Source: Haloarcula halophila (GTDB taxonomy: Archaea; Halobacteriota; Halobacteria; Halobacteriales; Haloarculaceae). Taken from it: 64,000 nucleotides of DNA. The notes under the pieces are model-generated. The model did no database searches. It saw only the letters and a list, made by a program, of their open reading frames with translations, and was not told where the DNA came from. This document shows, one piece after another, positions 1 to 64,000 of this stretch. The stretch is from assembly GCF_029278565.1 (NCBI RefSeq), contig NZ_CP119559.1:1-64000 (forward strand). Direction: 5' to 3'. Positions within the stretch are counted from its first letter, which is position 1; every line of letters starts with the position of its first letter. The translations under genes were made by a program, and so were the position numbers.

Positions 1-1747
1 GCGGCCGTCGAGGTCAGCGTCGACATGGACCAGACCCGCATCGAGTTCGACGCGCCGACGACCGTGGCGGTCGGCGCACGTTCGCGCCACGAGCGGCCGG
101 CCGCCACGGTGACGACGACGACTGACCCGATGGATATGCTGGCCGCCATCGAGACGTTCGGTTCGGCGCTCAAGACGACCGATCCGGAGCGGTCGTACCC
201 GACGCTTCGGGGACACCCGCCGGCGCTCGAACTCGGGGACTCACTCGATATCCCCGAGACGATCACGCGCCCGGAGACGGGGATCACCCTCGAACTCCCG
301 CCGACGCTCTCGGCCGCCTTCGTCGCCGCACCGCTCGCGTACTACCTCGGCGCCTCTTTGGAGCCGGCGCCGACGCCGCGGTTGACGACCGACGACGGGT
401 TCGAGTATTCCCTCTCCGGACCAGACGGATACGAACGCACGGTCGAGCAGACGCTCAAACAACTGTTCTTCTTCGACTGTGTCACCAGAACCGAAGGGTA
501 CTACGAACTCGATCTACACGAGCGCCGGGAGATCGAACCCTCGTCGATATCGACTTCGCCACGCTGTACGACCGTCCGCTCACCGAACAGGTGGCGGCGT
601 ATCTCGACGTTCCCTACGAACTGGTCGCGGACCACGTTCCCGAGTGGCGGTTGACGACCCATATCGACCCGGTCGCGGCGAACGCCGAGCAGCTTCCGTT
701 CGTCGTCGACGACCTCGCGATCGTCCGGACGCGCCAGGGGACCGGCCCCAGCGAACCCAGTGTGCCCGCGGAACTCGACGGGGAGTTCACCCGGGACGAC
801 GTTATCACCCGATCCACCAGCACCGGAACCGACACGGAGGCCGAGTACGTCGAACCGGGGTCGGCGGACACGCTCGAACAGGCCTGGATCGGCGATAGCA
901 TCCCTATCGGCGCGAGCAAACTGACCGCAGACGCGTTCCGCAACCGCCTCGATCGCGACGAGACGGCCGGCGATATCTCGATCACGGTCGTCCAGAACGA
1001 CGCCCGGATGGACCAGGAGCGCCGCGTCGCCGACGAGGTGTACGGCAACCGCGCCGACCTTCCGTTCGACGTGACCGTCCGCGAGAACTTGACGACCGAC
1101 GAACTGGCCGACGTGATGGCCACCGAGACGGACTTCTTCCACTACATCGGCCACACCGACCACGAGGGGTTCACCTGCGAGGACGGGAAACTCGACGCCG
1201 CGACCGTCGACACCGTCGGCGTCGATACGTTCCTGTTGAACGCGTGTAACTCCTATCACCAGGGGCTCACGCTCATAGAGAACGGCGCGATCGGGGGGAT
1301 CGTCACCCTCAACGAGATCCTCAACGACGCCGCCATCGAGATCGGGAGTTCGACCGCCCGGCTGCTCAACAGCGGGTTCCCTGCCGGACCGCCCTCACCG
1401 TCTCCCGTGAGGTCAGTCCGATGGGTGGGCAGTACATCGTCGTCGGTGACGGCGGAATCACGGTGACACAGGCTCCGAGCGGGACACCGAACCTACTCGA
1501 TATCACTGAATGCGACGCTGGTTACGAGGCCGAGATAGTTACCTATGCTACTGACGACAGGACTCAGGAGCGTGTTCATGCCGTTCGTTGACGACAATCA
1601 GAAATACTTCCTAAGCTCTGGATCGATAGACACGTTCCACGTATCGCACGACGAGCTCCTACGCTTTCTGAATCAGAAGAGGTACCTGTGCGGATAGCCG
1701 ATAAACTATATTGGAGCACGTCAGCAGAACTGCGGGAGTTGTTGTAG
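1..1747 (+). pseudogene. CHAT-domain (caspase-like) protein, 5' truncated by window, frame broken
   Basis: The C-terminal part of a haloarchaeal CHAT-fold protein; its start lies before base 1. It reads in frame 1 to about 538, frame 3 to about 1380, frame 2 to about 1575, then two further short frames, ending at the TAG at 1745-1747. The putative His-Cys dyad is visible as YIGHTDHEGFTC (about 1142-1177) and LLNACNSY (about 1234-1257), followed by a GAIGGIVTL strand, typical of caspase-like CHAT peptidases. The breaks fit lost bases; restoring one C in a C-run gives EPLVDID at 538 and NSGFPCRTALTVSRE at 1380. It may therefore be a real gene with consensus errors rather than a decayed one. A tiny membrane-protein gene faces it downstream. 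Confidence 0.7.
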
Positions 1748-1816
1748 CGTTTCATCCGGTGGACGAGCGAGAACCGCGAACCGGAGCATCGTCTCACGCC
1801 GTCTTTATGAATGCTA

Positions 1817-1951
1817 CTACGGGCCGCTGATGGTCGCACCGTTGTTCGCGGCCACGTTCCCAGCCTGTGACAGCAACAGCAGGATGGTGAACAGTGCGCC
1901 GATCATTCGTGGGTGGTCAGCCAGGTACTCCTTCATGGTGGTATCGGACAT
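1817..1951 (-). CDS. 44-residue single-span membrane protein (DUF7503-like)
   Basis: This short frame encodes 44 residues. It starts at the ATG at 1949-1951, has an internal Met six codons in, and ends with the TAG complement at 1817-1819. A charged N-terminus (EYLADHPRMIG) is followed by one hydrophobic span (ALFTILLLLSQAG) and a short polar tail ending TISGP. The HPRMIGxLFTxLLLLSQAGN pattern matches small haloarchaeal proteins I recall as DUF7503; no function is known. It is convergent with the CHAT gene, with 69 nt between the two ends. An A/T-rich stretch at about 1980-2035 could hold its promoter. Confidence 0.65.
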   Translation of the reverse strand: MSDTTMKEYLADHPRMIGALFTILLLLSQAGNVAANNGATISGP

Positions 1952-2342
1952 GATACAGGAACTCTGTCAGGGGGAGGATATGTAAAAATATTTGAATAGA
2001 ACGTACATATTATAGATAAGATTAACGATTAATCAACTCTGAGATACGTGCTTATTTATCAACGGGGCGGCTCCGGCGCTGAGAGTGCGTTTCAGGGCGG
2101 TCACCGACGCGTGTTGTTGCCCGGACTGTCACCGCCCCTCGCTGGGTTGCCGGGAATGATAGCGGAGCGATATATAATAGCGACCACCAGTATCGTTTTG
2201 TAACTAGCAACTCTGTACGGTAGTAGAGTCACGCATCGATGAACAGACGGCACACCTCCGAGCGCGGTGTGGTCCCGACAGGAGTTCGGGGCCAGCTCCG
2301 ACGGCGAGACGCCCTGAATCAGCTGCTGGGGATGGGTCGATA
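1952..2342. other. intergenic region with A/T-rich promoter patch
   Basis: I see no convincing gene in this roughly 390 nt. An A/T-rich patch at about 1980-2035 is likely the promoter for the small membrane gene on the minus strand. A second patch near 2160-2180 (atatataatag) may drive the regulator gene at 2343. Confidence 0.4.
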
Positions 2343-3251
2343 ATGCCGGACCGACAGACGACTGTCGACCTCTCCCGGTCCGTCCTCCGGGGAAGCTCCG
2401 CCACCGGCGACCGCTCCGTCCCGCTGATCCGTACCGAATCGTCCGACTCGCCCGATCCGACACGGACCGAGGTCCCGATTCCGCTGGCGAAGATCGACGA
2501 CAGAGAGGCCACCCGCATCCTTCACGTGGACGACGATCCACAGATCGGGAACCTCGTCGAGACGTTTCTCGAACGCATCAACGATGACTTCACCGTCGTG
2601 ACCGAGACCAGCGTCGTCGCCGCGCTGAACAGGCTCAGCGACGAGCAGTTCGACTGTATCGTCAGCGACTACCAGATGCCCACCACCGACGGGCTTGAGT
2701 TCCTCGAAATCGTCCGCGAGCAGTACCCCGAACTCCCCTTTATCCTCTTTACCGGGAAAGGAAGTGAGGAGATCGCAAGCGAGGCGATCGTTGCTGGTGT
2801 CACCGACTACATGCAAAAGGAGATGGGCACCGACCAGTACGAGGTGCTTGCAAACCGGGTCGAGAACGCGGTTGAGCAGTACCGAACCGAACAGCAGTTC
2901 TGGAACGCGCTGTCCTGGTACCAGCGACTCGTCGAGCAGGAGCTTGCCGGGGTCTGTATCATACAGAACCGGGAGTTCGTCTACGTCAACGAGAAACTCG
3001 CGGAGACGTTCGGCTACACGCAGGACGAACTCATCGGCGCCAGTCCCGAGCGGCTGACGACCGCGGAGGACCGCGAACGCTTCCTTGATGCCGTTCGTGG
3101 CGCCGAGGACGACGATCCGCAGTCGTTCGACACCGAGTTCACGGGTGTCCGCGAGGGCGGGGAGACAGTGACCGCCGAGGTCTCAGGCGGCTCGATCGAG
3201 TACGACGGCGAACCGGCCTGGATCGGCGTCCTCCGGGCCGTCGAAGACTGA
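2343..3251 (+). CDS. response regulator receiver-PAS protein
   Basis: This 302-residue cytoplasmic signalling protein has an N-terminal linker (1-55), a CheY-like receiver (about 57-180) and one PAS domain (about 190-300). The receiver has the acidic pocket DDD (63-65), phospho-acceptor D109 in IVSDYQMP, the conserved Thr in LFTGKG, and a Lys in the QKE loop (159). There is no kinase core or DNA-binding domain, so it probably relays phosphate or redox/light input to a partner. Its receiver is very similar to that of the large kinase at 48771-51755, suggesting a common origin or shared partners. The poorly conserved first 50 residues leave the exact start uncertain. Confidence 0.85.
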   Translation: MPDRQTTVDLSRSVLRGSSATGDRSVPLIRTESSDSPDPTRTEVPIPLAKIDDREATRILHVDDDPQIGNLVETFLERINDDFTVVTETSVVAALNRLSDEQFDCIVSDYQMPTTDGLEFLEIVREQYPELPFILFTGKGSEEIASEAIVAGVTDYMQKEMGTDQYEVLANRVENAVEQYRTEQQFWNALSWYQRLVEQELAGVCIIQNREFVYVNEKLAETFGYTQDELIGASPERLTTAEDRERFLDAVRGAEDDDPQSFDTEFTGVREGGETVTAEVSGGSIEYDGEPAWIGVLRAVED

Positions 3252-3253
3252 CC

Positions 3254-4294
3254 TCAGGTCAGATCGACGAACACCTTGATCGCCTCCCGCTCGTCCATCG
3301 CGCGGTATCCCTCGGGAACACCTTCGAGATCGACGGTCTTCGTAAACACCGGTGAGGGATCGAGCGTCCCCTGGAGGACGTCCTCCAGCAGGTCGTCGAC
3401 GTAGGCGCGAACCGGGGCGATACCGCCGGCGAGCGTGACGTTCTTTCCGAACAGCGAATCGACGAGGTCGCCGTCCTCGACCCCGTTGGGGACGCCGACG
3501 TAGCCGACGGTCCCGCCCGGCCGGGCGATGTCGATCGCGGTCTCCATGGCCGCGCCCATGCCGACACACTCTATGGCGTGGTCGACGCCGCCGGCGGTGA
3601 GCGCCCGTAGTTCCTCGACGGCAGCCTCGCCCCGAGCGGAGATGGTGTCCGTCGCGCCGAAGGATTCCGCGATCTCCAGGCGGTCCTCGTGGTGGCCCAG
3701 CGCGACGATGCGGTTCGCTCCCAGTCGTCTGGCTGCCAGCACGGCACAGAGCCCGACCGCGCCGTCGCCGACGACCGCACACGTGCTGCCGGCCTCGACG
3801 CCGGCGCTGACCGCCGCGTGGTGGCCGGTACACATCACGTCCGTCAGCGGGAGGACCGACTTCAGCACGTCCTGGTCGTCGGCGTACCGGTCGGGGACCC
3901 GGACGAGCGTCCCGTTGGCCTGTGGAACACGGATCTGTTCGCCCTGTGCGCCGTCGGTCGTACTCCCCCAGAACCCGCCGTTCTTACAGGAGGTGTGTAG
4001 CCCCTTCCGGCAGTACTCACAGGAGCCACAGCTGATCGAGAAGGGGGCGAACACTCGGTCGCCGGGCTGGACGTGGCGGACCTCCTCGCCGACTTCTTCG
4101 ACGATTCCCATGGGCTCGTGACCCACGCGAGAGCCCTCCTCGCGGTCGCTTTCGCCGCGGTAGAACCACAGGTCCGAGCCACACACTGCCGTGTGTGTCA
4201 CCCGGACGACGGCGTCGGTCGGCGATTCGATGGTCGGGTCCGGCACCTCGTCGATGCTGATCTCTCCCGGGCCGTGATAGCGGGCAGCGCGCAT
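3254..4294 (-). CDS. zinc-dependent alcohol dehydrogenase (MDR family)
   Basis: A medium-chain dehydrogenase/reductase of about 346 residues that oxidises or reduces an alcohol/aldehyde pair with NAD(P). Catalytic zinc ligands are C38 (VCGSD) and the H59-E60 pair in GHEPMG. The structural zinc Cys set is C89, C92, C95 and C103. A Rossmann motif GDGAVG lies in the middle. I use the ATG at 4292-4294 (MRAARYHG) rather than the upstream start, because homologues begin there. It converges on the regulator gene with 2 nt between them. The substrate cannot be read from the sequence; formaldehyde/threonine-type and aryl alcohols are all possible in this family. Confidence 0.88.
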   Translation of the reverse strand: MRAARYHGPGEISIDEVPDPTIESPTDAVVRVTHTAVCGSDLWFYRGESDREEGSRVGHEPMGIVEEVGEEVRHVQPGDRVFAPFSISCGSCEYCRKGLHTSCKNGGFWGSTTDGAQGEQIRVPQANGTLVRVPDRYADDQDVLKSVLPLTDVMCTGHHAAVSAGVEAGSTCAVVGDGAVGLCAVLAARRLGANRIVALGHHEDRLEIAESFGATDTISARGEAAVEELRALTAGGVDHAIECVGMGAAMETAIDIARPGGTVGYVGVPNGVEDGDLVDSLFGKNVTLAGGIAPVRAYVDDLLEDVLQGTLDPSPVFTKTVDLEGVPEGYRAMDEREAIKVFVDLT

Positions 4295-4401
4295 GCCAGT
4301 CGTTGGGAACCGCCCCACAAAAGCCCGACGGCGACCTGCCGGTCAGGGTCCGGAGACGCACAGTCACAATTCATTTGCCCCGTCCGCACGTACCCCCGGT
4401 A

Positions 4402-5368
4402 ATGTCGGAGTGCGACGCCTGTGGCAAGTCAGAGAGTATGCCCTATCAGTGTGGGCACTGTGGCGGGACCTACTGTTCGGAGCACCGGCTCCCCGAGGCC
4501 CACGACTGCCCCGGCCTGGAGAACTGGAACGATCCGCAGGCGGTCTTCGAGAGCGGGTTCGACGACAGCGTGAACAACCCCGGCCGCCAGCAATCGGCCG
4601 GTCTCGCCGACAGGCTCGGGATCGATACCGGCCCCGGCGGCGTGTTCGGCTACTTCCGCGGGAACATGACCTACGTGTTCCTCGCGGCGATGGCGATCAC
4701 GTTCGTCCTCGAACACATCGTCGGGCGGCTCGTCCTGGGCATCTCGAACCCCCTCTTCTACTCCCGGTCGGAGCTGTGGCAGTCGATCTTCGTCCTCCAC
4801 CCGGACAACCCTGCATACGTCTGGACGTGGGTAACGTCGATCTTCTCGCACGACCCCTCGGGCTTTCCACATCCTCGGGAACGGTATCATCATCTACTTC
4901 TTCGGCCGCATCGTCGAGCGACAGCTCGGGTCGAAACGGTTCACGGTCTTCTTCCTCGCTTCCGGCGCGCTCGCGGGACTGGGACAGGTCGGGCTCCAGT
5001 ATATCCAGTCCGGTGGGGGCTACGGCGTCCTCGGGGCAAGCGGCGCTGCACTGGCGATTCTCGCCTTCCTCACCGTCTTGAACCCCGACCTACGTGTCCT
5101 GCTGTATTTCCTGATCCCGGTCCCGATCTGGGCGATTACGGGCTTCTATCTGTTGCTCAGTGTCCTGGGAACGTTCGCACCGGGGACCGGCGGGTTACTC
5201 GGCGGGAACATCGCACACGCCGCTCACCTCATCGGCCTCGGGATCGGGCTCTGGTACGGGAACCGGATCAAGGGCCAGACGAGCGTCCCACAGCAACTCC
5301 AGGTGGGCCGTGGCGGCGGCCCGGGCGGTCCAGGTGGTCCCGGCGGGCCTGGACGCCGGCGGCCGTGA
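4402..5368 (+). CDS. rhomboid-family intramembrane protease with N-terminal zinc finger (frame interrupted)
   Basis: An AN1-like zinc finger (CDACGKS..QCGHC..YCSEHR..HDC, residues 4-36) precedes a linker and a six-helix rhomboid core. The nucleophile motif is GASG (in YGVLGASGAAL), and the catalytic His is in the last core helix (IAHAAHLIG). The tail is Gly/Pro rich (GGPGGPGGPGG). The frame changes from 1 to 2 near 4862-4870: GFFHILGN would be restored by two extra bases in the ggctttcc stretch, so I annotate one gene rather than two fragments. The stop lies 2 nt before the endonuclease V start, implying an operon. AN1-rhomboid fusions are known in haloarchaea; substrates are not. Confidence 0.85.
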
Positions 5369-5370
5369 CG

Positions 5371-6156
5371 ATGCGGGTCGTCCGTCCCGGGTTCGTTCCG
5401 GACCCGTCGCTGTCCCGCGAAGCGATGGAGACGCTCCAGCGCGAGATAGCCGAGACGGCCGTCTTCGAGGACGATCTGTCGGTCGATCCCGAGACCGCGT
5501 CCAGCGACAGCGAGCAGACGACACTCTCGGGTGAGGCGGCGAGCGCACCGCTGGTGGCCGGCGTCGATCAGGCGTTCGTCGACGACCGGGCTGTCTCGGC
5601 GGTGGTCGTCACGCAGGGCGGTGCGGTCGTCGAACGGGCTCACGCCGTCGAGCGAACCGAGATCCCCTACATTCCTGGCTTGCTCTCGTTCCGGGAGGGC
5701 GGTGCGATCCTCGCAGCACTGGAACGACTCGAACACGACCCCGACGTCCTGCTGGTCGACGGCAGCGGTCGGATCCACTTCCGGGAGGCGGGGCTGGCGA
5801 CACACGTCGGCGTCACCGTCGACGTGCCGACGGTCGGCGTCGCCAAGAACCTCCTCTGTGGCGCGCCCGAGCGACCGCTCGACGGCGGCTTTCCCGAGGG
5901 AACCCGCGTCCCGATCCACGCCGACGACGCGATCGAAACGGCGACAGCAGGGACCCACGTCGGCGACGCCGTCCAGACGCGACAGTACGACTCGCCGAAC
6001 CGCCACGTCAACCCGCTGATCGTCAGTCCCGGCCACCGCGTGAGCGCCGAGACGGCGACGGATCTGGTGCTCGCGACGGCAGCGGGGTACAAACTCCCGG
6101 AGCCGACTCGGCTGGCCGACCGGGCGGCCGACGAGGCGAAAACCGAGGTCCCGTGA
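5371..6156 (+). CDS. nfi: endonuclease V (deoxyinosine 3' endonuclease)
   Basis: This DNA/RNA repair enzyme cleaves the second phosphodiester bond 3' of deoxyinosine. About 261 residues. Family motifs are present in order: GVDQAF with catalytic D66, YIPGLLSFREG with E109, DGSGRIH with D130, and VGVAKN. An Asp-rich insert (about 33-56) precedes the first catalytic strand, a haloarchaeal feature. I place the start at the ATG at 5371, immediately after the rhomboid stop; the same frame is open far upstream only because the rhomboid N-terminus happens to share it. Likely co-transcribed with the rhomboid gene. Confidence 0.93.
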   Translation: MRVVRPGFVPDPSLSREAMETLQREIAETAVFEDDLSVDPETASSDSEQTTLSGEAASAPLVAGVDQAFVDDRAVSAVVVTQGGAVVERAHAVERTEIPYIPGLLSFREGGAILAALERLEHDPDVLLVDGSGRIHFREAGLATHVGVTVDVPTVGVAKNLLCGAPERPLDGGFPEGTRVPIHADDAIETATAGTHVGDAVQTRQYDSPNRHVNPLIVSPGHRVSAETATDLVLATAAGYKLPEPTRLADRAADEAKTEVP

Positions 6157-6210
6157 CCGACGGCGACCGGGTGTGCTTAACTGCCCGCGGCGTGTCCCCT
6201 CGGACAGACA

Positions 6211-7026
6211 ATGGCGAAGACGGTGCTGATCACGGGTGCGTCCGCGGCAGTGGGGTCGGCGACAGCCGAGGCGTTCCTGGCCGACGACTGGACAGTGTGG
6301 GCGACTGCCCCCGACGAGGAGGCGATCGCCGACCTGGCCGAACAGGGCTGTACCACGGCGGAACCAGACGTGACGAACGCCCGCGAGTGCGAACGGGTCG
6401 TCGAGGACCTGATCGAGGAGACCGGCCGACTGGACTGTCTGGTCAACGCGGCTTCGATCTCCCGGTTCGGCGCTGTCGAGGATATCTCGACCGAACAACT
6501 CCACGAGCAGTTCGACGTCGCCGTCTACGGACCACACAGACTGATTCGGGAAGCGTTGCCCCACATGCGGGCTCGCGAGAACGGGACCGTCGTCAACGTC
6601 TCCAGCATCACGGGCCGGCTCTCGACGCCCGGTCGCGGTGCCGACGCCGCGGCGAAGTCCGCGCTCGAAGGGGTGAGCGACGCACTGCGCGTCGAGGCGG
6701 ACTCGTTCGGCGTCGACGTCGTCGTGGTCGAACCCGGGCCGATCCGGGACGGCGAGGAACCGGCCGAAGCGGAACCCGAGAGCGCGAGCGGCGCCTACGA
6801 CTGGCTCTACCGGGCACGCGAGGACTCCCGACTGACCGGCGTCCAGGACGCGTTGGGCGTCACTCCCGGAACCGTCGCGCTCGCCGTCCGGGACGCGGCC
6901 AACAACAGCGACCCGGAACCGCGCTACCCCGTCGGCGAGGGTGCGAAACTCCTTTTGTTCGCCGAGTACGTCCCCGAGCGGTGGCGCGACACCGCTTTCG
7001 GTCTGCTCCGGCAGTTGATGGGTTAG
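6211..7026 (+). CDS. short-chain dehydrogenase/reductase family protein with altered active site
   Basis: A 271-residue SDR-fold protein. The NAD(P) loop reads TGASAAVG (8-15) in place of TGxxxGxG. The NAG-type motif is VNAA (78-81), and the catalytic Ser strand NVSS (S131/S132) is intact. Thirteen residues later, where the catalytic Tyr of YxxxK belongs, the sequence reads DAAAK: D145 and K149. The catalytic Tyr is therefore replaced by Asp, so this may be a binding or non-classical member. The stop overlaps the end of the convergent ArsA-type gene by 4 nt. Confidence 0.82.
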   Translation: MAKTVLITGASAAVGSATAEAFLADDWTVWATAPDEEAIADLAEQGCTTAEPDVTNARECERVVEDLIEETGRLDCLVNAASISRFGAVEDISTEQLHEQFDVAVYGPHRLIREALPHMRARENGTVVNVSSITGRLSTPGRGADAAAKSALEGVSDALRVEADSFGVDVVVVEPGPIRDGEEPAEAEPESASGAYDWLYRAREDSRLTGVQDALGVTPGTVALAVRDAANNSDPEPRYPVGEGAKLLLFAEYVPERWRDTAFGLLRQLMG

Positions 7027-8129
7027 TCCAGACAGGCCCCGACGACGTTCAACAGGCGTTCGCCGCGGACCTCCTCGGCGAACAGCGGGATCCGACGGAC
7101 GTCGTGGCCCTGGAACAGTTCCTGTGACCGGGCGAGGGCGCGCTGTTGGACCTCCCAGCGGCGCGCACAGAACGAACACTCCGCGTGGTTCGGCCCGGGG
7201 ATGTCGACCGCTTCGCCGAGCACCTCGCTTGGGTCCTGCATCACGCGGTTGACCACGACAGTGCTGACGGGGACGCCGTACTCACCGAGCCGACCGAGCA
7301 ACCGTTCGGACTCGACGACCGAGAGTTCTTCGGGAACCATCACGATGCGGAAGTCCGTCCGTGTCGGGTCACGGAGGATGCTCCGCAAGTGTTCGATCCG
7401 GTCGCTCAGTTCCCGGAGGTCCTCGATCCCCTGCTCGGCGTCGACCTCCTCGTCGTCGCCGAACATCCCGGTGAGGTTCCCGAGCATGCCCGAGAACCGC
7501 TCGCGCATCTGGAGGATCTTCCCGACCATCGAGTCCATCGTCTCGGGGAGTTCGAGCAGTCGGAGCGTGTGGCCGGTCGGTGCGGTGTCGATGACCACCC
7601 GATCGAAGCGGTCGTCGTCGACGTAATCGAGCAGCAGTCGCATCGCCGCAGCCTCGTCGGCTCCGGGCATCGATCCGCCGAGTAGGCCGCCCTCGTCGCC
7701 GAGCACGTCTTCGCCCGCTCCGGCCTCACCGCCCATCTGGCCGGCACCACCCATCGGCCCGTCGCCGCCAAGCATCTGGCCGAGGCCACCCAGCGCGTCG
7801 TCGTCCATCCCGAGTGGCCCCTCGCCGACGGCCGCTTCGGGGTCGATCTCGGCGGCGTACAGCGGGATCTCCTCGCGGATGCGGGTCGGCGTCGCCGGGA
7901 TATCTGTCTCTAACGTATCAGAGAGGGAGTGTGCGGGGTCCGTCGAGACGACGAGTGTCGCGGTGTCGTCCCGGGCAGACGCCAGTGCCGTGGCCGCCGC
8001 ACAGGTCGTCTTCCCGACGCCGCCCTTGCCGCCGTAGAGGACGTACTCGGCGGCGTCGACGCCGGTCGGCGCGTCGATACGATCGACAGCTTCGACATCG
8101 AGTTCGTGGTCCATGCGCGAGGTAGGCAC
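7023..8129 (-). CDS. ArsA/Get3-family ATPase
   Basis: A 368-residue P-loop ATPase of the ArsA/GET3 type, involved either in tail-anchored protein handling or anion export. A deviant Walker A, GGKGGVGKTT, lies at 33-42, and switch II is around DTAPTGHTLR. A CxxC pair (HAECSFCARR) near the C-terminus matches the zinc-binding dimer clasp of Get3. There is an unusual Gly/Met-rich low-complexity insert (about 110-150, GGLGQMLGGDGPMGG) between the ATPase motifs. The methionine-rich insert and CxxC favour Get3-like chaperone function over arsenite transport, and no ars genes lie nearby. Alternative start at 8114. Confidence 0.88.
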   Translation of the reverse strand: MPTSRMDHELDVEAVDRIDAPTGVDAAEYVLYGGKGGVGKTTCAAATALASARDDTATLVVSTDPAHSLSDTLETDIPATPTRIREEIPLYAAEIDPEAAVGEGPLGMDDDALGGLGQMLGGDGPMGGAGQMGGEAGAGEDVLGDEGGLLGGSMPGADEAAAMRLLLDYVDDDRFDRVVIDTAPTGHTLRLLELPETMDSMVGKILQMRERFSGMLGNLTGMFGDDEEVDAEQGIEDLRELSDRIEHLRSILRDPTRTDFRIVMVPEELSVVESERLLGRLGEYGVPVSTVVVNRVMQDPSEVLGEAVDIPGPNHAECSFCARRWEVQQRALARSQELFQGHDVRRIPLFAEEVRGERLLNVVGACLD

Positions 8130-8164
8130 TGCTGGCCTTGAGTATGTCCCGAAAACAGACCGCG

Positions 8165-8326
8165 TTATTGCCTGGAGGAGCGGGCTTCGCGGACTTCGGC
8201 ACCGTCCCGGAGTTTGTCCTCGCAGTTGGGGCAGACGCGTGGCCCGTGAGCCTCGGTTGCCTCGGGTGTGAACACCCGTACGTACTGCTCCGTCACGAAT
8301 TCACCGCAATTCTGACACTCGGGCAT
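8165..8326 (-). CDS. small zinc-ribbon protein (DUF7563-like)
   Basis: A 53-residue protein starting MPECQNCGEF. Two CxxC knuckles (CQNC and CPNC, about 30 residues apart) make a compact zinc ribbon, followed by a charged tail (DGAEVREARSS). The frame is open upstream to 8416, but the internal ATG at 8324-8326 is preferred: the zinc finger begins directly after it, and the extra 30 residues look non-coding (Arg/Ser rich). I recall haloarchaeal homologues as DUF7563; the function is unknown. Confidence 0.75.
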   Translation of the reverse strand: MPECQNCGEFVTEQYVRVFTPEATEAHGPRVCPNCEDKLRDGAEVREARSSRQ

Positions 8327-8412
8327 CTCATGAAAGGCTTTCCTCAAAGAATATATGTTTTCTGTTGCCCGCGACATACTCCGATTCAGCGACAACTGTC
8401 GAATCCAGCGGC

Positions 8413-10846
8413 TCACGTCCGGTCACGCCAGAACGTGTCGAGTTGGTCCGCGAGGAACTCCGGGGTCATCCGCGTGAACTCCTCGCGCTCGCCGGCGGGC
8501 AGATACGGAAACACGGAGTGTCGTGCGTCGGGGGTGTAGCGTCGGCCGACGAACGCCCGGACGCCCACCTCTTCGGTCCCCCGGATCACCCGCCCGATGG
8601 CCTGTCGAGCGCGACGAACCGCGGGGACGGTCAGCGCGTACTCGAAGGCGTTGTCCTCGCCGAAAGCGTCGCCGTAGGCCCGCTGGACCGCCCGGACGCG
8701 GGGAGAGCCGATATTCACGAGCGGGACGCCGACGACCGCACAGGTCGACAGTTTCTCGCCGTCGTAGTCGACCCCTCGGTCAGCGTCCCGCGAGTGGAGG
8801 TAACCAGGACCTTCCCCGCACCGCGGAAGAACCGTTGTTTTCGGTCTTCCGTTGCTTCGTTGCTGGAGGCTTCGTCGACCAGGACGGCCTTGTCGACGGT
8901 CTCCCGAAGGTAGGCCCCGGCCCACGCCGCTTCTCGGTAGTTCGGCATCGCGATCATGACGTTGCCCGGCGAGCGCGCCAGTGCCCGCAGAGCCTGGGCG
9001 TACTCGTCGCGGGTCCGGTTCCACTCCTCGCCGAGCGGTTCCATCGCTTCGGGGTCCCCGCGGTTGCGAGCCGTGAAGGGCCGCGCGTCGACGAGATACG
9101 ACGCCCGGTTCTCCCGCGGGAACGGCAGGTCGTAGGTCGTCGACCGGACCGGGCGCGCGTCCTCGTCATCGCCGTCGGCCGCTGCCAGCGCGTCCAGTCC
9201 CGAGACCCGCGTGAACACGTCAAGCGGTTCCAACGTCGCGCTCATCAGGACACCGCCGCCCAGATCGTCGAAGACGTCCCGCAGCGCCGTCGCCGGCATG
9301 CAGTTGTAACAGAGCAGTCCCGGCGTGTAGACGGCCTCGTAGTCGGCGTCCGTCTGTCGGGTGTCGGCGGGGGAGTGTTCGAGTTCGATCTCCCGGAGGA
9401 ACGTCGAGTGGTCCCGTTCCCACCACTGGCCGGCCAGCGCACCGACGGCGGCACAGACCGGCTGGCGCGTCAGTCCCAACTGGTCGATGACGTCCTCGAC
9501 GGCCGCGCCGACCTGGGCAAGCGTCCGCCAGACGCCGCCGTCGTAGCCCTTCCGTTCGGCCCACTCGGTCAGTTCGTCCCGTTCGACGGCCTCGGGGTCC
9601 CGGAGGGGAATCTCCCGGTCCCGGTCGGGGAGCGTCGCCGGGTCGGCCCGCCACCCCTCGTGTTCGGCGTCGAGGAACGACTCGATCCGGTCGTCGAGCC
9701 ACCGCAGGAGGTCGTCGTAGAATTTCCGGGCCTGGTCGACCGCGTCCAGAGGGACCTCCCGTGCCGAGAGAACGTCCCTGACCTGCCGTTTGTGGTCGGC
9801 GCTCTGCTGGGCGCGCTGGACCAGTAGATCGCAGTCGTTGCGGGCCTGTTTGATCGTCTGCTTGCCCAGCCGGTCCGACAGCAGGTCCCGAACCCGTTCT
9901 TCGAGGCGGTGGGCTTCGTCGACGACGACGAACGTCGAGTCGTCGAGCACGCCAGACAGCAGGGGCCGGGAACCGGGATCGAACAGGTGGTTGTAGTTCC
10001 CGACGACCACGTCGGCCTGATCCAGCATCACACTCATCACCCGGTGGGGGCAGGTGCCCCGCTCGACGGCCGCCGGCAGGTAGTCCTCGATAGTGACGAC
10101 GTTCTCCGGCCCGGCCGAGAAGTCGACGGGCGACCCTTTGTTCCGGGCGTACCAGTCGGCCTCGAACGGACAGTACAGCGGCGGATCGTCGCCTTCGGCC
10201 ATCGATTCGGGGGCGCTGGGCTGGCTTGGCCGGTACGGGGAAGCGGCCCCCGCAGTCGCCAGCGTGTCCTCCCCGAGGCGCGTCTGCGTGGCGGCGTCCG
10301 GGCGGGCCGCAGCGGCGAGGTCCTGTCCTTTCCTGGGGTCCCACCACTGGTCCTCGTCGTCGATCTCGGCGTCGATCGCGGTCTCGGCGACGGCGGTCCC
10401 GTCGCTGCGGCCGTCGTCCTCGACGAGGCGAGCGGTCGCTTCCCGCAGGTCCTCACAGCGCTCGTGTGTGCCCGCGTCATCGGGGAACTTCCCCTCGCGG
10501 CCGTACGGACAGAGGTCGCGCTTGCCGACCAGCGCGATGCCGTCCAGGGGTCCTCGATACCGGCGTTGAGCGTCCGCAGGTCGTCGACGAACTGCTGGAG
10601 CTGTTGCTTGACGGGTGTCACAACCAGTATCCGGTCGTACAGCTCCGTCTCGCGGACGAGGTGGGCGCCGGCGGTCAGGGCCGCCATCGTCTTTCCGGTG
10701 CCACAGGGACCCTCCATGGCGAGAAAGCCCCGGGACTTCCCGGCCTCGATAGCGCGTTCGACGGCGTCTGCCTGGTTTTCGTACGGCTCCGCGAAGCCGA
10801 AGTACTCGCGCCAGGACTGGTCGCCGGTCGAGGCCGTCTCTCGCAT
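8413..10846 (-). CDS. XPD/Rad3-like Fe-S DNA helicase (frame interrupted twice)
   Basis: An ATP-dependent superfamily 2 helicase of about 810 residues. Motif I is GPCGTGKT; motif II is DEAH in VVDEAHRLEE; motif VI is QAIGRVIRG. Four cysteines fit the Fe-S domain: LCPYG, HERCED, LYCPFEADW and GTCPHR. The gene is read in three frames. The first switch is in the G-run 10547-10550 (one more base restores IEDPLDGIALVGKRD); the second is in the C-run 8772-8775 (one more base restores TLTEGVDYDG). Both are homopolymer losses, so an intact gene is likely. I use the ATG at 10844-10846 (MRETASTG). Probable role: DNA repair or R-loop/G4 unwinding. Confidence 0.85.
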
Positions 10847-10895
10847 CGGAACGGGGTTGGGCGTCCCGGTATTTGAACCGCCGGGTTCGGTCCCG

Positions 10896-12086
10896 TCAGT
10901 CGTCGCTCTCGGCCGGGCGCGGGTCGCCTCCCGACTGCTGGTCCTCCAGCAGTTCCGCCCGGTGTTCGTCCAGCCTGGGAGCGCGACCACGCGGTTCGGG
11001 CATCGTCTCGGTCATCTTGATCGGGCTGCCCGCGACAGTCATCTCCGCGTCGACACCGGGCTGGGAGACGTCTGCGAGCATGTCGCGGGCGTGGACGTGG
11101 GGGTCTTCGAAGATATCCGCGGTCGTCTGGATCGGTGCAGCCGGGACACGACCGTCGAGCAGGTCGACGACGGCGTCGGTCTCGTGCTGGCGGGTCCAGT
11201 CGGCGATTTCTCCCCGCAGGTGGTCACGGTTCGCGAGCCGCGACGCCGCGTCGGGGTAGTCGGCAGCCAACTCCGGCCGCTCCATCGCCTCACAGAGGGT
11301 CTGCCAGTGACCGTCGGAGAACGCCGCGACGACGGCGTACCCGTCCGCGGTCTCGAAGGCGTCGTAGGGGAACAGTGTCGGGTGGGAGTTGCCCCGCCGT
11401 GTGGGGGAGTCCCCGTCACAGGAGTACTGATACACCGTCCGCTCACAGAGCGAGATCATCGCGTCGTACATCGCGGTGTCGACGTACTGGCCCTCGCCGG
11501 TCCGCTCGCGGTGGTGGACAGCCGCGAGGATGCCCACGGCGTTGAGCGCGGCGGTGAAGAGGTCGCCCACGCCCGGCCCGACCTTCGTCGGCGGGCCGTC
11601 CTCTTGGCCGGTGATCTCCATGACGCCGCCGAGCGCCTGGGCGATGAGGTCGAAGGAGGGCTGCCCCTGTCGTTCGGTCTCGCCCGTGCGCGGATCACCG
11701 AACCCCCGGATCGAGGAGTAGATCAACTGTGGGTTGTGCTCCCGCAGCGTCTCGTAGCCACAGTCGAACTGCTCCATCGTCCCCATTTTGAAGTTCTCGA
11801 CGACCACGTCGGCCCGTTCGACCAGCGAGCGGAACGCGTCGCGGTCCTCGTCGGTCCGCAGATCCAACTCCAGCGAGCGCTTGCCGCGGTTGACACTCTG
11901 GAAGTAGCCGCCGTAGGCTTCCGACTCTGGATCTTCGGCGTAGGGCGGGTTCGACCGGATGAGGTCCCCCCCGGGGCGCTCGATTTTTACCACGTCTGCG
12001 CCCATATCCGCGAGCAACATCGTACAGTACGGTCCGGCCAGGACCTGGGTCAGGTCGAGCACCCGAAGGTCGGCAAGCGCACCCAT
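10896..12086 (-). CDS. mct: succinyl-CoA:mesaconate CoA-transferase (CaiB/BaiF family)
   Basis: A class III CoA-transferase of 396 residues, starting LADLRVLDLTQVLAGPYC, with the family's GADVVKIERPGGD and DLIAQALGG segments and the Asp region YDAMISL. Family members transfer CoA between acids through an aspartyl-CoA anhydride. It is divergent from the glutamate mutase genes and beside all other methylaspartate-cycle genes, so I infer it activates mesaconate from succinyl-CoA in that acetate-assimilation cycle. Frame and length are intact. Other CaiB-type activities are possible on sequence alone; the context decides the call. Confidence 0.85.
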   Translation of the reverse strand: MGALADLRVLDLTQVLAGPYCTMLLADMGADVVKIERPGGDLIRSNPPYAEDPESEAYGGYFQSVNRGKRSLELDLRTDEDRDAFRSLVERADVVVENFKMGTMEQFDCGYETLREHNPQLIYSSIRGFGDPRTGETERQGQPSFDLIAQALGGVMEITGQEDGPPTKVGPGVGDLFTAALNAVGILAAVHHRERTGEGQYVDTAMYDAMISLCERTVYQYSCDGDSPTRRGNSHPTLFPYDAFETADGYAVVAAFSDGHWQTLCEAMERPELAADYPDAASRLANRDHLRGEIADWTRQHETDAVVDLLDGRVPAAPIQTTADIFEDPHVHARDMLADVSQPGVDAEMTVAGSPIKMTETMPEPRGRAPRLDEHRAELLEDQQSGGDPRPAESDD

Positions 12087-12206
12087 AGCGGAGCGAGGAG
12101 AGTACTCCTGATAAATCTTGGTGATAAATCATTATAGATTGTATAAGGTGGTTTTATCATTATAAACCATTAACTTTATCTCTCCCCCTCCACCACCACA
12201 GGGTAC
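12087..12206. promoter_or_regulatory. divergent promoter region of the methylaspartate-cycle genes
   Basis: A compact A/T-rich divergent promoter. On the plus strand, a CTTTATC box at about 12174-12181 lies roughly 27 nt before the glutamate mutase S start. On the minus strand, GATTTATC at about 12112-12119 lies roughly 28 nt before the CoA-transferase start. Both are consistent with leaderless mRNAs. Between them, TGATAAATC occurs twice 13 nt apart (about 12110-12131), and GGTTT-N9-AAACC (12151-12169) forms an inverted repeat, plausible regulator sites for co-ordinated control. Confidence 0.6.
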
Positions 12207-12647
12207 ATGCCCCGGACCGTCATCCTCGGCGTGATCGGCTCCGACGCACACGTCGTCGGTATCACGATTCTTGAGCAGGCGCTCTCGGCCGCTGGCTTCG
12301 AGGTCGTCAACCTCGGCGTCCAGACCGCACAGGCCGACTTCGTCGCCGCCGCCAAATCCCACGACGCCGAGGCTGTACTGGTCTCCTCACTGTACGGGCA
12401 CGCCCGGCAGGACTGCGAGGGGTTCCACGACCGCCTCGAAGCGGCCGGACTCGACGTCTGGACGTACGTCGGCGGCAACCTCGCGGTCGGTCAGGACGAG
12501 TTCGAGGAGACCCGCCGAACGTTCCGCGGGATGGGTTTCGACCGGGTCTTCGACGCCGAGACCGACCCGGAGGAGGCCATCGCGGCGCTCCGCCAAGACC
12601 TGGAGCTGACGACGGCAGAGACAGACCGTGTCAGCGTCGAGGGCTGA
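12207..12647 (+). CDS. mamA: glutamate mutase sigma subunit (B12-binding)
   Basis: A 146-residue adenosylcobalamin-binding subunit of glutamate mutase, which converts L-glutamate to (2S,3S)-3-methylaspartate. The Rossmann-like fold carries the base-off/His-on motif DxHxxG as DAHVVG near residues 12-17, plus the VSSLYGH strand. It opens the five-gene operon and ends 3 nt before the catalytic epsilon subunit gene. Very likely leaderless, given the TATA position. Confidence 0.92.
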   Translation: MPRTVILGVIGSDAHVVGITILEQALSAAGFEVVNLGVQTAQADFVAAAKSHDAEAVLVSSLYGHARQDCEGFHDRLEAAGLDVWTYVGGNLAVGQDEFEETRRTFRGMGFDRVFDAETDPEEAIAALRQDLELTTAETDRVSVEG

Positions 12648-12650
12648 GCG

Positions 12651-14096
12651 ATGCCCACAGACAGCCGGCTCGCCGCCGACGAGCTACAGCGCATCGCATC
12701 GGAGTTGCGGGACAACTGGCACACCGGCCGGGAAGTCGACTTCGAGGAGGCCGTCGCCTTCCACGAGTCGCTACCCGCCGGCAAGCAGTTCGCCCCCGTT
12801 CTCGAATCCGCGGATCGGCCGCTGCTCCAGCCACGCGCCGGCGTCCCCTGCCTCGAAGATCAGATCTCGCTCCTGGAGTACCTCCAGGAGGATGGCGGCG
12901 CGGACCTCCTGCCGACGACGATCGACTCGTACACGCGGGACAACGAGTACGAGAAAGCGGAAGAGGGACTCGCGGCCTCCCGAAACGGCGAGGCCGACGA
13001 ACTAAACGGCTTCCCGGCAGTGAACCACGGGGTCGAGGACTGCCGGCGGCTCGTCCGGGCCCTTGACGCCCCCATCGAGGTGCGCCACGGGACGCCCGAC
13101 GCCCGCCTGCTGGCGATGGTCACGCTCGCCGGCGGGTTCCAGAGCTTCGAGGGTGGCCCGATCTCCTACAACATTCCCTACACGAAGCGCCACGACCTGG
13201 CGACGACGATCGAACACTGGCAGTTCGTCGACCGACTCTGTGGGGCCTACACCGAGCGCGGCGTCACGATCAACCGCGAGCCGTTCGGCCCGCTGACCGG
13301 GACCCTGGTCCCGCCCTGTATCGCTATCGCGGTCATGCTGATAGAGGGGAAACTCGCGGCCACGCAGGGTGTTCGCTCGCTGACGCTGGGCTACGGCCAG
13401 GTCGGGAACCTCGTCCAGGACGTGGCCGCGCTGCGAGCGTTGCGCTCGCTGGGCGAGGAGTATCTCCCCGACGCCGTGACGGTCACGACTGTCTTCCACG
13501 AGTGGATGGGCGGGTTCCCGCCCGACGAGGCCCGCGCCAGCGGCGTCATCGGCCTCGGCGGCGCGACGGCCGCCGTCGCACAACCGGACAAGGTCATCAC
13601 GAAGTCTCCTCAGGAGTTCCAGGGAGTGCCGACGAAGGAGGCCAACGCGGCCGGCCTCCGCACGACACGACAACTCATCGACATGCTCATCGAACAGGAC
13701 ATCGACCTGGGTGGTATCGACGACGAACAGCGGCTCATCGAGCGGGCGACCCGCGACCTGATGGACGCCGTCATCGACGCCGGCGACGGCGACGTGGCAC
13801 AGGGCGTCGTCAGAGCCTTCGACTCGGGTGCGCTGGACGTGCCCTTCGCCCCGAGTGACGCGGCGGCGGGCGCGGTCCTGCCGGCGCGTGACGACGACGG
13901 CCGGGTCCGGATCTTCGAGTTCGGCGACCTGGCGCTGTCGGCCGAGATCAGGGAGCTACACGCCGCTCGGCTGGGCGAACGCGCCGAGACGGAGGGGAGA
14001 GACCAGTCGTTCCGGATGGTCGCCGACGACGTCGACGCCATCAGCGACGGCCGGCTGATCGGGCGGCCCCAGGGGGGTGCCGGCGATGCGGATTGA
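12651..14096 (+). CDS. mamB: glutamate mutase epsilon subunit (catalytic TIM barrel)
   Basis: The catalytic subunit of glutamate mutase, 481 residues, in the usual size range. It shows the conserved RAGVPCLEDQ..LLEYLQEDGGADLLPTTIDSYTR region of the barrel and GPLTGTLVPP further on. With the sigma subunit it performs the coenzyme-B12 radical rearrangement that starts the methylaspartate cycle in haloarchaea. Its stop overlaps the next start by 11 nt, indicating translational coupling with methylaspartate ammonia-lyase. Confidence 0.92.
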   Translation: MPTDSRLAADELQRIASELRDNWHTGREVDFEEAVAFHESLPAGKQFAPVLESADRPLLQPRAGVPCLEDQISLLEYLQEDGGADLLPTTIDSYTRDNEYEKAEEGLAASRNGEADELNGFPAVNHGVEDCRRLVRALDAPIEVRHGTPDARLLAMVTLAGGFQSFEGGPISYNIPYTKRHDLATTIEHWQFVDRLCGAYTERGVTINREPFGPLTGTLVPPCIAIAVMLIEGKLAATQGVRSLTLGYGQVGNLVQDVAALRALRSLGEEYLPDAVTVTTVFHEWMGGFPPDEARASGVIGLGGATAAVAQPDKVITKSPQEFQGVPTKEANAAGLRTTRQLIDMLIEQDIDLGGIDDEQRLIERATRDLMDAVIDAGDGDVAQGVVRAFDSGALDVPFAPSDAAAGAVLPARDDDGRVRIFEFGDLALSAEIRELHAARLGERAETEGRDQSFRMVADDVDAISDGRLIGRPQGGAGDAD

Positions 14097-15408
14097 TACC
14101 GTCCGCGCGGTCCCCGGGCTCTCCGGGTTCTTCTTCGACGACCAGCGCGCGATCAAGCAAGGTGCGACCCGGGAGGGGTTCGACTACGACGGCCAGCCCG
14201 CGACGGCGGGCTTCGACCGCATCCGGGAGGCCGGCGAGTCGCTCATCGTCGAACTCGAACTGGCCGACGGCACGGTCGTCACCGGCGACTGCGCCGCGGT
14301 ACAGTACTCCGGGGCCGGTGGACGCGACCCGCTCTTCCGGGCCAGCGAGTACCGTCCCGTGGTCGAGGAGAAAGTCGCCGACGAACTGCGAGGGCGGGAC
14401 GCGACGATGTTCCGCCAGAACGCGACCGTCGTCGAGGATCTCGATCCCGCTCGCTCGGACGGCGACCGCCTCCACACCGCGGTCCGGTACGGCGTCTCCC
14501 AGGCGCTCCTGAACGCGGCGGCACGGGCGACCGGACAGACGCCCGCCGGCGTGGTCTCGGCCGCTTACCGGTCCGAAATGGCCGGATCGCCCGTCCCGGT
14601 GTTCGGACAGTCCGGCGACGAACGGCGGATCAACGCAGAGAAGATGCTAATAAAGGGTGTCCCCGTTCTCCCGCACGGCCTGTTCAACAGCGTCGAGAAG
14701 GTCGGGGCCGACGGGGAGGGGCTCAGGGAGTACGTCGCCTGGCTCCGCGAGCGGACCGACGAACTGGGGCCGGCGACGTACTCGCCACGCTTTCACCTCG
14801 ACGTCTACGGCATCCTCGGTGAGGTGTTCGAACCGCCGTACGACCGGGACGAGGTCGTCGACTACTTCCGGTCGCTGGCCGAGGCGGCGGGGCCGTACCC
14901 GCTCCAGGTCGAGGGACCGATGGACGCCGGCGACCGCGCCGACCAGATCCGTCGGATGGCCCAACTCCGGGACGGGCTGGCCGACGCGGGCGTCGACGTC
15001 GACATCGTCGCCGACGAGTGGTGCAACACCTTCGACGACGTGCGGGCGTTCGTCGACGCGGGCGCGGCCGACGTGGTCCAGATCAAGACGCCGGACCTGG
15101 GCGGCATCCACCGCTCGGCCGAGGCCGTGCTGTACTGTGACGGGACCGACACTCGGGCGTATCTGGGCGGGACTTGCAACGAGACGGCCACCTCCGCACG
15201 TGCCTGTGCGAACGTCGCGCTGGCGACCGATGCGGCCCAAGTGCTCGCGAAGCCCGGTATGGGGTTCGACGAGGGGTTCATGATCGTGACGAACGAGATG
15301 CGCCGGACGCTGGCCCGGACAGGCGGAGAGACCACAGACAGCGAACACGCTGACGGACCATACGACGGGACCCGCCCGACGGCCTCTGACGGGGGGACCC
15401 GCCGATGA
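14086..15408 (+). CDS. mal: methylaspartate ammonia-lyase
   Basis: An enolase-superfamily enzyme of about 440 residues that eliminates ammonia from 3-methylaspartate to give mesaconate. The active-site lysine strand is VQIKTPDLGGIH, preceded by the metal-ligand Asp/Glu strands of the barrel. The start is the ATG at 14086 inside the end of the preceding gene; a GTG at 14077 is also possible. A disordered C-terminal tail of about 30 residues rich in Asp, Thr and Gly is typical of haloarchaeal extensions. The TGA overlaps the next ATG (ATGA). Confidence 0.92.
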   Translation: MRIDTVRAVPGLSGFFFDDQRAIKQGATREGFDYDGQPATAGFDRIREAGESLIVELELADGTVVTGDCAAVQYSGAGGRDPLFRASEYRPVVEEKVADELRGRDATMFRQNATVVEDLDPARSDGDRLHTAVRYGVSQALLNAAARATGQTPAGVVSAAYRSEMAGSPVPVFGQSGDERRINAEKMLIKGVPVLPHGLFNSVEKVGADGEGLREYVAWLRERTDELGPATYSPRFHLDVYGILGEVFEPPYDRDEVVDYFRSLAEAAGPYPLQVEGPMDAGDRADQIRRMAQLRDGLADAGVDVDIVADEWCNTFDDVRAFVDAGAADVVQIKTPDLGGIHRSAEAVLYCDGTDTRAYLGGTCNETATSARACANVALATDAAQVLAKPGMGFDEGFMIVTNEMRRTLARTGGETTDSEHADGPYDGTRPTASDGGTRR

Positions 15409-16505
15409 CCGACTGGACTGACCCCGACGCTGTCGATCTCTCGGACGAGGAGACGTTCGAGACGCTCTTGGACCGCGCCGAGACACGCGAGAAGGGCCAC
15501 TACTTCGAGTTCTTCGAGCCCGGCGACGAACTGACCCACGACCCCGGGCTCGTCCTCTCGAAGGCGGGCAGCGAGGACTGGATGGGACAGACGCTCAACC
15601 ACGACCCGGCCTACTGGCGGCCCGACCGCGCCCGCGACCGGGGGTTCGAGGCGGTCCCGGTCCACCCGGACTATCTCCTGGCCTGCGTGATGGGAGCGAC
15701 CGTCGAGGACCTCTCGGAGAAGGGCGGCTACTTCCTGGGCCGCGACGACGTGACGATCCACCGGAGCCCGACACCCGGGACAGAACTGGCAGTTTCCTCC
15801 ACGGTGGTCGAGACGACCCCGTCGTCGTCGCGGCCCGAGTACGGGATCGTCACCTGGGAGACGGTGGGACGGAACCGCGAGACCGGCGACCGATTGGTCA
15901 GTTACGAACGAACCAACATGATCCCGCGGCGCGAACCGACCGCCACCGACGGGAGCGGGACCGTCACGGACTCCGGTGACGGCGAGGACGAGAGCACCGC
16001 GGGTCCAGCCGTTCCAGACACGCTTGTCACCCCCGAGGGGGGTCACTTCGAGGAGTTCCGGGCCGCGCTCAACCGGGCCGACGAGACCGACGCCGCCGTC
16101 GCGTACGCCCACGAACGCGGTCGAACGATGGACGATGGGCTGGTCTCTGGGCTCCCGCTCTCGACGCTCAACACTGCCCGCCAGCACCACAACCGCGACG
16201 TGATGACCGACTCGCCGTCGGGGGACATCGTCGCCTACGGCGACGTTACCCGATCCATCGCGCTGGCACACGCCCGGTCGGACGAAGCGACCTACCGCGA
16301 GTGGCGCTACGACGCCGAGCGGTTCCACGACTTCGTCACGCTGGGTGATACGATCTACGGGTTCACTCGGGTCCTCGACTGTGACGCCGACGCCGGCCCC
16401 GAGCGGGCCGGCGCTGTCACCTTCGAACACGTCGCGTACAACCAGCACCGCACCCCGGTCTACTCCGGCCGGCGAACCGCACTGCTTCAGCGATCCCACC
16501 GATGA
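15405..16505 (+). CDS. mch: mesaconyl-CoA hydratase (MaoC-like)
   Basis: A double hot-dog fold dehydratase of 366 residues that hydrates mesaconyl-C1-CoA to beta-methylmalyl-CoA. The N-terminal half holds ARDRGFEAVPVHPDYL and the C-terminal half the AYGDVTRSIALAHA strand. An Asp/Glu/Ser-rich linker (about 185-205) joins the halves. ATGA overlaps on both sides place it in the same translational unit as the lyases. The specific substrate is inferred from the cluster. Confidence 0.88.
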   Translation: MTDWTDPDAVDLSDEETFETLLDRAETREKGHYFEFFEPGDELTHDPGLVLSKAGSEDWMGQTLNHDPAYWRPDRARDRGFEAVPVHPDYLLACVMGATVEDLSEKGGYFLGRDDVTIHRSPTPGTELAVSSTVVETTPSSSRPEYGIVTWETVGRNRETGDRLVSYERTNMIPRREPTATDGSGTVTDSGDGEDESTAGPAVPDTLVTPEGGHFEEFRAALNRADETDAAVAYAHERGRTMDDGLVSGLPLSTLNTARQHHNRDVMTDSPSGDIVAYGDVTRSIALAHARSDEATYREWRYDAERFHDFVTLGDTIYGFTRVLDCDADAGPERAGAVTFEHVAYNQHRTPVYSGRRTALLQRSHR

Positions 16506-17548
16506 CAGCCACACGACTCTGCCGAACGTTCCAGACCGCACCCGCTGCCGTCCCCCGCGACGACAGCGCGAAGTTCCTCACTTCCGGCCTCACCAGCGAC
16601 GGGTTCCAGACGCCGGACTGGCTCGTCCCCGACATCGAGGACGGGACCGCCCCGTCGATGAAGGCCGAGGCCGTCGACAACGTGGTCGAACAGCTCCCCG
16701 AGTACGCCCCCGACTTCGCCGGGCACGTCCTCCCCCGCGTCGAGTGGGCCTACGACGACCAGCGGTTCCGCGACCGGGGCCGGGAGCAGGTCCGCCGACT
16801 GGCCGCCGAAGTCGGCGACCACCTCGACGGGTTCGTCGTCCCGAAAGTGGGACGGATCGACGACGTGCGCGACGCTGCCGGCGTCCTGGCAGCGGCCGAA
16901 CGCGACGCAGGCCTGGACGACGGCGCGCTCGATATGGCGATCATCTTCGAGACCGCGACGGCCCGTTCTGACCTTCGAGAGATCTGCCAGTTCGCGGCCG
17001 ACTCGCGGCTGGAGGCCCTGATATTCGGGCCGGTCGACTACACCGCCGAACTGGGCGGGCGGGCGCTGGACGGCGACCGCCCGCGCTGGGACGGCCTGTT
17101 GGAGGTGCTCTCGAACGAGACCAGCGCCGCCGGCGTCGCTGCCATCGGCGGCCCGTTCGACCAGTTGTTCCACGAGCGGGCCGGCGTCACCTACTACAAC
17201 GCCGAGGGGTACGCCGACCAGGTCGAACACGAGGCGACGATCGGCATCGACGGCTCGTGGTCGCTGCATCCGAAACAGACCGCCCAGGCCAACCGCATCC
17301 ACATGCCACGGAGCGACGAACTGACGGAGGCGCTACGGAAGGTCGAGGCGTTCAACGAGGCGAAACGCGAGGGGACCGGAGCCGTCGTCGTCGACGGACA
17401 GATGGTCGACGAGGCGACCTACAGGAACTTCGCCAACACCGTCCAGACGGTTCGGGCGGTCGACGAGACCCATCCCGAACAGACTGCCGAGTACTACGAG
17501 GAACGCCTGCTCGACCGGGCGCTGTCGGTCGAACTCCGGTTCAACTGA
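16502..17548 (+). CDS. beta-methylmalyl-CoA lyase (CitE/HpcH family)
   Basis: A CitE-like TIM-barrel lyase of 348 residues. It has the early VPDIEDGTAP strand (Asp-Glu-Asp metal region), VLPRVEWAYDD, the GFVVPKVG strand and the Glu strand IIFETATA. In this operon it should split beta-methylmalyl-CoA to glyoxylate and propionyl-CoA, completing the route from glutamate. It is the last gene in the operon, with a 4-nt overlap to the hydratase. The ABC exporter begins 41 nt later. Confidence 0.88.
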   Translation: MTATRLCRTFQTAPAAVPRDDSAKFLTSGLTSDGFQTPDWLVPDIEDGTAPSMKAEAVDNVVEQLPEYAPDFAGHVLPRVEWAYDDQRFRDRGREQVRRLAAEVGDHLDGFVVPKVGRIDDVRDAAGVLAAAERDAGLDDGALDMAIIFETATARSDLREICQFAADSRLEALIFGPVDYTAELGGRALDGDRPRWDGLLEVLSNETSAAGVAAIGGPFDQLFHERAGVTYYNAEGYADQVEHEATIGIDGSWSLHPKQTAQANRIHMPRSDELTEALRKVEAFNEAKREGTGAVVVDGQMVDEATYRNFANTVQTVRAVDETHPEQTAEYYEERLLDRALSVELRFN

Positions 17549-17589
17549 CCGGGACCACTCTCAAGCCCGTCCGGGTCCGAGAGGGTGGT

Positions 17590-18574
17590 ATGAACGCTAT
17601 CGAGGTCGACGGGCTGACCAGACGCTACGGGGACCTCGTCGCCGTCGACGAGGTCTCCCTGACCGTCTCCGGGGGCGAAATTCTCGGGTTGCTCGGACCC
17701 AACGGAGCCGGGAAGTCGACGCTCGTCAACACGCTCTGTACGCTCCTCCGGCCCAGCGAGGGCAGCGCCCGCGTGGCCGGCTACGACGTGGTGGCCGACC
17801 CCGACGCCGTCCGCTCGAACATCGGCGTCGTCTTCCAGGAACCGGCCCTGGACGAGGAGCTGACCGGCGTCGAGAACCTGCGTTTTCACGCTCGGCTGTA
17901 CGGCGTCAGCGGCGAGCACCGCCGCCAGCGTGTCCGGACGGTCCTTGGCCTCGTCGATCTCGCGGACGACGCCGACAAGCGCGTCGGCGAGTACTCCGGG
18001 GATGGCTCGCCGACTGGAACTCGCCCGTGGACTCCTCCACGAACCTGCCGTCCTCTTTCTGGACGAACCCACGGTGGGCCTGGACGCCGGCACCCGAAAG
18101 ACCGTCCGTGAGTACGTCGCTCGGCTCAACCGCGAGGCCGGCGTTACCGTGGTTCTGACGACACACTACATGGAGGAGGCGGACGCCCTCTGTGATCGAG
18201 TTGCGATCGTCGACGACGGGCGTATCGTCGCACTGGACACGCCCGCGTCGCTCAAAGCCGACCTCGGTGGCGACGTGGTCAGACTGGGAACTGACCGGCC
18301 CGACGCGGTCGCCGAAGCGGTCCGGGGAACGCCGTGGGTCCGGTCGCTGACCGGCCGCGACGACGGCCTCGACGTCGGTGTCGACGACGGGCCGAGCCGC
18401 GTCGCGGCACTGGTCACCGCTGCCAGCGGGGTCACCGACGTGACGACGGTCTCGGTGGATCGACCGACGCTGGAACGGGTCTTTCTGTCGCTGACCGGGC
18501 GGACGGTCACGGAGGCAGAGGCGGCGGACGGGCAGCAAGCGGCGACGGAATCCGGGGGCGACGACAGTGACTGA
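17590..18574 (+). CDS. ABC-2 type exporter, ATP-binding subunit (frame interrupted)
   Basis: An ABC ATPase of about 328 residues. Walker A is GPNGAGKST; the Q-loop is VFQEPALDEELT; the signature is YSGGMARRLELARG; Walker B is VLFLDEPTVGLD; the H-loop is TTHYMEEAD. The frame breaks at the G-run 17998-18001: two missing Gs restore EYSGGMARR exactly at the signature motif, so one gene is annotated. The start is the ATG at 17590. The stop overlaps the permease start by 8 nt. Likely a NatA/drug- or antibiotic-exporter type; the substrate is unknown. Confidence 0.88.
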
Positions 18575-19352
18575 AGACAGCTGGCTCCGCCGTGAGGCTG
18601 TCGCCGTCTACGGCCTCTGGCGGCGGGATCTCGTTCGCTTCTGGCGAGCGAAGAGCCGCGTCGTCGGCCTGTTGCTCGGCCCGTTTTTCATCCTCGTGTT
18701 CTTCGGCTTCGGTTTCCGTGACGTACAGTTCGGCTCCGTCCCGGCCGGCGTGAGTTACCTCGACTACCTCGTCCCGGGTATTCTCGGGTTCACGATGCTG
18801 TTCTCGGCCTCTTTCACCGGCCTGGCCGTCCTCTCGGACCGGGAGGTCGGCTTCCTCAAGGAGATCCTGGTCGCGCCCGTCAGTCGGACCGGGATCGTCG
18901 TCGGGCGTATCGCCGGGGGCGCGACGACGACACTGTTGCAGTCGCTGCTCATCCTCGTGTTGGCGATTCCCCTGGGGTTTCGGCCGGTCTCGGCAGTCGG
19001 CGTCGCCGTCGCCGTCGGGTTCCTCGTGTTGATCGCCGCGACGTTCATCGGTCTGGGGCTTGCGATCGCTTCACAGTTCAAAGACACCCAGGGATACAAT
19101 CTCATCGTCAACTTCGCGCTGTTCCCGCTTGCATTCCTCTCGGGGGCGTTCTACCCGCTCGGGAACCTCCCGGCACCGTTGCGTGTCGTCGGCTACCTCA
19201 ACCCGCTGACCTACGGTGTCGACGGGCTTCGGGGGGCGCTGGTCGGTGTCTCACAGCGATCCCTGTCGCTGGACTTCGCGGCGATGCTCGTCGCCAGCGT
19301 GATGATGGTCGCCCTGGGGGCGGCGCTGTTCCGCCGCGTCGAGGCGGTCTGA
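18567..19352 (+). CDS. ABC-2 type exporter, membrane permease
   Basis: A 261-residue membrane protein with about six transmembrane spans and the ABC-2 fold. It has an N-terminal cytoplasmic helix (ALWRRDLVRFWR type), LVPGILGFTMLFSASFTGLA, and a conserved C-terminal NPLTYGVDGLRGAL loop. It pairs with the overlapping ATP-binding subunit to form a homodimeric exporter. The start overlaps the ATPase stop. No substrate-specific neighbour is visible. Confidence 0.88.
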   Translation: MTEDSWLRREAVAVYGLWRRDLVRFWRAKSRVVGLLLGPFFILVFFGFGFRDVQFGSVPAGVSYLDYLVPGILGFTMLFSASFTGLAVLSDREVGFLKEILVAPVSRTGIVVGRIAGGATTTLLQSLLILVLAIPLGFRPVSAVGVAVAVGFLVLIAATFIGLGLAIASQFKDTQGYNLIVNFALFPLAFLSGAFYPLGNLPAPLRVVGYLNPLTYGVDGLRGALVGVSQRSLSLDFAAMLVASVMMVALGAALFRRVEAV

Positions 19353-19561
19353 TCGCCGGGAGCCTGGACTGCTCTCGACTGCTGCATCTCGCTGTCGAGT
19401 GGCGTCGCCCCGATCGCGGTGCAGAGGGTGGGAACTCCTCGGGGCGATCCAGACCCCGTCGTCGACGCGTCGGCCGCTCGAAGCGGGACGACGGCGGTCC
19501 GTCGCGCTCCACGGACACTGACCGATAAAGAGTTTTGTCCCGGGGTTCCGAACGGCCATCT

Positions 19562-19894
19562 ATGACCGACTACACCGTCGAGTTCGTGGGGACAGGCGAG
19601 GAGCTCACCGTCTCAGACAAGGAGACGATCCTCTCGCGCTGTCTCGAAGAGGGTATCGCACAGGAGTACTCCTGTCGGGTCGGAATGTGCCTGGCCTGTT
19701 CAGCCGAGATTCTCGAAGGTGAGGTCGTCCAGCCGGCCGCACGCGGACTGACAGAGCAGGAACGGGAGTCGTACGCGCTCACGTGTATGGCCCGCCCGGC
19801 TTCCGATCTCGTGCTGGATCGTGGCGAGTATCCGCCGAGCATCGATCAGGCCGGTGTGGCGGATGATACCGATACTGTGGCCGCCGACGATTAA
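19562..19894 (+). CDS. [2Fe-2S] ferredoxin
   Basis: A 110-residue plant-type ferredoxin that carries electrons in the cytoplasm. Cluster ligands are the loop CRVGMCLAC (three Cys) and a distal Cys in LTCMARP. An acidic C-terminal tail (DDTDTVAADD) is typical of halophiles. The chosen ATG at 19562 gives MTDYTVEF; the frame is open 27 nt upstream but lacks conservation. A TATA-like tttgtcc/aagagttttg stretch lies near 19527. Electron partner not evident. Confidence 0.9.
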   Translation: MTDYTVEFVGTGEELTVSDKETILSRCLEEGIAQEYSCRVGMCLACSAEILEGEVVQPAARGLTEQERESYALTCMARPASDLVLDRGEYPPSIDQAGVADDTDTVAADD

Positions 19895-20011
19895 CTGACT
19901 GAACGTCGCGTTTCTCCCCTTCAAGTCACGTACGTAGCAACTCTTCGGCGGTCGATCGACGTGTCCGTTCGGTTCTTGCCTGTTCGTGTCGGTCGAGTTG
20001 CGAAGGACAGA

Positions 20012-20038
20012 TGATATAAGCGAGTGTCTCGTATATCA
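20012..20038. promoter_or_regulatory. imperfect palindrome overlapping TATA box
   Basis: TGATAT and ATATCA arms bracket CGAG-tgt-CTCG inside a 27-nt imperfect palindrome. The left arm includes a TATA-like gatataag. It lies about 55 nt upstream of the gene at 20093, followed by a perfect CTGAC-N6-GTCAG at 20041-20056. A repressor site over the core promoter is an inference. Confidence 0.4.
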
Positions 20039-20092
20039 TGCTGACTGTAGCGTCAGCGGACGGCCGTCGACCACCCACACACGTTCCCAACT

Positions 20093-20695
20093 ATGACCAG
20101 CCGCGTATACAGACTTCATTCGACACTCGAACTGCCACTCGAAGACGCCTACGATTTCTTTGAGGATCCAGACCTGCCACCTGGCGTCGCTGACGTCGAC
20201 ATCACCCGACGGAACAACACTCTCATCGTCAGTGCCGTCGCGGACGACGACAGCATGAGCAAGTACACGCCGACTGCACAGCTCAAAGCCAGCGTCACCG
20301 AAAACCGTGTCTACGAGGAAGACCCCGACGAGATGGGGCCGCCCGGCGCGGCAAGCACCGGAAGTACCGGCGGTGGGCCACAGTGGGGAGCTCTCGAAGA
20401 GGAAGAGGAAGAGATCGAATCGGAACTCGTCGAGTACGCCTGCTTCAAGGGGGATCGCGAGACGGTGCTCCAGAACACCGCGCTCCAGTACGAGATGTTC
20501 GAGGTCCTCTGTGAGGTCGCCAAGATCGCCGAGAAAGGGACGTTGACAGCGATCGCCGCCGTCGACGAGGAACTGGAAGCGGTACGGATCGTCGACGGGG
20601 AAGAGCGCCCTGCTGTCATCAACGTCGCCGAAGAGCCACGAGACGACGAGGATAAAGACGGCGTCAACTGGCGCGACAACGAGTTCATCAACTGA
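20093..20695 (+). CDS. conserved haloarchaeal protein (DUF7110-like)
   Basis: A soluble acidic protein of 200 residues with no signal or membrane segment. The N-terminal 80 residues look like a compact alpha/beta domain (STLELPLEDAYDFFEDP). A low-complexity Gly/Thr then poly-Glu linker (about 83-105) follows, then a helical C-terminal domain with one Cys (VEYACFKGD). I recall such proteins as a haloarchaeal DUF (DUF7110) with no known function. It stands alone with its own promoter, and the preceding palindrome suggests regulation. Confidence 0.7.
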   Translation: MTSRVYRLHSTLELPLEDAYDFFEDPDLPPGVADVDITRRNNTLIVSAVADDDSMSKYTPTAQLKASVTENRVYEEDPDEMGPPGAASTGSTGGGPQWGALEEEEEEIESELVEYACFKGDRETVLQNTALQYEMFEVLCEVAKIAEKGTLTAIAAVDEELEAVRIVDGEERPAVINVAEEPRDDEDKDGVNWRDNEFIN

Positions 20696-20788
20696 GACGC
20701 CCTCCTCTGGTCGGCTTTTCGCTCTGTCGCTCGGTGACGGTCTCCGCGACGTTCTCGTTCAGTATCGAGACCCGTCCACTCGTGGCTA

Positions 20789-21406
20789 TCACGACGATGG
20801 GAGTCCCGAGAGCGACCCGTCGGCGACACGCTCGGCGATCGCGAACGTGACGTTCGCCTCGATGTAGGCGGCGACGACGATGAGCAGACAGGAAACGGCG
20901 ACGAGCCATCCCGCCTCTCTGAGGTCTCGTTCGGTCAGTAACTCGGCTTCGGTCCCGCGAATGTAGCGGACCGTCAGGCGACCGAAGCGGAGTCCGATCG
21001 CGGCGACGACGAGCAACGCCGGGATCTCGATGATACCGTGTGGCAAAAGCAGCGCGAGGATCACGATCGGCGACAGTTCCTGACCGGCGAGTCCGACGAC
21101 GACACCGATGAGAAGCCCGTTCAGTACCAGGCCGAGGATCGTGACGATACCGATCGAGACGGCCCCGAGCAACATGACGAACACCGCCGTCAGATTGTTC
21201 ACGGCGATCGAGACGGTGGTGATCTCCGACGGGAGAAAGGGGGTCGACCCGGCCCCGCCCCCGGCAGGGAGCGCATCCAGCGGGATCGCGTTACCAAGCA
21301 CTAACCCCAACAGCGTACTTCCACCGAGGATCAACGCCGCAGCGGGGACGTACAGCGCCAGCCACCGCCGAGCGATCTCGCCGGGAGAGGACTGCGGCCC
21401 GTACAT
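20789..21406 (-). CDS. SpoIIM-family membrane protein
   Basis: A 205-residue integral membrane protein with about five hydrophobic spans. The order ALYVPAAALILGG, NNLTAVFVMLLGAVSIGI, ILALLLPHGIIEIPALLVV and a final VSCLLIVVAAYIEA matches the stage II sporulation protein M family, common in archaea and not linked to sporulation there. The HGIIEIPA motif is the family hallmark. It is divergent from the PAPS-reductase-like gene. Role unknown. Confidence 0.85.
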   Translation of the reverse strand: MYGPQSSPGEIARRWLALYVPAAALILGGSTLLGLVLGNAIPLDALPAGGGAGSTPFLPSEITTVSIAVNNLTAVFVMLLGAVSIGIVTILGLVLNGLLIGVVVGLAGQELSPIVILALLLPHGIIEIPALLVVAAIGLRFGRLTVRYIRGTEAELLTERDLREAGWLVAVSCLLIVVAAYIEANVTFAIAERVADGSLSGLPSS

Positions 21407-21537
21407 TACGCTCTCGGAATACGTCGTAGACAGCTATAGGTTTCGGGGTCTACCGCCCAACGACGCGTGCCTCCCGCTCACACATCTGTCGACGGAACAA
21501 AAAATACTTACTACGTCTAATTATATCTCATTACACG

Positions 21538-22515
21538 ATGTCCAAGACAACTGAGTTCCCGGACTATCTCGACGTCGACTACAGCGACGGCGAGGGCGAG
21601 TCGCCAGCGGACTACCCGACAGTCAACCACAAGATCGAGAAGGCCATCGAGGTCACCAAAAAGGGCCTCGAACAGTACGAGAACCCCGTCGTGATGTGGA
21701 CCGGCGGGAAGGACTCGACGCTCACGCTGTACTTCGTCAAGGAGGTCGCGGACCGCTTCGATCTCGAAGTGCCGCCGGTCGTGTTCATCGATCACTATCA
21801 GCACTTCGACGAACTCATCGAGTTCGTCGAGCACTGGGCCGAGGAGTGGGATCTGGATGTCATCTGGGCTCGCAACACCGACGTCGGCGACTACGTCGAC
21901 GAGAACGGCCTCGAACCTGGCGACGATATCCCCGTCGACGCCCTCTCGGAACACAACCAGCACCACATCCGGAACATCCTCGAATACGAGGAAGAGACGT
22001 TCCCGTTCCTGCTCGACACGTACGTCGGCAACCACCTGCTGAAGACCGTCGCGCTCAACGACACCATCGAGGAGCACGACGTCGACGGTATCATCTCGGG
22101 TATCCGCTGGGACGAACAGGAGTCCCGCGCCGACGAGACGTTCTTCTCGCCGCGCCACGACCCCGACATCTACCCGCCCCACGACCGCGTCCAGTCGATC
22201 CTTCAGTTCGCAGAGCCGGACGTCTGGGAAGCCTTCTGGAACTTCGTCGTGCCGGACACCGTCGAGGGGTACCCCGACGACGGCTACGTCCCGCAGGGGC
22301 AGGACGACCTGCCCGAGGGAATCGAGAAGGAAGACGTTCCCGTCTCGCCGAAGTACTTCGCTGGCTTCCGATCGCTGGGGAGCGAGGTCAGCACGGACAA
22401 GTCCGCCGAAGAGCCCGCGTGGCTCCAGGACATGGCGAACACGACCGAGCGCGCCGGCCGCGCCCAGGACAAAGAGGACCTGATGGAGCGCCTGCGCGAT
22501 CTCGGCTACATGTAA
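21538..22515 (+). CDS. phosphoadenosine phosphosulfate reductase family protein
   Basis: A PP-loop ATP-pyrophosphatase-fold protein of 325 residues. The loop is WTGGKDST (59-66), followed by the FIDHYQHFDELIEF region typical of PAPS/APS reductases and sulfate adenylyltransferase CysD. The reductase Cys motif ECGLH or CCxxRK is absent, so I would not call it a proven sulfite-forming enzyme; nucleotide hydrolysis or thiolation chemistry is possible. An A/T-rich stretch (about 21499-21530) gives a leaderless-type promoter. Confidence 0.8.
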   Translation: MSKTTEFPDYLDVDYSDGEGESPADYPTVNHKIEKAIEVTKKGLEQYENPVVMWTGGKDSTLTLYFVKEVADRFDLEVPPVVFIDHYQHFDELIEFVEHWAEEWDLDVIWARNTDVGDYVDENGLEPGDDIPVDALSEHNQHHIRNILEYEEETFPFLLDTYVGNHLLKTVALNDTIEEHDVDGIISGIRWDEQESRADETFFSPRHDPDIYPPHDRVQSILQFAEPDVWEAFWNFVVPDTVEGYPDDGYVPQGQDDLPEGIEKEDVPVSPKYFAGFRSLGSEVSTDKSAEEPAWLQDMANTTERAGRAQDKEDLMERLRDLGYM

Positions 22516-22548
22516 GCTTGCCGGCCCTGTCGAGATCCGGCCGCGCGG

Positions 22549-23268
22549 TCAGTCGGTGTCGTCGGGCACGGCTCGGTCCGTCTCCCGCCCGACCTCTCTG
22601 ACGAACGCGAGGAAGTTATCGAACAACTGTTTCGCCTCGCAGGCGGCGTCGTAGTTCTCGTCGGTGATCCCGTCCAGCACGGCAGCGATCCGTTCGTCGG
22701 TCAACTGGTCATCTTTCCCCTCGGTCACGGTACGGGCGGTCGCTCTGTCGTACTCCGGGTGGAACTGCACGGCGAAGACACGGCCCTTCCGGAACCCGTG
22801 GATCCCGTAGTCGTTCCGGGCGAACACCGTCGCTCCGGGTGGTGCTTCGGTGACACTGTCGGAGTGTGTCGTGAAGACGACGAAGTCGTCGTCGACCCCT
22901 TCGAGGAGCCGGTTTCGCCCGTCCTGCTGGACCGTCCGATACCCGATTTCGTACTCCCCCATCGGCTCGACACGGCCCCCGAGGACGTTCGCCAGGAGCT
23001 GGTGCCCGTAACAGACACCGAGAAACGGCATCCCAGTCTCGATGGCCTCGCCGACCCACTCTTTCAGCCGCCCGATCCAGGGCTCGTCCCAGTAGACCGA
23101 GGCCGACGAGCCGGTCACGACGCATCCGTCGAAGGCGAACGTCTCGGGCAGTTCGCCGGACGGACAGTGGTACTCGACGAGTTCGGCGTCGATCTCACGC
23201 CGGAAGTTGCGTCGGGTGTCCTCGGCGGCGTGTGCGGCATTCAGGAGTGCGAGCCGTGGCGAGGGCAT
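22549..23268 (-). CDS. type 1 glutamine amidotransferase (GATase1)
   Basis: A stand-alone class I glutamine amidotransferase of 239 residues. The nucleophile elbow is GVCYGHQ and the second catalytic site is VQFHPEYD, so the Cys-His-Glu triad is complete. It resembles GMP-synthase-like amidotransferases that lack a synthetase domain (GuaA glutaminase look-alikes). No partner synthetase is adjacent, and the actual ammonia acceptor is unknown. It is followed downstream, 98 nt away, by gshA on the same strand. Confidence 0.85.
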   Translation of the reverse strand: MPSPRLALLNAAHAAEDTRRNFRREIDAELVEYHCPSGELPETFAFDGCVVTGSSASVYWDEPWIGRLKEWVGEAIETGMPFLGVCYGHQLLANVLGGRVEPMGEYEIGYRTVQQDGRNRLLEGVDDDFVVFTTHSDSVTEAPPGATVFARNDYGIHGFRKGRVFAVQFHPEYDRATARTVTEGKDDQLTDERIAAVLDGITDENYDAACEAKQLFDNFLAFVREVGRETDRAVPDDTD

Positions 23269-23366
23269 CGGCTGTGCTTACGATCTCGACGCACAAGTGA
23301 CCCGGTGTTCTGTCACAACTTGCCACACCGGTGATCGACAGTGTGGTCTCCGTCCCGTCTCACGGA

Positions 23367-24512
23367 TCAGACCCTCCTAGAGACGCTGTTGGACGGTCCC
23401 GACCCCCCGATATCACGCTCCAGTCTGTCGGCCTGTGCGAGCCGGCGGTCCCGTGCTTCGCTCACCGTCACCGTCTCTTGCTCTATCGCCCCGGACAGTG
23501 GCTCGTACGCCGAGAGATCGAACCCGAACGTTCCGAGGTACGACCGGAGCGCCCGGGAGTCGAGGCCGTCCCGGATCGCGGCCTCGGTGTGGTCCACGAC
23601 AGTCTGGAACGGTGGCAGCCCGACTGTGTCGCCGCCCGGCCCGATTGCTCCGAGGTCGGGGTCGGTCTCGTCGTGGATCACGACGTCGGCATCCCGGAGT
23701 TGTTCGACGATCGAACCGATATCGTCGGCGAGCCGGACGATCTGGCTCGGTAGCGCGGTGTCGGGCGAGCGCCACTCGACCGTCCCGAACTCGCTCCGGA
23801 GCTGTACCGGGGTCCACACTGCACTCTCGGGTTCGAAACTATCCTCGACTGTCGCCCGGTCCAGCCCCACGTCCAGGCTCGACTGCACGAACGCCTCGTA
23901 ACAGCGGTCGAGACGACCCTCCCACTCCGCAGCGTCCTCGACGTACGGCCAGAGTACGCCCTGGTTCGGGAGGCCGTCGTAGGCGAGCCAGCGGTAGAGC
24001 TTCGACCGGGCGCCGTTCGCCACGGGTTGTCCCCGGAAGTGCCGCGCCGAGTTGACCAGTGCGAGGGCGGGGTCCATCGCGATGAGCGTGTTCAATTGGT
24101 CGACCTTCCGTCCGGGGAGTTGCTCGAAGTGGAGATGTGTCCCAGCGCAGTGACGGACGTACTCGAAGTCCGTCCCGACGACAGCGTTCTGGATCCGTGT
24201 CCGCTCGCTGGGGAGTTCCCGGACCTCCTCGGCGTTGAGGGGTGTCGCGAGCGGGACGAGCCGTTTGTCGAGTTCACGAGCGCGGTCCAGCACGCGCTGG
24301 ACACGCTCGAACAGTTCCGCTTCGAGTTGTGCGGTCGTCTCGCAGGGTGTCGTCTTGACTTCGAGCATCGGCCGGACGAACTCCCGTTCTGCACCCGGGG
24401 ATGCGTCGACCAGTCCCTCCGGTTCCACGAGGCGCCCGTCCTCGTCGATCACCCAATACTCGACCTCGATGCTCCGTCTGATCTGATCTCTCGATGGCAC
24501 AGTCTGTGGCAT
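23367..24512 (-). CDS. gshA: glutamate-cysteine ligase (gamma-glutamylcysteine synthesis)
   Basis: A GCS2-type ligase of about 381 residues that joins glutamate and cysteine; gamma-glutamylcysteine replaces glutathione as the main thiol in haloarchaea. It carries the IEVEYWVID start, the VKTTPCETTAQLEAEL helix, the CAGTHLHFEQ His-rich strand and EFGTVEWRSPD near the end. The ATG at 24510-24512 (MPQTVPSR) is preferred over a start 18 nt upstream. It is preceded by a stretch without genes. Confidence 0.88.
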   Translation of the reverse strand: MPQTVPSRDQIRRSIEVEYWVIDEDGRLVEPEGLVDASPGAEREFVRPMLEVKTTPCETTAQLEAELFERVQRVLDRARELDKRLVPLATPLNAEEVRELPSERTRIQNAVVGTDFEYVRHCAGTHLHFEQLPGRKVDQLNTLIAMDPALALVNSARHFRGQPVANGARSKLYRWLAYDGLPNQGVLWPYVEDAAEWEGRLDRCYEAFVQSSLDVGLDRATVEDSFEPESAVWTPVQLRSEFGTVEWRSPDTALPSQIVRLADDIGSIVEQLRDADVVIHDETDPDLGAIGPGGDTVGLPPFQTVVDHTEAAIRDGLDSRALRSYLGTFGFDLSAYEPLSGAIEQETVTVSEARDRRLAQADRLERDIGGSGPSNSVSRRV

Positions 24513-24837
24513 TCGTCTCGCAGCGAGCACCCGTCCCGCAGGACGCGTGTGGTCTCCATCCGTCGACCCGGGACCGCAACCGACGCTCGGCCCGCGGGCA
24601 GCGGCCGTTCACCAGTGATACGCCGGTCGCTGGGTTATCGTGTGGCGCTCACTCGGTGGTGCATGTCAAATCGTACCACGATACTCCGGTAAGAGTTCTT
24701 CGACTAATTTCTTCACAATACCTTATATACAACTCATGTTCGCGGGAAAACTCGCTCATCCGGACAACGATTACCGCGATAGTTGGTTGTCTGGTTCTTT
24801 TCGTACGTACCGTCCGTAGCTACGGTTACCGCCGGCG
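24513..24837. other. intergenic region without recognisable gene
   Basis: Nothing coding is convincing here. A very A/T-rich patch at about 24697-24745 (cttcacaataccttatatacaac) looks like a promoter for whatever gene decayed downstream. Confidence 0.3.
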
Positions 24838-25065
24838 TTCGACCGGCCTGTCGCCGCCACGGTCATCTCGTTCGCGTTCGCTGTCGCCCCCATAGACGAC
24901 TACGCCCTCCAGTCGTTCGGCACCGCGGCCATCCTCGCCGGTGGGGTCGTCGTGATCGGCCACACGATCGGCTACCCGTAGGGCAACGTCGGCTTCTTCG
25001 GCGTGGCGGTCGGCCTGGCGATCAGCCTCCTGGGGCTGTTCCAGCAGGTCACGACGACAGCCTGA
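24838..25065 (+). pseudogene. small membrane protein relic with in-frame TAG
   Basis: Frame 1 encodes two hydrophobic helices, VISFAFAVAPIDDYALQSFG then AAILAGGVVVIGHTIGYP, an in-frame TAG at 24979-24981, then GNVGFFGVAVGLAISLLGLF and a TGA at 25063. An upstream TAG at 24817 also closes the frame. The composition is that of a real haloarchaeal membrane protein, and the amino acid pattern continues across the stop, so I read it as a decayed or mis-sequenced small gene. No family recognised. Confidence 0.4.
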
Positions 25066-25113
25066 CGCCGTGTCACGGAAACACTCAACTCGGTCCGGGG
25101 CGCACCCTCTCCC

Positions 25114-25665
25114 ATGTCCGCCGCGTACGATTGGCTCACACTGGACGACGACGAGGAGATCGTCTGGGAGGGCCAGCCCTCCAGTGAATCGCTGTACGGC
25201 ACCTACATCGTCGGTGCGCTCCTGATCCCGCTCGTCGGACTGGGACTGCTCGTCATCTTCGGGGGGTACCTGACGATGACCCACACCGATTACGTCATCA
25301 CGACAAAGGGTGTCTACAAGAAAAGCGGCATCCTCAGCCGCTCGGTCGCCGAGATCGAGTACGAGAAGGTCCAGAACACCGCCTACTCCGCGGGACCGAT
25401 CGGTCGTTCGCTGGGGTACGGGACCGTCGAGATCAGCACCGCCGGTGGCTCCGGAGTCGAGATGACGCTCCGTGGTGTCGAGGACCCACAGGCCGTCCAG
25501 AAGCAACTCTCTCGGCGTGTCACGCAGGTCCAGGGGACCGAGTCCGAGGAGGAAGAGTCGACCGCCGACGTTCTCGACGAGATCCTGGCCGAACTCCGCG
25601 CGATCCGCCAGTCGCTCGACGACGGCTCACGGCCGCCGACCGGCGACCAGCCGCGGGACAGATGA
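25114..25665 (+). CDS. PH-domain membrane protein (bPH2/DUF304 type)
   Basis: A 183-residue protein that begins with soluble WLTLDDDEEIVWEGQPSSES. Two adjacent hydrophobic stretches (YIVGALLIPLVGLGLLVIFGG) form a membrane hairpin, then a bacterial PH-like beta domain (VITTKGVYKKSG..KVQNTAYSAG). It ends with a charged helix. The gene overlaps its paralogue downstream by 4 nt. Pairs like this are widespread; the function is unknown, possibly membrane-protein assembly. Confidence 0.82.
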   Translation: MSAAYDWLTLDDDEEIVWEGQPSSESLYGTYIVGALLIPLVGLGLLVIFGGYLTMTHTDYVITTKGVYKKSGILSRSVAEIEYEKVQNTAYSAGPIGRSLGYGTVEISTAGGSGVEMTLRGVEDPQAVQKQLSRRVTQVQGTESEEEESTADVLDEILAELRAIRQSLDDGSRPPTGDQPRDR

Positions 25666-26267
25666 GCGACGTAGAGTGGCTCCCGGCGGCCGGCGACGAA
25701 CACATCGTCTGGCAGGGTCGGCCCCGCAACCGGGTCGTCCTCCAGGGACTCGCCGTCGGTGTCCTCACTGGGGCCGTCGTCGCCGCTGTCGCCGTCGAAC
25801 TCGTCGCTTCCGGGACACTCTCGCTCGTCGGTGGCCTCGCTGTCGGGGTCCCGATCGCGGTACTGGCGGTCGCCGTGCCCACCGGAGCGGTGTGGCTCTG
25901 GCGACGGACGACCCACTACGTTCTGACTGAACGGGCGCTCTATCACCGAACCGGCGTCCTCTCGGTCACGGTGACCGAACTCCCACTGGGGAAGATCCAG
26001 AACACCGCCTACGACCTGTGGATGCTCGGCGTCGTCTTCGGCCACGGAACCGTCACCGTCGATACAGCCAGCAGTGAGGGAGCGGAACTCACACTGCGGG
26101 CGCTGGACGACCCCGACGACGTTCACCGGCAGATCAGTGCGTATCTAAAGCGGTTTCAGGGTGGTACTGACGACCTTCCCGGGACGCTCGACCAGTGGCG
26201 TGCCGTCCTCAGAGAGACACGGCGGATCAGGCGGCTGACCGCTGACGCGGACTCAGGAGGCAGTTAG
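25662..26267 (+). CDS. PH-domain membrane protein, paralogue
   Basis: A 201-residue paralogue of the gene just upstream. The same architecture: short soluble segment (DEHIVWQGRPRNR), long hydrophobic hairpin (VLTGAVVAAVAVELVASG..VGVPIAVLAVAVPTGAVWLW), then the PH-like domain with KIQNTAYDLW. It overlaps the previous gene by 4 nt (ATGA), so both are translated together. Its 3' end overlaps the end of the convergent pilin gene by about 15 nt. Confidence 0.82.
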   Translation: MSDVEWLPAAGDEHIVWQGRPRNRVVLQGLAVGVLTGAVVAAVAVELVASGTLSLVGGLAVGVPIAVLAVAVPTGAVWLWRRTTHYVLTERALYHRTGVLSVTVTELPLGKIQNTAYDLWMLGVVFGHGTVTVDTASSEGAELTLRALDDPDDVHRQISAYLKRFQGGTDDLPGTLDQWRAVLRETRRIRRLTADADSGGS

Positions 26268-26809
26268 CGTCTTCTCGACGACGACAGCCCCCGAGGGGGT
26301 GTGGACGATACGGACGGTGATCCTGTCGCCGTCGGCGAGGGAGCAAGCCCCGTTTGTCAGCCGGAAGCGGATGGTGTCGCCCGCGCTGAACGCGGTGTCG
26401 CCCGTGGTCGGATCGAGCGCGCCTCCTCCGGGGAGTGGTAGTCGAAGATGTGGTCGCCCTCGATATGGTTCGGGCTACCGGAGCCGACAGCCTCGTCCGG
26501 GAGGTCGACCAGTCGACCGCGCTTGCCACAGGCGTCGGTGGCGTCGACGGCGACCTCGACGTGTTCGACCTGGATGGTATCGCCAGCCTCGTGTGTGATG
26601 TTGACGACCTGGTCGTAACGACCACCGGGACCAGTGACGTCCCGGACGAGCTGGCCGCTGGACTGGGCGACGACCGGCGCCGGTTCGCCGACTTGGCTCG
26701 GAAAGCCGAGGGTGACGACCGACACCGTCGAGGCGAGCATGACGACTACCGCGACCAACAGGACCGTCGAGACGACCGGCGATACCCCCCGTTCCGTGGC
26801 TGGAACCAT
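26253..26809 (-). CDS. type IV pilin-like protein (frame interrupted)
   Basis: A secreted pilin-like subunit. The N-terminus ERGVSPVVSTVLLVAVVV is the archaeal class III signal (Pilin_N/DUF1628) cut by PibD near the G-VSP junction, followed by the hydrophobic helix that packs the filament core. The frame breaks at the G-run 26430-26433: one extra G restores GGGALDPTTGDTAF and reads on to EKTLTAS and a stop at 26253. A start at MVPATERG (26809) fits the signal; an upstream in-frame start at 26872 gives an unlikely long leader. Divergent from the MFS gene. Confidence 0.75.
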
Positions 26810-26902
26810 CTCCGTGGGCGCCGTTCGTGCGGCTTCAGGGAAAAACACTCGGAGCCGACCGTTCGCCGACACGTATTTTCCCTCCTCGCCGTACGCTCTC
26901 GC

Positions 26903-28089
26903 GTGAGCGTCCGCCGGGAGCGAATGGTCCTCGCCGGGGTGGTCTTCGCCGTCCTGCTCGCACAGGTGTTGCTCTACCCGGGGGTCGACACCCTCGTGCG
27001 GGCACTGGGTGCCGAGACGGACCTCGACGCCAGCATGTGGTTCCTCGCCGCGGAGTTCGCCGCGTTCGTGGCCTTCGCCGGGGTCTGGGGCGTGTTGAGC
27101 GACGCGAGCGGTCGCCGTCTCCCCTTTATCGTCGGCGGTGCCGTCACGGGTGGGCTGTTGTACGGGCTACTGGCGTGGCTCCCGGGGGTGGCCAGCGTCT
27201 CTTTCGAGACGATCCTCCTCGTCCGCGCGCTCCAGGGTGCGGCGACCATCGCTCCCTTCTCGCTGTCGATGACGATGCTGATGGACCTCTCCGGCGGCCA
27301 CGGGCGCAACATGGGCGCGGCGGGTATCGCCATCGGCTCCGGGACGGCCCTGGGTGCGCCGCTGGGCGGCCAGTTGTACGGCGTCGCACCGACGCTTCCC
27401 TGGCGGTGGCCGGCGGACTCCTGTTCGTCGTCGCCGCTCTCGCCACCCTAGCGACGGATCGCGCCCCGGCAGACGGGAGCCGGATCGGCGACGCGCTGAC
27501 CGGTCTCCGAACGACGCCGACGCTGGCGATTCCCTACACGTTCGGCTTCGTCGACCGAATGACAGCGGGCTTTTTCGCCCTCGTGGGTACACTATATTTC
27601 AGGACAGTGTTCTCGCTGACGCCCGCCGAGACGGGGGTGATGCTCGCGCTGTTTTTCGCGCCGTTCGCGCTGTTGCAGTACCCCTTCGGGGTCCTCTCGG
27701 ACCGGGTCGGACGGACGGTCCCGGTCGCCGTCGGCTCCTCGCTGTACGGACTTGCCGTCGTCGCCGTCGGCCTGGCGCCGACCGCTCTCACGGCCGGTCT
27801 GGGGATGGTCGTCGTCGGTGTCATCGGGGCGCTGATGGCACCCGCGACGATGGCGCTCGTCTCCGATCTGGCCGGCGACGCGGAACGGGGCGGGGCGATG
27901 GCCGGGTTCAACGCCGCCGGAAGCGTCGGGTTCCTGGCGGGCATTCTCGTGGGCGGACTGGTCGCCGGCGAGGTCGGCTATCTCGCCGCGTTCGTCGTCG
28001 CGGGTGGCGCGGAACTGGTGGTCGCGTTGGTCGCGCTCCCGGGGCTGTTGCGCCTGGAGCTTCCCGGTCAGGAACGGCCGGCCGACTGA
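26903..28089 (+). CDS. major facilitator superfamily transporter (frame interrupted)
   Basis: A twelve-helix MFS permease of about 395 residues. The loop between helices 2 and 3 has GVLSDASGRRLP, and the second half repeats it as GVLSDRVGRTVP, both classic MFS signatures. The frame shifts in the C-run near 27398: one more C gives TLPLAVAGGLLFVV, joining the two halves. Start GTG at 26903, or ATG at 26924. Substrate not predictable; no biosynthetic partner is adjacent. A drug- or metabolite-efflux role is typical. Confidence 0.82.
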
Positions 28090-28105
28090 CGGTGAGCCGC
28101 GGGAG

Positions 28106-30148
28106 CTACGTGGCGTCGCCGATAGCCTCCAGAACCGCCGGGTTCTCGATGCTGGAGCGGTCGCCGATGGCCTCGCCCCGATAGGCTGCGGCGATCGCCC
28201 GGCGGACGATCTTCCCGCCCTGGGTCTTCGGGAAGGCGTCGACGAACAGTACCTCCCTGGGCCGGAACGGTTTGCCCAACTCCGCGCCGACGGTCTCCCG
28301 GATGGCGTCGGCCAGGTCCTCGCCGGCCTCGTGGTCGGGACCGAGGACCACGTAGAGGACGACTGCAGTCCCGGTCGTCTCGTCGGGTGCGCCGACGGCG
28401 GCCGCCTGGTTGACCGCCGGGTGTTCGATCGCCGCGCCTTCGACCTCCGCGGGGCCGACCTTCCGGCCGGCGACGTTGAGTGCGTCGTCGGCTCGTCCGT
28501 GGAGGTACCAGAGCCCGTCCTCGGCCCGCTGAGCCCAGTCGCCGTGGTCCCACACGTCGGGCCAGGTCGACCAGTACTCTTCGACGTACCGTTCGTCGCC
28601 GCCCCACAGCGACTTCGTCATCGACGGACAGGAGTCCCGGGCGACCAGGTAGCCCCGTTCGTGGGTGTCGCGGATGGACTCGCCGGCATCGTCGACGATG
28701 TCGACGTCCATCCCCAGTCCCGGACCGCCGAGCGTGCCCGGGTTGAGCGGCTGGATCGGCAACGGCATGAGGAAACACCCCATGATCTCGGTCCCGCCGG
28801 AGATGTTGACGATCGGGCACGACTCGCCGCCGACGTGCTCGTAGAACCACTCCCAGCTCTCCTCGTCCCAGGGTTCTCCGGTCGAACCCAGCATCCGCAG
28901 ACTGGAGAGGTCGTGGCCCGCAAGCCACTCCTCGCCCCGTTTGCGTAGCGCCCGGATCGCGGTCGGCGAGACGCCGAAGACGGTCAGATCGTGACGGTCG
29001 ATCATCGCCCAGAAGCGGTCCGGTTCGGGGTGGTCGGGTGCACCCTCGTACATGAAGACGGTGCCGCCGAAGGCGTGGTTGCCCAGCAGTGTCCAGGGAC
29101 CCATCATCCAGCCGATATCGCTGACCCAGAAGAACCGATCGGCGGGATCGTGGTCGAACCCGAAGTACACTTCCTTGGCCGCCTGGAGGAGCGCGCCGGC
29201 GTGGGTGTGGACGATCCCTTTCGGTTTCCCGGTCGTCCCCGAGGAGTACAACAGCATCGAGGGCTGGCCGCTGGGCAGCGATTTGGCCGCGTAGCTGTCG
29301 GGTTGCTCCCCGACGGCGTCGTCCCACCACTCGTCGCGACGGGTCCACTGGAGGGTCCGATCGGGATGCTCCGCCGTCCCGACCCGGTCGTAGACGACAG
29401 TGTGTTCGACGCCCGGGCCGTCGACACGGTCGGCAGCGTCGGCGATGGCCTCCTCGGCCGTCCCCTTGAGATCGATGACCGAGCCACGGCGGTAGAACCC
29501 GTCGGCGGTGAACAGCACCGAGGGGTTGGCGTCCGCGAGACGGGTCGCGGTCGCGTCGACGCCGAAGCCCGAGAAGATGGGGACTGCGACGGCACCGACC
29601 TTCAGACAGCCATAGAGGACCGCCGCGACCTCCGGGACCATCGGCATGTAGAGGCCGACGGTGTCGCCGGTCCTGACGCCGACGGAGTCGAGGTAGCTGG
29701 CGACCCGGCTGGCCTGCCTGTTCAGGGTGTGGAACGTCACCTCGCGGACGTCGCCGGGTTCACCCTCCCAGACGAGCGCGGCGTGGTTGCGCGACCCGCT
29801 GTCCCGGGCGGCGTGTCTGTCGAGGACGTTGTGAGCGGCGTTGATCCGGCCGCCGGGGTACCAGTCGGTGAACTGCGGGCCGTCGTAGGTCTCGCCGGCG
29901 ACCGTCCGGGACTGGCGCTCCCTGACGCTGTCGTAGGTCTCGAAGAACTCGATGCCGAGGTAGTCGACGAGTTCGTCCCAGAACCATTCGACGCCGGAGT
30001 CCGGTTCGTCCGGCAGTTCGGTGGTCGTCCGCTCGACGAGTCCCTCGTAGTCCTCGATCCCGTAGGTCCGCATGAACTCACGGACGTTCGTCGCTTCGAC
30101 GAACGCCTCGGACGGTACGTGTCGGTAGTCGCCGCCGTCGCTGCCCAT
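28106..30148 (-). CDS. AMP-forming acyl-CoA synthetase (acetyl/acetoacetyl-CoA synthetase-like)
   Basis: An adenylate-forming enzyme of 680 residues that activates a short-chain acid to its CoA ester. The P-loop is YSSGTTGKPKGIVHTHAG, then VSDIGWMMGP and GSTGEPWDEESW, then the hinge region WYLHGRADDALNVAGRKVGP and the catalytic Lys TQGGKIVRRAI near the C-terminus. The ATG at 30146-30148 is chosen; the frame stays open upstream to 31105, but that stretch is antisense to the acetyltransferase and low-complexity. Acetate or propionate is likely given acetate assimilation nearby. Confidence 0.9.
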   Translation of the reverse strand: MGSDGGDYRHVPSEAFVEATNVREFMRTYGIEDYEGLVERTTTELPDEPDSGVEWFWDELVDYLGIEFFETYDSVRERQSRTVAGETYDGPQFTDWYPGGRINAAHNVLDRHAARDSGSRNHAALVWEGEPGDVREVTFHTLNRQASRVASYLDSVGVRTGDTVGLYMPMVPEVAAVLYGCLKVGAVAVPIFSGFGVDATATRLADANPSVLFTADGFYRRGSVIDLKGTAEEAIADAADRVDGPGVEHTVVYDRVGTAEHPDRTLQWTRRDEWWDDAVGEQPDSYAAKSLPSGQPSMLLYSSGTTGKPKGIVHTHAGALLQAAKEVYFGFDHDPADRFFWVSDIGWMMGPWTLLGNHAFGGTVFMYEGAPDHPEPDRFWAMIDRHDLTVFGVSPTAIRALRKRGEEWLAGHDLSSLRMLGSTGEPWDEESWEWFYEHVGGESCPIVNISGGTEIMGCFLMPLPIQPLNPGTLGGPGLGMDVDIVDDAGESIRDTHERGYLVARDSCPSMTKSLWGGDERYVEEYWSTWPDVWDHGDWAQRAEDGLWYLHGRADDALNVAGRKVGPAEVEGAAIEHPAVNQAAAVGAPDETTGTAVVLYVVLGPDHEAGEDLADAIRETVGAELGKPFRPREVLFVDAFPKTQGGKIVRRAIAAAYRGEAIGDRSSIENPAVLEAIGDAT

Positions 30149-30253
30149 ACGTGTCTCTCGATGACACGACCCAAAGTAGTTGTGTGGGGTTGCACCGACC
30201 GGTCCGACCGCCCACCAGCAAACCCTTTTGCCGTGGCCGGCCAACGTCGGGAT

Positions 30254-30835
30254 ATGTACGTCCGGGACGCGAAAAACCGCGAGGAGGTCTGGCTGCTGGA
30301 CCACATCGAAGCGATGGGGCTCGACGAGACAGCGTTCCGTTCCCGTGACTACGTCGTCGCCATCGACGAGGAGAGCCACGAGAAGGCCGGCTTCGGCCGC
30401 ATCCGTATCCACAAGACCGACGACGGCGACTACTGTGAACTGACGAGCATCGGCGTCCTGGAAGAGTGGCGCGGCCAGGGGGTCGGCGCCCACGTCATCG
30501 AACGGCTCGTCGAGTACGCGGCCGACGAGGGGTTCGACGTGGTGTACTCGCTGACGAACGCAGCCGACTACCTCGCGCAGTTCGGATTCGAGCCGATCGA
30601 GCCCGAACAGCTGCCGGCGAAGCTCCGCGACCGGCTGGTGACCAAACAGGAGAACATCCAGCCCGGGGCGGTCCCGCTCCGGCTCCAGGTCGAGCGGTTC
30701 TGGATGCCCGACCGGTTCCGGGAGCGGTTCAAGGCCGCGTCGGCCGACGAAGCGGCCGAATCCGAGCCCGACGAGTCGGCGGAGGACTTCGGGATCGATC
30801 CGGAAGAGGCGACCTACAAGTACGATACCAGCTAG
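30254..30835 (+). CDS. GNAT-family N-acetyltransferase
   Basis: A 193-residue acetyltransferase. The acetyl-CoA loop is EEWRGQGVGAHVIERL, preceded by the CELTSIGV strand, with the ADYLAQFGFEPI motif near the end of the core. The C-terminus (about 155-193) is an acidic disordered tail. TATA-like sequence upstream is weak. Its stop shares CTAG with the convergent FKBP gene. The acceptor substrate is unknown. Confidence 0.87.
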   Translation: MYVRDAKNREEVWLLDHIEAMGLDETAFRSRDYVVAIDEESHEKAGFGRIRIHKTDDGDYCELTSIGVLEEWRGQGVGAHVIERLVEYAADEGFDVVYSLTNAADYLAQFGFEPIEPEQLPAKLRDRLVTKQENIQPGAVPLRLQVERFWMPDRFRERFKAASADEAAESEPDESAEDFGIDPEEATYKYDTS

Positions 30836-31307
30836 CCCCAGACGTCGACCACTTCGATTTCGAACACCAGCGTCTTTCCGGCGAGTTCGTGGTTGAAGTC
30901 GACTTCGACGGCGTCGTCGCGGATGGCGGTCACGTCGCCGTGCAGGTCGTTCTCCGCGTGAACGTGCATCCCGACCTCCGGCTCCGTACCGACCATCGCC
31001 TCGAACGTGGCGGTATCGTACTCCTGATCTTCTCGGATTCGACCGGTCCGTAGGCGTCCCCGGGGTCGACCGTGATCGTGGCTTCTTCGCCCTCGCTGCG
31101 GCCAACGAGTGCGTCGTCGAGCCCGGCGATCACGTCCCGGTTACCGACCCGAAAGGAGAGGGCTTTGTAGCTGTCGGGATCGGCGTCCTGTGCCTCGGCC
31201 AGCCCGTGTTCCGCTGCGACCTCGTACCGGGAGGTGTCGAAGATCGTCCCGTCCTCGAACCGCCCGACGTACTCGATGGTGACGCCGTCGCCCGCTTCGA
31301 TGGTCAT
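30832..31307 (-). CDS. FKBP-type peptidyl-prolyl isomerase, SlyD-like (frame interrupted)
   Basis: A prolyl isomerase/chaperone of about 158 residues. It has GDGVTIEYVGRFEDGTIFDTS, then the insert domain, and ends with VDFNHELAGKTLVFEIEVVDV, all SlyD-FKBP hallmarks. The frame breaks near 31045: adding one G restores SEKIREYDTATFEAMVG. The ATG at 31305-31307 (MTIEAGDG) is used. Its last 4 nt overlap the acetyltransferase stop. Confidence 0.85.
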
Positions 31308-31513
31308 GGGTGGATCTGTGGCGACCAACGGGATAAACGTCCCGTCGAACGCCGGTCCCGGAGACGTTTGCGGTAGCAGACGAGTCGATCCACACACCGC
31401 CGAAGGTGAACTGTTCGGCCCGTCTCTGGCTCTCCGTTCAGCTACCGGGTTGGGATCCCAACCGGATCGCAGGGTCGTGCAACTGTATCGACGCGAGAGT
31501 GTCTCCCGTTCCG

Positions 31514-32230
31514 CTACGCCTGTTGGAGAACGCTGTAGCGGGCATAGATAGGCGCTTCCGACTGGACCGACTGGTCGTCGAGACGGTAGGTCACGCCGAC
31601 GGTCGCGGGTGTGACTGCAACGAGTCGGTCGAAGGTAACCGACGTCTCACTGACGATCTCGCCCTCACGGTCCAGAACCGTCTCTACCGAGACGAAAGGC
31701 GCGAGATCCGTCCCGTCGACACTGCTCGTGATCCCGCTACCGACCTCGTCGGTCCCGAGCGCCCCGTTCGCGTGCTCCGCAGCAGCGCGGGCCGCGGCCG
31801 TGAACGCCTCCGTCCGAGCCCACTGCTCGAACGGGACCGTCTCGTACACTGGTTCCCGTTCCGGCTTCGCACCCTCCTTGACTTCCTCGTGGTTCGTGTG
31901 CTTCCAGGCAGCGACGTACCGTACCGCGTGCTCCGATTCGACGTACTCGACGTTCTCGTCGGTCTCGACGACCTCGGTCGTCACTTCGGCATCGCTCTCA
32001 CCGCGCGTCGGACCCCGTGAATCCGAGAGCGTCGGCTGATCGTCCGTCGTGGCTTCGGTCGACACGGCTGTCTCCGTGGGTGAATCTGTCGATGACGGCG
32101 ACTGTTCTGTTCGGGCCTGGGGAGTCGCTGTCGGTTCCGGCGCTTGCGATCCGCCTGGCGCACTCGCGAGGCATCCACCGAGAGACGGGACGGCAGCACC
32201 GACAGCGGCGAGGAGGGCACGGCGATTCAT
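31514..32230 (-). CDS. Tat-exported lipoprotein, unknown function
   Basis: A 238-residue secreted lipoprotein. The twin-arginine signal is MNRRALLAAVGAAVPS, with the lipobox LGGC placing the lipidated Cys near residue 20. A Thr/Ser/Pro/Glu-rich spacer (about 25-75) then precedes a globular domain with alternating strands (AVRYVAAWKHTNHEE, AAARAAAEHANGAL). I recognise no family. It is divergent from the siderophore-binding protein gene. Confidence 0.75.
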   Translation of the reverse strand: MNRRALLAAVGAAVPSLGGCLASAPGGSQAPEPTATPQARTEQSPSSTDSPTETAVSTEATTDDQPTLSDSRGPTRGESDAEVTTEVVETDENVEYVESEHAVRYVAAWKHTNHEEVKEGAKPEREPVYETVPFEQWARTEAFTAAARAAAEHANGALGTDEVGSGITSSVDGTDLAPFVSVETVLDREGEIVSETSVTFDRLVAVTPATVGVTYRLDDQSVQSEAPIYARYSVLQQA

Positions 32231-32286
32231 ACGCGAACTTCGTGACGATTCCGGTAAGGCTCTTGTGGAGGGGCCGCTCGTCTATT

Positions 32287-32302
32287 ATTTGGCTGGCCTA
32301 AA
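32287..32302. promoter_or_regulatory. DtxR/iron-box-like operator, upstream of first binding protein
   Basis: ATTTGGCTGGCCTAAA matches 13 of 16 positions of the perfect palindrome at 33642-33657. It sits 14-20 nt upstream of the TATA-like ttata (32316-32320), about 40 nt before the ATG at 32343. Placement is consistent with a metal-responsive regulator. The family (SirR/Idr, DtxR type) is inferred from the motif and the genes it precedes. Confidence 0.55.
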
Positions 32303-32342
32303 ATCCGGAAGCGACTTATACCTGCACCAGGCTTGCCAAACT

Positions 32343-33581
32343 ATGGACTTTCTCGACGATGCAAACGAACTGACGCGGCGGAACTACGTCGCTGGTGGCA
32401 GTGCGCTGCTGGGCAGCGCACTCCTCGCAGGCTGTACGGGCAGCAGTGGGGATTCCGCTCCCGACGCGTCCGCTGAGACGGAGGGGACTCCCGAAACGGA
32501 CCAGACCGCGACGCCTGGGACCACAGCGACGGCTGACGGCTCCTACACCGCGACGCTGTCACCGGTCGGCGAGGTCGAGTTCGATTCGGTACCGGAGAAC
32601 GTCCTCACGATCTACAACCAGTACCCGGATATGTTGGTCGCGCTCGGCCACGCCGACGCCGTCAATTCGATGTTCGTCCCCGATATGGCCGGCCCGACGA
32701 TGAACCACTACTACGAACGGCTCGACGGCGTCTCGTTCGACTGGGAGGGGCTCCCGAACCCGTTCAACAACTTCACGAAGGAGTTCTTCTACGGTCTCGA
32801 CAGCGACGTTCACCTTCTGGACTCCGCGTGGGCGCTCACGCAGGACAACTGGAGCAGGAGTGACATCGAGGAGATCTCCGAGACGCTCGGCCCGTTCTTC
32901 GGGAATTTCTACAGCGGTACAAACGATACCCCGCCGGAGTCCTACAGCGGCCAGTACGAGTACTACACGCTGTGGGAACTCTTCGGACGTGTCGCCGACG
33001 TCTTTCAGGAGCGTGACCGATACCAGCGGCTCAAAACAATCCACGAGGATCTCCTCGCGACGATCGAGTCGAACCTCCCACCCGAATCGGACCGACCGAC
33101 TGCCGTCCGTGTCACCCTCGGTGACGGACAGTTCTGGACGTACCACTTGAACCGTCCGGGGTTCTGGCTCGCCGACACCCGCCCGCTCGCTGCCACCGAC
33201 GCATTCGGCAGTGCGGAGTGGGACGGGCTCTGGGGCTCTGTCGGCTACGAGACGATGCTCGAGGCTGATCCCGATGTCGTCCTCCATCTCTGGGGGATGA
33301 CGCCGCGCTACGACATGGCGACTGTCCGGGAGACGCTGACCTCTCATCCGGTCGGGCAGGAACTGACCGCCGTCCAGAACGACCGTGTCCACGCACAGGG
33401 GATGCGCTACCAAGGGCCGATCATGAACCTCTTCCAGATCGAGATGACCGCGAAACAGCTCTATCCCGATATCTTCGGCGAGTGGCCCGCCTACGAAGAC
33501 GGCAACCACTATCCCGAATTCCCGGAGGACGAACAACTGTTCGACCGGGATCGGGTCGCGAGCATCGTCACCGGGAACTGA
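32343..33581 (+). CDS. iron-siderophore ABC substrate-binding lipoprotein 1
   Basis: A Tat-exported lipoprotein of 412 residues that binds ferric siderophore or haem outside the cell. It has an RRNYVAGG twin-arginine signal and the lipobox LAGC, then a Thr/Asp spacer and a FecB/TroA-type two-lobe domain (VPENVLTIYNQYPDMLVALGHADAV; EADPDVVLHLWG). A strong paralogue follows directly. An iron-box-like palindrome and TATA precede it, pointing to iron-repressed, leaderless expression. No permease or ATPase gene is in the window, so the partner importer must be elsewhere. Confidence 0.85.
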   Translation: MDFLDDANELTRRNYVAGGSALLGSALLAGCTGSSGDSAPDASAETEGTPETDQTATPGTTATADGSYTATLSPVGEVEFDSVPENVLTIYNQYPDMLVALGHADAVNSMFVPDMAGPTMNHYYERLDGVSFDWEGLPNPFNNFTKEFFYGLDSDVHLLDSAWALTQDNWSRSDIEEISETLGPFFGNFYSGTNDTPPESYSGQYEYYTLWELFGRVADVFQERDRYQRLKTIHEDLLATIESNLPPESDRPTAVRVTLGDGQFWTYHLNRPGFWLADTRPLAATDAFGSAEWDGLWGSVGYETMLEADPDVVLHLWGMTPRYDMATVRETLTSHPVGQELTAVQNDRVHAQGMRYQGPIMNLFQIEMTAKQLYPDIFGEWPAYEDGNHYPEFPEDEQLFDRDRVASIVTGN

Positions 33582-33641
33582 ACGGCGACCGTGCCACAGC
33601 AGTGAGTCCGGTCGGCCGAAGAACCGAAGCAGTTATCAATA

Positions 33642-33657
33642 TTTAGGCTAGCCTAAA
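33642..33657. promoter_or_regulatory. perfect iron-box palindrome TTTAGGCT/AGCCTAAA
   Basis: TTTAGGCTAGCCTAAA is a perfect 16-bp palindrome ending 3 nt before the ATG at 33661. The TATA-like ttatcaatattta lies just upstream (about 33632-33644), so the site covers the start of transcription, a classic repressor position. The sequence resembles DtxR/IdeR boxes (TTAGGxTAxCCTAA). Confidence 0.75.
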
Positions 33658-33660
33658 AAC

Positions 33661-34884
33661 ATGGGAGCCGATGAGTGCAGTCACGAAGGGCCGACGCGGC
33701 GGGACTACGTAAAGTATAGCGGAGCGATCGTCGGCAGCGCGCTGCTCGGCGGTTGTTCGAGTACCACCAGCGAATCGGGATCGGGATCGACATCGACTGA
33801 GACGCCGACAACTGGGACGCCCGCGTCTGAAGACGGATCGTATTCGGTGACGATGGCCCCGATGGGGACGGTCACGTTTGAGACGGTTCCACAGAACGTC
33901 TTGGCGAGTTCGACGGCCACGATCGATATCACGGCGGCGCTCGGTCACGGAACTGCGGTACAATCAACGACACGTCCGTCGACCTCCGTTCCTGCGCTGG
34001 AATTCTACTACTCCACGCTGGACACTACAACTGACTGGATCGATTTCACGGATGCTGGGGGTTACAGCAAGGAGACACTGTACGAACTGGATAGTGATGC
34101 CCACTTCCTCGATCCATCGTACGTCGATTCACTCGACGGATGGAACAGGTCCGATATCGAAGAGGTCGAGGGGAACGTCGGGCCGTTTTTCGGTAACTTG
34201 TACAGCCGAAAGCACCGTCAACCGCCCGAATCCTGGCGGGATTCGTATCAGTACTACACGGTCTGGGAACTCACCGAAAAGTACGCCGAACTGTTACAGG
34301 AACGGGAGCGCTTCGAGCAACTGTTCGCTCTCAAAGAGACCCTTCTGAGCGACATCCGATCGAACCTCCCGTCACCGAACGACCGACCGACAGTCGGTAT
34401 GGTGTACCCCCGGCTGTCGGAAGATTCGTTCTACGTCCACAAACTCAACCAGCCAGGGTACTTTTTCGCACACACTCGCCCGTTGGGCGCCGGTGACGTA
34501 TTCACGGACATCGAGACCGACGAATACGGTGGGAAACTCATCGACTACGAAGCGATGCTCGATGCCGACCCGGACGTCATCATCATGAACCACGGCATCT
34601 CCTCGTACTACGATGTCCCCGAGACGAAACAGGCCATCCGTGATCACAGCGTGGGAGCGGAACTGACCGCCGTCCAGAACGATCGTCTCTACGGGTCCGG
34701 CAACCCACGGCAGGGTCCGCTGATGAACCTCTTCCAGTTGGAGATGACCGCGAAACAATTCTATCCGGACCGGTTCGGCGAGTGGCCGGGGTACGTCGCT
34801 GGAGAACCCTACCCGGACATCCCCGAGGACGAACGGCTGTTCGACCGCCAGAAGCTCGCAGCCATCGTCAACGGGGAGTTCTAA
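33661..34884 (+). CDS. iron-siderophore ABC substrate-binding lipoprotein 2
   Basis: A 407-residue tandem paralogue of the gene upstream: same RR signal (TRRDYVKYSG) and lipobox LGGC, same Thr/Ser spacer, and near-identical blocks such as GAELTAVQNDR, PLMNLF and EMTAKQFYP. It has its own perfect iron box, so the two copies are separately promoted. Divergence in the ligand lobe (ALEFYYSTLDTTTDWIDF) suggests a different siderophore or a spare copy. Confidence 0.85.
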   Translation: MGADECSHEGPTRRDYVKYSGAIVGSALLGGCSSTTSESGSGSTSTETPTTGTPASEDGSYSVTMAPMGTVTFETVPQNVLASSTATIDITAALGHGTAVQSTTRPSTSVPALEFYYSTLDTTTDWIDFTDAGGYSKETLYELDSDAHFLDPSYVDSLDGWNRSDIEEVEGNVGPFFGNLYSRKHRQPPESWRDSYQYYTVWELTEKYAELLQERERFEQLFALKETLLSDIRSNLPSPNDRPTVGMVYPRLSEDSFYVHKLNQPGYFFAHTRPLGAGDVFTDIETDEYGGKLIDYEAMLDADPDVIIMNHGISSYYDVPETKQAIRDHSVGAELTAVQNDRLYGSGNPRQGPLMNLFQLEMTAKQFYPDRFGEWPGYVAGEPYPDIPEDERLFDRQKLAAIVNGEF

Positions 34885-34966
34885 ACAGTCCCTCTCGTCC
34901 TCTACCCGAACGCATTGCCCACTGATCGAGGCGATTCTTTTTCACTGACAGCCATCTCTTTTACCC

Positions 34967-35182
34967 ATGGATTGGCTCACCGCGTACAATGGCGTCCCCA
35001 TCCGTGTTGCCCTGTACCTCTTGATTTTCTGGCCGACAGTCGGTTACTATATCTATAGCGACGCCACGAAGCGTAGTCTATCACTGCCGAAAGCTCGGGG
35101 TGTTGCATACGGGGCTCTCGGGTTAGTCGGTCTAGTGATATATCTGTCTCAGAGAGCGAGGAGCGAGGAAGACTCCGCGTGA
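34967..35182 (+). CDS. small two-span membrane protein
   Basis: A 71-residue protein with two hydrophobic helices (VALYLLIFWPTVGYYIYSD and GVAYGALGLVGLVIYLS) and a short charged tail (SQRARSEEDSA). A loop rich in Lys/Arg separates them. No family recognised. TATA-like ctcttttac precedes it. Its 3' end overlaps the end of the Orc1/Cdc6 relic on the other strand by about 50 nt, suggesting the relic's 3' end has eroded. Confidence 0.6.
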   Translation: MDWLTAYNGVPIRVALYLLIFWPTVGYYIYSDATKRSLSLPKARGVAYGALGLVGLVIYLSQRARSEEDSA

Positions 35183-35845
35183 CTCAGCCGTCCGAGGATC
35201 CTCACTTGGCAGAGGACTCCAGCTCAGCAACGGTCTCTCCTCAATCACATCTGTCGTCAGCCGCTCATCATCGTGGTCCTGGACGTGCTTGACCCCGCGA
35301 CGCAACAGCGCGAGCCCGTGTCGAGCGTCACCGGCTGCTAGATCGGCGACAAACGGCACCACGTCGTCGACCTGCGACCCCACCAACCCCTGGGCAACCC
35401 GGCTCGCAAGGCTATCACACAACTCCTCGTGACTGTACTTGTCCAGATGGATCGTCGCGGCCGACCGCATCCGTGAGGTCGCCTGCCCTGACAGCGCCGA
35501 GAACCACTCATCCTCGTCGGTTGTGATCGCTACTACCGACACGTTCGAGACCTCCGCCAGCGCCAGCAGCGCGCTCTCGTCGACGACGCTCACCTCGTCG
35601 AGGATGACCACGACCTGATCGTCGTAGTTCCGGAGCCGCCGAACCGCCTCGACGGCCGGCGTCCCCTCACGCCGGAGGTCAGCACCGAGGTCGGCGTCCC
35701 GAACTGCTTCGTGCAAGACACCGGTCCGAGAGTTGACCGAGAGACAGTTCACGTAAGCCCAACGAATCCCGAGCCGTTCGAAGCAGCCGAAGAGTTCGTC
35801 GCCAGCCCACACGAGTGGGGCTTCCGTCGGTATCCCGTTGCACAC
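35132..35845 (-). pseudogene. Orc1/Cdc6-type AAA protein relic lacking Walker A
   Basis: Residues 26-190 match the middle of a haloarchaeal Orc1/Cdc6 replication initiator (IRWAYVNCLSVNSRTGVLHEAV; Walker B VVVILDEVSVVDE; sensor-like VVAITTDEDEW; AAGDARHGLALLRRG). The first 25 residues do not contain the P-loop, and the C-terminal winged helix is missing: after LTTDVIEE the sequence becomes unrelated. The protein would not bind ATP in the normal way. I read it as a remnant of a replicon or mobile element, next to the unusual chaperonin genes. Confidence 0.7.
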
Positions 35846-36005
35846 CTCAAATTACTGATTGGCCCGCCCTTGGCTCTCGAGAGTATCCTAAAGCGGTCCC
35901 ACTAACCGCTGTGAATCCAAAAGAAAATGATAGTTCCCTGTAATTTTTTGTACCCTCGAAGCGATAGAATCGGTAGCAAGGCAGACGTCCGCGCCAACCC
36001 GACGT
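35846..36005. promoter_or_regulatory. promoter region of the chaperonin gene pair
   Basis: A short gene-free stretch. It contains an A/T-rich segment (about 35918-35950, aaaagaaaatgatag then aattttttgta) that can act as TATA/BRE, roughly 60 nt before the ATG at 36006, with a CGAA after it (35957). Heat-shock promoters of haloarchaeal cct genes use CGAA-flanked TATA boxes, so heat control is possible but not shown. Confidence 0.35.
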
Positions 36006-38671
36006 ATGGCTGAACGACATCGGTACGACCGACCCCTATTCATTCTATCCGAAGAGACGCGTCGCACGACCGACGAGACAGCCCAATCAAGCAATATCGC
36101 AGCCGGGACGGCCGTAGCAGAGGCAGTACGCACCACGCTTGGGCCAAATGGCATGGACAAGATGCTCGTCGACGATGATGGCACGGTCGTTATCACGAAC
36201 GACGGGCTCACGATTCTCGAGGAGATGGATATCGAGCATCCAGCGGCGCAGATGCTCGTTGAGGTAGCCGAAACGCAGGCTGACGAGATCGGTGACGGAA
36301 CTACCACTGCCGTCACTCTCGCCGGTGAGTTACTGTCTCAGGCTGAAACCCTTCTGGACCAGGGTCTCCACCCCACGACAATCGTCTCGGGATATCGACA
36401 GGCCGCCAGCCAAAGCGAACAGCTTCTCGAACGTATCGTGACTCACGTGGATACGACCGACAGGGCACCCCTTCGGCGTGTGGCCAGGACTGCCATGACT
36501 GGGAAGGGTGCCACAGCTGACCATTTGAGCGAGTTGGTCGCCCGTGCGGTCCAAACAGTGCAGGTGAATGGGGCAGTCGACTCCGACAGCATCCGGATCG
36601 AGACAACCAGTGGAACCAGTGAAGACTCTGAGCTACTCGAGGGCGTCGTGCTAGATGCGAGTCCAGCCCACGAGACCATGCCAACCGCGGTCACAGACGC
36701 CAACGTCGCCCTGCTGGACACAGCCCTCGAAGTCCCTCAGACGGATTTGGATACCAAAATCACGGTTTCCGACCCGGATCAACTACAGGCCTTTCTCGAT
36801 CAGGAAACTGCCCAACTCGAATCACGAGCCGAGGCACTGGTGGATGCCGGGGCGGATGTCGTTGTCTGTCAGGGTATGATTGACCGATTGGCCCAGGCAT
36901 ATCTGGCCCAAGCGGGTCTGTTGGCAGTGAGCGATGTGGACCAAGCCGACCTCGAGAGCCTTTCGCAGGTAACGGGCGCTCGCATCGCCGGCGCGCCCAC
37001 CGATATCGGGACTGAAGATCTGGGTTCGCACGAAATATCGCACAGGAACAGTTCGGTGAGGCGGAGCGGCTCGTAGTCACGGGCGCTGCTGACGTTGCGA
37101 CTGTTACGCTGCTGATCCGAGGGGGCACCGAACATGTCGTCACCGAACTCGAACGGGCCGTACAAGATGCCGTCTCGATGGTCGCCACAACAGTGGCGGA
37201 TGAGCGGCTCCTCCCTGGTGGTGGTGCCGCAGCGACGGAACTCGCGATGGGTTTGCGTGAGTATGCTACGACTATTGACAGGCAGGAGCAACAGGCCATC
37301 GAAGCCGTCGCCGCCGCCCTCGATACCATTCCGCAAACACTTGCCGAGAACGCAGGCAGTGACTCGATAGATACACTTGTCGAACTCCGCACACAGCACG
37401 ACGATGGGGTGCTCACCGCTGGGGTGGATGCTGGGACCGGCGAGGTTGTTGATATGGGGGCGGCTGGTGTCGTTCAGCCGCTCTCGGTACTCGTCCGGGC
37501 CATCGACTACGCTACCGAGGCCGCTGGGATGATTGTTCGCATCGACGATGTCATCAGTGCGGGCGAACAGCTCGACATATCCGGTGCCCAGGGTGGTACA
37601 GCACAACCGGTCGGACAGGAGTCCGAAGAAGGCGTCCGGCAGGCCCGACAGCGAGCGACGAAGCCAGCGACTGCTGCTGTCGAAGCGCCCGACAAGGTGC
37701 TTCCGAACGATCCGTTTGATCTCGATATTCACGTCGACGGGGAGTTTGATACGCTCTCCGTCGTACTCCCCGAGGGCATCGATTACATAACCGATCCAGA
37801 GGAGATGCCGTCTGTGGAGGCGACTGGAGCAAGGTCACTTCAGGTCGAAACTACAGACGAGCGTGACGTCTTCCGGAAGCTGGAATGCGTGTATACGCGG
37901 CTCCCTGACTCACCCACAGCGTCTGTCGAAATCGAGATCAGGCTCAGAAGTAGCGAACAGGAAGTCAGAACGTATACTGAGTCTGTAACAATCCAACGGC
38001 CGGAGTTAGACACCCGGGTGTCAACGGTCGCCCGCAAATCTGACGAGGAGACTCGGGAATTGGCGATCGAGTTACGTAACACCAGTCCTCTCCGGCTCGA
38101 CGTAGATATCAAGGCCTTCGCCGATGGCCGCCCGGTTGCTGTCTACACCAGCCCAGTCAAGGAATTGGTTACCGGATTCCTCAACATCGGACTCCACCGG
38201 TTGACTGCAGCGGAACTGGTTGCTGGACCGCTCATTGACGATGAGACGAAGCAGGCGACGCTATCCGACGCTGTCCGTTCCGTCGAACAAGCCCTGGCCG
38301 AGGGCACCGTCGATCCGCCAGAACCGTACGAGCAACCAGTCTTAGCCGATTTGCTGGAATCACTGCAATCGATGCTCAACAAAGACAATATGACGCCGCT
38401 GTCGGACTTCTACCCGGAGGTAATCAGGAGCGTCTTGCGGGTAGAAGGGCGTGAGTATCCAGCCGAATCGATCCGGCTTAACGAAATTGTCGACCAGTTT
38501 CGGCTACCGCCCGACACGTCGGAATTCGAGATTATGATCTGGTATTCGGATAGTGCCGGTAACCCGTACCCACCACATAGCCACACGGTCACTATACCGG
38601 GGACAACCGACCGAGTTGAACCGCTCCGTATCGACCCACGAATTCGCGGAATCCACGCGGAGGAGGAATAA
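36006..38671 (+). CDS. divergent group II chaperonin with novel C-terminal extension (frame interrupted)
   Basis: Residues 1 to about 530 are a thermosome/Cpn60 group II subunit. The ATP site reads [14 protein letters not shown] and [12 protein letters not shown], catalytic Asp [34 protein letters not shown] and [12 protein letters not shown]. Instead of the usual short Gly/Met tail, about 350 more residues follow (from about 37600): a Pro/Glu-rich joint, then probable beta-sandwich strands and a helical segment. One lost base near 37025 splits the frame; restoring it gives [18 protein letters not shown]. The stop overlaps the next ATG by 1 nt (TAATG). Codons such as CGA, ATA and CTA are more frequent than in neighbours, suggesting transfer. 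I know no described chaperonin of this shape. Confidence 0.82.
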
Positions 38672-39576
38672 TGACCGACGTCACCGGGACGGGGACACTT
38701 CGGGCGTCGACGGTGTTCAGACTGCTTGGTGATATCAAAGACTTGCTTGCCGACTTCCACCCTGAGCTGTACAGGGTCGCTATTCATGGTAAGCGGCTAA
38801 CAGCCGAACTGGAGTTTACGGTCGAAATCTCACGGAGTGTACTCGATCGTGCTGGCAGCGCCATTACGCTGGAAATCCCGGAGCAATACGAGTTCGAATA
38901 CCTCCGCCGAGACGACCGGCTCGTCCATCCAAAGCCGTCGCCAGTCGATCCACCGACCACGAGCACATACCAGTGGAAAATCCCTGCGCCCGATCCCGGC
39001 GAGTATACGCTTGCCATCACCGGTCCGATCTCAGCGGAATTCTACGAGACGCTCGTGGAGACTGATGACCGGGAACGGAAGACGATCAGGACCGAATACA
39101 CCAACGAAGTCAGACTGAAATACACGCCACTTGCTGATACCGAAACCCTCATCGAGTGGTGTACCGGGACAACGGAGTTCGACAACCGGTATCTACTCAG
39201 AGAAGTACGAGAGCGTCTGGATGAAGTCGACTTGGACGAGGCATCCCTCTCCGACGACTGGACACACCCCGGTAGTGGGCAGTCTTACAGCGCTAACACC
39301 ACGACGTCGGACGACGACGCAGTTGTCGAACTCGTTGATCAACTCCGAAACCGGGTGGAAGAAGGATATATAGAAGCTCACATCCAAGTCCCTGGTGACT
39401 ACTTTGAATACGACGACACTACCTTCGAGCGCAACGAACTTGGACTGCCAAAGTCTTTCACAGTCACGGTCGTCACTGATTTAGGAGACGAGTCGGTGGT
39501 TACCAGAGAGAAGGTCACCTTCGATAAGTCCGAGTTTTGGGACCATCTCGACACGACACTCGATGCAGTACGGTGA
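38671..39576 (+). CDS. unrecognised protein coupled to the chaperonin
   Basis: A 301-residue soluble protein with no signal or transmembrane span. It has an N-terminal helix-strand domain (LLADFHPELYRVAIHGKRLT), strand-rich middle (ITLEIPEQYEFEYLRRDD; TYQWKIPAPDPGEYTLAI) and an acidic C-terminus ending in a helix (EFWDHLDTTLDAVR). TAATG overlap with the chaperonin stop implies co-translation and a common job. The N-terminal block resembles a segment in the chaperonin's own extension (see findings). It may be a dedicated substrate or subunit. Family unknown to me. Confidence 0.65.
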   Translation: MTDVTGTGTLRASTVFRLLGDIKDLLADFHPELYRVAIHGKRLTAELEFTVEISRSVLDRAGSAITLEIPEQYEFEYLRRDDRLVHPKPSPVDPPTTSTYQWKIPAPDPGEYTLAITGPISAEFYETLVETDDRERKTIRTEYTNEVRLKYTPLADTETLIEWCTGTTEFDNRYLLREVRERLDEVDLDEASLSDDWTHPGSGQSYSANTTTSDDDAVVELVDQLRNRVEEGYIEAHIQVPGDYFEYDDTTFERNELGLPKSFTVTVVTDLGDESVVTREKVTFDKSEFWDHLDTTLDAVR

Positions 39577-39851
39577 CTGCGTTGAATAATATCGGAGATA
39601 CTCCCGGCGATCATAAATCACTGTTTACCTGTACGTTCTAAATACTACAGAATATCGAAGCGAAACGTAGGTGGACAACTCCTGCAGTAGTCAACACCGT
39701 TACAGACGGACCTTCGAGAGAGTGACACGCAGATAGTCAACACTACCATCACTGCTTATGAACTTGTCAATCGGACCAGAACGCCCACCCGCTATCCTAC
39801 ACACCGACACCGAAGTGCTCCCGCTGACTCGCGGTTACCTACCACCTGCCC
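39577..39851. other. intergenic region downstream of chaperonin pair
   Basis: I see no gene. The first 100 nt are A/T rich (gttgaataatatcgg..aaatactac), possibly a terminator and the promoter of the next small gene. Pro/Arg-rich frames here are shadows. Confidence 0.3.
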
Positions 39852-40457
39852 ATGACCCACGACCGCATCCACGCTCGACGACCGACCCACCATGCCGACC
39901 GCTGGACCGAAGGCACGATCGAAACACTCGAACAACGAGATGGCCACTGCCACGTCACTGTCCGCCCACCCGAGGGCGGCCCCGTCGAACTCGTCGTCAC
40001 ACTGGCCGTTCGCGATCTCTTCCTCCGACGACTGGACCTCGACGACGACTCCCCGATCGGCGAACGGGTCTGGTATCGGAAACACGGTGGGACGTAGGGG
40101 ACAATTATAGCGTCCAGCGCTTAGTATCGAAGAAAGAGGAGCCCTATTCGCTACCGGCCTCATCGACTGCGGCCGTGGCAACTTACACTGGATGTGAAGT
40201 AGTTCATCGACCTCGAACTCCAGCCAGTGAACCGCGCACGTTTCAGCGATCTCCCGCTTTTGCTCGAGCGTCATATCCTCTCGACTCAGTACATCCTCGA
40301 TCGCCTCGACCGGTGCGGGCACGTTGTCACACGCGTAGGCCACGGCGTCCGACCGGTTGCACCCGTAGAACTCACTGGCCCCCTCGACTGCGTGGTACCG
40401 ATACTCGTTCCCGTCACCGGTCCGAATCCGGATCGACCCTGGTATCTCCTCGGCCAT
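39792..40457 (-). CDS. DUF7692-like small protein with eroded 3' end
   Basis: Only the first 85-90 residues (40190-40457) look genuine: MAEEIPGSIRIRT, then EFYGCNRSDAVAYACDNVPAPV and REDMTLEQKREIAETCAVHWLEFEVDE. This resembles haloarchaeal DUF7692 proteins about 90 residues long. The frame then reads on 400 nt into sequence antisense to the neighbouring gene, so the natural stop has been lost; a small indel near 40200 would end it at TAA (40193-40195). Start ATG at 40455-40457. No function known. Confidence 0.5.
   Translation of the reverse strand: MAEEIPGSIRIRTGDGNEYRYHAVEGASEFYGCNRSDAVAYACDNVPAPVEAIEDVLSREDMTLEQKREIAETCAVHWLEFEVDELLHIQCKLPRPQSMRPVANRAPLSSILSAGRYNCPLRPTVFPIPDPFADRGVVVEVQSSEEEIANGQCDDEFDGAALGWADSDVAVAISLFECFDRAFGPAVGMVGRSSSVDAVVGHGQVVGNRESAGALRCRCVG
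39852..40097 (+). CDS. small conserved haloarchaeal protein
   Basis: An 81-residue basic-acidic protein beginning MTHDRIHARRPTHHADRWTE and ending GERVWYRKHGG. The pattern (HHADRWTEGTIE..VTVRPPEGGPVELVVTLAVRDLFLRRLD) alternates strands and looks like a small SH3-like or OB-like domain; I recall it as a haloarchaeal family of unknown function (possibly DUF7861). Hydrophobic and Asp codons are typical of real genes here. Overlaps the read-through tail of the minus-strand frame. Confidence 0.6.
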   Translation: MTHDRIHARRPTHHADRWTEGTIETLEQRDGHCHVTVRPPEGGPVELVVTLAVRDLFLRRLDLDDDSPIGERVWYRKHGGT

Positions 40458-40858
40458 ACTCGTGAACACGACCCCCAGAATCCCAGTTTTTCGCCTACCT
40501 GGCCCCCCAGAACACTCGAAACACCGGGGACCTTTCACTAGATTGAGACAACACCGACCGCGAACTACGACCACCAACTGGATATGAACACATCGATGCC
40601 GGGGTTCGTGTTCATATTGCTGCGAGCGCTCGCGTCGACGCACAACCGCGGGCGGTCGCGCCGAAACCGCGAAGACCGGGATTCTTCGGTTCCCTTCGTC
40701 ACTACGAACCGGGTTCGAGTCTCGACGACACACCGTGTTTCGAGTGAAAACGACGGTTTCTATTACGATCTATCAGACAAGTCGTCGCTACTGTATTCTC
40801 ACTCTCTTCGGTACCACCCGCAGGATCCTGACTATCCGTGTCCCGCAGGAAGGGTCAG
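40458..40858. other. intergenic region with a 10-bp inverted repeat
   Basis: No gene is supported. It holds a perfect inverted repeat (see separate entry). A GGTTCGAGTC stretch at about 40714 looks like a tRNA T-arm but no full tRNA folds around it. Confidence 0.35.
40582..40617. repeat. perfect inverted repeat ATATGAACAC-N16-GTGTTCATAT
   Basis: Two 10-bp arms are exact complements, separated by 16 nt. It is about 125 nt upstream of the DUF7692-like start on the minus strand. It could be an operator, an RNA hairpin, or a scar of a mobile element; nothing else indicates which. Confidence 0.6.
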
Positions 40859-41617
40859 TCACACTGCGTCACGTTCGGTTTTGATCTGGTCGACGTACGT
40901 CTCAACGACATTCTTGATAATCACCTCTCCTGCCTCAGCGGTTGCTTGTGTCGGATCGCCAAGGACACCGTTCTCGGTGATTGATTCGAATCCCTCACTC
41001 AAGAGACGAGCTGGCGAGATATCGCCTTCGGGTCCGGACTCAATGGCCTCTGCTCTGACGAGGTCCTGATCGATGGCCATCACCATCGCGGTTTCGGCAG
41101 CGCCAGCGTGGATCACGTCCTGATCGTACTCGATACCTGCATCGCTAAGCCCCTCGTTCAGTAAGTTCATGTGTTCGTCAAGGTCAGCAAGCGGAATTAC
41201 CGTTGCGTTAAGTTCGCGGGCGATGTCGGGAGCGACGGTCTTGACCGGTCCGAAGTTCCCACCATGAGTCGGAATAAGGACGATGTATTCGAAGCCATGT
41301 TCATCGAGAGATCGGCAGTACGTCCGGATCACGTTCATGAGTGTCTCCGGTGGAACGGTGATCGTACCGGGGAACTCCATGTGATGGCCTGAACAGCCAG
41401 GGCGAATCGTCGGGGCTGCGAGGGCATCACCCAGTTCTGTCGCAATTCGACGTGAGATCTCGTCCCCGTCCAGTGTATCCATATTCAACGGGAGGTGTGG
41501 ACCGTGTTGTTCAATCGAACCCACGGCTACGATTGCCGTCCGGGATCCATCTTCAATAGCGGACTCGACTTCTGGCCAGACCATCTCCTCAAGACATACT
41601 GATTCGCGAGAAGGCAT
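40859..41617 (-). CDS. creatininase family amidohydrolase
   Basis: A binuclear metal hydrolase of 252 residues. Metal ligands are in VGSIEQHGPHLPL (Glu, His), MDTLDGD (Asp), THGGNFG (His) and the Glu strand AGAAETAMV. Related enzymes act on creatinine or on formamide/lactam groups in cofactor biosynthesis (MftE-like), so the substrate is not settled. Its neighbourhood is accessory. Start ATG at 41615-41617. Confidence 0.85.
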   Translation of the reverse strand: MPSRESVCLEEMVWPEVESAIEDGSRTAIVAVGSIEQHGPHLPLNMDTLDGDEISRRIATELGDALAAPTIRPGCSGHHMEFPGTITVPPETLMNVIRTYCRSLDEHGFEYIVLIPTHGGNFGPVKTVAPDIARELNATVIPLADLDEHMNLLNEGLSDAGIEYDQDVIHAGAAETAMVMAIDQDLVRAEAIESGPEGDISPARLLSEGFESITENGVLGDPTQATAEAGEVIIKNVVETYVDQIKTERDAV

Positions 41618-41740
41618 GCATCAACACCTGTCCTGTCGGACCAAAATCAGTTGTGGTGGTGTGGGACTGGCTCACATAGGCGCCTGCGAACTAGGTGGGC
41701 CGGCCGAACCGGCCCGTCTAGTCGGTCGTCACCGTCTACT

Positions 41741-41760
41741 TGTTAGGCCACACCCTAACA
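41741..41760. promoter_or_regulatory. palindromic operator site 1 (TGTTAG-N8-CTAACA)
   Basis: TGTTAGGCCACACCCTAACA has perfect 6-bp arms. A second copy with the same arms starts 27 nt later. Both lie just before the TumE-like gene at 41795. Likely regulator sites. Confidence 0.65.
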
Positions 41761-41767
41761 CTCCAAC

Positions 41768-41787
41768 TGTTAGGGAACACACTAACA
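41768..41787. promoter_or_regulatory. palindromic operator site 2 (TGTTAG-N8-CTAACA)
   Basis: TGTTAGGGAACACACTAACA has perfect 6-bp arms identical to site 1, and ends 7 nt before the ATG at 41795. The spacing of 27 nt start to start places the two sites on similar faces of the helix (about 2.5 turns apart). Confidence 0.65.
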
Positions 41788-41794
41788 AACATCG

Positions 41795-42074
41795 ATGGCC
41801 GATGATGTCGAGGTGCTCGAAGACGAGATTCAGGCCTACGACGATGGCACCGTCGTTCGGATACGCATCCTCGATGTGCCGGCCTCGGAGCAGTATCCCG
41901 AGGGCAAGTACGCCTTCCACTACGGCGAAGCCGGCGCAGACGACCACATCATCCGCTTCGACAACCACCACGCACGAGCTGCACATCGGTGGCCAGGTCT
42001 TCGAACTCGAGTTCTCGGGTGACGTTGGACTCTGTGGCCTCGAGTCGGGCAGCGATGTCGAGGCTGCACCCTGA
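41795..42074 (+). pseudogene. TumE-like toxin relic (TumA-TumE toxin-antitoxin family)
   Basis: The first 60 residues follow the TumE/DUF6516 pattern: EDEIQAYDDGTVVRIRILDV, SEQYPEGKYAFHYGEAG and IIRFDNHH. After HH the frame shifts; the other frame continues ELHIGGQVFELEF, then diverges from the family. A residue also seems lost in the usual YPEGVKY. The usual partner, a TumA helix-turn-helix antitoxin downstream, is missing. I read it as a broken toxin gene whose operator survives. Start ATG at 41795. Confidence 0.55.
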
Positions 42075-42176
42075 CCCGCCTCACCGGTAACGGGTCGTCC
42101 TGACAGTGGCCGGTGCCGATATCTGTCGGTGAAATTGATCAAACGATTTTATGCTGCACGTGCCAAGACGACTGCA

Positions 42177-42716
42177 ATGGGTGGCAGAAGTCGTGGTGCG
42201 TCGTCGGTAATCGGGGTACTGTTACTGGTTGGTGTGACCGTCATCGTGGCAGGGCTGCTCTCCGTGTTCGCACTCCAGATCGGTGATTCAGCCACGCGGT
42301 CCGCGCCGACAGCTGAGTTCGAGGTCGATACCTGTACTGATTGTGGAAGCCTGGCGCTCGCCGACGATCCCAGTCGGAGTGGAACGACGAACTTCCTGAA
42401 TATCACGTTCACCCACGGTGAGACACTCGACGCCGAGAACGTAGCTGTCTACTTGGAGGGACAAATCCTGTTCGACCCGTCGAAGACAGGGAGTGCGGCG
42501 TATTACCAGCCTGCCAATTACGATGGCGCCGCCAGCAACGATCTTCGCTGGTCGAGCGACCAAATCGCGGCCGGTGAACAACTGATTCTCGAAGACGATG
42601 CGGATGCCAGTGCTACGGAGCCAGTGTTCCGGGAGGGGCAAGTCGTCCGTGTCGTCTGGACACAACCCGATACCGGCGAGTCGTATACGCTGGTCAAGCG
42701 GACGCTCAGATACTAA
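42177..42716 (+). CDS. type IV pilin-like protein
   Basis: A secreted pilin subunit of 179 residues. The N-terminus MGGRSRGASSVIGVLLLVGVT matches the PibD signal (RGAS-SVIG) plus the hydrophobic filament helix. The rest is strand-rich with a CTDC pair (DTCTDCGSLAL). A TTTTAT element at about 42147-42152 lies about 26 nt upstream of this ATG, supporting a leaderless start here rather than the ATG at 42129. The gene stands alone in the island; pilins often vary between strains for adhesion or virus evasion. Confidence 0.72.
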   Translation: MGGRSRGASSVIGVLLLVGVTVIVAGLLSVFALQIGDSATRSAPTAEFEVDTCTDCGSLALADDPSRSGTTNFLNITFTHGETLDAENVAVYLEGQILFDPSKTGSAAYYQPANYDGAASNDLRWSSDQIAAGEQLILEDDADASATEPVFREGQVVRVVWTQPDTGESYTLVKRTLRY

Positions 42717-42954
42717 GGCTGCGAATACCAACTGGTGACGGCCAGTTCGATCCCGAGTGACGAAATTCGTGGAATGTAGAGCCTGTCATAGAAACATCCT
42801 CACGATATTTTTTCACCGACATCTGGCTGAATCACCCGGTCAGTAAGCGTGCATACTGACGACAGAGTGAATCTGAAATAATTATGTGTTAATATTTCAT
42901 TAGATGGTACGGACAAAATTTTAATTGCTATGCCCTCACCTGCCTTTGTGTATA

Positions 42955-44499
42955 ATGCCAAGCAGCGGAAAATCCTCTGCCGACCGAGACACCGATGTAA
43001 ATGACGGCATGATCGCCAACGCGCAGGGCGCAGTGAGCGTCGTGCTCACAACCTCCGAATCGGTCGACGATCAGCTCGAAGGGATTCAAACCGCAGCCAC
43101 CACACAGGTTGAGGAGATGGACGCCGTGGCCAACGATATCTCCAAGCTGAGTGCCACCATCGAGGAGATCTCTTCGTCTGCCGAAGAGGTCAATCAGACA
43201 ACTAACCGCGCAGCCGAGATGGCCAATGCAGGCCGCTCAGCCGCCGACGAGGCAACGGACGCGATGGAAACGGCCTCCGACTCGACAGAGCAGGTACAAG
43301 AGAACGTCGAAGCCTTAGAGCAGAAAGTCACCCAGATCAACGAGGTCGTCGATATGATCAACCAGATCGCCGAGCGCACCAACATGCTCGCATTGAACGC
43401 CTCAATCGAGGCCGCCCGCGCAGACGAGGCGGGCGATGGCTTCGCGGTCGTCGCTGACGAGGTCAAATCTCTCGCCGAAGAGTCTCAGTCCCGCACTGAA
43501 GAAATCGAAGCAACACTCACTGAAATTCAGGATTTGACCGCTGACGTGACCGAGGCGCTCGACGAGGCCGTCACAGCGGTCGAAAACGGAGCCGATCGAG
43601 TGCAGACGACCGATGAGAAACTCGAATTCGTGAGCGACGAAATTCAGTCGGCCGCCACTGGGATCGACGAGGTCTCAATGGCCGTACAAGAGGGCGCCGA
43701 GGCAGCGACCCGCGTCGCCGGCGTAACCGACGAAACCGCTGACGCAGCCCGGGAAATTAGCGGTTCGGTCGACGATATTGGTGACGAACGCGCCGACACC
43801 ACTGACCTCCTCAACGAAATCGACGACGCGCTATCGGATGCCCGCGAAGGGCGCGAAGCCCGACTCAGCAACGCCGACACTGTCCCAACCGGCATCGACG
43901 AGTTCGACCGAATGGGTGGTCTCCCAGCCGGTTCACGGTCGGTAATCGCGGCTGACACAGGCGACGAGTCGGTCTCCACTGATGTCGTTGACAGTGCGGT
44001 CGCCACCTGCTGTGCGGCGGCTATCGACGCTGGATGGGCCGCCTCACTGTCGCCGACGGCTACGCTTGACCGTCACACCCTTGACAATGCCCTCGGTGCG
44101 AGGGCCGACGTGACACTCACCGACGCTTTAGCAGGCAACCGACTGTTCGTGCTTGATCTGTTCGGATCGTGGAATCACGATGAGAACGTAATCAATGTCA
44201 CAGAACACGGGCTTGATACGGCTAACTCACGTGTCGATAGACGGCGCGACCGCCCGCTGTTTGTCATCGGCAATATCGCCGGCGAACTGGACCTCATGGG
44301 CGAAGAGGCCGTCAGGGAAAATACCTACGAGAATGATGGTGACGTGTTGAGCGACGACGATCTCGTTGTCAACGTCATAGACGAAGCAACTGTTCCCGAG
44401 CAACTCACCTCATTCTACCTCGGGGCAGCCGACCGGAGCTGCCGGCTTGACGGCACACAGCAACGACAAAACGGTACTAGATCAACGCTTGGCCGATAG
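42955..44499 (+). CDS. soluble chemotaxis transducer (MCP) fused to a degenerate KaiC-like domain
   Basis: A 514-residue cytoplasmic transducer. Residues about 15-295 are a coiled-coil MCP signalling domain, with the hairpin tip INQIAERTNMLALNASIEAA and the AGDGFAVVADEVKSLAEES arm. No transmembrane or HAMP segment precedes it. Residues about 308-480 follow the KaiC/RecA-like HTR pattern: TGIDEFDRMGGLPAGSRSV where Walker A belongs (here degenerate, ADTGDES), the strand LFVLDLFGSWN, then LFVIGNIAGELDLMGEEA. An ATG at 42955 has an ATTTTAATT box about 30 nt upstream. Such an arrangement could let a nucleotide- or protein-binding module feed CheA. Confidence 0.78.
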   Translation: MPSSGKSSADRDTDVNDGMIANAQGAVSVVLTTSESVDDQLEGIQTAATTQVEEMDAVANDISKLSATIEEISSSAEEVNQTTNRAAEMANAGRSAADEATDAMETASDSTEQVQENVEALEQKVTQINEVVDMINQIAERTNMLALNASIEAARADEAGDGFAVVADEVKSLAEESQSRTEEIEATLTEIQDLTADVTEALDEAVTAVENGADRVQTTDEKLEFVSDEIQSAATGIDEVSMAVQEGAEAATRVAGVTDETADAAREISGSVDDIGDERADTTDLLNEIDDALSDAREGREARLSNADTVPTGIDEFDRMGGLPAGSRSVIAADTGDESVSTDVVDSAVATCCAAAIDAGWAASLSPTATLDRHTLDNALGARADVTLTDALAGNRLFVLDLFGSWNHDENVINVTEHGLDTANSRVDRRRDRPLFVIGNIAGELDLMGEEAVRENTYENDGDVLSDDDLVVNVIDEATVPEQLTSFYLGAADRSCRLDGTQQRQNGTRSTLGR

Positions 44500-44962
44500 C
44501 GATGCTAACGCAGCCCCATTATCCGGAAGCTATCCTGATCCCATCGCCTGCATGCCTGTCGCCCTCGTCTCGAAATGAGTGTTGATGCTGAGGAATACGT
44601 ATCAAGATGTGCTAGTAAAAGGGGAAACCTGAGAGCCGAGTTCTCTCACATATTGGCCTCGGCTACAGCGACACCTGCAGTGTCACTGCTCTTGTGCTGA
44701 CTACACCCTCTATATCTTGCATGGCGTTTCTAATAGACTTCTGAGAAGTAGTCGGTGGGATCAGTAAGTGAGCAACCTGTACTGACCACCCACGGATGAC
44801 TGGTACGGGGTTGGGAACGGTTCTACGACACGCTCTCCTCGTGATATTCACCCTCCTATCGCGCACACTAATTCCGACAGATCCTGTAAAAATTCCATAC
44901 CACGAAGATTATTCGCTCAAGGAACGAGCCGCGTTAGCGGCGAGTGAGTAGGGCGGGACAGT
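44500..44962. other. gene-poor stretch with possible small relic
   Basis: No complete gene. On the minus strand (44663-44866) the segment HLLIPPTTSQKSIRNAMQD followed by IEGVVSTRAVTLQVSL resembles an ACT/NikR-type regulatory strand-helix unit, probably a gene fragment. Flanking sequence is A/T rich and stop-laden. Confidence 0.3.
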
Positions 44963-45217
44963 TCACTCGTCAGTCGGGCCACCGTACACGTCGTCGGTGA
45001 GCAACTGCTGGGCCGCGATCCGCTGGATCGCGTCACACCGGAAGGTCACCGCGCTCGTCGCACACGCGCAGGATAGAGGCTCCTGAGTCGAGGCGTTCGA
45101 CCGAGAACGTCCGATCCTCCGGCGACCGTCCTCGGTGAGCAACCCGTCTCGCTCCGGGAAGTCTTTCGGGATCGGCACCAGCCCCGAGCCGTTCTTGTCC
45201 TGTAGCTTCTGCGGCAT
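44963..45217 (-). CDS. AbrB-like/DUF8053-type small protein (two compensating frame breaks)
   Basis: A protein of about 85 residues. It starts MPQKLQDKNGSGLVPIPKDF, a swapped-hairpin AbrB-like start, then RDGLLTEDG. The other frame carries SPEDRTFSVERLDSGASILRV, then the first frame resumes as CDAIQRIAAQQLLTDDVYGG. Two small losses (near 45125 and 45045) explain this, the first fixed by one G. I recall similar haloarchaeal proteins (DUF8053). Probably a DNA-binding regulator on mobile or plasmid DNA; may be decayed. Confidence 0.5.
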   Translation of the reverse strand: MPQKLQDKNGSGLVPIPKDFPERDGLLTEDGRRRIGRSRSNASTQEPLSCACATSAVTFRCDAIQRIAAQQLLTDDVYGGPTDE

Positions 45218-45369
45218 AGCAGAACCACCCAGCTATTCGCTGATAAATGGCCCCGACGATACCAGAGTTTGTGGAACCTTTGGCCAAAAAATTGTACAGA
45301 GCGGCGCGGCTTTTGTAGAGCCCAGAAACACGCGGCCAACCCGCGGACGGGCCGCGAGGGATACCACAG

Positions 45370-45769
45370 GTATGCCACCGACCGACGCCGGCCAGACACT
45401 GCCGTCCTTGCCAAGCAGTCACACGGCCGATTGGACCGCGTGGCAGGCGCTCGCGCCGCTCGCCATGCTCCAGCCACGCCTCGCGCTGGTCCAACCGCTG
45501 TACGATCATCGCTCGCGGTTCTGCCAGCGGGTTCCGCGGTATGCCCTTCGGGAGTGGATTCGATAGCCGGCGCACACATGCCTTCCAGGCACGCACCCGC
45601 TCGATGGAGTCCATCCTGTCGATCAGCGTCAGGACGATCCGGCGCCGATCGGCGTCGGTACCCAGATCCCGATCGAGCCCGCTCGCCGGGTCCTCGCCGA
45701 TGCGCTCCTGCGCTCAGGCACAGCGCAGTCGCTCGTCGCGGGCGCCCCCTTGTGTGGTGGCGGGCATCG
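45370..45769 (-). pseudogene. decayed helical protein of plasmid type
   Basis: A start MPATTQGGARDERLRC (45769) shifts into AQERIGEDPASGLDRDLG, DADRRRIVLTLIDRMDSI and ERVRAWKACVRRL, then RDxREAWLEHGERR-like helices. After about 45400 no frame keeps a protein-like composition. The RIEXVRAWKA pattern recalls short haloarchaeal domains found on plasmids. The 5' break near 45718 and missing 3' end argue for a relic. Confidence 0.4.
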
Positions 45770-46038
45770 GTCACCGCTTACCCAAATTGCAGGACTGTAC
45801 GTTGACCGCCTGTGAGGATGCTGGTGAATACAGGGGTTGTTATACTTGTATCCGAGACAACAGGCCGGGGACCAGGAGCCTCTGACATGGAAGCAAAGCC
45901 TGGCTTCCCATGTGTTCGGGACCGACAGCGGTTGCAGTATGGGACGTCGTGGACAGTGACAGCTACAGTCTGTCTCGCTGATTCGCCGAGCGCGGCACCT
46001 CGGCCCCGATACACACTTTCGAACACTACTCACCGGCT

Positions 46039-46446
46039 CTACCTCTCCCGACGCTCGCCATCGAGATCTAGCGACACCAGGTCCCACTGCGGATACGCGT
46101 CGTCACGACCCCGTGAACACTCGTAGAGCCGAAGCGTCGTGTACGGATACGCCACTCCACAGCGTTCCCGCCGATCCGGGTTACTGGCAGTGTGCGTCGG
46201 CACGATCTCCCGACAGTCTTCGCAGAGCCGACAGGCCAGCAGCAGGCCGTCGTCGCGGCCGTAGTCCAGCAGCACCGGGTCGATCGGACCGAGCGTGGTC
46301 CCACAGCCGTGAGAGCGCGTTTTTGCTGGCGTCACCGACTCGTCGAGCAGGTTCGGACAGCCCCCGAGGTGCCCGTACTCGACGGCTGCGGTCGGTGACG
46401 CGGAGATACGGGCGCGGCAGTGCGGACAACGCCAATATTCGGTAAT
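46039..46446 (-). CDS. zinc-finger protein with non-standard or lost start
   Basis: About 135 residues. The N-terminus (ITEYWRCPHCRARIS) begins with an ATT codon at 46444-46446, directly after a TAG. Cys pairs are CPHC, GGCPN and CRLCEDC, and the C-terminus is WDLVSLDLDGERR. The ATT could be a mutated ATG or an error; the first standard start (GTG at 46333-46335) would remove the first zinc knuckle. The frame otherwise looks real and intact. Function unknown. Confidence 0.5.
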   Translation of the reverse strand: MTEYWRCPHCRARISASPTAAVEYGHLGGCPNLLDESVTPAKTRSHGCGTTLGPIDPVLLDYGRDDGLLLACRLCEDCREIVPTHTASNPDRRERCGVAYPYTTLRLYECSRGRDDAYPQWDLVSLDLDGERRER

Positions 46447-46487
46447 CTACGGACCGATATCTCTGGGGATGTAACGTTTCAGATAAG

Positions 46488-46631
46488 TGCCCGGGGAGGG
46501 CTCCGAACCCTCGATCTCCGCATGGCCCAGGTCCGGGGTGTGACGAGTACCCCACGGGTCATGCCGGTTGGTACCGCATGAGTCTGACGACCCTATGAGT
46601 GCGGCGCTATGTCCAGCTAAGCCACCCGGGC
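46488..46631 (-). tRNA. elongator tRNA-Met (CAU) with intron
   Basis: The 5' exon 46594-46631 starts GCCCGGGTGGC; the 3' exon 46488-46523 ends CCCGGGC plus discriminator A, so the acceptor stem pairs fully. The anticodon stem CCGCA/TGCGG closes the loop CTCATA-A with anticodon CAT. T-arm GAGGG-TTCGGAG-CCCTC is perfect. CCA is not encoded. The intron sits after position 37, the usual site for the archaeal splicing endonuclease; haloarchaeal elongator tRNA-Met commonly has one. Protein-coding backbone resumes on the right; accessory genes lie to the left. Confidence 0.95.
46524..46593 (-). other. tRNA-Met intron (70 nt)
   Basis: Removed from the precursor between anticodon-loop positions 37 and 38. 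It can pair with the exons to make a bulge-helix-bulge (ends GGGTCGTCAG and CTGGGCC). Confidence 0.85.
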
Positions 46632-46743
46632 GCGGGTGCAATGCCTGCTTGGCCGCTTTCCGTCTTGAAGGTTCCCATCTCCGTCGGTCCTGTGGGACAC
46701 TCCCACCCGCGGATTTAAGCCACCGGACCCGGACGTACTGACC

Positions 46744-47679
46744 ATGGAGATACCAGACCTCGTCCGGGAAGAACTCGGGGACGAGGAGGTCCAGGCCGGC
46801 GTCAGCCTCGGCGACGAGGATATCGTCTGTTTCACGCCGTCCCGGACGCTCGTCTACCGAGGCGAGGGGTTGCTGAGTGACGAAGGGGTCGAGGCGTTCC
46901 CCCACGAGTTCGAGCGTCTCTCCGTCTCGGAAGGACGGCGGAAGGCGACGTTCTCGCTCGCCTACGTCGACACCAAACGTGAGTTCTCGGTCCCGGTCAA
47001 ACGCAGCGAGGGGGTCCTCGAACGGTTGCTGGAGAGTTCACTCAGTGCAGCGGGCGTCCTCGACGAGGAAGAGACGGTCGCTGGCGTCTATCGGTTCAGC
47101 GAACTCACGCTCGTGGTCACGTCCGCACAACTGCTCAAACACGTCGGCAGCGTCACCTGGGACGGCGACTTCGAGCAGTTCGCCTTCGAAGCGGTGACGG
47201 GTCTGGAGTTCGAGGAGGGGAGCGTCGCCACGGCGATCGTCCTCTCGGTCGACGGCCGCCCCGAGCGGATCAAAGCCCCGTCGAACAAGGCGCCGTCGTT
47301 GCGCCGGACGCTCCAGCAAGCGCTGTTTGCGTACCACGACGTATCGTCGCTCGATGCGCTCAACGAGAAGGTGGGCGAGGACGAGGACTCAGAGTCGGAC
47401 GTGTCGGGACTGGGACTCGACGCTGGGATCGATCCGCTGGTCGGCGACGACGAAGCCGCGGCCGAGGGGACGGAGGCGAGTGGACCCGACGAGAGCGGTT
47501 GGGAGCCGACCGACTCGGCCGACGCGGGCGCCTCCGGGTCCGGGACCGACGGCGATTTCGCCGCGCTGGAAGCACAGGTCGAGGAACTGGCCGAGCTGGT
47601 CGAGCAACAGAACGAACAGCTCCAGCGCCAGGAGAAGGTCATCAAACAACTCATCGCGGAACTCCGGCAGGGCCGCTAG
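46744..47679 (+). CDS. PH-like and coiled-coil haloarchaeal protein (DUF7115-like)
   Basis: A 311-residue acidic cytoplasmic protein. Two PH-like beta units (VCFTPSRTLVYRGEGLLSDE; VYRFSELTLVVTSAQLL) cover about 1-190. A Ser/Asp/Glu/Gly-rich disordered linker (about 200-265) leads to a C-terminal coiled coil with Glu/Gln heptads (LEAQVEELAELVEQQNEQLQ). The family is confined to haloarchaea as far as I recall; function unknown. Starts 112 nt from the tRNA gene, divergent. Confidence 0.75.
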   Translation: MEIPDLVREELGDEEVQAGVSLGDEDIVCFTPSRTLVYRGEGLLSDEGVEAFPHEFERLSVSEGRRKATFSLAYVDTKREFSVPVKRSEGVLERLLESSLSAAGVLDEEETVAGVYRFSELTLVVTSAQLLKHVGSVTWDGDFEQFAFEAVTGLEFEEGSVATAIVLSVDGRPERIKAPSNKAPSLRRTLQQALFAYHDVSSLDALNEKVGEDEDSESDVSGLGLDAGIDPLVGDDEAAAEGTEASGPDESGWEPTDSADAGASGSGTDGDFAALEAQVEELAELVEQQNEQLQRQEKVIKQLIAELRQGR

Positions 47680-47687
47680 TCCGCGGT

Positions 47688-48059
47688 TCAGTTCTCACGC
47701 CCGAGGACTTTCCTGATACACGTCGAGCCGAACGGGCCGAGTTCGCCGCCGTCGAGCTGGACGAAGTGCCCGGTACTGATAGACGCACCACAGCGCGCAC
47801 ACGAGAACGACCCCTCGCGGACGATCACGTCGGCCTCGAAGTTCACGTACGTGCCCTGTGAACGCGGGCGGACGAGCCCGTCCTCGCGATCGACGACGCC
47901 ACGCATGACCGCGGTATCGAGGATCTCCCGCTGGAGCTGTGGGTTCGTCGTCACCGTCTCGATGCGGTCGATCGCGTCCGCGACCGATAGCTCGGCGTGT
48001 TCGAGGTGAGCGAGCAGTTCGACCCCGAGTTCGACGGGGTCCTGGTCGTCGGCTGGCAC
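47688..48059 (-). CDS. DUF5830 family zinc-binding protein
   Basis: A 123-residue protein with an N-terminal helical, winged-helix-like part (LLAHLEHAELSVADAIDRIE; TAVMRGVVDRED) and a C-terminal zinc ribbon: SCARCGASIS..GPFGSTCIRKVLG with Cys residues in CARC and a later Cys. GTG start at 48057-48059, since upstream residues in the frame are non-coding in character. Likely nucleic-acid binding, inferred only from the fold. Confidence 0.8.
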   Translation of the reverse strand: MPADDQDPVELGVELLAHLEHAELSVADAIDRIETVTTNPQLQREILDTAVMRGVVDREDGLVRPRSQGTYVNFEADVIVREGSFSCARCGASISTGHFVQLDGGELGPFGSTCIRKVLGREN

Positions 48060-48134
48060 ACCCGCCTGTGGGACCCCCGGCGGATTAACCCTTACCACAA
48101 GAGGTTTGCCGATCCCAGTCGGTACGAGTAGTAG

Positions 48135-48796
48135 ATGGATCGTCTCGCGAAACGACAGTTGGTCGGGAGCGCCGGACTGGTGGTGGTAGTCGCGCTGGCG
48201 ACCCTGTTGCTCTCGCCGGCGCGGGTGGTCTCGGAGGTGATGCATCTCGCGGACCACCCCGTCTATCTCGCGGGCGTCATCGTCGGTCTCTATCTGATCC
48301 GGCCACTGTTCGCGTGGCCGACGATGCCGTTGTCGGCGTTTGTCGGGTTCGTCCTCGGAATCGAGTACGGCATCCCGGTCGCACTGATGGGCGCGTTGGT
48401 CACCTGTCTCATCCCGTACCGGTTCGCCCTGGAAGCCGGCGAGCGAGGCGGGATGTTCGGCTGGCTCGGGGACTCCGGCCGGCGACTCATCGAGGTGACT
48501 GGCGAGACACGGGGGTCCTGGCCGCGCGGCTCTCGCCGGTGCCTGCCGACCCAGTCTCCTACGGAGCGGGTTTCGCCGGCGTCTCGACGCGGGCGTTCGT
48601 CGTCGGGACGTTCGTCGGCGAGATCCCCTGGGTCGTCGTCGAGGTGATCGCCGGCGCGTCGATGCGATCGCTCGCGCTCGACGGCCTCTCGGTCGACGCG
48701 CTCCCACACGTCCTCGTTCTCGGTGGTGTGCTGGCGGTACTCCTGATTGCCGGGCCGGCGTACCGACACGTCAACGGTCGTCCGGAGTCGTCCTGA
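48135..48796 (+). CDS. TVP38/TMEM64 (VTT-domain) membrane protein (frame interrupted)
   Basis: A six-span membrane protein of about 220 residues with the VTT/DedA-like core: PTMPLSAFVGFVLGIEYG, then GVLAARLSPVPADPVSYGAG and GEIPWVVVEVIAGA re-entrant segments. The frame breaks at the G-run near 48511; one more G joins TGETRGVLAARL. Family members are linked to lipid scramblase or small-solute transport. Overlaps the 3' end of the kinase gene by about 26 nt. Confidence 0.82.
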
Positions 48797-51755
48797 ACTC
48801 GAACCGTGCGCCACCAGCCTGACTCTCGGTGAGTTCGATCGTCCAGCCGTGGGCCTGTGCGATGTCTTCGACGATCGCGAGCCCGAAGCCGGTGCCGTCG
48901 GGGCTGGTCGTGTGCCCTCGCTCGAACACCCGCTCCCGTTCGGACTCGGGGACGCCGGAGCCGTCGTCGGCGACGTAGAACCCGTCGGCTCCCTCTAGAG
49001 GCCCGACGGTAACCGTCACGTGGTCGGCGCTGTGTTCGACGGGGTCACCGGACTTCGTCCGGTTGTTCGTGGGGTCGTGGTCCACCGCGTCACCGGACGC
49101 CGTCCGGTTGCCCGTGGAGCCATGCTCCACGGCGTTGCGAAACAGGTTCTCCATGAGTTCCCGTAGCCGAGCGGCATCGGCCTCGATCGCGGGTGAGTCG
49201 ACTACCGACGGGGACGCAACCGGAGCGTCGACGTTCTCCCAGGCCTGTTCGGCGATGAGACCGACATCGACGGGGTTGGTCTCGCCAACCATCTCTCCCT
49301 CTCGGGCCAGCGTGAGCAGTTCGTCGATGAGCTGTTCCATCCGGTCCGCGGAGTCGATGGCGTCGTTCAGATGGGAGATGTCACCCGTCTCGACCGCCAG
49401 TGAGAGCCGTCCCTGCACGACGTTGAGCGGGTTTCGGAGGTCGTGACTGACGACGCTCGCGAACTCCGAGAGCTGTCGTTCCCGCTGGACACGGTCAGCG
49501 ACGTTTCGGATGACGCCCGCGGTTCCGATGAAACTCCCGTCTTCGGAAGGCAGCAGCACGATGTTGTTCTCACAGGGGACGTGTTCGCCCCAGCGAGTCA
49601 CGATGTCCATCTCCAAGGTGACGTGGTCTCGTTCCGGCTCCGCCAGCAGCTCCCGGATTCGTTCCTGGCCACGCTGGACGTCGTCCTCGGTCATGATCGT
49701 ACTGATATGATTGCCAACCAGCTCGGCGGGTTCGTATCCGGTCAACGGTTCGATGGCATCGTTGACGAACGTGAATACCCCCTCGTCGTCGAGCGTGTAG
49801 ACGGGGTCGCCGACAGCCTGGACGATCGTCTCGTATCGCTTTAACTCCTGCTCGCGTTTCTTTCGGTCGGTGATGTCCCGGATCACGCCGACCGTCCCAA
49901 CGAACGAGCCGTCCTCGACCAGTGGTGCGATCTTGTCCTCGTTGATCGTCCGCCGGCCCGAGGCGTCGATCGTCTCCATCTCGAAGGTCTCCCAGATCCG
50001 GTCGTCGTCGTCACACAGCGTTTGGATGATCTCGGCTCCACGCTGGACATCCGCGTCGGGCATGAACTCGCTCGGGTGTTCGCCGACGATCGCCGAACGG
50101 TCGTATCCCAGGTGGTCCGCCAGCGCCTCGTTTATCATCTGGACCGTCCCGTTTTCGTCGAGGACGTACATCGCGTCGCCGACGTTCTCGACGAGCGTCT
50201 TGTACTGTTTGAGCTTGTGCTGGCGTTCCTTTCGCTCGGTGATGTCCCGGACGACACCGACAGTCCCGATGAACGCTTCGTCGTCAGTCAGGACCGCGAT
50301 GTTGTTCTCCATCACTCGCGTCTCCCCGTCGGCGGTCGTGACCTGCATCTCGTAGGTCCGCCACTCCGTTCCCCCCGCTCTGAGTAGTTCTCTCGTCAAC
50401 TCGAGCCCCTTCTGGTAGTCGTCGTCCTCGATGTACGCCCGTGCCGGCATGCCGATGACATCGTCACGATCCGCGTTCAGATGCTCGGCCACCGCTCGGT
50501 TGGCCATCTGGATTCGCCCGTCCTCGTCGAGGATGAACATCGGATCGCCGACGTTCTCGACGAGCGTCTCGTACTGTTCGAGCTTCCGTTCGCGCTCGCG
50601 ACGTTCGGTGATATCCCGGCCGATGCCGGCGATTCCGATGACATCGCCGTCCCTGTCTTTGATGACTGAGCCCCGGAACTCGTACGGGATCTCACGGCCG
50701 TCCGTGGTCAACAAGGGGGCCTGAAACGCCCCGTCGCCGATGTCGGTGTGTGGATCGAGTGCCGCGTCCAGTTTCTCGTGGTAGGCTTCGGGAAGTAACT
50801 CCGCGCCGTCCATCCCCGCCAGTTCCTCGTCGCTGTAGCCAGTCACCGTGGCGAGCGTGTCGTTCCAGCGGAGGAGACACCCGTCGGTACTGATGAGATA
50901 GAAGGCGTCGTCGATGGCGTCGATGAGATCCTCGGTGAACTCCTGTTCGCGCTCTAGTTCCTGTTCCCGTTCCTTTCGAGCGGTGATGTCGGTGATGAAC
51001 CCTTCGAGGATCTCGACGCCGTCGTCCGTCTCTCTGACGACCCGTCCGCGCTCCCACAGCCACCGTGTCCGCCCCTCGGCCGTCGTGACGCGGTAGCTCA
51101 CCTCGAACGGTTCTCCGGCGTCGATACAGGTCTGAACACGGTTCCAGAGGCGGTCGAGCTCGGTGTCGTCGATGAGGGAACTCCACGGCACCTCCCCGCT
51201 CTCGATCACTTCGGCCTCGTAGCCGACGAGATCACTCACACCGTCACTGACGAACTCCATCGGCCAGTCGGGCTCGTTACGGGCCCGGTAGACCATCCCC
51301 GGGAGGTTCGAGATAAGCGTCGAGAGCATCCGCTCTGACTCTTCGAGTGCGGTCTTCGCTCGCCGCTCGCTGACCGCTCGCTCGATGCGGTTCGCTAGCA
51401 CCGTATACTGGTCGGTTCCGACGTCTTTCTGGAGGTACTCGGTGACACCGGCCGAGATCGCGTCGCTCGCGATCTCTTCGTTCCCCTTGCCGGTAAAGAG
51501 GATGAAGGGGAGGTCCGGGTAGTCCGCTCGCACACACCGCAGAAACTCCAGTCCGTCCATGTTCGGCATATCGTGGTCGCTGACGACACAATCGAACGCC
51601 GCTTCGCCGAGTCGGTCGAGGCCCTCGCGTGCCGACCTGACGTGGGTGACGGTGATCTCCTCGTGGATCCGTTCGAGATGCATCGCGACGACTTCGCCGA
51701 GGTTCTGTTCGTCGTCGACGTGCAGCACGCGGATCTCGCCGGGTCCGCTACTCAT
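48771..51755 (-). CDS. receiver-multi-PAS hybrid histidine kinase
   Basis: A sensor kinase of 994 residues. Order: receiver (about 8-125; phospho-acceptor in CVVSDHDMP), a first PAS (about 140-265), then at least four more PAS/PAC units (each ending in a DITxRKxRE-type linker), HisKA with the H-box SHDLRNPLNVV, and HATPase_c with N-box LFRNAVEH and G-box DDGSGVPESERERVF/GTGFGLAIV. No membrane span, so cytoplasmic (redox, light or ligand via PAS). Within the N-box loop a 15-residue unit is tandemly repeated. Start ATG at 51753-51755 (MSSGPGEI). Probable partner: other receivers such as that at 2343. Confidence 0.9.
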   Translation of the reverse strand: MSSGPGEIRVLHVDDEQNLGEVVAMHLERIHEEITVTHVRSAREGLDRLGEAAFDCVVSDHDMPNMDGLEFLRCVRADYPDLPFILFTGKGNEEIASDAISAGVTEYLQKDVGTDQYTVLANRIERAVSERRAKTALEESERMLSTLISNLPGMVYRARNEPDWPMEFVSDGVSDLVGYEAEVIESGEVPWSSLIDDTELDRLWNRVQTCIDAGEPFEVSYRVTTAEGRTRWLWERGRVVRETDDGVEILEGFITDITARKEREQELEREQEFTEDLIDAIDDAFYLISTDGCLLRWNDTLATVTGYSDEELAGMDGAELLPEAYHEKLDAALDPHTDIGDGAFQAPLLTTDGREIPYEFRGSVIKDRDGDVIGIAGIGRDITERRERERKLEQYETLVENVGDPMFILDEDGRIQMANRAVAEHLNADRDDVIGMPARAYIEDDDYQKGLELTRELLRAGGTEWRTYEMQVTTADGETRVMENNIAVLTDDEAFIGTVGVVRDITERKERQHKLKQYKTLVENVGDAMYVLDENGTVQMINEALADHLGYDRSAIVGEHPSEFMPDADVQRGAEIIQTLCDDDDRIWETFEMETIDASGRRTINEDKIAPLVEDGSFVGTVGVIRDITDRKKREQELKRYETIVQAVGDPVYTLDDEGVFTFVNDAIEPLTGYEPAELVGNHISTIMTEDDVQRGQERIRELLAEPERDHVTLEMDIVTRWGEHVPCENNIVLLPSEDGSFIGTAGVIRNVADRVQRERQLSEFASVVSHDLRNPLNVVQGRLSLAVETGDISHLNDAIDSADRMEQLIDELLTLAREGEMVGETNPVDVGLIAEQAWENVDAPVASPSVVDSPAIEADAARLRELMENLFRNAVEHGSTGNRTASGDAVDHDPTNNRTKSGDPVEHSADHVTVTVGPLEGADGFYVADDGSGVPESERERVFERGHTTSPDGTGFGLAIVEDIAQAHGWTIELTESQAGGARFEFRTTPDDR

Positions 51756-51812
51756 TACCACAGATCAGTGGAGCCATCGTTATAAATCCGCCCAGCAGGG
51801 GAGACGCGCCCA

Positions 51813-51941
51813 TCAATCGTAGTAGAACGTATCGGCACAGTCATAGACGACACCGTGATCCGGACAGACGTACTTGCAGTGGCGATGGTACAACTGCCGG
51901 CTACATCGCGGACAGGGCCGTCCGCCGGCCTCCTCGTTCAT
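51813..51941 (-). CDS. small zinc-finger protein (HVO_2523-like)
   Basis: A 42-residue protein: MNEEAGG then RPCPRCSRQLYHRHCKYVCP and DHGVVYDCADTFYYD. The CPRC pair, the HRHC and VCPDH pair, and a later Cys give a compact zinc site. The frame is open upstream to 52205, but composition and family length support the ATG at 51939-51941. I recall this CPxC/HCKYVCPDHG family among tiny haloarchaeal zinc fingers; function unknown. Confidence 0.75.
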   Translation of the reverse strand: MNEEAGGRPCPRCSRQLYHRHCKYVCPDHGVVYDCADTFYYD

Positions 51942-52026
51942 ATCCACTCTCAGGCGCGGAACCACTATTGCTCTTTGGGAACGAAATTGGAACAACACCT
52001 TTTGCTGGCGACTCCCGAGAGCTGGT

Positions 52027-53526
52027 ATGACCGACGACCTACTCGATACTCGCTGGGGGCGAGTACTCGTCAGCGGAGCTGCAGGCGTCACAGGTGTCGC
52101 CGGCTCGTACGCGCTGACGGGTGTTTCACCGGCGTTTCTCGCGTCGCCGGTCGAGCGCGCCCTCGCCCGAACGATGCCGGGGGCGATCCTCTCGTTTGCG
52201 ATCACGACGCTGGGGAGCCTCGGTCAACAGCTCAACTTCCTGCTCGCAGTCGTGCTGACCGTGCTGTTCGTTGCCCTGGCGGCCCGGGCGGCGCTGATAT
52301 TCGGCGACGCGGCGAACAACCGAGCCGTCCCCGCGCTCGGAACGGCGATCGTCGTCTGGGTCGGTGCCGTGATCCTGACCGACGAGGTCGTCCTGTCGGC
52401 GGGCGCGGCGCTCCCGGCCGCCGGCGTCGTCGTCCTCGCGCAGGCGCTCGACGCTGCCGGCAGTGTGACAGATCCCATCTCGGCGAAGCGACGGCGAGCA
52501 CTGGGGACCGTCGGGGTGGCGCTGGGTGCCTCTGCCGTCGGGGTCACGGTCGGGCGCGGCCGGTCGCCGACCGTCACTGCCGACGACGCCCCCCCGCTCC
52601 AGGCTCCCGGGGCTGACCGTCAGGACGCCCAGGAGAAACTCGACAGGGCCGAGACGAACGGGCTGGACGTCGCCGGGCTGGAACCACTGGTCAGCGACCA
52701 GTTCTTCGAGGTCGACATCAACTCGATCGATCCCTCGGTCGACGCCGCCGACTGGTCACTGTCGGTCACCGGCGCCGTCGAGGAGGAACTCTCCCTCGAC
52801 TACGAACAGCTCCGGACGATGGAGGCCCGCAACCAGTTCTCGACGCTGCGCTGTGTCGGTGAGTCGCTCAACGGCAAGAAGATGGACAACGCACTGTGGA
52901 CGGGGGTCCCGGTCGAGCAGTTCCTCGAGGAAGCCGGCGTCCAGAGCGGCTGTGAGTGTGTAATGGTCCGAGCGACCGACGATTACTTCGAGGAGTTCCC
53001 GATCGACGCGCTCCGGGACGGACTGCTCGTCTACGGGATGAACGGGAAACTCCTTCCCCGGAGCCACGGCTATCCCGTCCGGCTACTCGTCCCGGGCCAC
53101 TGGGGGGAGATCAACGTCAAGTGGGTCACCGAGATCGAGGTGCTCGAACAGGAAGCGCAGGGCTACTGGGAGAAACGCGGCTGGCACGGCACCGGCCCGG
53201 TCAAAGCTGTCGCCAAACTGCATCACACCGAACTGCTCGACAACGGTCAGCGGGTGGTAGGCGGACACGCCTACGCCGGGACCCGCGGAGTCTCGGCGGT
53301 CGAAGTCTCGACCGACGGCGGCGACACGTGGACGACGGCGACGTTGTCCGAGCCGCTAGCCGACGACGACGTCTGGCGACAGTGGTCCTACACCTACGAA
53401 CCGCCTTCCGGCGGCCACACCGTCGTCGTCCGGATGATCGATCAGGACGGCACGGTCCAGCCACGCGAGGAGACCGGAACGTACCCAAGCGGCCCGAGCG
53501 GCTGGGTCTCCCGACAGTTCGCCTGA
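52027..53526 (+). CDS. membrane-anchored molybdopterin oxidoreductase (sulfite-oxidase type)
   Basis: A 499-residue enzyme. Four or five hydrophobic helices (about 12-180) are followed by a Pro/Asp linker and the sulfite oxidase Mo-pterin domain. The Mo-coordinating Cys lies in FSTLRCVGESLNG; GMNGKLLPRSHGYPVRLLVPG and WVTEIEV are the cofactor-binding loops. The C-terminal Ig-like dimerisation domain (about 395-490) has VSTDGGDTWTTA. Probably an extracytoplasmic YedY/SorA-like reductase or sulfite-like oxidase; the electron partner is unclear. Confidence 0.88.
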   Translation: MTDDLLDTRWGRVLVSGAAGVTGVAGSYALTGVSPAFLASPVERALARTMPGAILSFAITTLGSLGQQLNFLLAVVLTVLFVALAARAALIFGDAANNRAVPALGTAIVVWVGAVILTDEVVLSAGAALPAAGVVVLAQALDAAGSVTDPISAKRRRALGTVGVALGASAVGVTVGRGRSPTVTADDAPPLQAPGADRQDAQEKLDRAETNGLDVAGLEPLVSDQFFEVDINSIDPSVDAADWSLSVTGAVEEELSLDYEQLRTMEARNQFSTLRCVGESLNGKKMDNALWTGVPVEQFLEEAGVQSGCECVMVRATDDYFEEFPIDALRDGLLVYGMNGKLLPRSHGYPVRLLVPGHWGEINVKWVTEIEVLEQEAQGYWEKRGWHGTGPVKAVAKLHHTELLDNGQRVVGGHAYAGTRGVSAVEVSTDGGDTWTTATLSEPLADDDVWRQWSYTYEPPSGGHTVVVRMIDQDGTVQPREETGTYPSGPSGWVSRQFA

Positions 53527-53638
53527 TCGCTGTAGGAAGTCCCTACCCATTGGTACCGACACGATAACGAGGACGGTCTGGGACGGACTGCTGGTCTGTC
53601 ATCTGTTGTTTCTACAGCCGATAACCGAGGCGGTTCTG

Positions 53639-53779
53639 GTGACCAGCCGGAACCGGCACGACGCGGACTTATCGCCCGACCAACCGGTCGAGGTGACGGA
53701 ATTCGGCGGTCTCGGAGTCGCGTACGTCCCGTCCGAGGACGAAGCCTGGATCAGCGGTTGGGTCGACGTTCCGCGGTAG
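53639..53779 (+). CDS. possible small protein (46 residues)
   Basis: From GTG at 53639: MTSRNRHDADLSPDQPVEVT then EFGGLGVAYVPSEDEAWISG and WVDVPR. The acid-rich, codon-biased sequence looks coding, and resembles the short haloarchaeal HalOD-like tails, but no family is recognised and the start is uncertain (frame open upstream). It lies between two well-defined genes. Confidence 0.35.
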   Translation: MTSRNRHDADLSPDQPVEVTEFGGLGVAYVPSEDEAWISGWVDVPR

Positions 53780-53854
53780 AAACCGGCTGCGGGCGGTGGA
53801 ATCGAAGACGGCTCCGTCTGTCACACGCTCCAGCGTCTCAGTCTCGTTTCCGGT

Positions 53855-56800
53855 TCAACACTCGGACCAGCCACAGGACTCGCAGGTCTTGCAGCCTTCC
53901 GAGTAATACAGCGACAGCGAACTACACTCCGGACATTCCGGACTCTCGCCGGCGTCGATGATCTCCTGCTGGTCGCCCGAGGCGCGGGCGTCCGTCCCGG
54001 CATCGGTGTCGGGTTGTGCGGCCGTCGCACCCGGTCCACCGTCGGTCTGGGTAGTGCTATCGACGGGTGCCTGCTCCCCGTTGATCTCGTCTTCGGCTGT
54101 CTCTTCGAGTGTGGCCTGCTGTGGATAGGCCTTGTCGACCTCGCCGTCGAGGTACCGCCGGAGTGCGGTCCCGATGGCGTCCGGGATCGACTGGATCTGT
54201 TCGCCCTTGTCCCAGGCGACCTTCGGCGATCGGATTCCCTGGAGTTCGTCGGCGATCTCGTGGGGGCCGACACCCGAACGTAACGCAGTCGAGATGGTCT
54301 TGGCCAGCGCCTCGGTGAAGGAGGCGGTGAAGCCGCCGGAGTTGCCGATGTTGGCGAACAGTTCGAACGGTCGCTCGGCCTCGGGATCTTCGTTGATGTT
54401 GACGTAGAGTTTCCCGTAGCCGGTGTCGATGCGCTGGGTGACGCCGTGGAGGACGTCCGGTCGCGAGCGCTTCTCGGCGAACTCCGCCTGCTCGCCGTCG
54501 GCAGCGTCCAACAGTGACTCGACGGAGTCGTCGACAGCAGCCTGGACGGCTTCGTCGTCGAGGAACCCCTCGATACCGCCGAAGACCTCCTCGATCTGTG
54601 CGACGATCTCCTCGGCGTCCATGTCGGCGAACTCGGTGTTCTGGGCCCGCGTCGTCAGCACCTGTTTGCTGCGGGTGCCGTCGCGATAGTAGGTGACGCC
54701 CTTGCCGCCGTGGTCGTAAATGTACTCGAACACTTCGGCGGCGTCCGCGACAGTGGACTCGTTGGGGGCGTTGACCGTCTTCGAGATGGCCGAGTCGACG
54801 CCCTGCTGGCAGGCGACCTGGATCCCGGCGTGACTCTTCGCCGGGAGGGCACCGGTCGTGACGAACAGCTCGCCGATAGCGTCCGGAACGGTCGTGAGGC
54901 CGTCGATACCGTCGAACTCGTTGTTGGCCATCTGCTCCTGGGCCTCCTGTTTGACGGCCTCGACATCGAGATCGTTCTCCTCCAGCGCCCGGAGGAAGTA
55001 GTCGTCGAACTCGACGAGCATCTCGTCGCCCTGGACGTCGCCGGAGACGTTCTTGTAGTAGGCGACGTTGTAGATCGGCTCACAGCCACCGGTCGTGTTG
55101 CCGATCATCGAGGTCGTCCCGGTCGGGGCGATCGTCGTCGTGTTGTGGTTGCGGATGGGGTAGCCGTCGGCCCAGTCGTCGGCGTCCTCGCCGGTCTGGT
55201 GCTCGAACCACTCGCGGTACTCCGTCGGGTCGGCGTATTTGGACTTGTCCCACTCCTCGAAAGTCCCGCGCTCTCGTGCGAGTTCGTGTGACGCGGCCTT
55301 CGAGCCGTGGTTGATGTGGCTCATCAGCTGGCTGGCGACCTCGTTCGAGGTCTCGGAGCCGTATTTCATTCCCAGCTGGATGTACAGCTGTGCCAGGCCC
55401 ATGATACCCAGGCCGATCTTGCGCATCTCCCGGACCTTCTCTTCGATCTCGTCGACCGGGAAATCCGACATGGTGACGACGTTCTCCAGGAACCGGGTGC
55501 CCATCTCGATACGGCGGTCGAACTCGTCCCAGTCGATCGCTTCCTCCAGGAAGGCCCCGACGGCCTCGGCTTCGGTGTCGTACTCGTCGGCGTGGGCGGC
55601 CTCCCAGACGCGCCAGTCCGGGGCGTCCTCGGCTGCCAGCGTCGAGAGGTTGATGTGTCCGAGGTTACAGGCCTCGTACTCTTCGAGCGGCTGCTCGCCA
55701 CACGGGTTGGTCGCGAGGATCCGGTGATCCGGGTGTTCTTCGACGTCGAAGCTGTGCTGTTTGTTGACCCGTTCGAGGTAGATGACGCCAGGTTCGCCGT
55801 TCTCGTGAGCGCCCTCGACGATCCGCTCCCAGAGCTTCTCTGCGGGCACCGAGAGCACTTCGCCGGCCTCGACGAACTCGCCGAGGCCGAACGTCTCGTA
55901 GAGCTCCTCGGTCTGTTCGGTGGCGATGTGGGGTTCGTCGGTCCGCGGGTTGGTGAACGTGAACTCCTCGCCGTGCTTCAGCGCGTCCATGAAGGCGTCG
56001 GTGATCCCCACGGAGATGTTGAAATTCGAGAGATGGCCTTCGACGGCGTTTCGGAGGTGTTTCGGAACCTTTCCGTCTTCGCCGATGAGATCGCGGGCTT
56101 CCTCTAAAGCGTCGGCAAAGGAGTTGTGCGTGAAGTCGTCGGGGTCGTTGAGCCGCAGCGTGTGTGCGAGCGAGACGTCCTTGTTCTTGGCGTGGATGAA
56201 CTGGATGACGTCGGGATGGGAGACGCGCATGACGCCCATCTGGGCGCCCCGTCGGGCGCCGCCCTGGGCGATCGTCTCGCACATCTGGTCGTAGGTCCGC
56301 ATGAACGTGATCGGCCCCGAGGCGATGCCGCCGGTCGAACCGACCTGGTCGCCGTACGGGCGCAGACGCCAGAAGGCATAGCCCATGCCGCCCCCGGACT
56401 GGAAGACCTGTGCGGCCTCCTTTGCGGTCTGGTGGATGTCGTCGATGTCGTCTTCCGGCGAGTCGACGAAACAGGCCGAAAGCTGCTGGAGTTCGTCGCC
56501 GGCGTTCATCAGTGTCGGCGAATTCGGCATAAAGGAGAGTCGCTCCATCGACTCCTGGAACTCCGTGGCCGTCTCTTCGACGTGCTCGCGAACGTCGTCG
56601 GGGAGTTCCGGAACGACAGTGTCGTAGGCGAACTTGTTGACGTTGTACTCCGAGAGCGTCGTCTCGACGTCGTCGTCGACGCTGGTACCCTTCCCGAAGA
56701 CCTCGTCGGCGAGTTCGTCGCGTCGAGGATGGTCGGGTTTGAGCTGGTCCGGCGTCACCGTCACGTCGGTGTCCTGCTTGCGGGCCTCGAACACCGCCTC

Positions 56801-57001
56801 GGCCAGCGCGATGTTCTTCGCGACCCGTTCGAAGAGATCCTCCTGTTGTTCGACGAGGTCGCCGTCGGCGTCCTTCCGGAGATACCGGGCCGGCAGGATG
56901 TTGTGATACGCGTTGTCGGTGAGTCGATCGGCGAGTGTCTCCCCCTCGGTGCGCTTGATCGGCAGCGAGATCTCGTCGGCGGAGAGTTCCGCGTCGCTCA
57001 T
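53855..57001 (-). CDS. nrdJ: adenosylcobalamin-dependent (class II) ribonucleoside reductase
   Basis: A 1048-residue NrdJ-type enzyme that makes deoxyribonucleotides using coenzyme B12. Active-site motifs are MPNSPTLMNAG, the NPCGEQPLEEYEACNLG finger-loop block, and PTGTTSMIGNTTGGCEPIYN, followed by GVDSAISKTVN. The C-terminus has a disordered Thr/Asp linker (about 965-1020), then the redox/zinc tail CPECSSLSLYY..CKTCESCGW. Length is typical for halophiles. A 33-residue frame ends in its ATGA, so translation may be coupled. Confidence 0.94.
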   Translation of the reverse strand: MSDAELSADEISLPIKRTEGETLADRLTDNAYHNILPARYLRKDADGDLVEQQEDLFERVAKNIALAEAVFEARKQDTDVTVTPDQLKPDHPRRDELADEVFGKGTSVDDDVETTLSEYNVNKFAYDTVVPELPDDVREHVEETATEFQESMERLSFMPNSPTLMNAGDELQQLSACFVDSPEDDIDDIHQTAKEAAQVFQSGGGMGYAFWRLRPYGDQVGSTGGIASGPITFMRTYDQMCETIAQGGARRGAQMGVMRVSHPDVIQFIHAKNKDVSLAHTLRLNDPDDFTHNSFADALEEARDLIGEDGKVPKHLRNAVEGHLSNFNISVGITDAFMDALKHGEEFTFTNPRTDEPHIATEQTEELYETFGLGEFVEAGEVLSVPAEKLWERIVEGAHENGEPGVIYLERVNKQHSFDVEEHPDHRILATNPCGEQPLEEYEACNLGHINLSTLAAEDAPDWRVWEAAHADEYDTEAEAVGAFLEEAIDWDEFDRRIEMGTRFLENVVTMSDFPVDEIEEKVREMRKIGLGIMGLAQLYIQLGMKYGSETSNEVASQLMSHINHGSKAASHELARERGTFEEWDKSKYADPTEYREWFEHQTGEDADDWADGYPIRNHNTTTIAPTGTTSMIGNTTGGCEPIYNVAYYKNVSGDVQGDEMLVEFDDYFLRALEENDLDVEAVKQEAQEQMANNEFDGIDGLTTVPDAIGELFVTTGALPAKSHAGIQVACQQGVDSAISKTVNAPNESTVADAAEVFEYIYDHGGKGVTYYRDGTRSKQVLTTRAQNTEFADMDAEEIVAQIEEVFGGIEGFLDDEAVQAAVDDSVESLLDAADGEQAEFAEKRSRPDVLHGVTQRIDTGYGKLYVNINEDPEAERPFELFANIGNSGGFTASFTEALAKTISTALRSGVGPHEIADELQGIRSPKVAWDKGEQIQSIPDAIGTALRRYLDGEVDKAYPQQATLEETAEDEINGEQAPVDSTTQTDGGPGATAAQPDTDAGTDARASGDQQEIIDAGESPECPECSSLSLYYSEGCKTCESCGWSEC

Positions 57002-57099
57002 CTGTCCATCGTCTCCCCGACAGCGGTCGTCTGTCGGTCGATACCCCGATCTACGGCTGACCCAATTCCTGTCATTTCTGGCGGCACATCTGTACTCAT
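56998..57099 (-). CDS. 33-residue leader frame overlapping nrdJ start
   Basis: MSTDVPPEMTGIGSAVDRGI followed by DRQTTAVGETMDR ends in ATGA shared with the nrdJ ATG. Composition fits a haloarchaeal protein, and the overlap suggests coupling, but it is too short to be sure and has no known family. It could be a leader controlling reductase synthesis. Confidence 0.35.
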   Translation of the reverse strand: MSTDVPPEMTGIGSAVDRGIDRQTTAVGETMDR

Positions 57100-57447
57100 G
57101 GATGTCGTATAACGCTTCTGTCTGCGGATTCTGTCGGATTCCGTAGCTGTACGAGAGTCGTAACTACGGTGGTCGTCGGGCAATGCAACAGCGCGGCTCG
57201 TCTCGCCGTCGTGTACGACCACTAGCAACGGCGGTCGCTTCTTAATACTGTCCAGACCACGGTGAAAGTGAAACCGGACCTCCCCCAACCACGAGACGGA
57301 ACTGGAACATCCAGTAGAAACGAACGGGGGTTTCGACTGGAGATAGCGATCACTCCCCCCCGAAACTGGCGGGGAGCAGTGAGCAATCGTACCGGGAGAC
57401 ACCGGAACAGCCACGAAGTATTTGTGCCAGAACGGTCTCGTACTAGT
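57100..57447. other. intergenic region between nrdJ and small membrane gene
   Basis: No gene is convincing in these 350 nt. TATA-like gttatac near 57108-57114 may serve nrdJ; tattt near 57420 serves the plus-strand gene. A C-run at 57353-57361 is notable for its length. Confidence 0.35.
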
Positions 57448-57636
57448 ATGCTCTCCGTCCTACAACTCGGGAGTCTTCCCGGCCTCCCGGCGCTGCTGGC
57501 CGGCCTCGTCGCTATCGCGCTGGTGTTGCTCGTCGGCCGAGTCGTGATGAAGGTCGCCTGGCGACTCGTCGTCGTCGCGATCATCGTCGTCGCGACCGTC
57601 TGGATCCTGGGCGTTCTGGGGTTCCAGTTCTTCTGA
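57448..57636 (+). CDS. small two-helix membrane protein
   Basis: A 62-residue protein made almost wholly of two hydrophobic helices: ALLAGLVAIALVLLVGRVVM and LVVVAIIVVATVWILGVLGF, ending QFF. ATG at 57448 with tattt about 27 nt upstream fits a leaderless start. Widespread small membrane proteins of this type in haloarchaea have no known role. Confidence 0.7.
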   Translation: MLSVLQLGSLPGLPALLAGLVAIALVLLVGRVVMKVAWRLVVVAIIVVATVWILGVLGFQFF

Positions 57637-57669
57637 GGGCAGACCGTCGGGAACCGACAGGTCGGCGGT

Positions 57670-58308
57670 TCAGTCGTCGGCCGAGCGCAGGAAGTTCCGG
57701 ATGACGTCGTGGCCCACGGCAGTCAGGACCGACTCCGGGTGGAACTGGACCGCTTCGATCGGGTACTCGCGGTGGCGAACACCCATCACGAGTTCGGTCT
57801 CCCCGTCCGGGGTCGGCTCGGTTGTGGTCGCCGAGACGACGAACTCTTTGGGGACCGACTCGGCGATCAGCGAGTGGTAGCGCCCACCCTGGAACCCCTG
57901 TTCGAGGCCCCGGAAGACGCCCTCCCCGTCGTGGTCGATCGACGAGGCCTTCCCGTGGATGGGGGCGGGAGCGCGACCGACGCTCCCGCCGTAGGCGTAC
58001 ACCGCCGACTCTAACCCGAGACAGACCCCCAGTGTCGGCACCTCGGGACTGACCTCCCGGAGGACGGGAAGCGTCACGCCCACGTCGCGGTCGTTCTTCG
58101 GGTGGCCCGGTCCCGGTGAGAGGACGATGGCGTCCGGGTCGAACGCCTCGATCTCTGCCAGCGAGGCCGTGTTGCGGACGACCTCGGTCTCGGCGTGCTC
58201 GGAGACGTACTCGACGAGGTTGTAGGTAAAGGAGTCGAAGTTGTCGACGAACAGCACGCGCATGTTCTCGGGGACGGCGTCCTCGCCGGCTGGTCGGGCG
58301 GAACTCAT
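57670..58308 (-). CDS. trpG: anthranilate synthase component II (glutamine amidotransferase)
   Basis: A glutamine amidotransferase of 212 residues that supplies ammonia to TrpE. DNFDSFTYNLVEYV at the N-terminus, nucleophile loop GVCLGLES, oxyanion region YHSLIA and VQFHPESV with the catalytic His-x-Glu. The ATG overlaps the trpE stop by 4 nt, so it is the last gene of the D-F-E-G operon. The loop reads GLES where bacterial enzymes have GHQ; this is the haloarchaeal form. Confidence 0.94.
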   Translation of the reverse strand: MSSARPAGEDAVPENMRVLFVDNFDSFTYNLVEYVSEHAETEVVRNTASLAEIEAFDPDAIVLSPGPGHPKNDRDVGVTLPVLREVSPEVPTLGVCLGLESAVYAYGGSVGRAPAPIHGKASSIDHDGEGVFRGLEQGFQGGRYHSLIAESVPKEFVVSATTTEPTPDGETELVMGVRHREYPIEAVQFHPESVLTAVGHDVIRNFLRSADD

Positions 58309-59921
58309 CGCTCCCCCTCCGGAGCTATCTCGGCTCGCTCGTCGGTCCTGATCTCGTCCAGTGCAACCAGGACGCCGTCCATCTTCTGTTCGGTCTCCTC
58401 GTACTCGCTGGTGGGGTCGGAGTCGGCGACGATCCCGGCCCCGGCCTGGACGGTCACGCGGTCGGCGGTTCCCTCGCCGGCGGGCAGTGGCGCACCAGTC
58501 TCGACAGTGGCCGAGCGGATGACGATCGCGAAGTCGGTGTCCCCGCCCCAGTCGAAGTAGCCCACGCCGCCGCCGTAGGGACCGCGGGACGACGGTTCCA
58601 GTTCGTCGATGATCTCCATGGCGCGGATCTTGGGCGCGCCCGAGAGCGTGCCCGCGGGGAACGTCGCCCGCGCGGCGTCGAAGGCGTCGGCTTCGTCGTC
58701 GAGCGTGCCGGTCACCGTCGACTCGATGTGCTGGACGTGGCTGTACTTGAGAACGTTCATGAACTCGTCAACCCGAACGGAGCCGGGCTCAGAAACCCGG
58801 CGAACGTCGTTGCGCGCCAGATCGACGAGCATCGTGTGTTCGGCCCGTTCCTTGTCGTCGGCCAGCATCTCGCCGGCGAGGCGGCGATCCTCGACCGGTG
58901 AGTTCCCCCGCGGGCAAGTGCCCGCGATGGGGTTCGAGACGACGCGGTCGCCGGCCACGGAGACCAGCGTCTCCGGACTCGCCCCGACGATCGAGTGGTC
59001 GTCGTACCCGAGGAGATACATGTACGGTGACGGGTTGACCGAGCGTAGCGATTCGTACAGTCCCAGCGGGTCGACGTCCCCGTACAGTTCGCGGGTCCGG
59101 GAGACGACCCCCTGGTAGATGTCGCCAGAGAGAACGTACTCCTTGGCCCGTTCGACGGCGTCCTCGTACTCGTCCTGTGGACCCGCGACCTCGTCGACTT
59201 GGGTGAACCCGCCGGTAACCAGCGGCTCCAGGTCCGAGAGTACCGACTCGACGCGGTCGGCTTCGGCGGTGAGTTCGTCGTAGCGAGCGCCCGCGTCCTC
59301 CTCCTCGCGGACGACCGGCGTGAACACCAGTTCGACACTGTCCTCGACATGGTCGAACCGCACCGTCGCCGTCGTCAGCACGAACTGCGCGTCCGGGAAA
59401 CGGGAGTCCGGCCGGTCTAGCCCGACCTCGTCGAGCCAGAGGTCGTAGACCGCGTCGTAGGCCAGAAAGCCGACGAGCCCGCCGTCGAGGTGTTGGCGGT
59501 CCATCTCCGGGAAGCCACGCAGTTCGACGTCGGGCATCGCCGCTCGGAGGTCGTCGACGACGTCGCCGCCGTCGGTCGTCACGAGGTCGGCGTATCGGTC
59601 GTCGAAGACCTCGACCTCACTGTCGTCGCCGGTGACCGTGACGACGGCACGGGGGTCGTACCCGACGAACGAGAACCGCGCGTGCCGGTCGTCGGTCTCC
59701 GGGGCGAAGGCGCCGTCCGGATCGCTGGAAGCGACCTTTTCGGCGCTCTCGAGCAGGAACGTGTAGTCGCCGGCGTCGACGTCGGTCGTCCGGCCGGTCA
59801 GCGCCGCGTAGGCGGTCAACGGGTCCACGTCGACGTCTAGTTCCGCGGCGGCGCGGACCACCACCGGCCGGTCGGCCTCCGCGTCGGCGACGAACTGCTC
59901 GCGCGAGCGGTCCAGCGTCAC
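58305..59921 (-). CDS. trpE: anthranilate synthase component I
   Basis: A chorismate-binding enzyme of 538 residues making anthranilate. Conserved NPIAGTCPRGNSPVEDRRLA, DLARNDVRRVSEPGSVRV, and SGAPKIRAMEIIDELEPSSR define the active site. N-terminal half has FVGYDPRAVVTVTGDDSEVE and the LLESA tryptophan-sensing motif, so feedback inhibition is likely. Overlaps trpF start and trpG by 4 nt each. Confidence 0.95.
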   Translation of the reverse strand: MTLDRSREQFVADAEADRPVVVRAAAELDVDVDPLTAYAALTGRTTDVDAGDYTFLLESAEKVASSDPDGAFAPETDDRHARFSFVGYDPRAVVTVTGDDSEVEVFDDRYADLVTTDGGDVVDDLRAAMPDVELRGFPEMDRQHLDGGLVGFLAYDAVYDLWLDEVGLDRPDSRFPDAQFVLTTATVRFDHVEDSVELVFTPVVREEEDAGARYDELTAEADRVESVLSDLEPLVTGGFTQVDEVAGPQDEYEDAVERAKEYVLSGDIYQGVVSRTRELYGDVDPLGLYESLRSVNPSPYMYLLGYDDHSIVGASPETLVSVAGDRVVSNPIAGTCPRGNSPVEDRRLAGEMLADDKERAEHTMLVDLARNDVRRVSEPGSVRVDEFMNVLKYSHVQHIESTVTGTLDDEADAFDAARATFPAGTLSGAPKIRAMEIIDELEPSSRGPYGGGVGYFDWGGDTDFAIVIRSATVETGAPLPAGEGTADRVTVQAGAGIVADSDPTSEYEETEQKMDGVLVALDEIRTDERAEIAPEGER

Positions 59922-60553
59922 GCGGCTCCCCCCGCGGCGTTGGCGACGAATCGCGATACTGCGTCGTGGTTTTTCACGCCGCCACGCTCTTCGACGCCGC
60001 TTGCGACGTCGACGGCGAACGGGCGGACCGTCTCGACGGCCTCGGCGACGTTCTCGGGGGTCAGTCCGCCGGCCAGCACGACCGGCACGTCCAGGGAGGC
60101 GACCAGATCCCGCGTCCGCTCCCAGTCGTGCGTCTCACCGGTTCCGCCCGCGCCCGACTCGTCGACGGAGTCGACCAGCAGCGCGTCGGCCTGTGCCGCG
60201 TAGGCCCCGAGGTCGTCGGCCGCGGCGTCGACGACGGCGACGACCTGCTGTGCGATCCGGCGCCGCAGTGCCCCCAGTTCCGTCGGGGAGAGCCCCTCGT
60301 GGACCTGGACGGTGTCGGGTTCGACTGCGTCGACACGGCGGACGGCCTCCTGGACCGTCGCCGGCATCGTCACCAGCACGCTCGTCACGAACGGCGGGAC
60401 GCCCCCGACGAGACGTTCGGCGGTGCCTTCGTCGACTTCGCGGGGCGTCTCGACCGGGACGCCGTGGATGACGCCGACGGCGTCGGCCCCGGCCGCGACG
60501 ACGGCCTCGCGGTCTTCGGCCGAGGTCACGCCACAGATCTTGACCCGCGTCAT
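59918..60553 (-). CDS. trpF: phosphoribosylanthranilate isomerase
   Basis: A small TIM-barrel isomerase of 211 residues. The catalytic Cys is in VKICGVTSAED; the Asp acid is in the LLVDSVDESGAGGTGETHDW strand; LAGGLTPENV and VDVASGVEERGGVKNHD form the phosphate site. Overlaps both neighbours by 4 nt, giving co-ordinated translation. Confidence 0.95.
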   Translation of the reverse strand: MTRVKICGVTSAEDREAVVAAGADAVGVIHGVPVETPREVDEGTAERLVGGVPPFVTSVLVTMPATVQEAVRRVDAVEPDTVQVHEGLSPTELGALRRRIAQQVVAVVDAAADDLGAYAAQADALLVDSVDESGAGGTGETHDWERTRDLVASLDVPVVLAGGLTPENVAEAVETVRPFAVDVASGVEERGGVKNHDAVSRFVANAAGGAA

Positions 60554-61545
60554 ACCCCGACCAGGTCCTCCAGCTTTGCCGCCGCGTCGCCCGACTCGAT
60601 TGCCTGTCGGGCCAGTTCGACGCCCTCGGTGTGGCTGTCGGCGACGCCGGCGACGTAGATGGCAGCGCCAGCGTTCGCGAGGATGATGTCCCGTTTCGGT
60701 CCGTCGACGGTCCCCTCGACGATCCCCCGGAGGTCCTCGGCGTTCTCCTCGGGTGTGCCGCCCGAGACGGCCTCGATGTCGGCGGTCTCCAGCCCGATGT
60801 CCTCGGGCACCATCGTGTACTCCTCGATCCGGTCGCCGGTGACCTCCGCGACCGTCGTCTCGCCGTGAATGCCGATCTCGTCCAGACCGTCGCCGTGGAC
60901 GACCAGGGCTCGTTCGACCTCCATCCGTGCGAGCGCCTCCGCGACGATCGGGACGAGATCGGGGTCGTAGACGCCCAGGACCTGTGCGTCCGCCCCGGCC
61001 GGGTTCGTCAGCGGGCCGAGGATGTTGAAGACGGTCCGCATCCCCAGTTCCTTGCGCGGGCCGATGACGGCTTTCATCGCCGGGTGGAACACCGGCGCGA
61101 GCATGAACCCGATCCCCTCGGCTTCGATCGCGTCCTCGACGGCCGGCGGTTCGGCTTCCACGTCGACGCCAGCCACCTCCAGTACGTCGGCGCTGCCCGA
61201 CGAGGAGGACACCGAGTAGTTCCCGTGTTTGGCGATGGGGACGCCGGCCCCCGCCGCGACGATGGCGCTCGTCGTCGAGACGTTGATCGTGTCGTAGTCG
61301 TCCCCACCGGTCCCGCAGGTGTCGACGAGCGTCTCCCGCTGTGGCTCGATGGTGCGTGCGGCGTCACGCATCCCCTGGGCGAAGCCGGCGATCTCGGCTT
61401 CCGTCTCGCCTTTCGCCCGGAGCGCAGTCAGCAACGCACCGATCTGGGCGTCCGTCGCTTCCTCGAAGACCAGCCCCGCGACCTCACGAGCCTCGTCCTG
61501 TGTCAGGTCCTCACCGTCTGTGACGCGTTCGATGTACTCCTGCAT
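60550..61545 (-). CDS. trpD: anthranilate phosphoribosyltransferase
   Basis: The first gene of the operon, 331 residues. Phosphoribosyl pyrophosphate loop DTCGTGGDDYDTINVST, anthranilate site KHGNYSVSSSSGSADVLE, and FNILGPLTNP are diagnostic. Start ATG at 61543-61545, preceded by a palindromic TGTAC-N6-GTACA about 32 nt upstream. Converts anthranilate and PRPP to phosphoribosylanthranilate. Confidence 0.95.
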   Translation of the reverse strand: MQEYIERVTDGEDLTQDEAREVAGLVFEEATDAQIGALLTALRAKGETEAEIAGFAQGMRDAARTIEPQRETLVDTCGTGGDDYDTINVSTTSAIVAAGAGVPIAKHGNYSVSSSSGSADVLEVAGVDVEAEPPAVEDAIEAEGIGFMLAPVFHPAMKAVIGPRKELGMRTVFNILGPLTNPAGADAQVLGVYDPDLVPIVAEALARMEVERALVVHGDGLDEIGIHGETTVAEVTGDRIEEYTMVPEDIGLETADIEAVSGGTPEENAEDLRGIVEGTVDGPKRDIILANAGAAIYVAGVADSHTEGVELARQAIESGDAAAKLEDLVGV

Positions 61546-61576
61546 GGAATCACCAATGAACTATTTCGTGTTGTGA

Positions 61577-61592
61577 TGTACAAATCCGTACA
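61577..61592. promoter_or_regulatory. TGTAC-N6-GTACA palindrome before trpD
   Basis: TGTACAAATCCGTACA holds perfect 5-bp arms around 6 nt. One arm reads TGTACA, the TRP-box sequence bound by TrpY in Methanothermobacter. It lies 32-47 nt upstream of trpD. Function in haloarchaea is inferred only. Confidence 0.45.
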
Positions 61593-61721
61593 CTGACTTA
61601 ACGTTGTCGGGCCGGGCCGATTCCGGTCCCGTGTGGGTCGAATCAACAGACGACGTGCGGATACCGAATCCGAAACCTTCAATTATACCCCCCGGCAAGA
61701 AGGAAGTGTACGAGGCAGCGA

Positions 61722-61796
61722 GGGTTCGTGGTCTAGGTCGGTTATGACACCTCCTTGACATGGAGGAGGCCGGCGGTTCAAATCCGCCCGAACCCA
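61722..61796 (+). tRNA. tRNA-Val (GAC)
   Basis: A 75-nt cloverleaf. Acceptor GGGTTCG pairs with CGAACCC, then discriminator A; anticodon stem CTCCT/GGAGG around TTGACAT gives GAC for valine. T-arm GGCGG-TTCAAAT-CCGCC is perfect. No intron; CCA not encoded. Confidence 0.95.
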
Positions 61797-61964
61797 TACT
61801 TTCTGTCGCGACCGACTCGGGAGCGACGAAACCGTCTGTGAAGATGTCCTCCCGCGGACTGGCGACGGCTATCGAGAATCACTACGACGAACCCGACCCA
61901 TCGAGGAGGTGCGCGCCCGGCGAGCGTCGGCTCTCTCGCCGCTTGAACCCGACCAGGAGGTCTC

Positions 61965-62453
61965 TCAGACGATACTCACGTCGGCACTATCGCGGCTGAT
62001 CTCGCTCTCGCGGCCGTCCTCGATCGCGTCGAGTCGGTCCATGATCGTATGGACGACGTCACCCTCGGTGCAGGGTGCGACGTGTGAGAGTTCGGCCTCG
62101 CGGTACTCGGCCAGCCCCATGACCGGGAGGACCATCGCGGTGTAGGCCTCCTCGGTGACCTCGGACTCAACGTCGGTAGTCTGGTAGAACGATTCGAGCG
62201 AGACGTTGTTCGAGAGCGCCCACTGTTTGAACTCCGCGACCCGGTTCAGGATGTACTTCCCTTCCGGCGTGCGTGCGGCGGCCGACTCCGGAGCGATCTG
62301 TTTGCCCCAGACGACGACGTTGTAGTCCGCGATCTCGTCCTCGCGATCGAGGCGTTCGAGGCGATCGAGTACGGCTTCCTGGCGCTCGTTTGCGCCGTCG
62401 GGGAGCATCGATCGGACGAACAGTTCGACGTGGGGGAGGGTGTCCTCGGTCAT
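61965..62453 (-). CDS. conserved haloarchaeal protein (HTH-domain family)
   Basis: A 162-residue cytoplasmic protein: HVELFVRSMLPDGANERQEA then VLDRLERLDREDEIADYNVV, ARTPEGKYILNRVAEFKQWA, and LPVMGLAEYREAELSHVAPC. Haloarchaeal homologues are annotated as HTH-domain proteins; no function is established. Intact, typical length, with A/T-rich promoter upstream on the minus strand (near 62470). Confidence 0.75.
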   Translation of the reverse strand: MTEDTLPHVELFVRSMLPDGANERQEAVLDRLERLDREDEIADYNVVVWGKQIAPESAAARTPEGKYILNRVAEFKQWALSNNVSLESFYQTTDVESEVTEEAYTAMVLPVMGLAEYREAELSHVAPCTEGDVVHTIMDRLDAIEDGRESEISRDSADVSIV

Positions 62454-62631
62454 GTCTGTTACGAATCATACAGACGGAGCTACAAATAGATACCGTGGGT
62501 ACTGTATACACAGCACGGAACTGTATATATTCCTTTGAGCCGGCGATGTCGGGTGGTTTCGTGGATCGGTTTACCATCGTTGTGGGTACGATCCGGCTGA
62601 TCTTCCAGCGGAAATTCCGGTGTCGGGTACA

Positions 62632-62946
62632 TTATATTTCGTGACTGTCTCGACGGTGAAGCGTCTCGTGCAGGCCGACGACCAGCGCCGGAACGACCAC
62701 GATGAAGATGTGTTCCTCGATCGGAATGCCAAGGAGATCCACGCCCGTCCGCAGGCGGATCGCGAAGACCCCGACTGTGAGCGTATACCAGTCCCAGACG
62801 TAGGCGATCGGATAGAGAGCGACGATGGTCCGGGCCGCCATCCTGAGCGCATCCGCCCGGTATAGCAACACCAGCGCGACTGTCCCCCAGAGGAACTCGG
62901 TGACGAGGTACGTGTAGGGGCCGAAAACGCCGATGTCGGGAAGCAT
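62632..62946 (-). CDS. lycopene cyclase-domain membrane protein
   Basis: A 104-residue membrane protein of three spans: TYLVTEFLWGTVALVLLY, ARTIVALYPIAYVWDWYTLT and the cyclase motif GIPIEEHIFIVVVPALVVGL. The PIEEHxF motif marks the CrtY heterodimer-type lycopene cyclase domain; a single repeat instead of the usual two. ATG at 62944-62946 (MLPDIG). Could act in carotenoid/retinal synthesis as a half-unit, or have another role; no carotenoid genes nearby. Confidence 0.75.
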   Translation of the reverse strand: MLPDIGVFGPYTYLVTEFLWGTVALVLLYRADALRMAARTIVALYPIAYVWDWYTLTVGVFAIRLRTGVDLLGIPIEEHIFIVVVPALVVGLHETLHRRDSHEI

Positions 62947-63054
62947 ATCCGATGGACGTAGCACGGGTTCTAAAACCTGTCCGAGGTTTCCTTTGCCGGG
63001 AACCAAACCAAGCTTGATAACCCTACACGTCGAACTTCCGCGGTGTGAAGCACG

Positions 63055-64000
63055 ATGGACATTGCTGACATCGCCACCAGAGAGTTTGTCGAGGTCGACG
63101 CCAACAAGCGCCTCGGGAAGGTCCGGTCGATCTTCGAGCGGGAGAATCCCAAGGGCATCATCGTCACCGAGAACGGTGAGTACGCTGGCGTCATCACGCA
63201 GAAACAGTTGGTCCAGTCCCACGTCGAGGACAACGCGAAAGCGGGGGCGATGACGAGCTCCGCGCCCAAGGTCAAGCGGACCGACGACGTGCGGAAGGTC
63301 GCCCGAGTGCTCGTCGAAGGCGGGACCAAACTCGCACCGGTCTTCGAGGGGGACTCCCTGTGGGGGATCGTCACCGAAGACGCGATCCTCGAAGCGGTCC
63401 TCGAAAACCTCGACGCGCTGACCGTCGAGCAGATCTACACGAAAGACGTCGTCACGGTCTCGGAAGATACCAACGTCGGGCAGGTCGTCAACCTCCTCCG
63501 GAAGAACGGTATCTCCCGGCTACCCGTCCTGGACGAGGACGATCAGTTGACGGGGATGGCGACCCGCCACGACATCGTCGACGTCGTCGTCCGCGATATG
63601 AACAAGGCGACCAGAGGCGACCGCTCGGGCGAGATCGAACGCATTCTCGATCTGCCAGTCTACGACGTGATGTCCAGCCCGGTCGCGACCGCCGACCTCG
63701 ACGAGTCCGTTCGGGACGCCGTCGCCCGGATGCTGGAACACGACTACGCGGGCCTCGTGGTCACCCCCGCCGACGACGACAGCAAGGTCGCAGGCATCGT
63801 CACTAAGACCGATGTCCTCCGGGCGCTGACCTTCACCGAAGAGGACCACATGGACGTCCAGATCACCAACATCAAGCTCCTGAACACGATCAGCCGCGAG
63901 GACATCCGACAGTCCATCGAGAAGGTCGCGGACAAGTATCAGGCGATGCAGGTCCAACACGCCCACGTCCGTCTCCACGAACACAAGGAGAAACTCCGGG
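63055..64000 (+). CDS. four-CBS-domain protein, 3' end beyond window
   Basis: A regulatory protein with two Bateman pairs. Repeated CBS signatures include KGIIVTENGEYAGVIT, KLAPVFEGDSLWGIVT, ISRLPVLDEDDQLTGMATR and YAGLVVTPADDDSKVAGIVT. From about residue 262 the MDVQITNIKLLNTISRED strand-helix begins another domain, cut off by the window end, resembling HPF/hibernation-factor folds. CBS domains usually bind adenosine nucleotides. No stop codon is reached. ATG at 63055, after an A/T-rich patch. Confidence 0.85.
   Translation, partial: MDIADIATREFVEVDANKRLGKVRSIFERENPKGIIVTENGEYAGVITQKQLVQSHVEDNAKAGAMTSSAPKVKRTDDVRKVARVLVEGGTKLAPVFEGDSLWGIVTEDAILEAVLENLDALTVEQIYTKDVVTVSEDTNVGQVVNLLRKNGISRLPVLDEDDQLTGMATRHDIVDVVVRDMNKATRGDRSGEIERILDLPVYDVMSSPVATADLDESVRDAVARMLEHDYAGLVVTPADDDSKVAGIVTKTDVLRALTFTEEDHMDVQITNIKLLNTISREDIRQSIEKVADKYQAMQVQHAHVRLHEHKEKLR

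Follow-up and report, generated by a model that had tools for sequence, protein, structure and literature searches.

Twin palindromes before a broken tumE gene of Haloarcula halophila: the probable control region of a wrecked toxin-antitoxin operon

Two palindromes with identical arms stand in front of a damaged gene in the window (the whole stretch of DNA analysed, 64,000 nucleotides from Haloarcula halophila, positions 1 to 64,000 of contig NZ_CP119559.1), and the locus raises the question of what this pair once controlled and whether anything encoded in the same genome can still read it. The preliminary description reported TGTTAG-N8-CTAACA twice, 27 nt apart and ending 7 nt before an ATG, and both copies were found exact at these places (Table 1): they lie 27 nt apart from start to start, the 7 nt at 41788-41794 separate the proximal copy from the ATG at 41795, and 100 shuffles of the window gave a mean of 0.00 matches to the palindrome. 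Its reading of the twin as an operator typical of an autoregulated toxin-antitoxin promoter gains ground from the recurrence of the element before intact TumE-TumA modules, where TumA is the putative ligand.

The explanation favoured here, with considerable confidence, is that the locus is the wreck of a TumE-TumA operon whose control region survives. The intact operon has the gene of the toxin TumE in front and that of the winged-helix antitoxin TumA behind it; a TumA dimer would occupy each palindrome, the two sites standing on either side of the core promoter from which a nearly leaderless transcript would start, and an excess of antitoxin would shut that transcript off. In the lineage of the window the toxin gene has gone out of frame, and about 440 nt have been deleted, probably by way of short direct repeats, so that mid-tumE now adjoins the end of tumA and the DNA-binding domain of TumA is gone. 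The operator probably persists by inertia, no reader of the same class having been found in its own genome.

Table 1. Features of the relic and of its control region, in window coordinates
Feature	Position	Strand	Description and basis
Distal palindrome, TGTTAG-N8-CTAACA	41741..41760	+	Putative TumA operator; same element 25-86 nt before the first TumE-profile residue in 36 of 41 palindrome-fetched loci
Spacer between palindromes, 7 nt	41761..41767	+	Candidate place of the core promoter (TATA-like), altered in the relic
Proximal palindrome, TGTTAG-N8-CTAACA	41768..41787	+	Putative TumA operator; 7 nt upstream of the ATG; twin at 27 nt in 21 of 51 modules
Front part of tumE	41795..42002	+	Lacks one codon and its rear; frame break at about 41972; Pfam match and alignments to relatives
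End of tumA (last ~20 codons), fused to the tumE remnant	42003..42074	+	DNA-binding domain deleted, about 440 nt missing

Remains of the two genes

The frame that opens at the ATG matches Pfam TumE (PF20126) with an E-value of 8.7e-8 and 32.5 bits, above the cut-off of 23.4, over profile positions 3-48 of 81. By this score the remnant belongs to a TumE-family toxin; the locus no longer holds an intact two-gene module and is a relic. Alignment with intact relatives shows three losses in the window: one codon, a short stretch at about 41972 whose absence breaks the frame, and about 440 nt between mid-tumE and the end of tumA. The fusion of the TumE and TumA parts spans more than one frame. The broken toxin frame of the preliminary description is thereby borne out, although the break lies slightly downstream of the position near 41960 given there. 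Its statement that no TumA follows holds for a whole TumA, but the end of the gene survives. In the genome search this tail is a weak match (TumA residues 113-135, 65% identity, E 0.195); when it is anchored at the stop codon at 42074, it shares 44-47 of its 72 nt with every one of four relatives, and for each of the four none of 10000 codon shuffles did as well.

In one relative, L044, the ends of the stretch that is missing from the window share an 8-nt repeat, which makes slippage or recombination between short repeats a likely origin of the deletion. The remaining 59 tumE codons have a dN/dS of 0.06-0.08 against relatives where it was computable, intact genes among themselves having 0.03-0.07, and these ratios are rough given the high dS. 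As the remnant resembles intact genes in this respect, the breakage is taken to be recent, and since so little of the remnant has decayed, the perfect palindromes need no selection to account for them.

Some care is required in reading this assembly. Positions 1-51987 of the window are repeated at C1:2986676-3038664 with 99.92% identity (8 mismatches plus 32 gap positions, often in homopolymers), and contig C1 is an untrimmed circular, long-read-like assembly in which gene copy numbers and single frameshifts need caution. A second pair of palindromes, at C1:3028429, was discarded as the same locus re-read through this overlap. Given that the assembly has indels, as the disagreements between the two readings of 52 kb demonstrate, it might be supposed that the module is intact in the strain and only appears broken through faulty sequencing or assembly. 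However, this is very improbable for two reasons: first, the two readings are identical between 41723 and 44609, though reads may be shared between them. Second, homopolymer errors do not produce a gap of this size, about 440 nt, with a matching TumA tail at its end. An identical 20-mer at C2:14733 and C2:481756, and equal-scoring matches at C3:7181 and C3:305056, suggest that contigs C2 and C3 are also untrimmed circles.

Recurrence and geometry of the palindrome

The exact palindrome was sought in 392 genomes of the order and is present in 41 of them, that of H. halophila included; all 41 loci outside its own genome were fetched. The sites total about 53 and those of a reversed control pattern about 36, so frequency alone says little and the case for an operator rests on position. 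At 36 of the 41 fetched loci a TumE gene or remnant lies 25-86 nt behind the palindrome, followed by a TumA gene or remnant, and the other five (L047, L048, L056, L057 and L058) have neither TumE nor TumA behind it. TumA follows TumE at all 36 and is intact in 33 by a mechanical test. The same test, which L067 passes in spite of a seemingly shifted front frame, finds 21 loci with two intact genes, 12 at which damage is confined to the toxin and three with damage to toxin and antitoxin alike; at no locus is the antitoxin alone broken. This is one-way decay of the kind expected. Broken TumE with intact TumA is frequent among L041-L069 and L130-L141. The preliminary description would have been contradicted by a palindrome both unique in its genome and absent before intact TumE genes: it is unique there, but it is found before the 21 modules in which both genes are intact.

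A second set of 72 loci was fetched through TumE, 30 by Pfam score and 42 by similarity to seven TumE proteins of palindrome loci, and the removal of three duplicate upstreams left 69 that are distinct. Where the TumA of these loci carries a recognition helix of the PPEV type, the palindrome is present with at most one mismatch in 31 of 33 (26 exact); among the other 36 it occurs once, before a module whose TumA is too broken for class assignment. The element stands in the same place before intact modules, as an autoregulatory operator would. In a wider survey of 74 upstream regions (the 72 TumE-fetched loci, the window and one module of the H. halophila genome), inverted 6-mers peak at a spacer of 8, found in 38 regions with about 3 expected, spacers of 6, 7 and 9 being found in 20-23.

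When both fetching routes are pooled there are 51 distinct modules of the same class, of which 21 have two sites, 28 have one and two have none, and in all 21 with two sites the twin spacing is exactly 27 nt. The suggestion that the pair is a chance repeat with no regulatory role would accommodate the five palindrome loci without TumE and the fact that the reversed control occurs too, but the place of TumE at the 36 other loci and the invariable spacing of the twins leave it barely credible here, and for the family as a whole it is largely refuted.

TTAT occurs between the twins in 14 of the 21 modules and behind the single site in 17 of 28. Seven twin spacers lack it; in L046 and L049, which are the nearest relatives and belong to these seven, CTCAT stands in its place. 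In every one of the 21 twins the fourth base of the spacer is A or T and the fifth is T; the window has C and A there, with its arms unchanged. Reckoned back from the ATG, the spacer falls about 28-34 nt upstream, which is where leaderless haloarchaeal transcripts would be expected to have their TATA box. It is suggested from this coincidence that the core promoter is situated between the palindromes, and given that the spacer occupies the expected place of the TATA box, TumA bound to both sites would cover the promoter.

TumA and the half-site classes

The TumA of relatives is a winged-helix protein, two intact examples matching Pfam HVO_A0114 (PF25212) at E 4.3e-29 and 3.1e-29, and a partner gene with a DNA-binding domain therefore adjoins TumE in these modules. 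The window keeps only the tail behind that domain, and Pfam states no function for the family. The AlphaFold model of TumA has a mean pLDDT of 78.6, with block means above 90 for residues 51-100, and a helix at residues 80-92. Its best neighbours in the PDB are winged-helix repressors of the ArsR/SmtB type, with MarR-type proteins further down; the best of these matches has an E-value of 2.2e-3 and a TM-score of 0.43 on the query, and none has an E-value of 0.001 or better, which indicates a resemblance of fold and not membership.

In an alignment of 30 TumA proteins, read together with the AlphaFold model, the residues that define classes fall on the recognition helix. Helices with PPEV accompany TGTTAG half-sites, those with DVHxVH accompany TGTTGG(G) at a spacer of 9 and those with DVRQVH accompany TGTTGT, while KNVST goes with TGATGG or TGTTGG and KNVH with YATTGG or CGTTGG. 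The class motif fits 67 of 87 loci, against a mean of 30 and a maximum of 43 in 5000 label shuffles, a test that ignores kinship and in which the motifs were chosen on the same data and loci fetched by palindrome were included. The 20 misses comprise 10 of 19 DVHxVH loci, 7 of 51 PPEV loci and 3 of 11 DVRQVH loci.

Predictions were fixed beforehand and then compared with 60 loci fetched by two TumA proteins; 39 of these were new once 15 with no TumE found upstream, one with a repeated upstream and five previously in the set had been left out. YATTGG is present with at most one mismatch in 21 of the 23 new loci of the KNVH class (the misses being L216 and L227), and as these were gathered by likeness to one TumA, the agreement speaks for conservation more than for independent origin. 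A finer rule, also written in advance, was borne out in part. The strict DIKNVH prediction failed at the sole new locus to which it applied, L227, the other new loci being mostly DVKNVH; the DVKNVST prediction fitted at L171 and L176; and the DIKNVST prediction fitted at one of three loci (L175), L179 having TGTTGG and L185 having no site. From the new loci it seemed, post hoc, that the residues after the motif (AL as against AV or AI) matter more than the choice between I and V. An association of the half-site with the recognition helix of TumA is claimed at the level of the class only, and given that the half-site appears to track the helix class in these comparisons, TumA is the likely reader of the palindromes. 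A TumA with an insertion of several residues in the recognition-helix region was observed at L053:748-1179, and the palindrome before its TumE is unchanged.

TumE is described as DUF6516 (PF20126) of the TumE-TumA superfamily in the text seen of Durairaj et al. 2023 (PMC10584680), where TumE lies mostly behind its partner (clusters 1, 2, 4 and 6) and six gammaproteobacterial pairs were tested. The toxin remnant of the window passes the Pfam cut-off for that family and its relatives share with the superfamily a two-gene layout with a DNA-binding partner, but in the haloarchaeal modules, unlike those in that part of the paper, TumE precedes its partner, a winged-helix protein of the HVO_A0114 family. 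No report on the operators of haloarchaeal TumE-TumA and no paper mentioning HVO_A0114 by name were found in the open-licence literature, and within that literature the operator code is apparently undescribed. The relic itself is ordinary, and the interest lies in this code. A puzzling pair of palindromes can be assigned, as operator, to a toxin-antitoxin family for which, in the text seen of PMC10584680, there is bench work on bacterial pairs; the match between antitoxin helix and DNA half-site is simple and open to test in archaea, and through it the relic leads to the operator system used by a young family of toxin-antitoxin modules.

The orphaned site in its own genome

A scan of the H. 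halophila genome with up to two mismatches returned 26 sites, four of which are both palindromes read twice, and the reversed control pattern returned 47; no further operator stands out above this control, and the idea of a regulon was set aside as unsupported. A regulator encoded elsewhere in the genome, which the preliminary description had suggested might read the site, also fails to appear. Pfam HVO_A0114 has 17 matches in the genome, of which four exceed the cut-off: two proteins on contig C3 and two others that score lower, at 46.8 and 28.2 bits. The two on C3 are the closest TumA-like proteins, both 35% identical to the class of the window, and each has a recognition helix of another class, its own TumE and other half-sites. 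The PPEV-type helix is absent from the 12 matches with loci among the 17 listed, and of the TumA-like proteins examined for the helix at C1:2669079 and C1:2641693, neither matched in helix class or in partner. No TumA of the same class was found in the genome.

The C3 proteins belong to two divergent TumE-TumA-like modules, L070 (at about 157.5 kb) and L071 (at about 288 kb), which were missed by the Pfam TumE model at E 0.001 and caught by a profile built in this analysis. Both have paired palindromes around a TTAT-bearing spacer, one with a TATTGG/CATTGG twin and the other with CGTTGG and an imperfect second copy, and the genome thus holds three half-site types, one of them orphaned. On balance, it is proposed that haloarchaeal TumE-TumA modules have one layout, in which two inverted sites, each about 20 bp long, flank the core promoter, and several insulated specificities set by the recognition helix of TumA, which would allow several modules per cell without cross-talk.

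Given that both palindromes are perfect despite the broken gene, they might be a live switch kept by another regulator in the genome, serving for example the archaeal type IV pilin gene (Pfam Pilin_N, 42177-42716) that lies directly behind the relic or the creatininase gene, which is divergently oriented and has its start at 41617. This is quite improbable, since no further sites exceed the control, the nearest TumA-like proteins differ in helix and half-site, and the scarcely decayed remnant allows perfect arms to stand without selection. Furthermore, the creatininase gene does not adjoin a relic or a pilin in other members of the genus. Its search matched 13 of 32 genomes, including that of H. 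halophila and two weak 47-nt matches, and the gene aligns in the 10 others, in nine at 76-81% identity and in one at 68%; within 1.5 kb on either side of it, no adjoining relic (DNA search) or pilin (protein search) was found in these 10 congeners. An empty site could not be drawn from them, both being absent beside the creatininase.

Plasmids, which the preliminary description had named as a place to look for the antitoxin, do carry relatives of TumA, but in other haloarchaea: of 72,556 records in a public collection 88 have a TumA relative, and 13 of these have one at 60-80% identity, the best being 78.5%. This raises the possibility that the relic is still in use, either through a functional fusion frame or transcript or with the operator acting as a decoy for a plasmid-borne TumA. 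Such use is exceedingly improbable, as the fusion does not run in a single frame, the spacer has lost bases that are invariant in the 21 relatives with twins, and the genome yielded no TumA of the same class. The wreck of a TumE-TumA operon, with its operator orphaned in place, is preferred over these alternatives. The chromosomal place of the module agrees in L046 (G375) and L088 (Haloarcula rara).

Follow-up and report, generated by a model that had tools for sequence, protein, structure and literature searches.

KaiC-like proteins of archaea have been proposed to act as signalling hubs, whereas the chemotaxis system of archaea was imported from bacteria. A gene found in the first 64,000 nucleotides of a Haloarcula halophila contig (this whole stretch is referred to below as the window) raises the question of whether these two systems meet in one polypeptide, and of what such a protein would sense, as it joins the signalling hairpin of an MCP to a degenerate KaiC domain. 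The reading favoured here, considered probable from sequence comparisons, is that the gene encodes a soluble taxis transducer with an inactivated-KaiC (iKaiC) input domain, for which nitrogen or energy status would be the likeliest cue.

Architecture of the transducer

The gene and its parts are located in the window as follows:

42955..44499, forward strand: MCP-iKaiC transducer gene (514 aa; ATG at 42955, stop codon ending at 44499)
42979..43419, forward strand: N-terminal arm of the hairpin, residues 9-155 (AF2 helix 9-155)
43246..43731, forward strand: MCPsignal domain PF00015 (residues 98-259, E 5.3e-41), with the CheA/CheW-binding tip NMLALNASIEAARA
43435..43872, forward strand: C-terminal arm of the hairpin, residues 161-306 (AF2 helix 161-306)
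43873..44454, forward strand: inactivated KaiC-like (iKaiC) domain, residues 307-500 (hhalign probability 99.9-100; conserved columns)
43951..43971, forward strand: former Walker A, which reads ADTGDES (profile alignments and multiple alignment)

The N-termini of the orthologues agree with the ATG at 42955, while translation might also begin at a TTG (42925) ten codons further upstream. The signalling part shows the conserved MCP tip ERTNMLALNASIEAARA, and every PDB chain matched by the whole protein is a chemoreceptor, aligned in this part. In the full-length AF2 model, which was built with five orthologues, the two helices form a single continuous hairpin with a pLDDT mostly of 52-87, the first 20 residues excepted. 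Glu pairs such as ATIEEISSSAEEV in the hairpin appear by eye to be suitable as candidate methylation sites. No transmembrane segment was found in a hydropathy scan, and no HAMP model occurs among the Pfam/NCBIfam matches. By its sequence and predicted hairpin the protein is thus a soluble MCP, as the first-pass annotation had stated. Further Pfam/NCBIfam matches to coiled-coil families (BORCS6, Rad50 and the like) and to Fibrinogen_aC were rejected as low-complexity or chance matches. The genome encodes 21 distinct MCP genes, together with four CheW-domain proteins, one of which is CheA-sized.

The C-terminal third had been taken for a KaiC-like module with doubtful ATP hydrolysis. A domain search does not identify it, since no Pfam/NCBIfam family scores above cut-off for the C-terminal ~200 residues, but profile-profile comparison does match it to KaiC. 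The link was provided by a 509-aa protein, found in a search of the same genome (C1:2822213), which begins with a KaiC ATPase domain of the usual kind (PF06745, E 2e-45) and carries an iKaiC-type domain at its C-terminus. Among 24 such double-KaiC proteins, the motif GxxGxGK[ST] is present in domain 1 of all 24 and in domain 2 of none, and the latter reads at the P-loop position like GGGLVRGGxLLxHDG. Along its entire length, the domain fused to the MCP (39 sequences) is homologous to this second domain (hhalign probability 100, E 1.3e-43, 223 columns), which in turn matches domain 1 in an alignment that spans the P-loop (probability 91, E 1e-6). When the fused domain is compared directly with domain 1, only a weak match results (probability 48), and its relationship to KaiC therefore goes via domain 2. 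A PDB profile search with the fused domain retrieved KaiC chains almost exclusively (best E 9e-4). Both the transducer C-terminus and domain 2 lack Walker A; the double-KaiC proteins, however, retain an active first KaiC domain, in whose place the transducer has the MCP hairpin. Judged by these profiles, the C-terminal domain belongs to the KaiC type in a degenerate form; it descends from KaiC without itself being a KaiC ATPase, and a RecA-like fold would be the natural expectation for it. AF2 gives a mean pLDDT of 34.4 for the isolated domain (with five close sequences) and values below 50 for this region of the full-length model. The MEDS model (PF14417) does not match the window domain in the Pfam search, and it matches two of 16 relatives weakly (best E 1.3e-4, below the Pfam curated cut-off). 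As a side observation, the double-KaiC family (L003, L039-L042 and L142-L161) is weakly GvpD-like, and its domain 2 lacks Walker A in all the members read.

The doubt about ATP hydrolysis proved well placed. The ADTGDES stretch aligns with the Walker A region and carries a six-residue insertion which, among the sequences of the multiple alignment, is found only in the window's own clade. The P-loop GxxxxGK[ST] is absent from the window domain and from all the fused relatives aligned, and the catalytic-glutamate region (STEQT in domain 1) is also missing, the fused domains reading LSPTATLD or LTPPPSLD-like instead. As the loss of Walker A is common to all the relatives read, it is old and does not reflect decay of the window copy; it predates the fusion family, being already present in the parent domain family represented by domain 2 of the double-KaiC proteins.

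Soluble MCPs without membrane spans are also found in Halobacterium salinarum (Car, HemAT, Htr13 and Htr15). In Car and HemAT the sensor is N-terminal to the hairpin, in contrast to the presumed sensor of the window transducer, which is C-terminal and of KaiC type. Htr11 (Car), Htr13 and Htr15 show stronger binding to CheW2 than to CheW1 (PMC3579733). A closer likeness is offered by a survey of archaeal cytoplasmic chemoreceptors of class V, which describes uncharacterised C-terminal putative ligand-binding domains of at least 80 residues (PMC9680633), in the same topology as here. The main text of that survey does not mention KaiC, so the present assignment would put a name to one type of these "unknown C-terminal" domains of archaeal chemoreceptors. 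On the KaiC side, archaeal iKaiC, MEDS, and DUF835 have been described as KaiC-derived domains without ATPase in histidine kinases and response regulators; in the parts of that paper that were available, these fusions carry REC or kinase domains, unlike the MCPsignal domain found here, and no iKaiC-MCPsignal fusion is met (PMC5847659). No union of KaiC with a haloarchaeal MCP was found in the literature searched, and an earlier mention in the mBio 2017 paper on KaiC hubs (e01959-17) is possible. Fusions of iKaiC to signalling modules and cytoplasmic MCPs with C-terminal domains are hence known already, and what appears to be new is their union.

Distribution and gene neighbourhoods of the fusion

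A genomic survey for MCP-KaiC fusions, an approach already indicated by the first-pass annotation, revealed that this architecture is recurrent. It occurs in 43 of 392 Halobacteriales genomes (about one in ten) from four families (f1, f4, f7, and f12), where matches with an E-value of 2e-69 or better were counted, the next ones (5e-34 or worse) being double-KaiC proteins. All the fused proteins read out are MCPs, including one broken example with a stop codon and a split frame (G018). No relatives of the transducer were found in viral contigs. Outside family f7 the tip shows good conservation, but in three genomes of this family (L132, L133, and L134) its EAARA motif is replaced by QAAQA or QAAKA. 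The corresponding tip positions of Tsr from E. coli matter for kinase control, and consequently the f7 proteins may signal in a different manner.

The genetic context of the fusion was compared at 41 loci, which do not count as independent observations. A histidine kinase with PAS and HATPase_c domains adjoins the transducer at 27 of these 41 loci, and at 24 it follows the transducer immediately on the same strand; in several loci the transducer stop codon and the kinase start codon overlap by 1-4 bases. A divergent amt gene is located upstream at 16 of the 41 loci, a linkage confined to family f1 and due in part to common descent, and the same 16 also encode glnK (P-II) and usually AsnC. A cheC gene lies near the transducer at eight of the 41 loci, all of them from Haloarcula. 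This recurrent operon with the PAS-histidine kinase, together with the nearby amt-glnK-AsnC(-cheC) genes, suggests nitrogen or energy status as the likeliest cue. Neither the kinase nor the amt neighbourhood is present at the examined loci of the clade to which the window copy belongs (the Halonotius type), so the case for a nitrogen cue is weakest for the window copy itself.

Origin of the window copy

Several data indicate that this copy is foreign to its genome, in which it occupies a region of distinct composition:

31373..46463, no strand assigned: lineage-specific, mostly low-GC island that includes the transducer (non-homologous to G435; flanks align)

In a comparison with G435, which of the Haloarcula genomes found is the closest, both flanks can be aligned (86-87% identity) while positions 31373-46463 remain unaligned, and GC content falls to 0.54-0.61 at about 33.5-45 kb of the window, versus 0.62-0.68 outside. 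The genome as a whole is that of a Haloarcula: its RpoB' is 95-96% identical to those of the genus and 84% to that of Halonotius, and its second contig shows 78-87% identity with Haloarcula plasmids. In another genome of the same genus (G351), one plasmid contig is identical to a Haloarcula halobia plasmid. The transducer, on the contrary, is 72-81% identical to proteins of the Halonotius type and only about 44% identical to those of Haloarcula. In the tree it is the sister of the copy from the uncultured archaeon A07HN63 (support 100/99), within a Halonotius clade that a long, fully supported branch divides from the Haloarcula clade. As judged from these comparisons, the window copy reached this genome by horizontal transfer and is a xenolog of the Halonotius type.

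The genome still holds the native amt locus (C1:1779000-1798999, L119), with amt, glnK, AsnC, cheC, and the PAS-histidine kinase, but the native transducer at this locus (at about 8.8-9.1 kb of L119) consists of only the first ~40 and the last ~60 codons. In G435 (L170) the native gene is similarly reduced, with different deletion ends, and no further transducer copy was found in that genome. The reduction of the native gene in both genomes places its loss around the split of the two lineages, and of these a foreign replacement is seen only in that of the window. Both reduced genes keep a short frame that runs into the kinase start, perhaps for translational coupling.

A second transducer gene, 100% identical, is found at C1:3030555, although it does not represent a true duplication, given that it sits in a 52-kb self-overlap of the contig ends. 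Window positions 1-51987 correspond to C1:2986676-3038664 with 99.92% identity, 24 gap openings, and 8 mismatches. This overlap indicates an untrimmed circular chromosome, and where genes of the window seem to be duplicated near the contig end, the second copies are hence artefacts.

Input, output, and competing explanations

The first-pass annotation had described a sensing-type domain placed after the signalling hairpin and, from this, control by an intracellular cue. The placement holds, with iKaiC residues 307-500 following helix 161-306, and the intracellular cue is graded as probable. In the mechanism proposed here, the hairpin tip would bind CheW and CheA like that of ordinary MCPs. The iKaiC domain would occupy the hairpin base, the point at which signals usually arrive from a HAMP domain, and from that end an input domain can work the same lever. 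With its P-loop lost, the iKaiC domain is incapable of an ATPase cycle, and binding of a ligand or of a protein should be its mode of action. Most likely, the binding of an intracellular ligand or partner protein would change its state, and this change would alter kinase control at the tip and in turn the switching of the archaellum. The cue may be nitrogen status, as suggested by the neighbourhood, or energy status, by means of KaiC-family partners. The recurrence of the fusion beside genes for ammonium uptake and histidine kinases makes it probable that an internal cue steers swimming through this transducer, and the neighbourhood yields a specific prediction, cheaply testable in Haloarcula, that taxis depends on ammonium or nitrogen status.

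It can be suggested only tentatively that these proteins constitute an undescribed class of chemoreceptors, in which an inactivated-KaiC input feeds nitrogen or energy status (Amt/P-II, PAS-histidine kinase) into archaeal taxis. If true, this would join the archaeal network of KaiC signalling to the bacterial-type chemotaxis system, and the presence of KaiC and MCP in one protein would make the bridge between them a direct physical one.

Among the alternatives, the one that survives best, although still rather unlikely, is that iKaiC offers a surface on which an active protein of the KaiC family docks, either the cell's double-KaiC ATPase or ArlH of the archaellum motor, so that the transducer would read the nucleotide or phosphorylation state of its partner and bind no small ligand itself. 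RecA/KaiC domains oligomerise, which favours such docking, as do the tandem arrangement of the parent domain and an active KaiC domain and the double-KaiC protein encoded in the window's genome at C1:2822213. Moreover, the KaiC-like protein ArlH binds ATP and makes contact with ArlCDE, which provides the link to chemotaxis (PMC8978795). Against this, no gene linkage between the transducer and the double-KaiC protein was seen, and in the same search a double-KaiC match was obtained in only some of the 43 genomes with the fusion.

It is less plausible still, and on balance improbable, that the transducer mainly serves the PAS-histidine kinase in an output other than taxis, such as the control of nitrogen genes, with the MCP hairpin as a scaffold. 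The overlapping frames and the adjacency of a kinase with PAS and HATPase_c domains at 27 of the 41 loci speak for this, and so does the frame into the kinase start that the deleted native genes of both genomes keep; however, the CheA/CheW-binding tip is conserved outside family f7, and the window's clade has no such kinase partner.

It is very unlikely that the C-terminal third is no more than an ordinary or decaying extension with no part in sensing. The absence of Pfam/NCBIfam family matches and the loss of the ATPase motifs would be compatible with it, but 37 columns are invariant across 16 divergent members, many of them far from the P-loop and including those in LFVLDxF, NV, END, and FYxGAAD. 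Such invariance points to purifying selection on the iKaiC domain, which is, in addition, kept in every fusion with an intact frame.

The soluble transducer with an iKaiC input is thus preferred to these readings, and also to the control of adhesion or pili that had been proposed from the adjacency of a pilin gene:

42129..42716, forward strand: archaeal type IV pilin (PF07790, E 3.8e-13), 0.2 kb upstream of the transducer

This gene is real, yet none of the other 40 loci examined has a pilin relative near the transducer, and in a variable island such as the one that holds both genes, some neighbours are to be expected by chance, which leaves the adhesion idea unsupported and its probability close to negligible.

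The island (31373-46463) also contains two tandem genes that by eye resemble lipoproteins of the substrate-binding-protein type (at 32049 and 33661), as well as a creatininase gene and a thermosome-like gene in two frames. The first of these frames (36006-37076) resembles by eye the N-terminal part of a thermosome protein, and the second (37178-38671) matches the C-terminal part of Cpn60/TCP1, followed by an uncharacterised region, in what may be either a frameshift or a real split.
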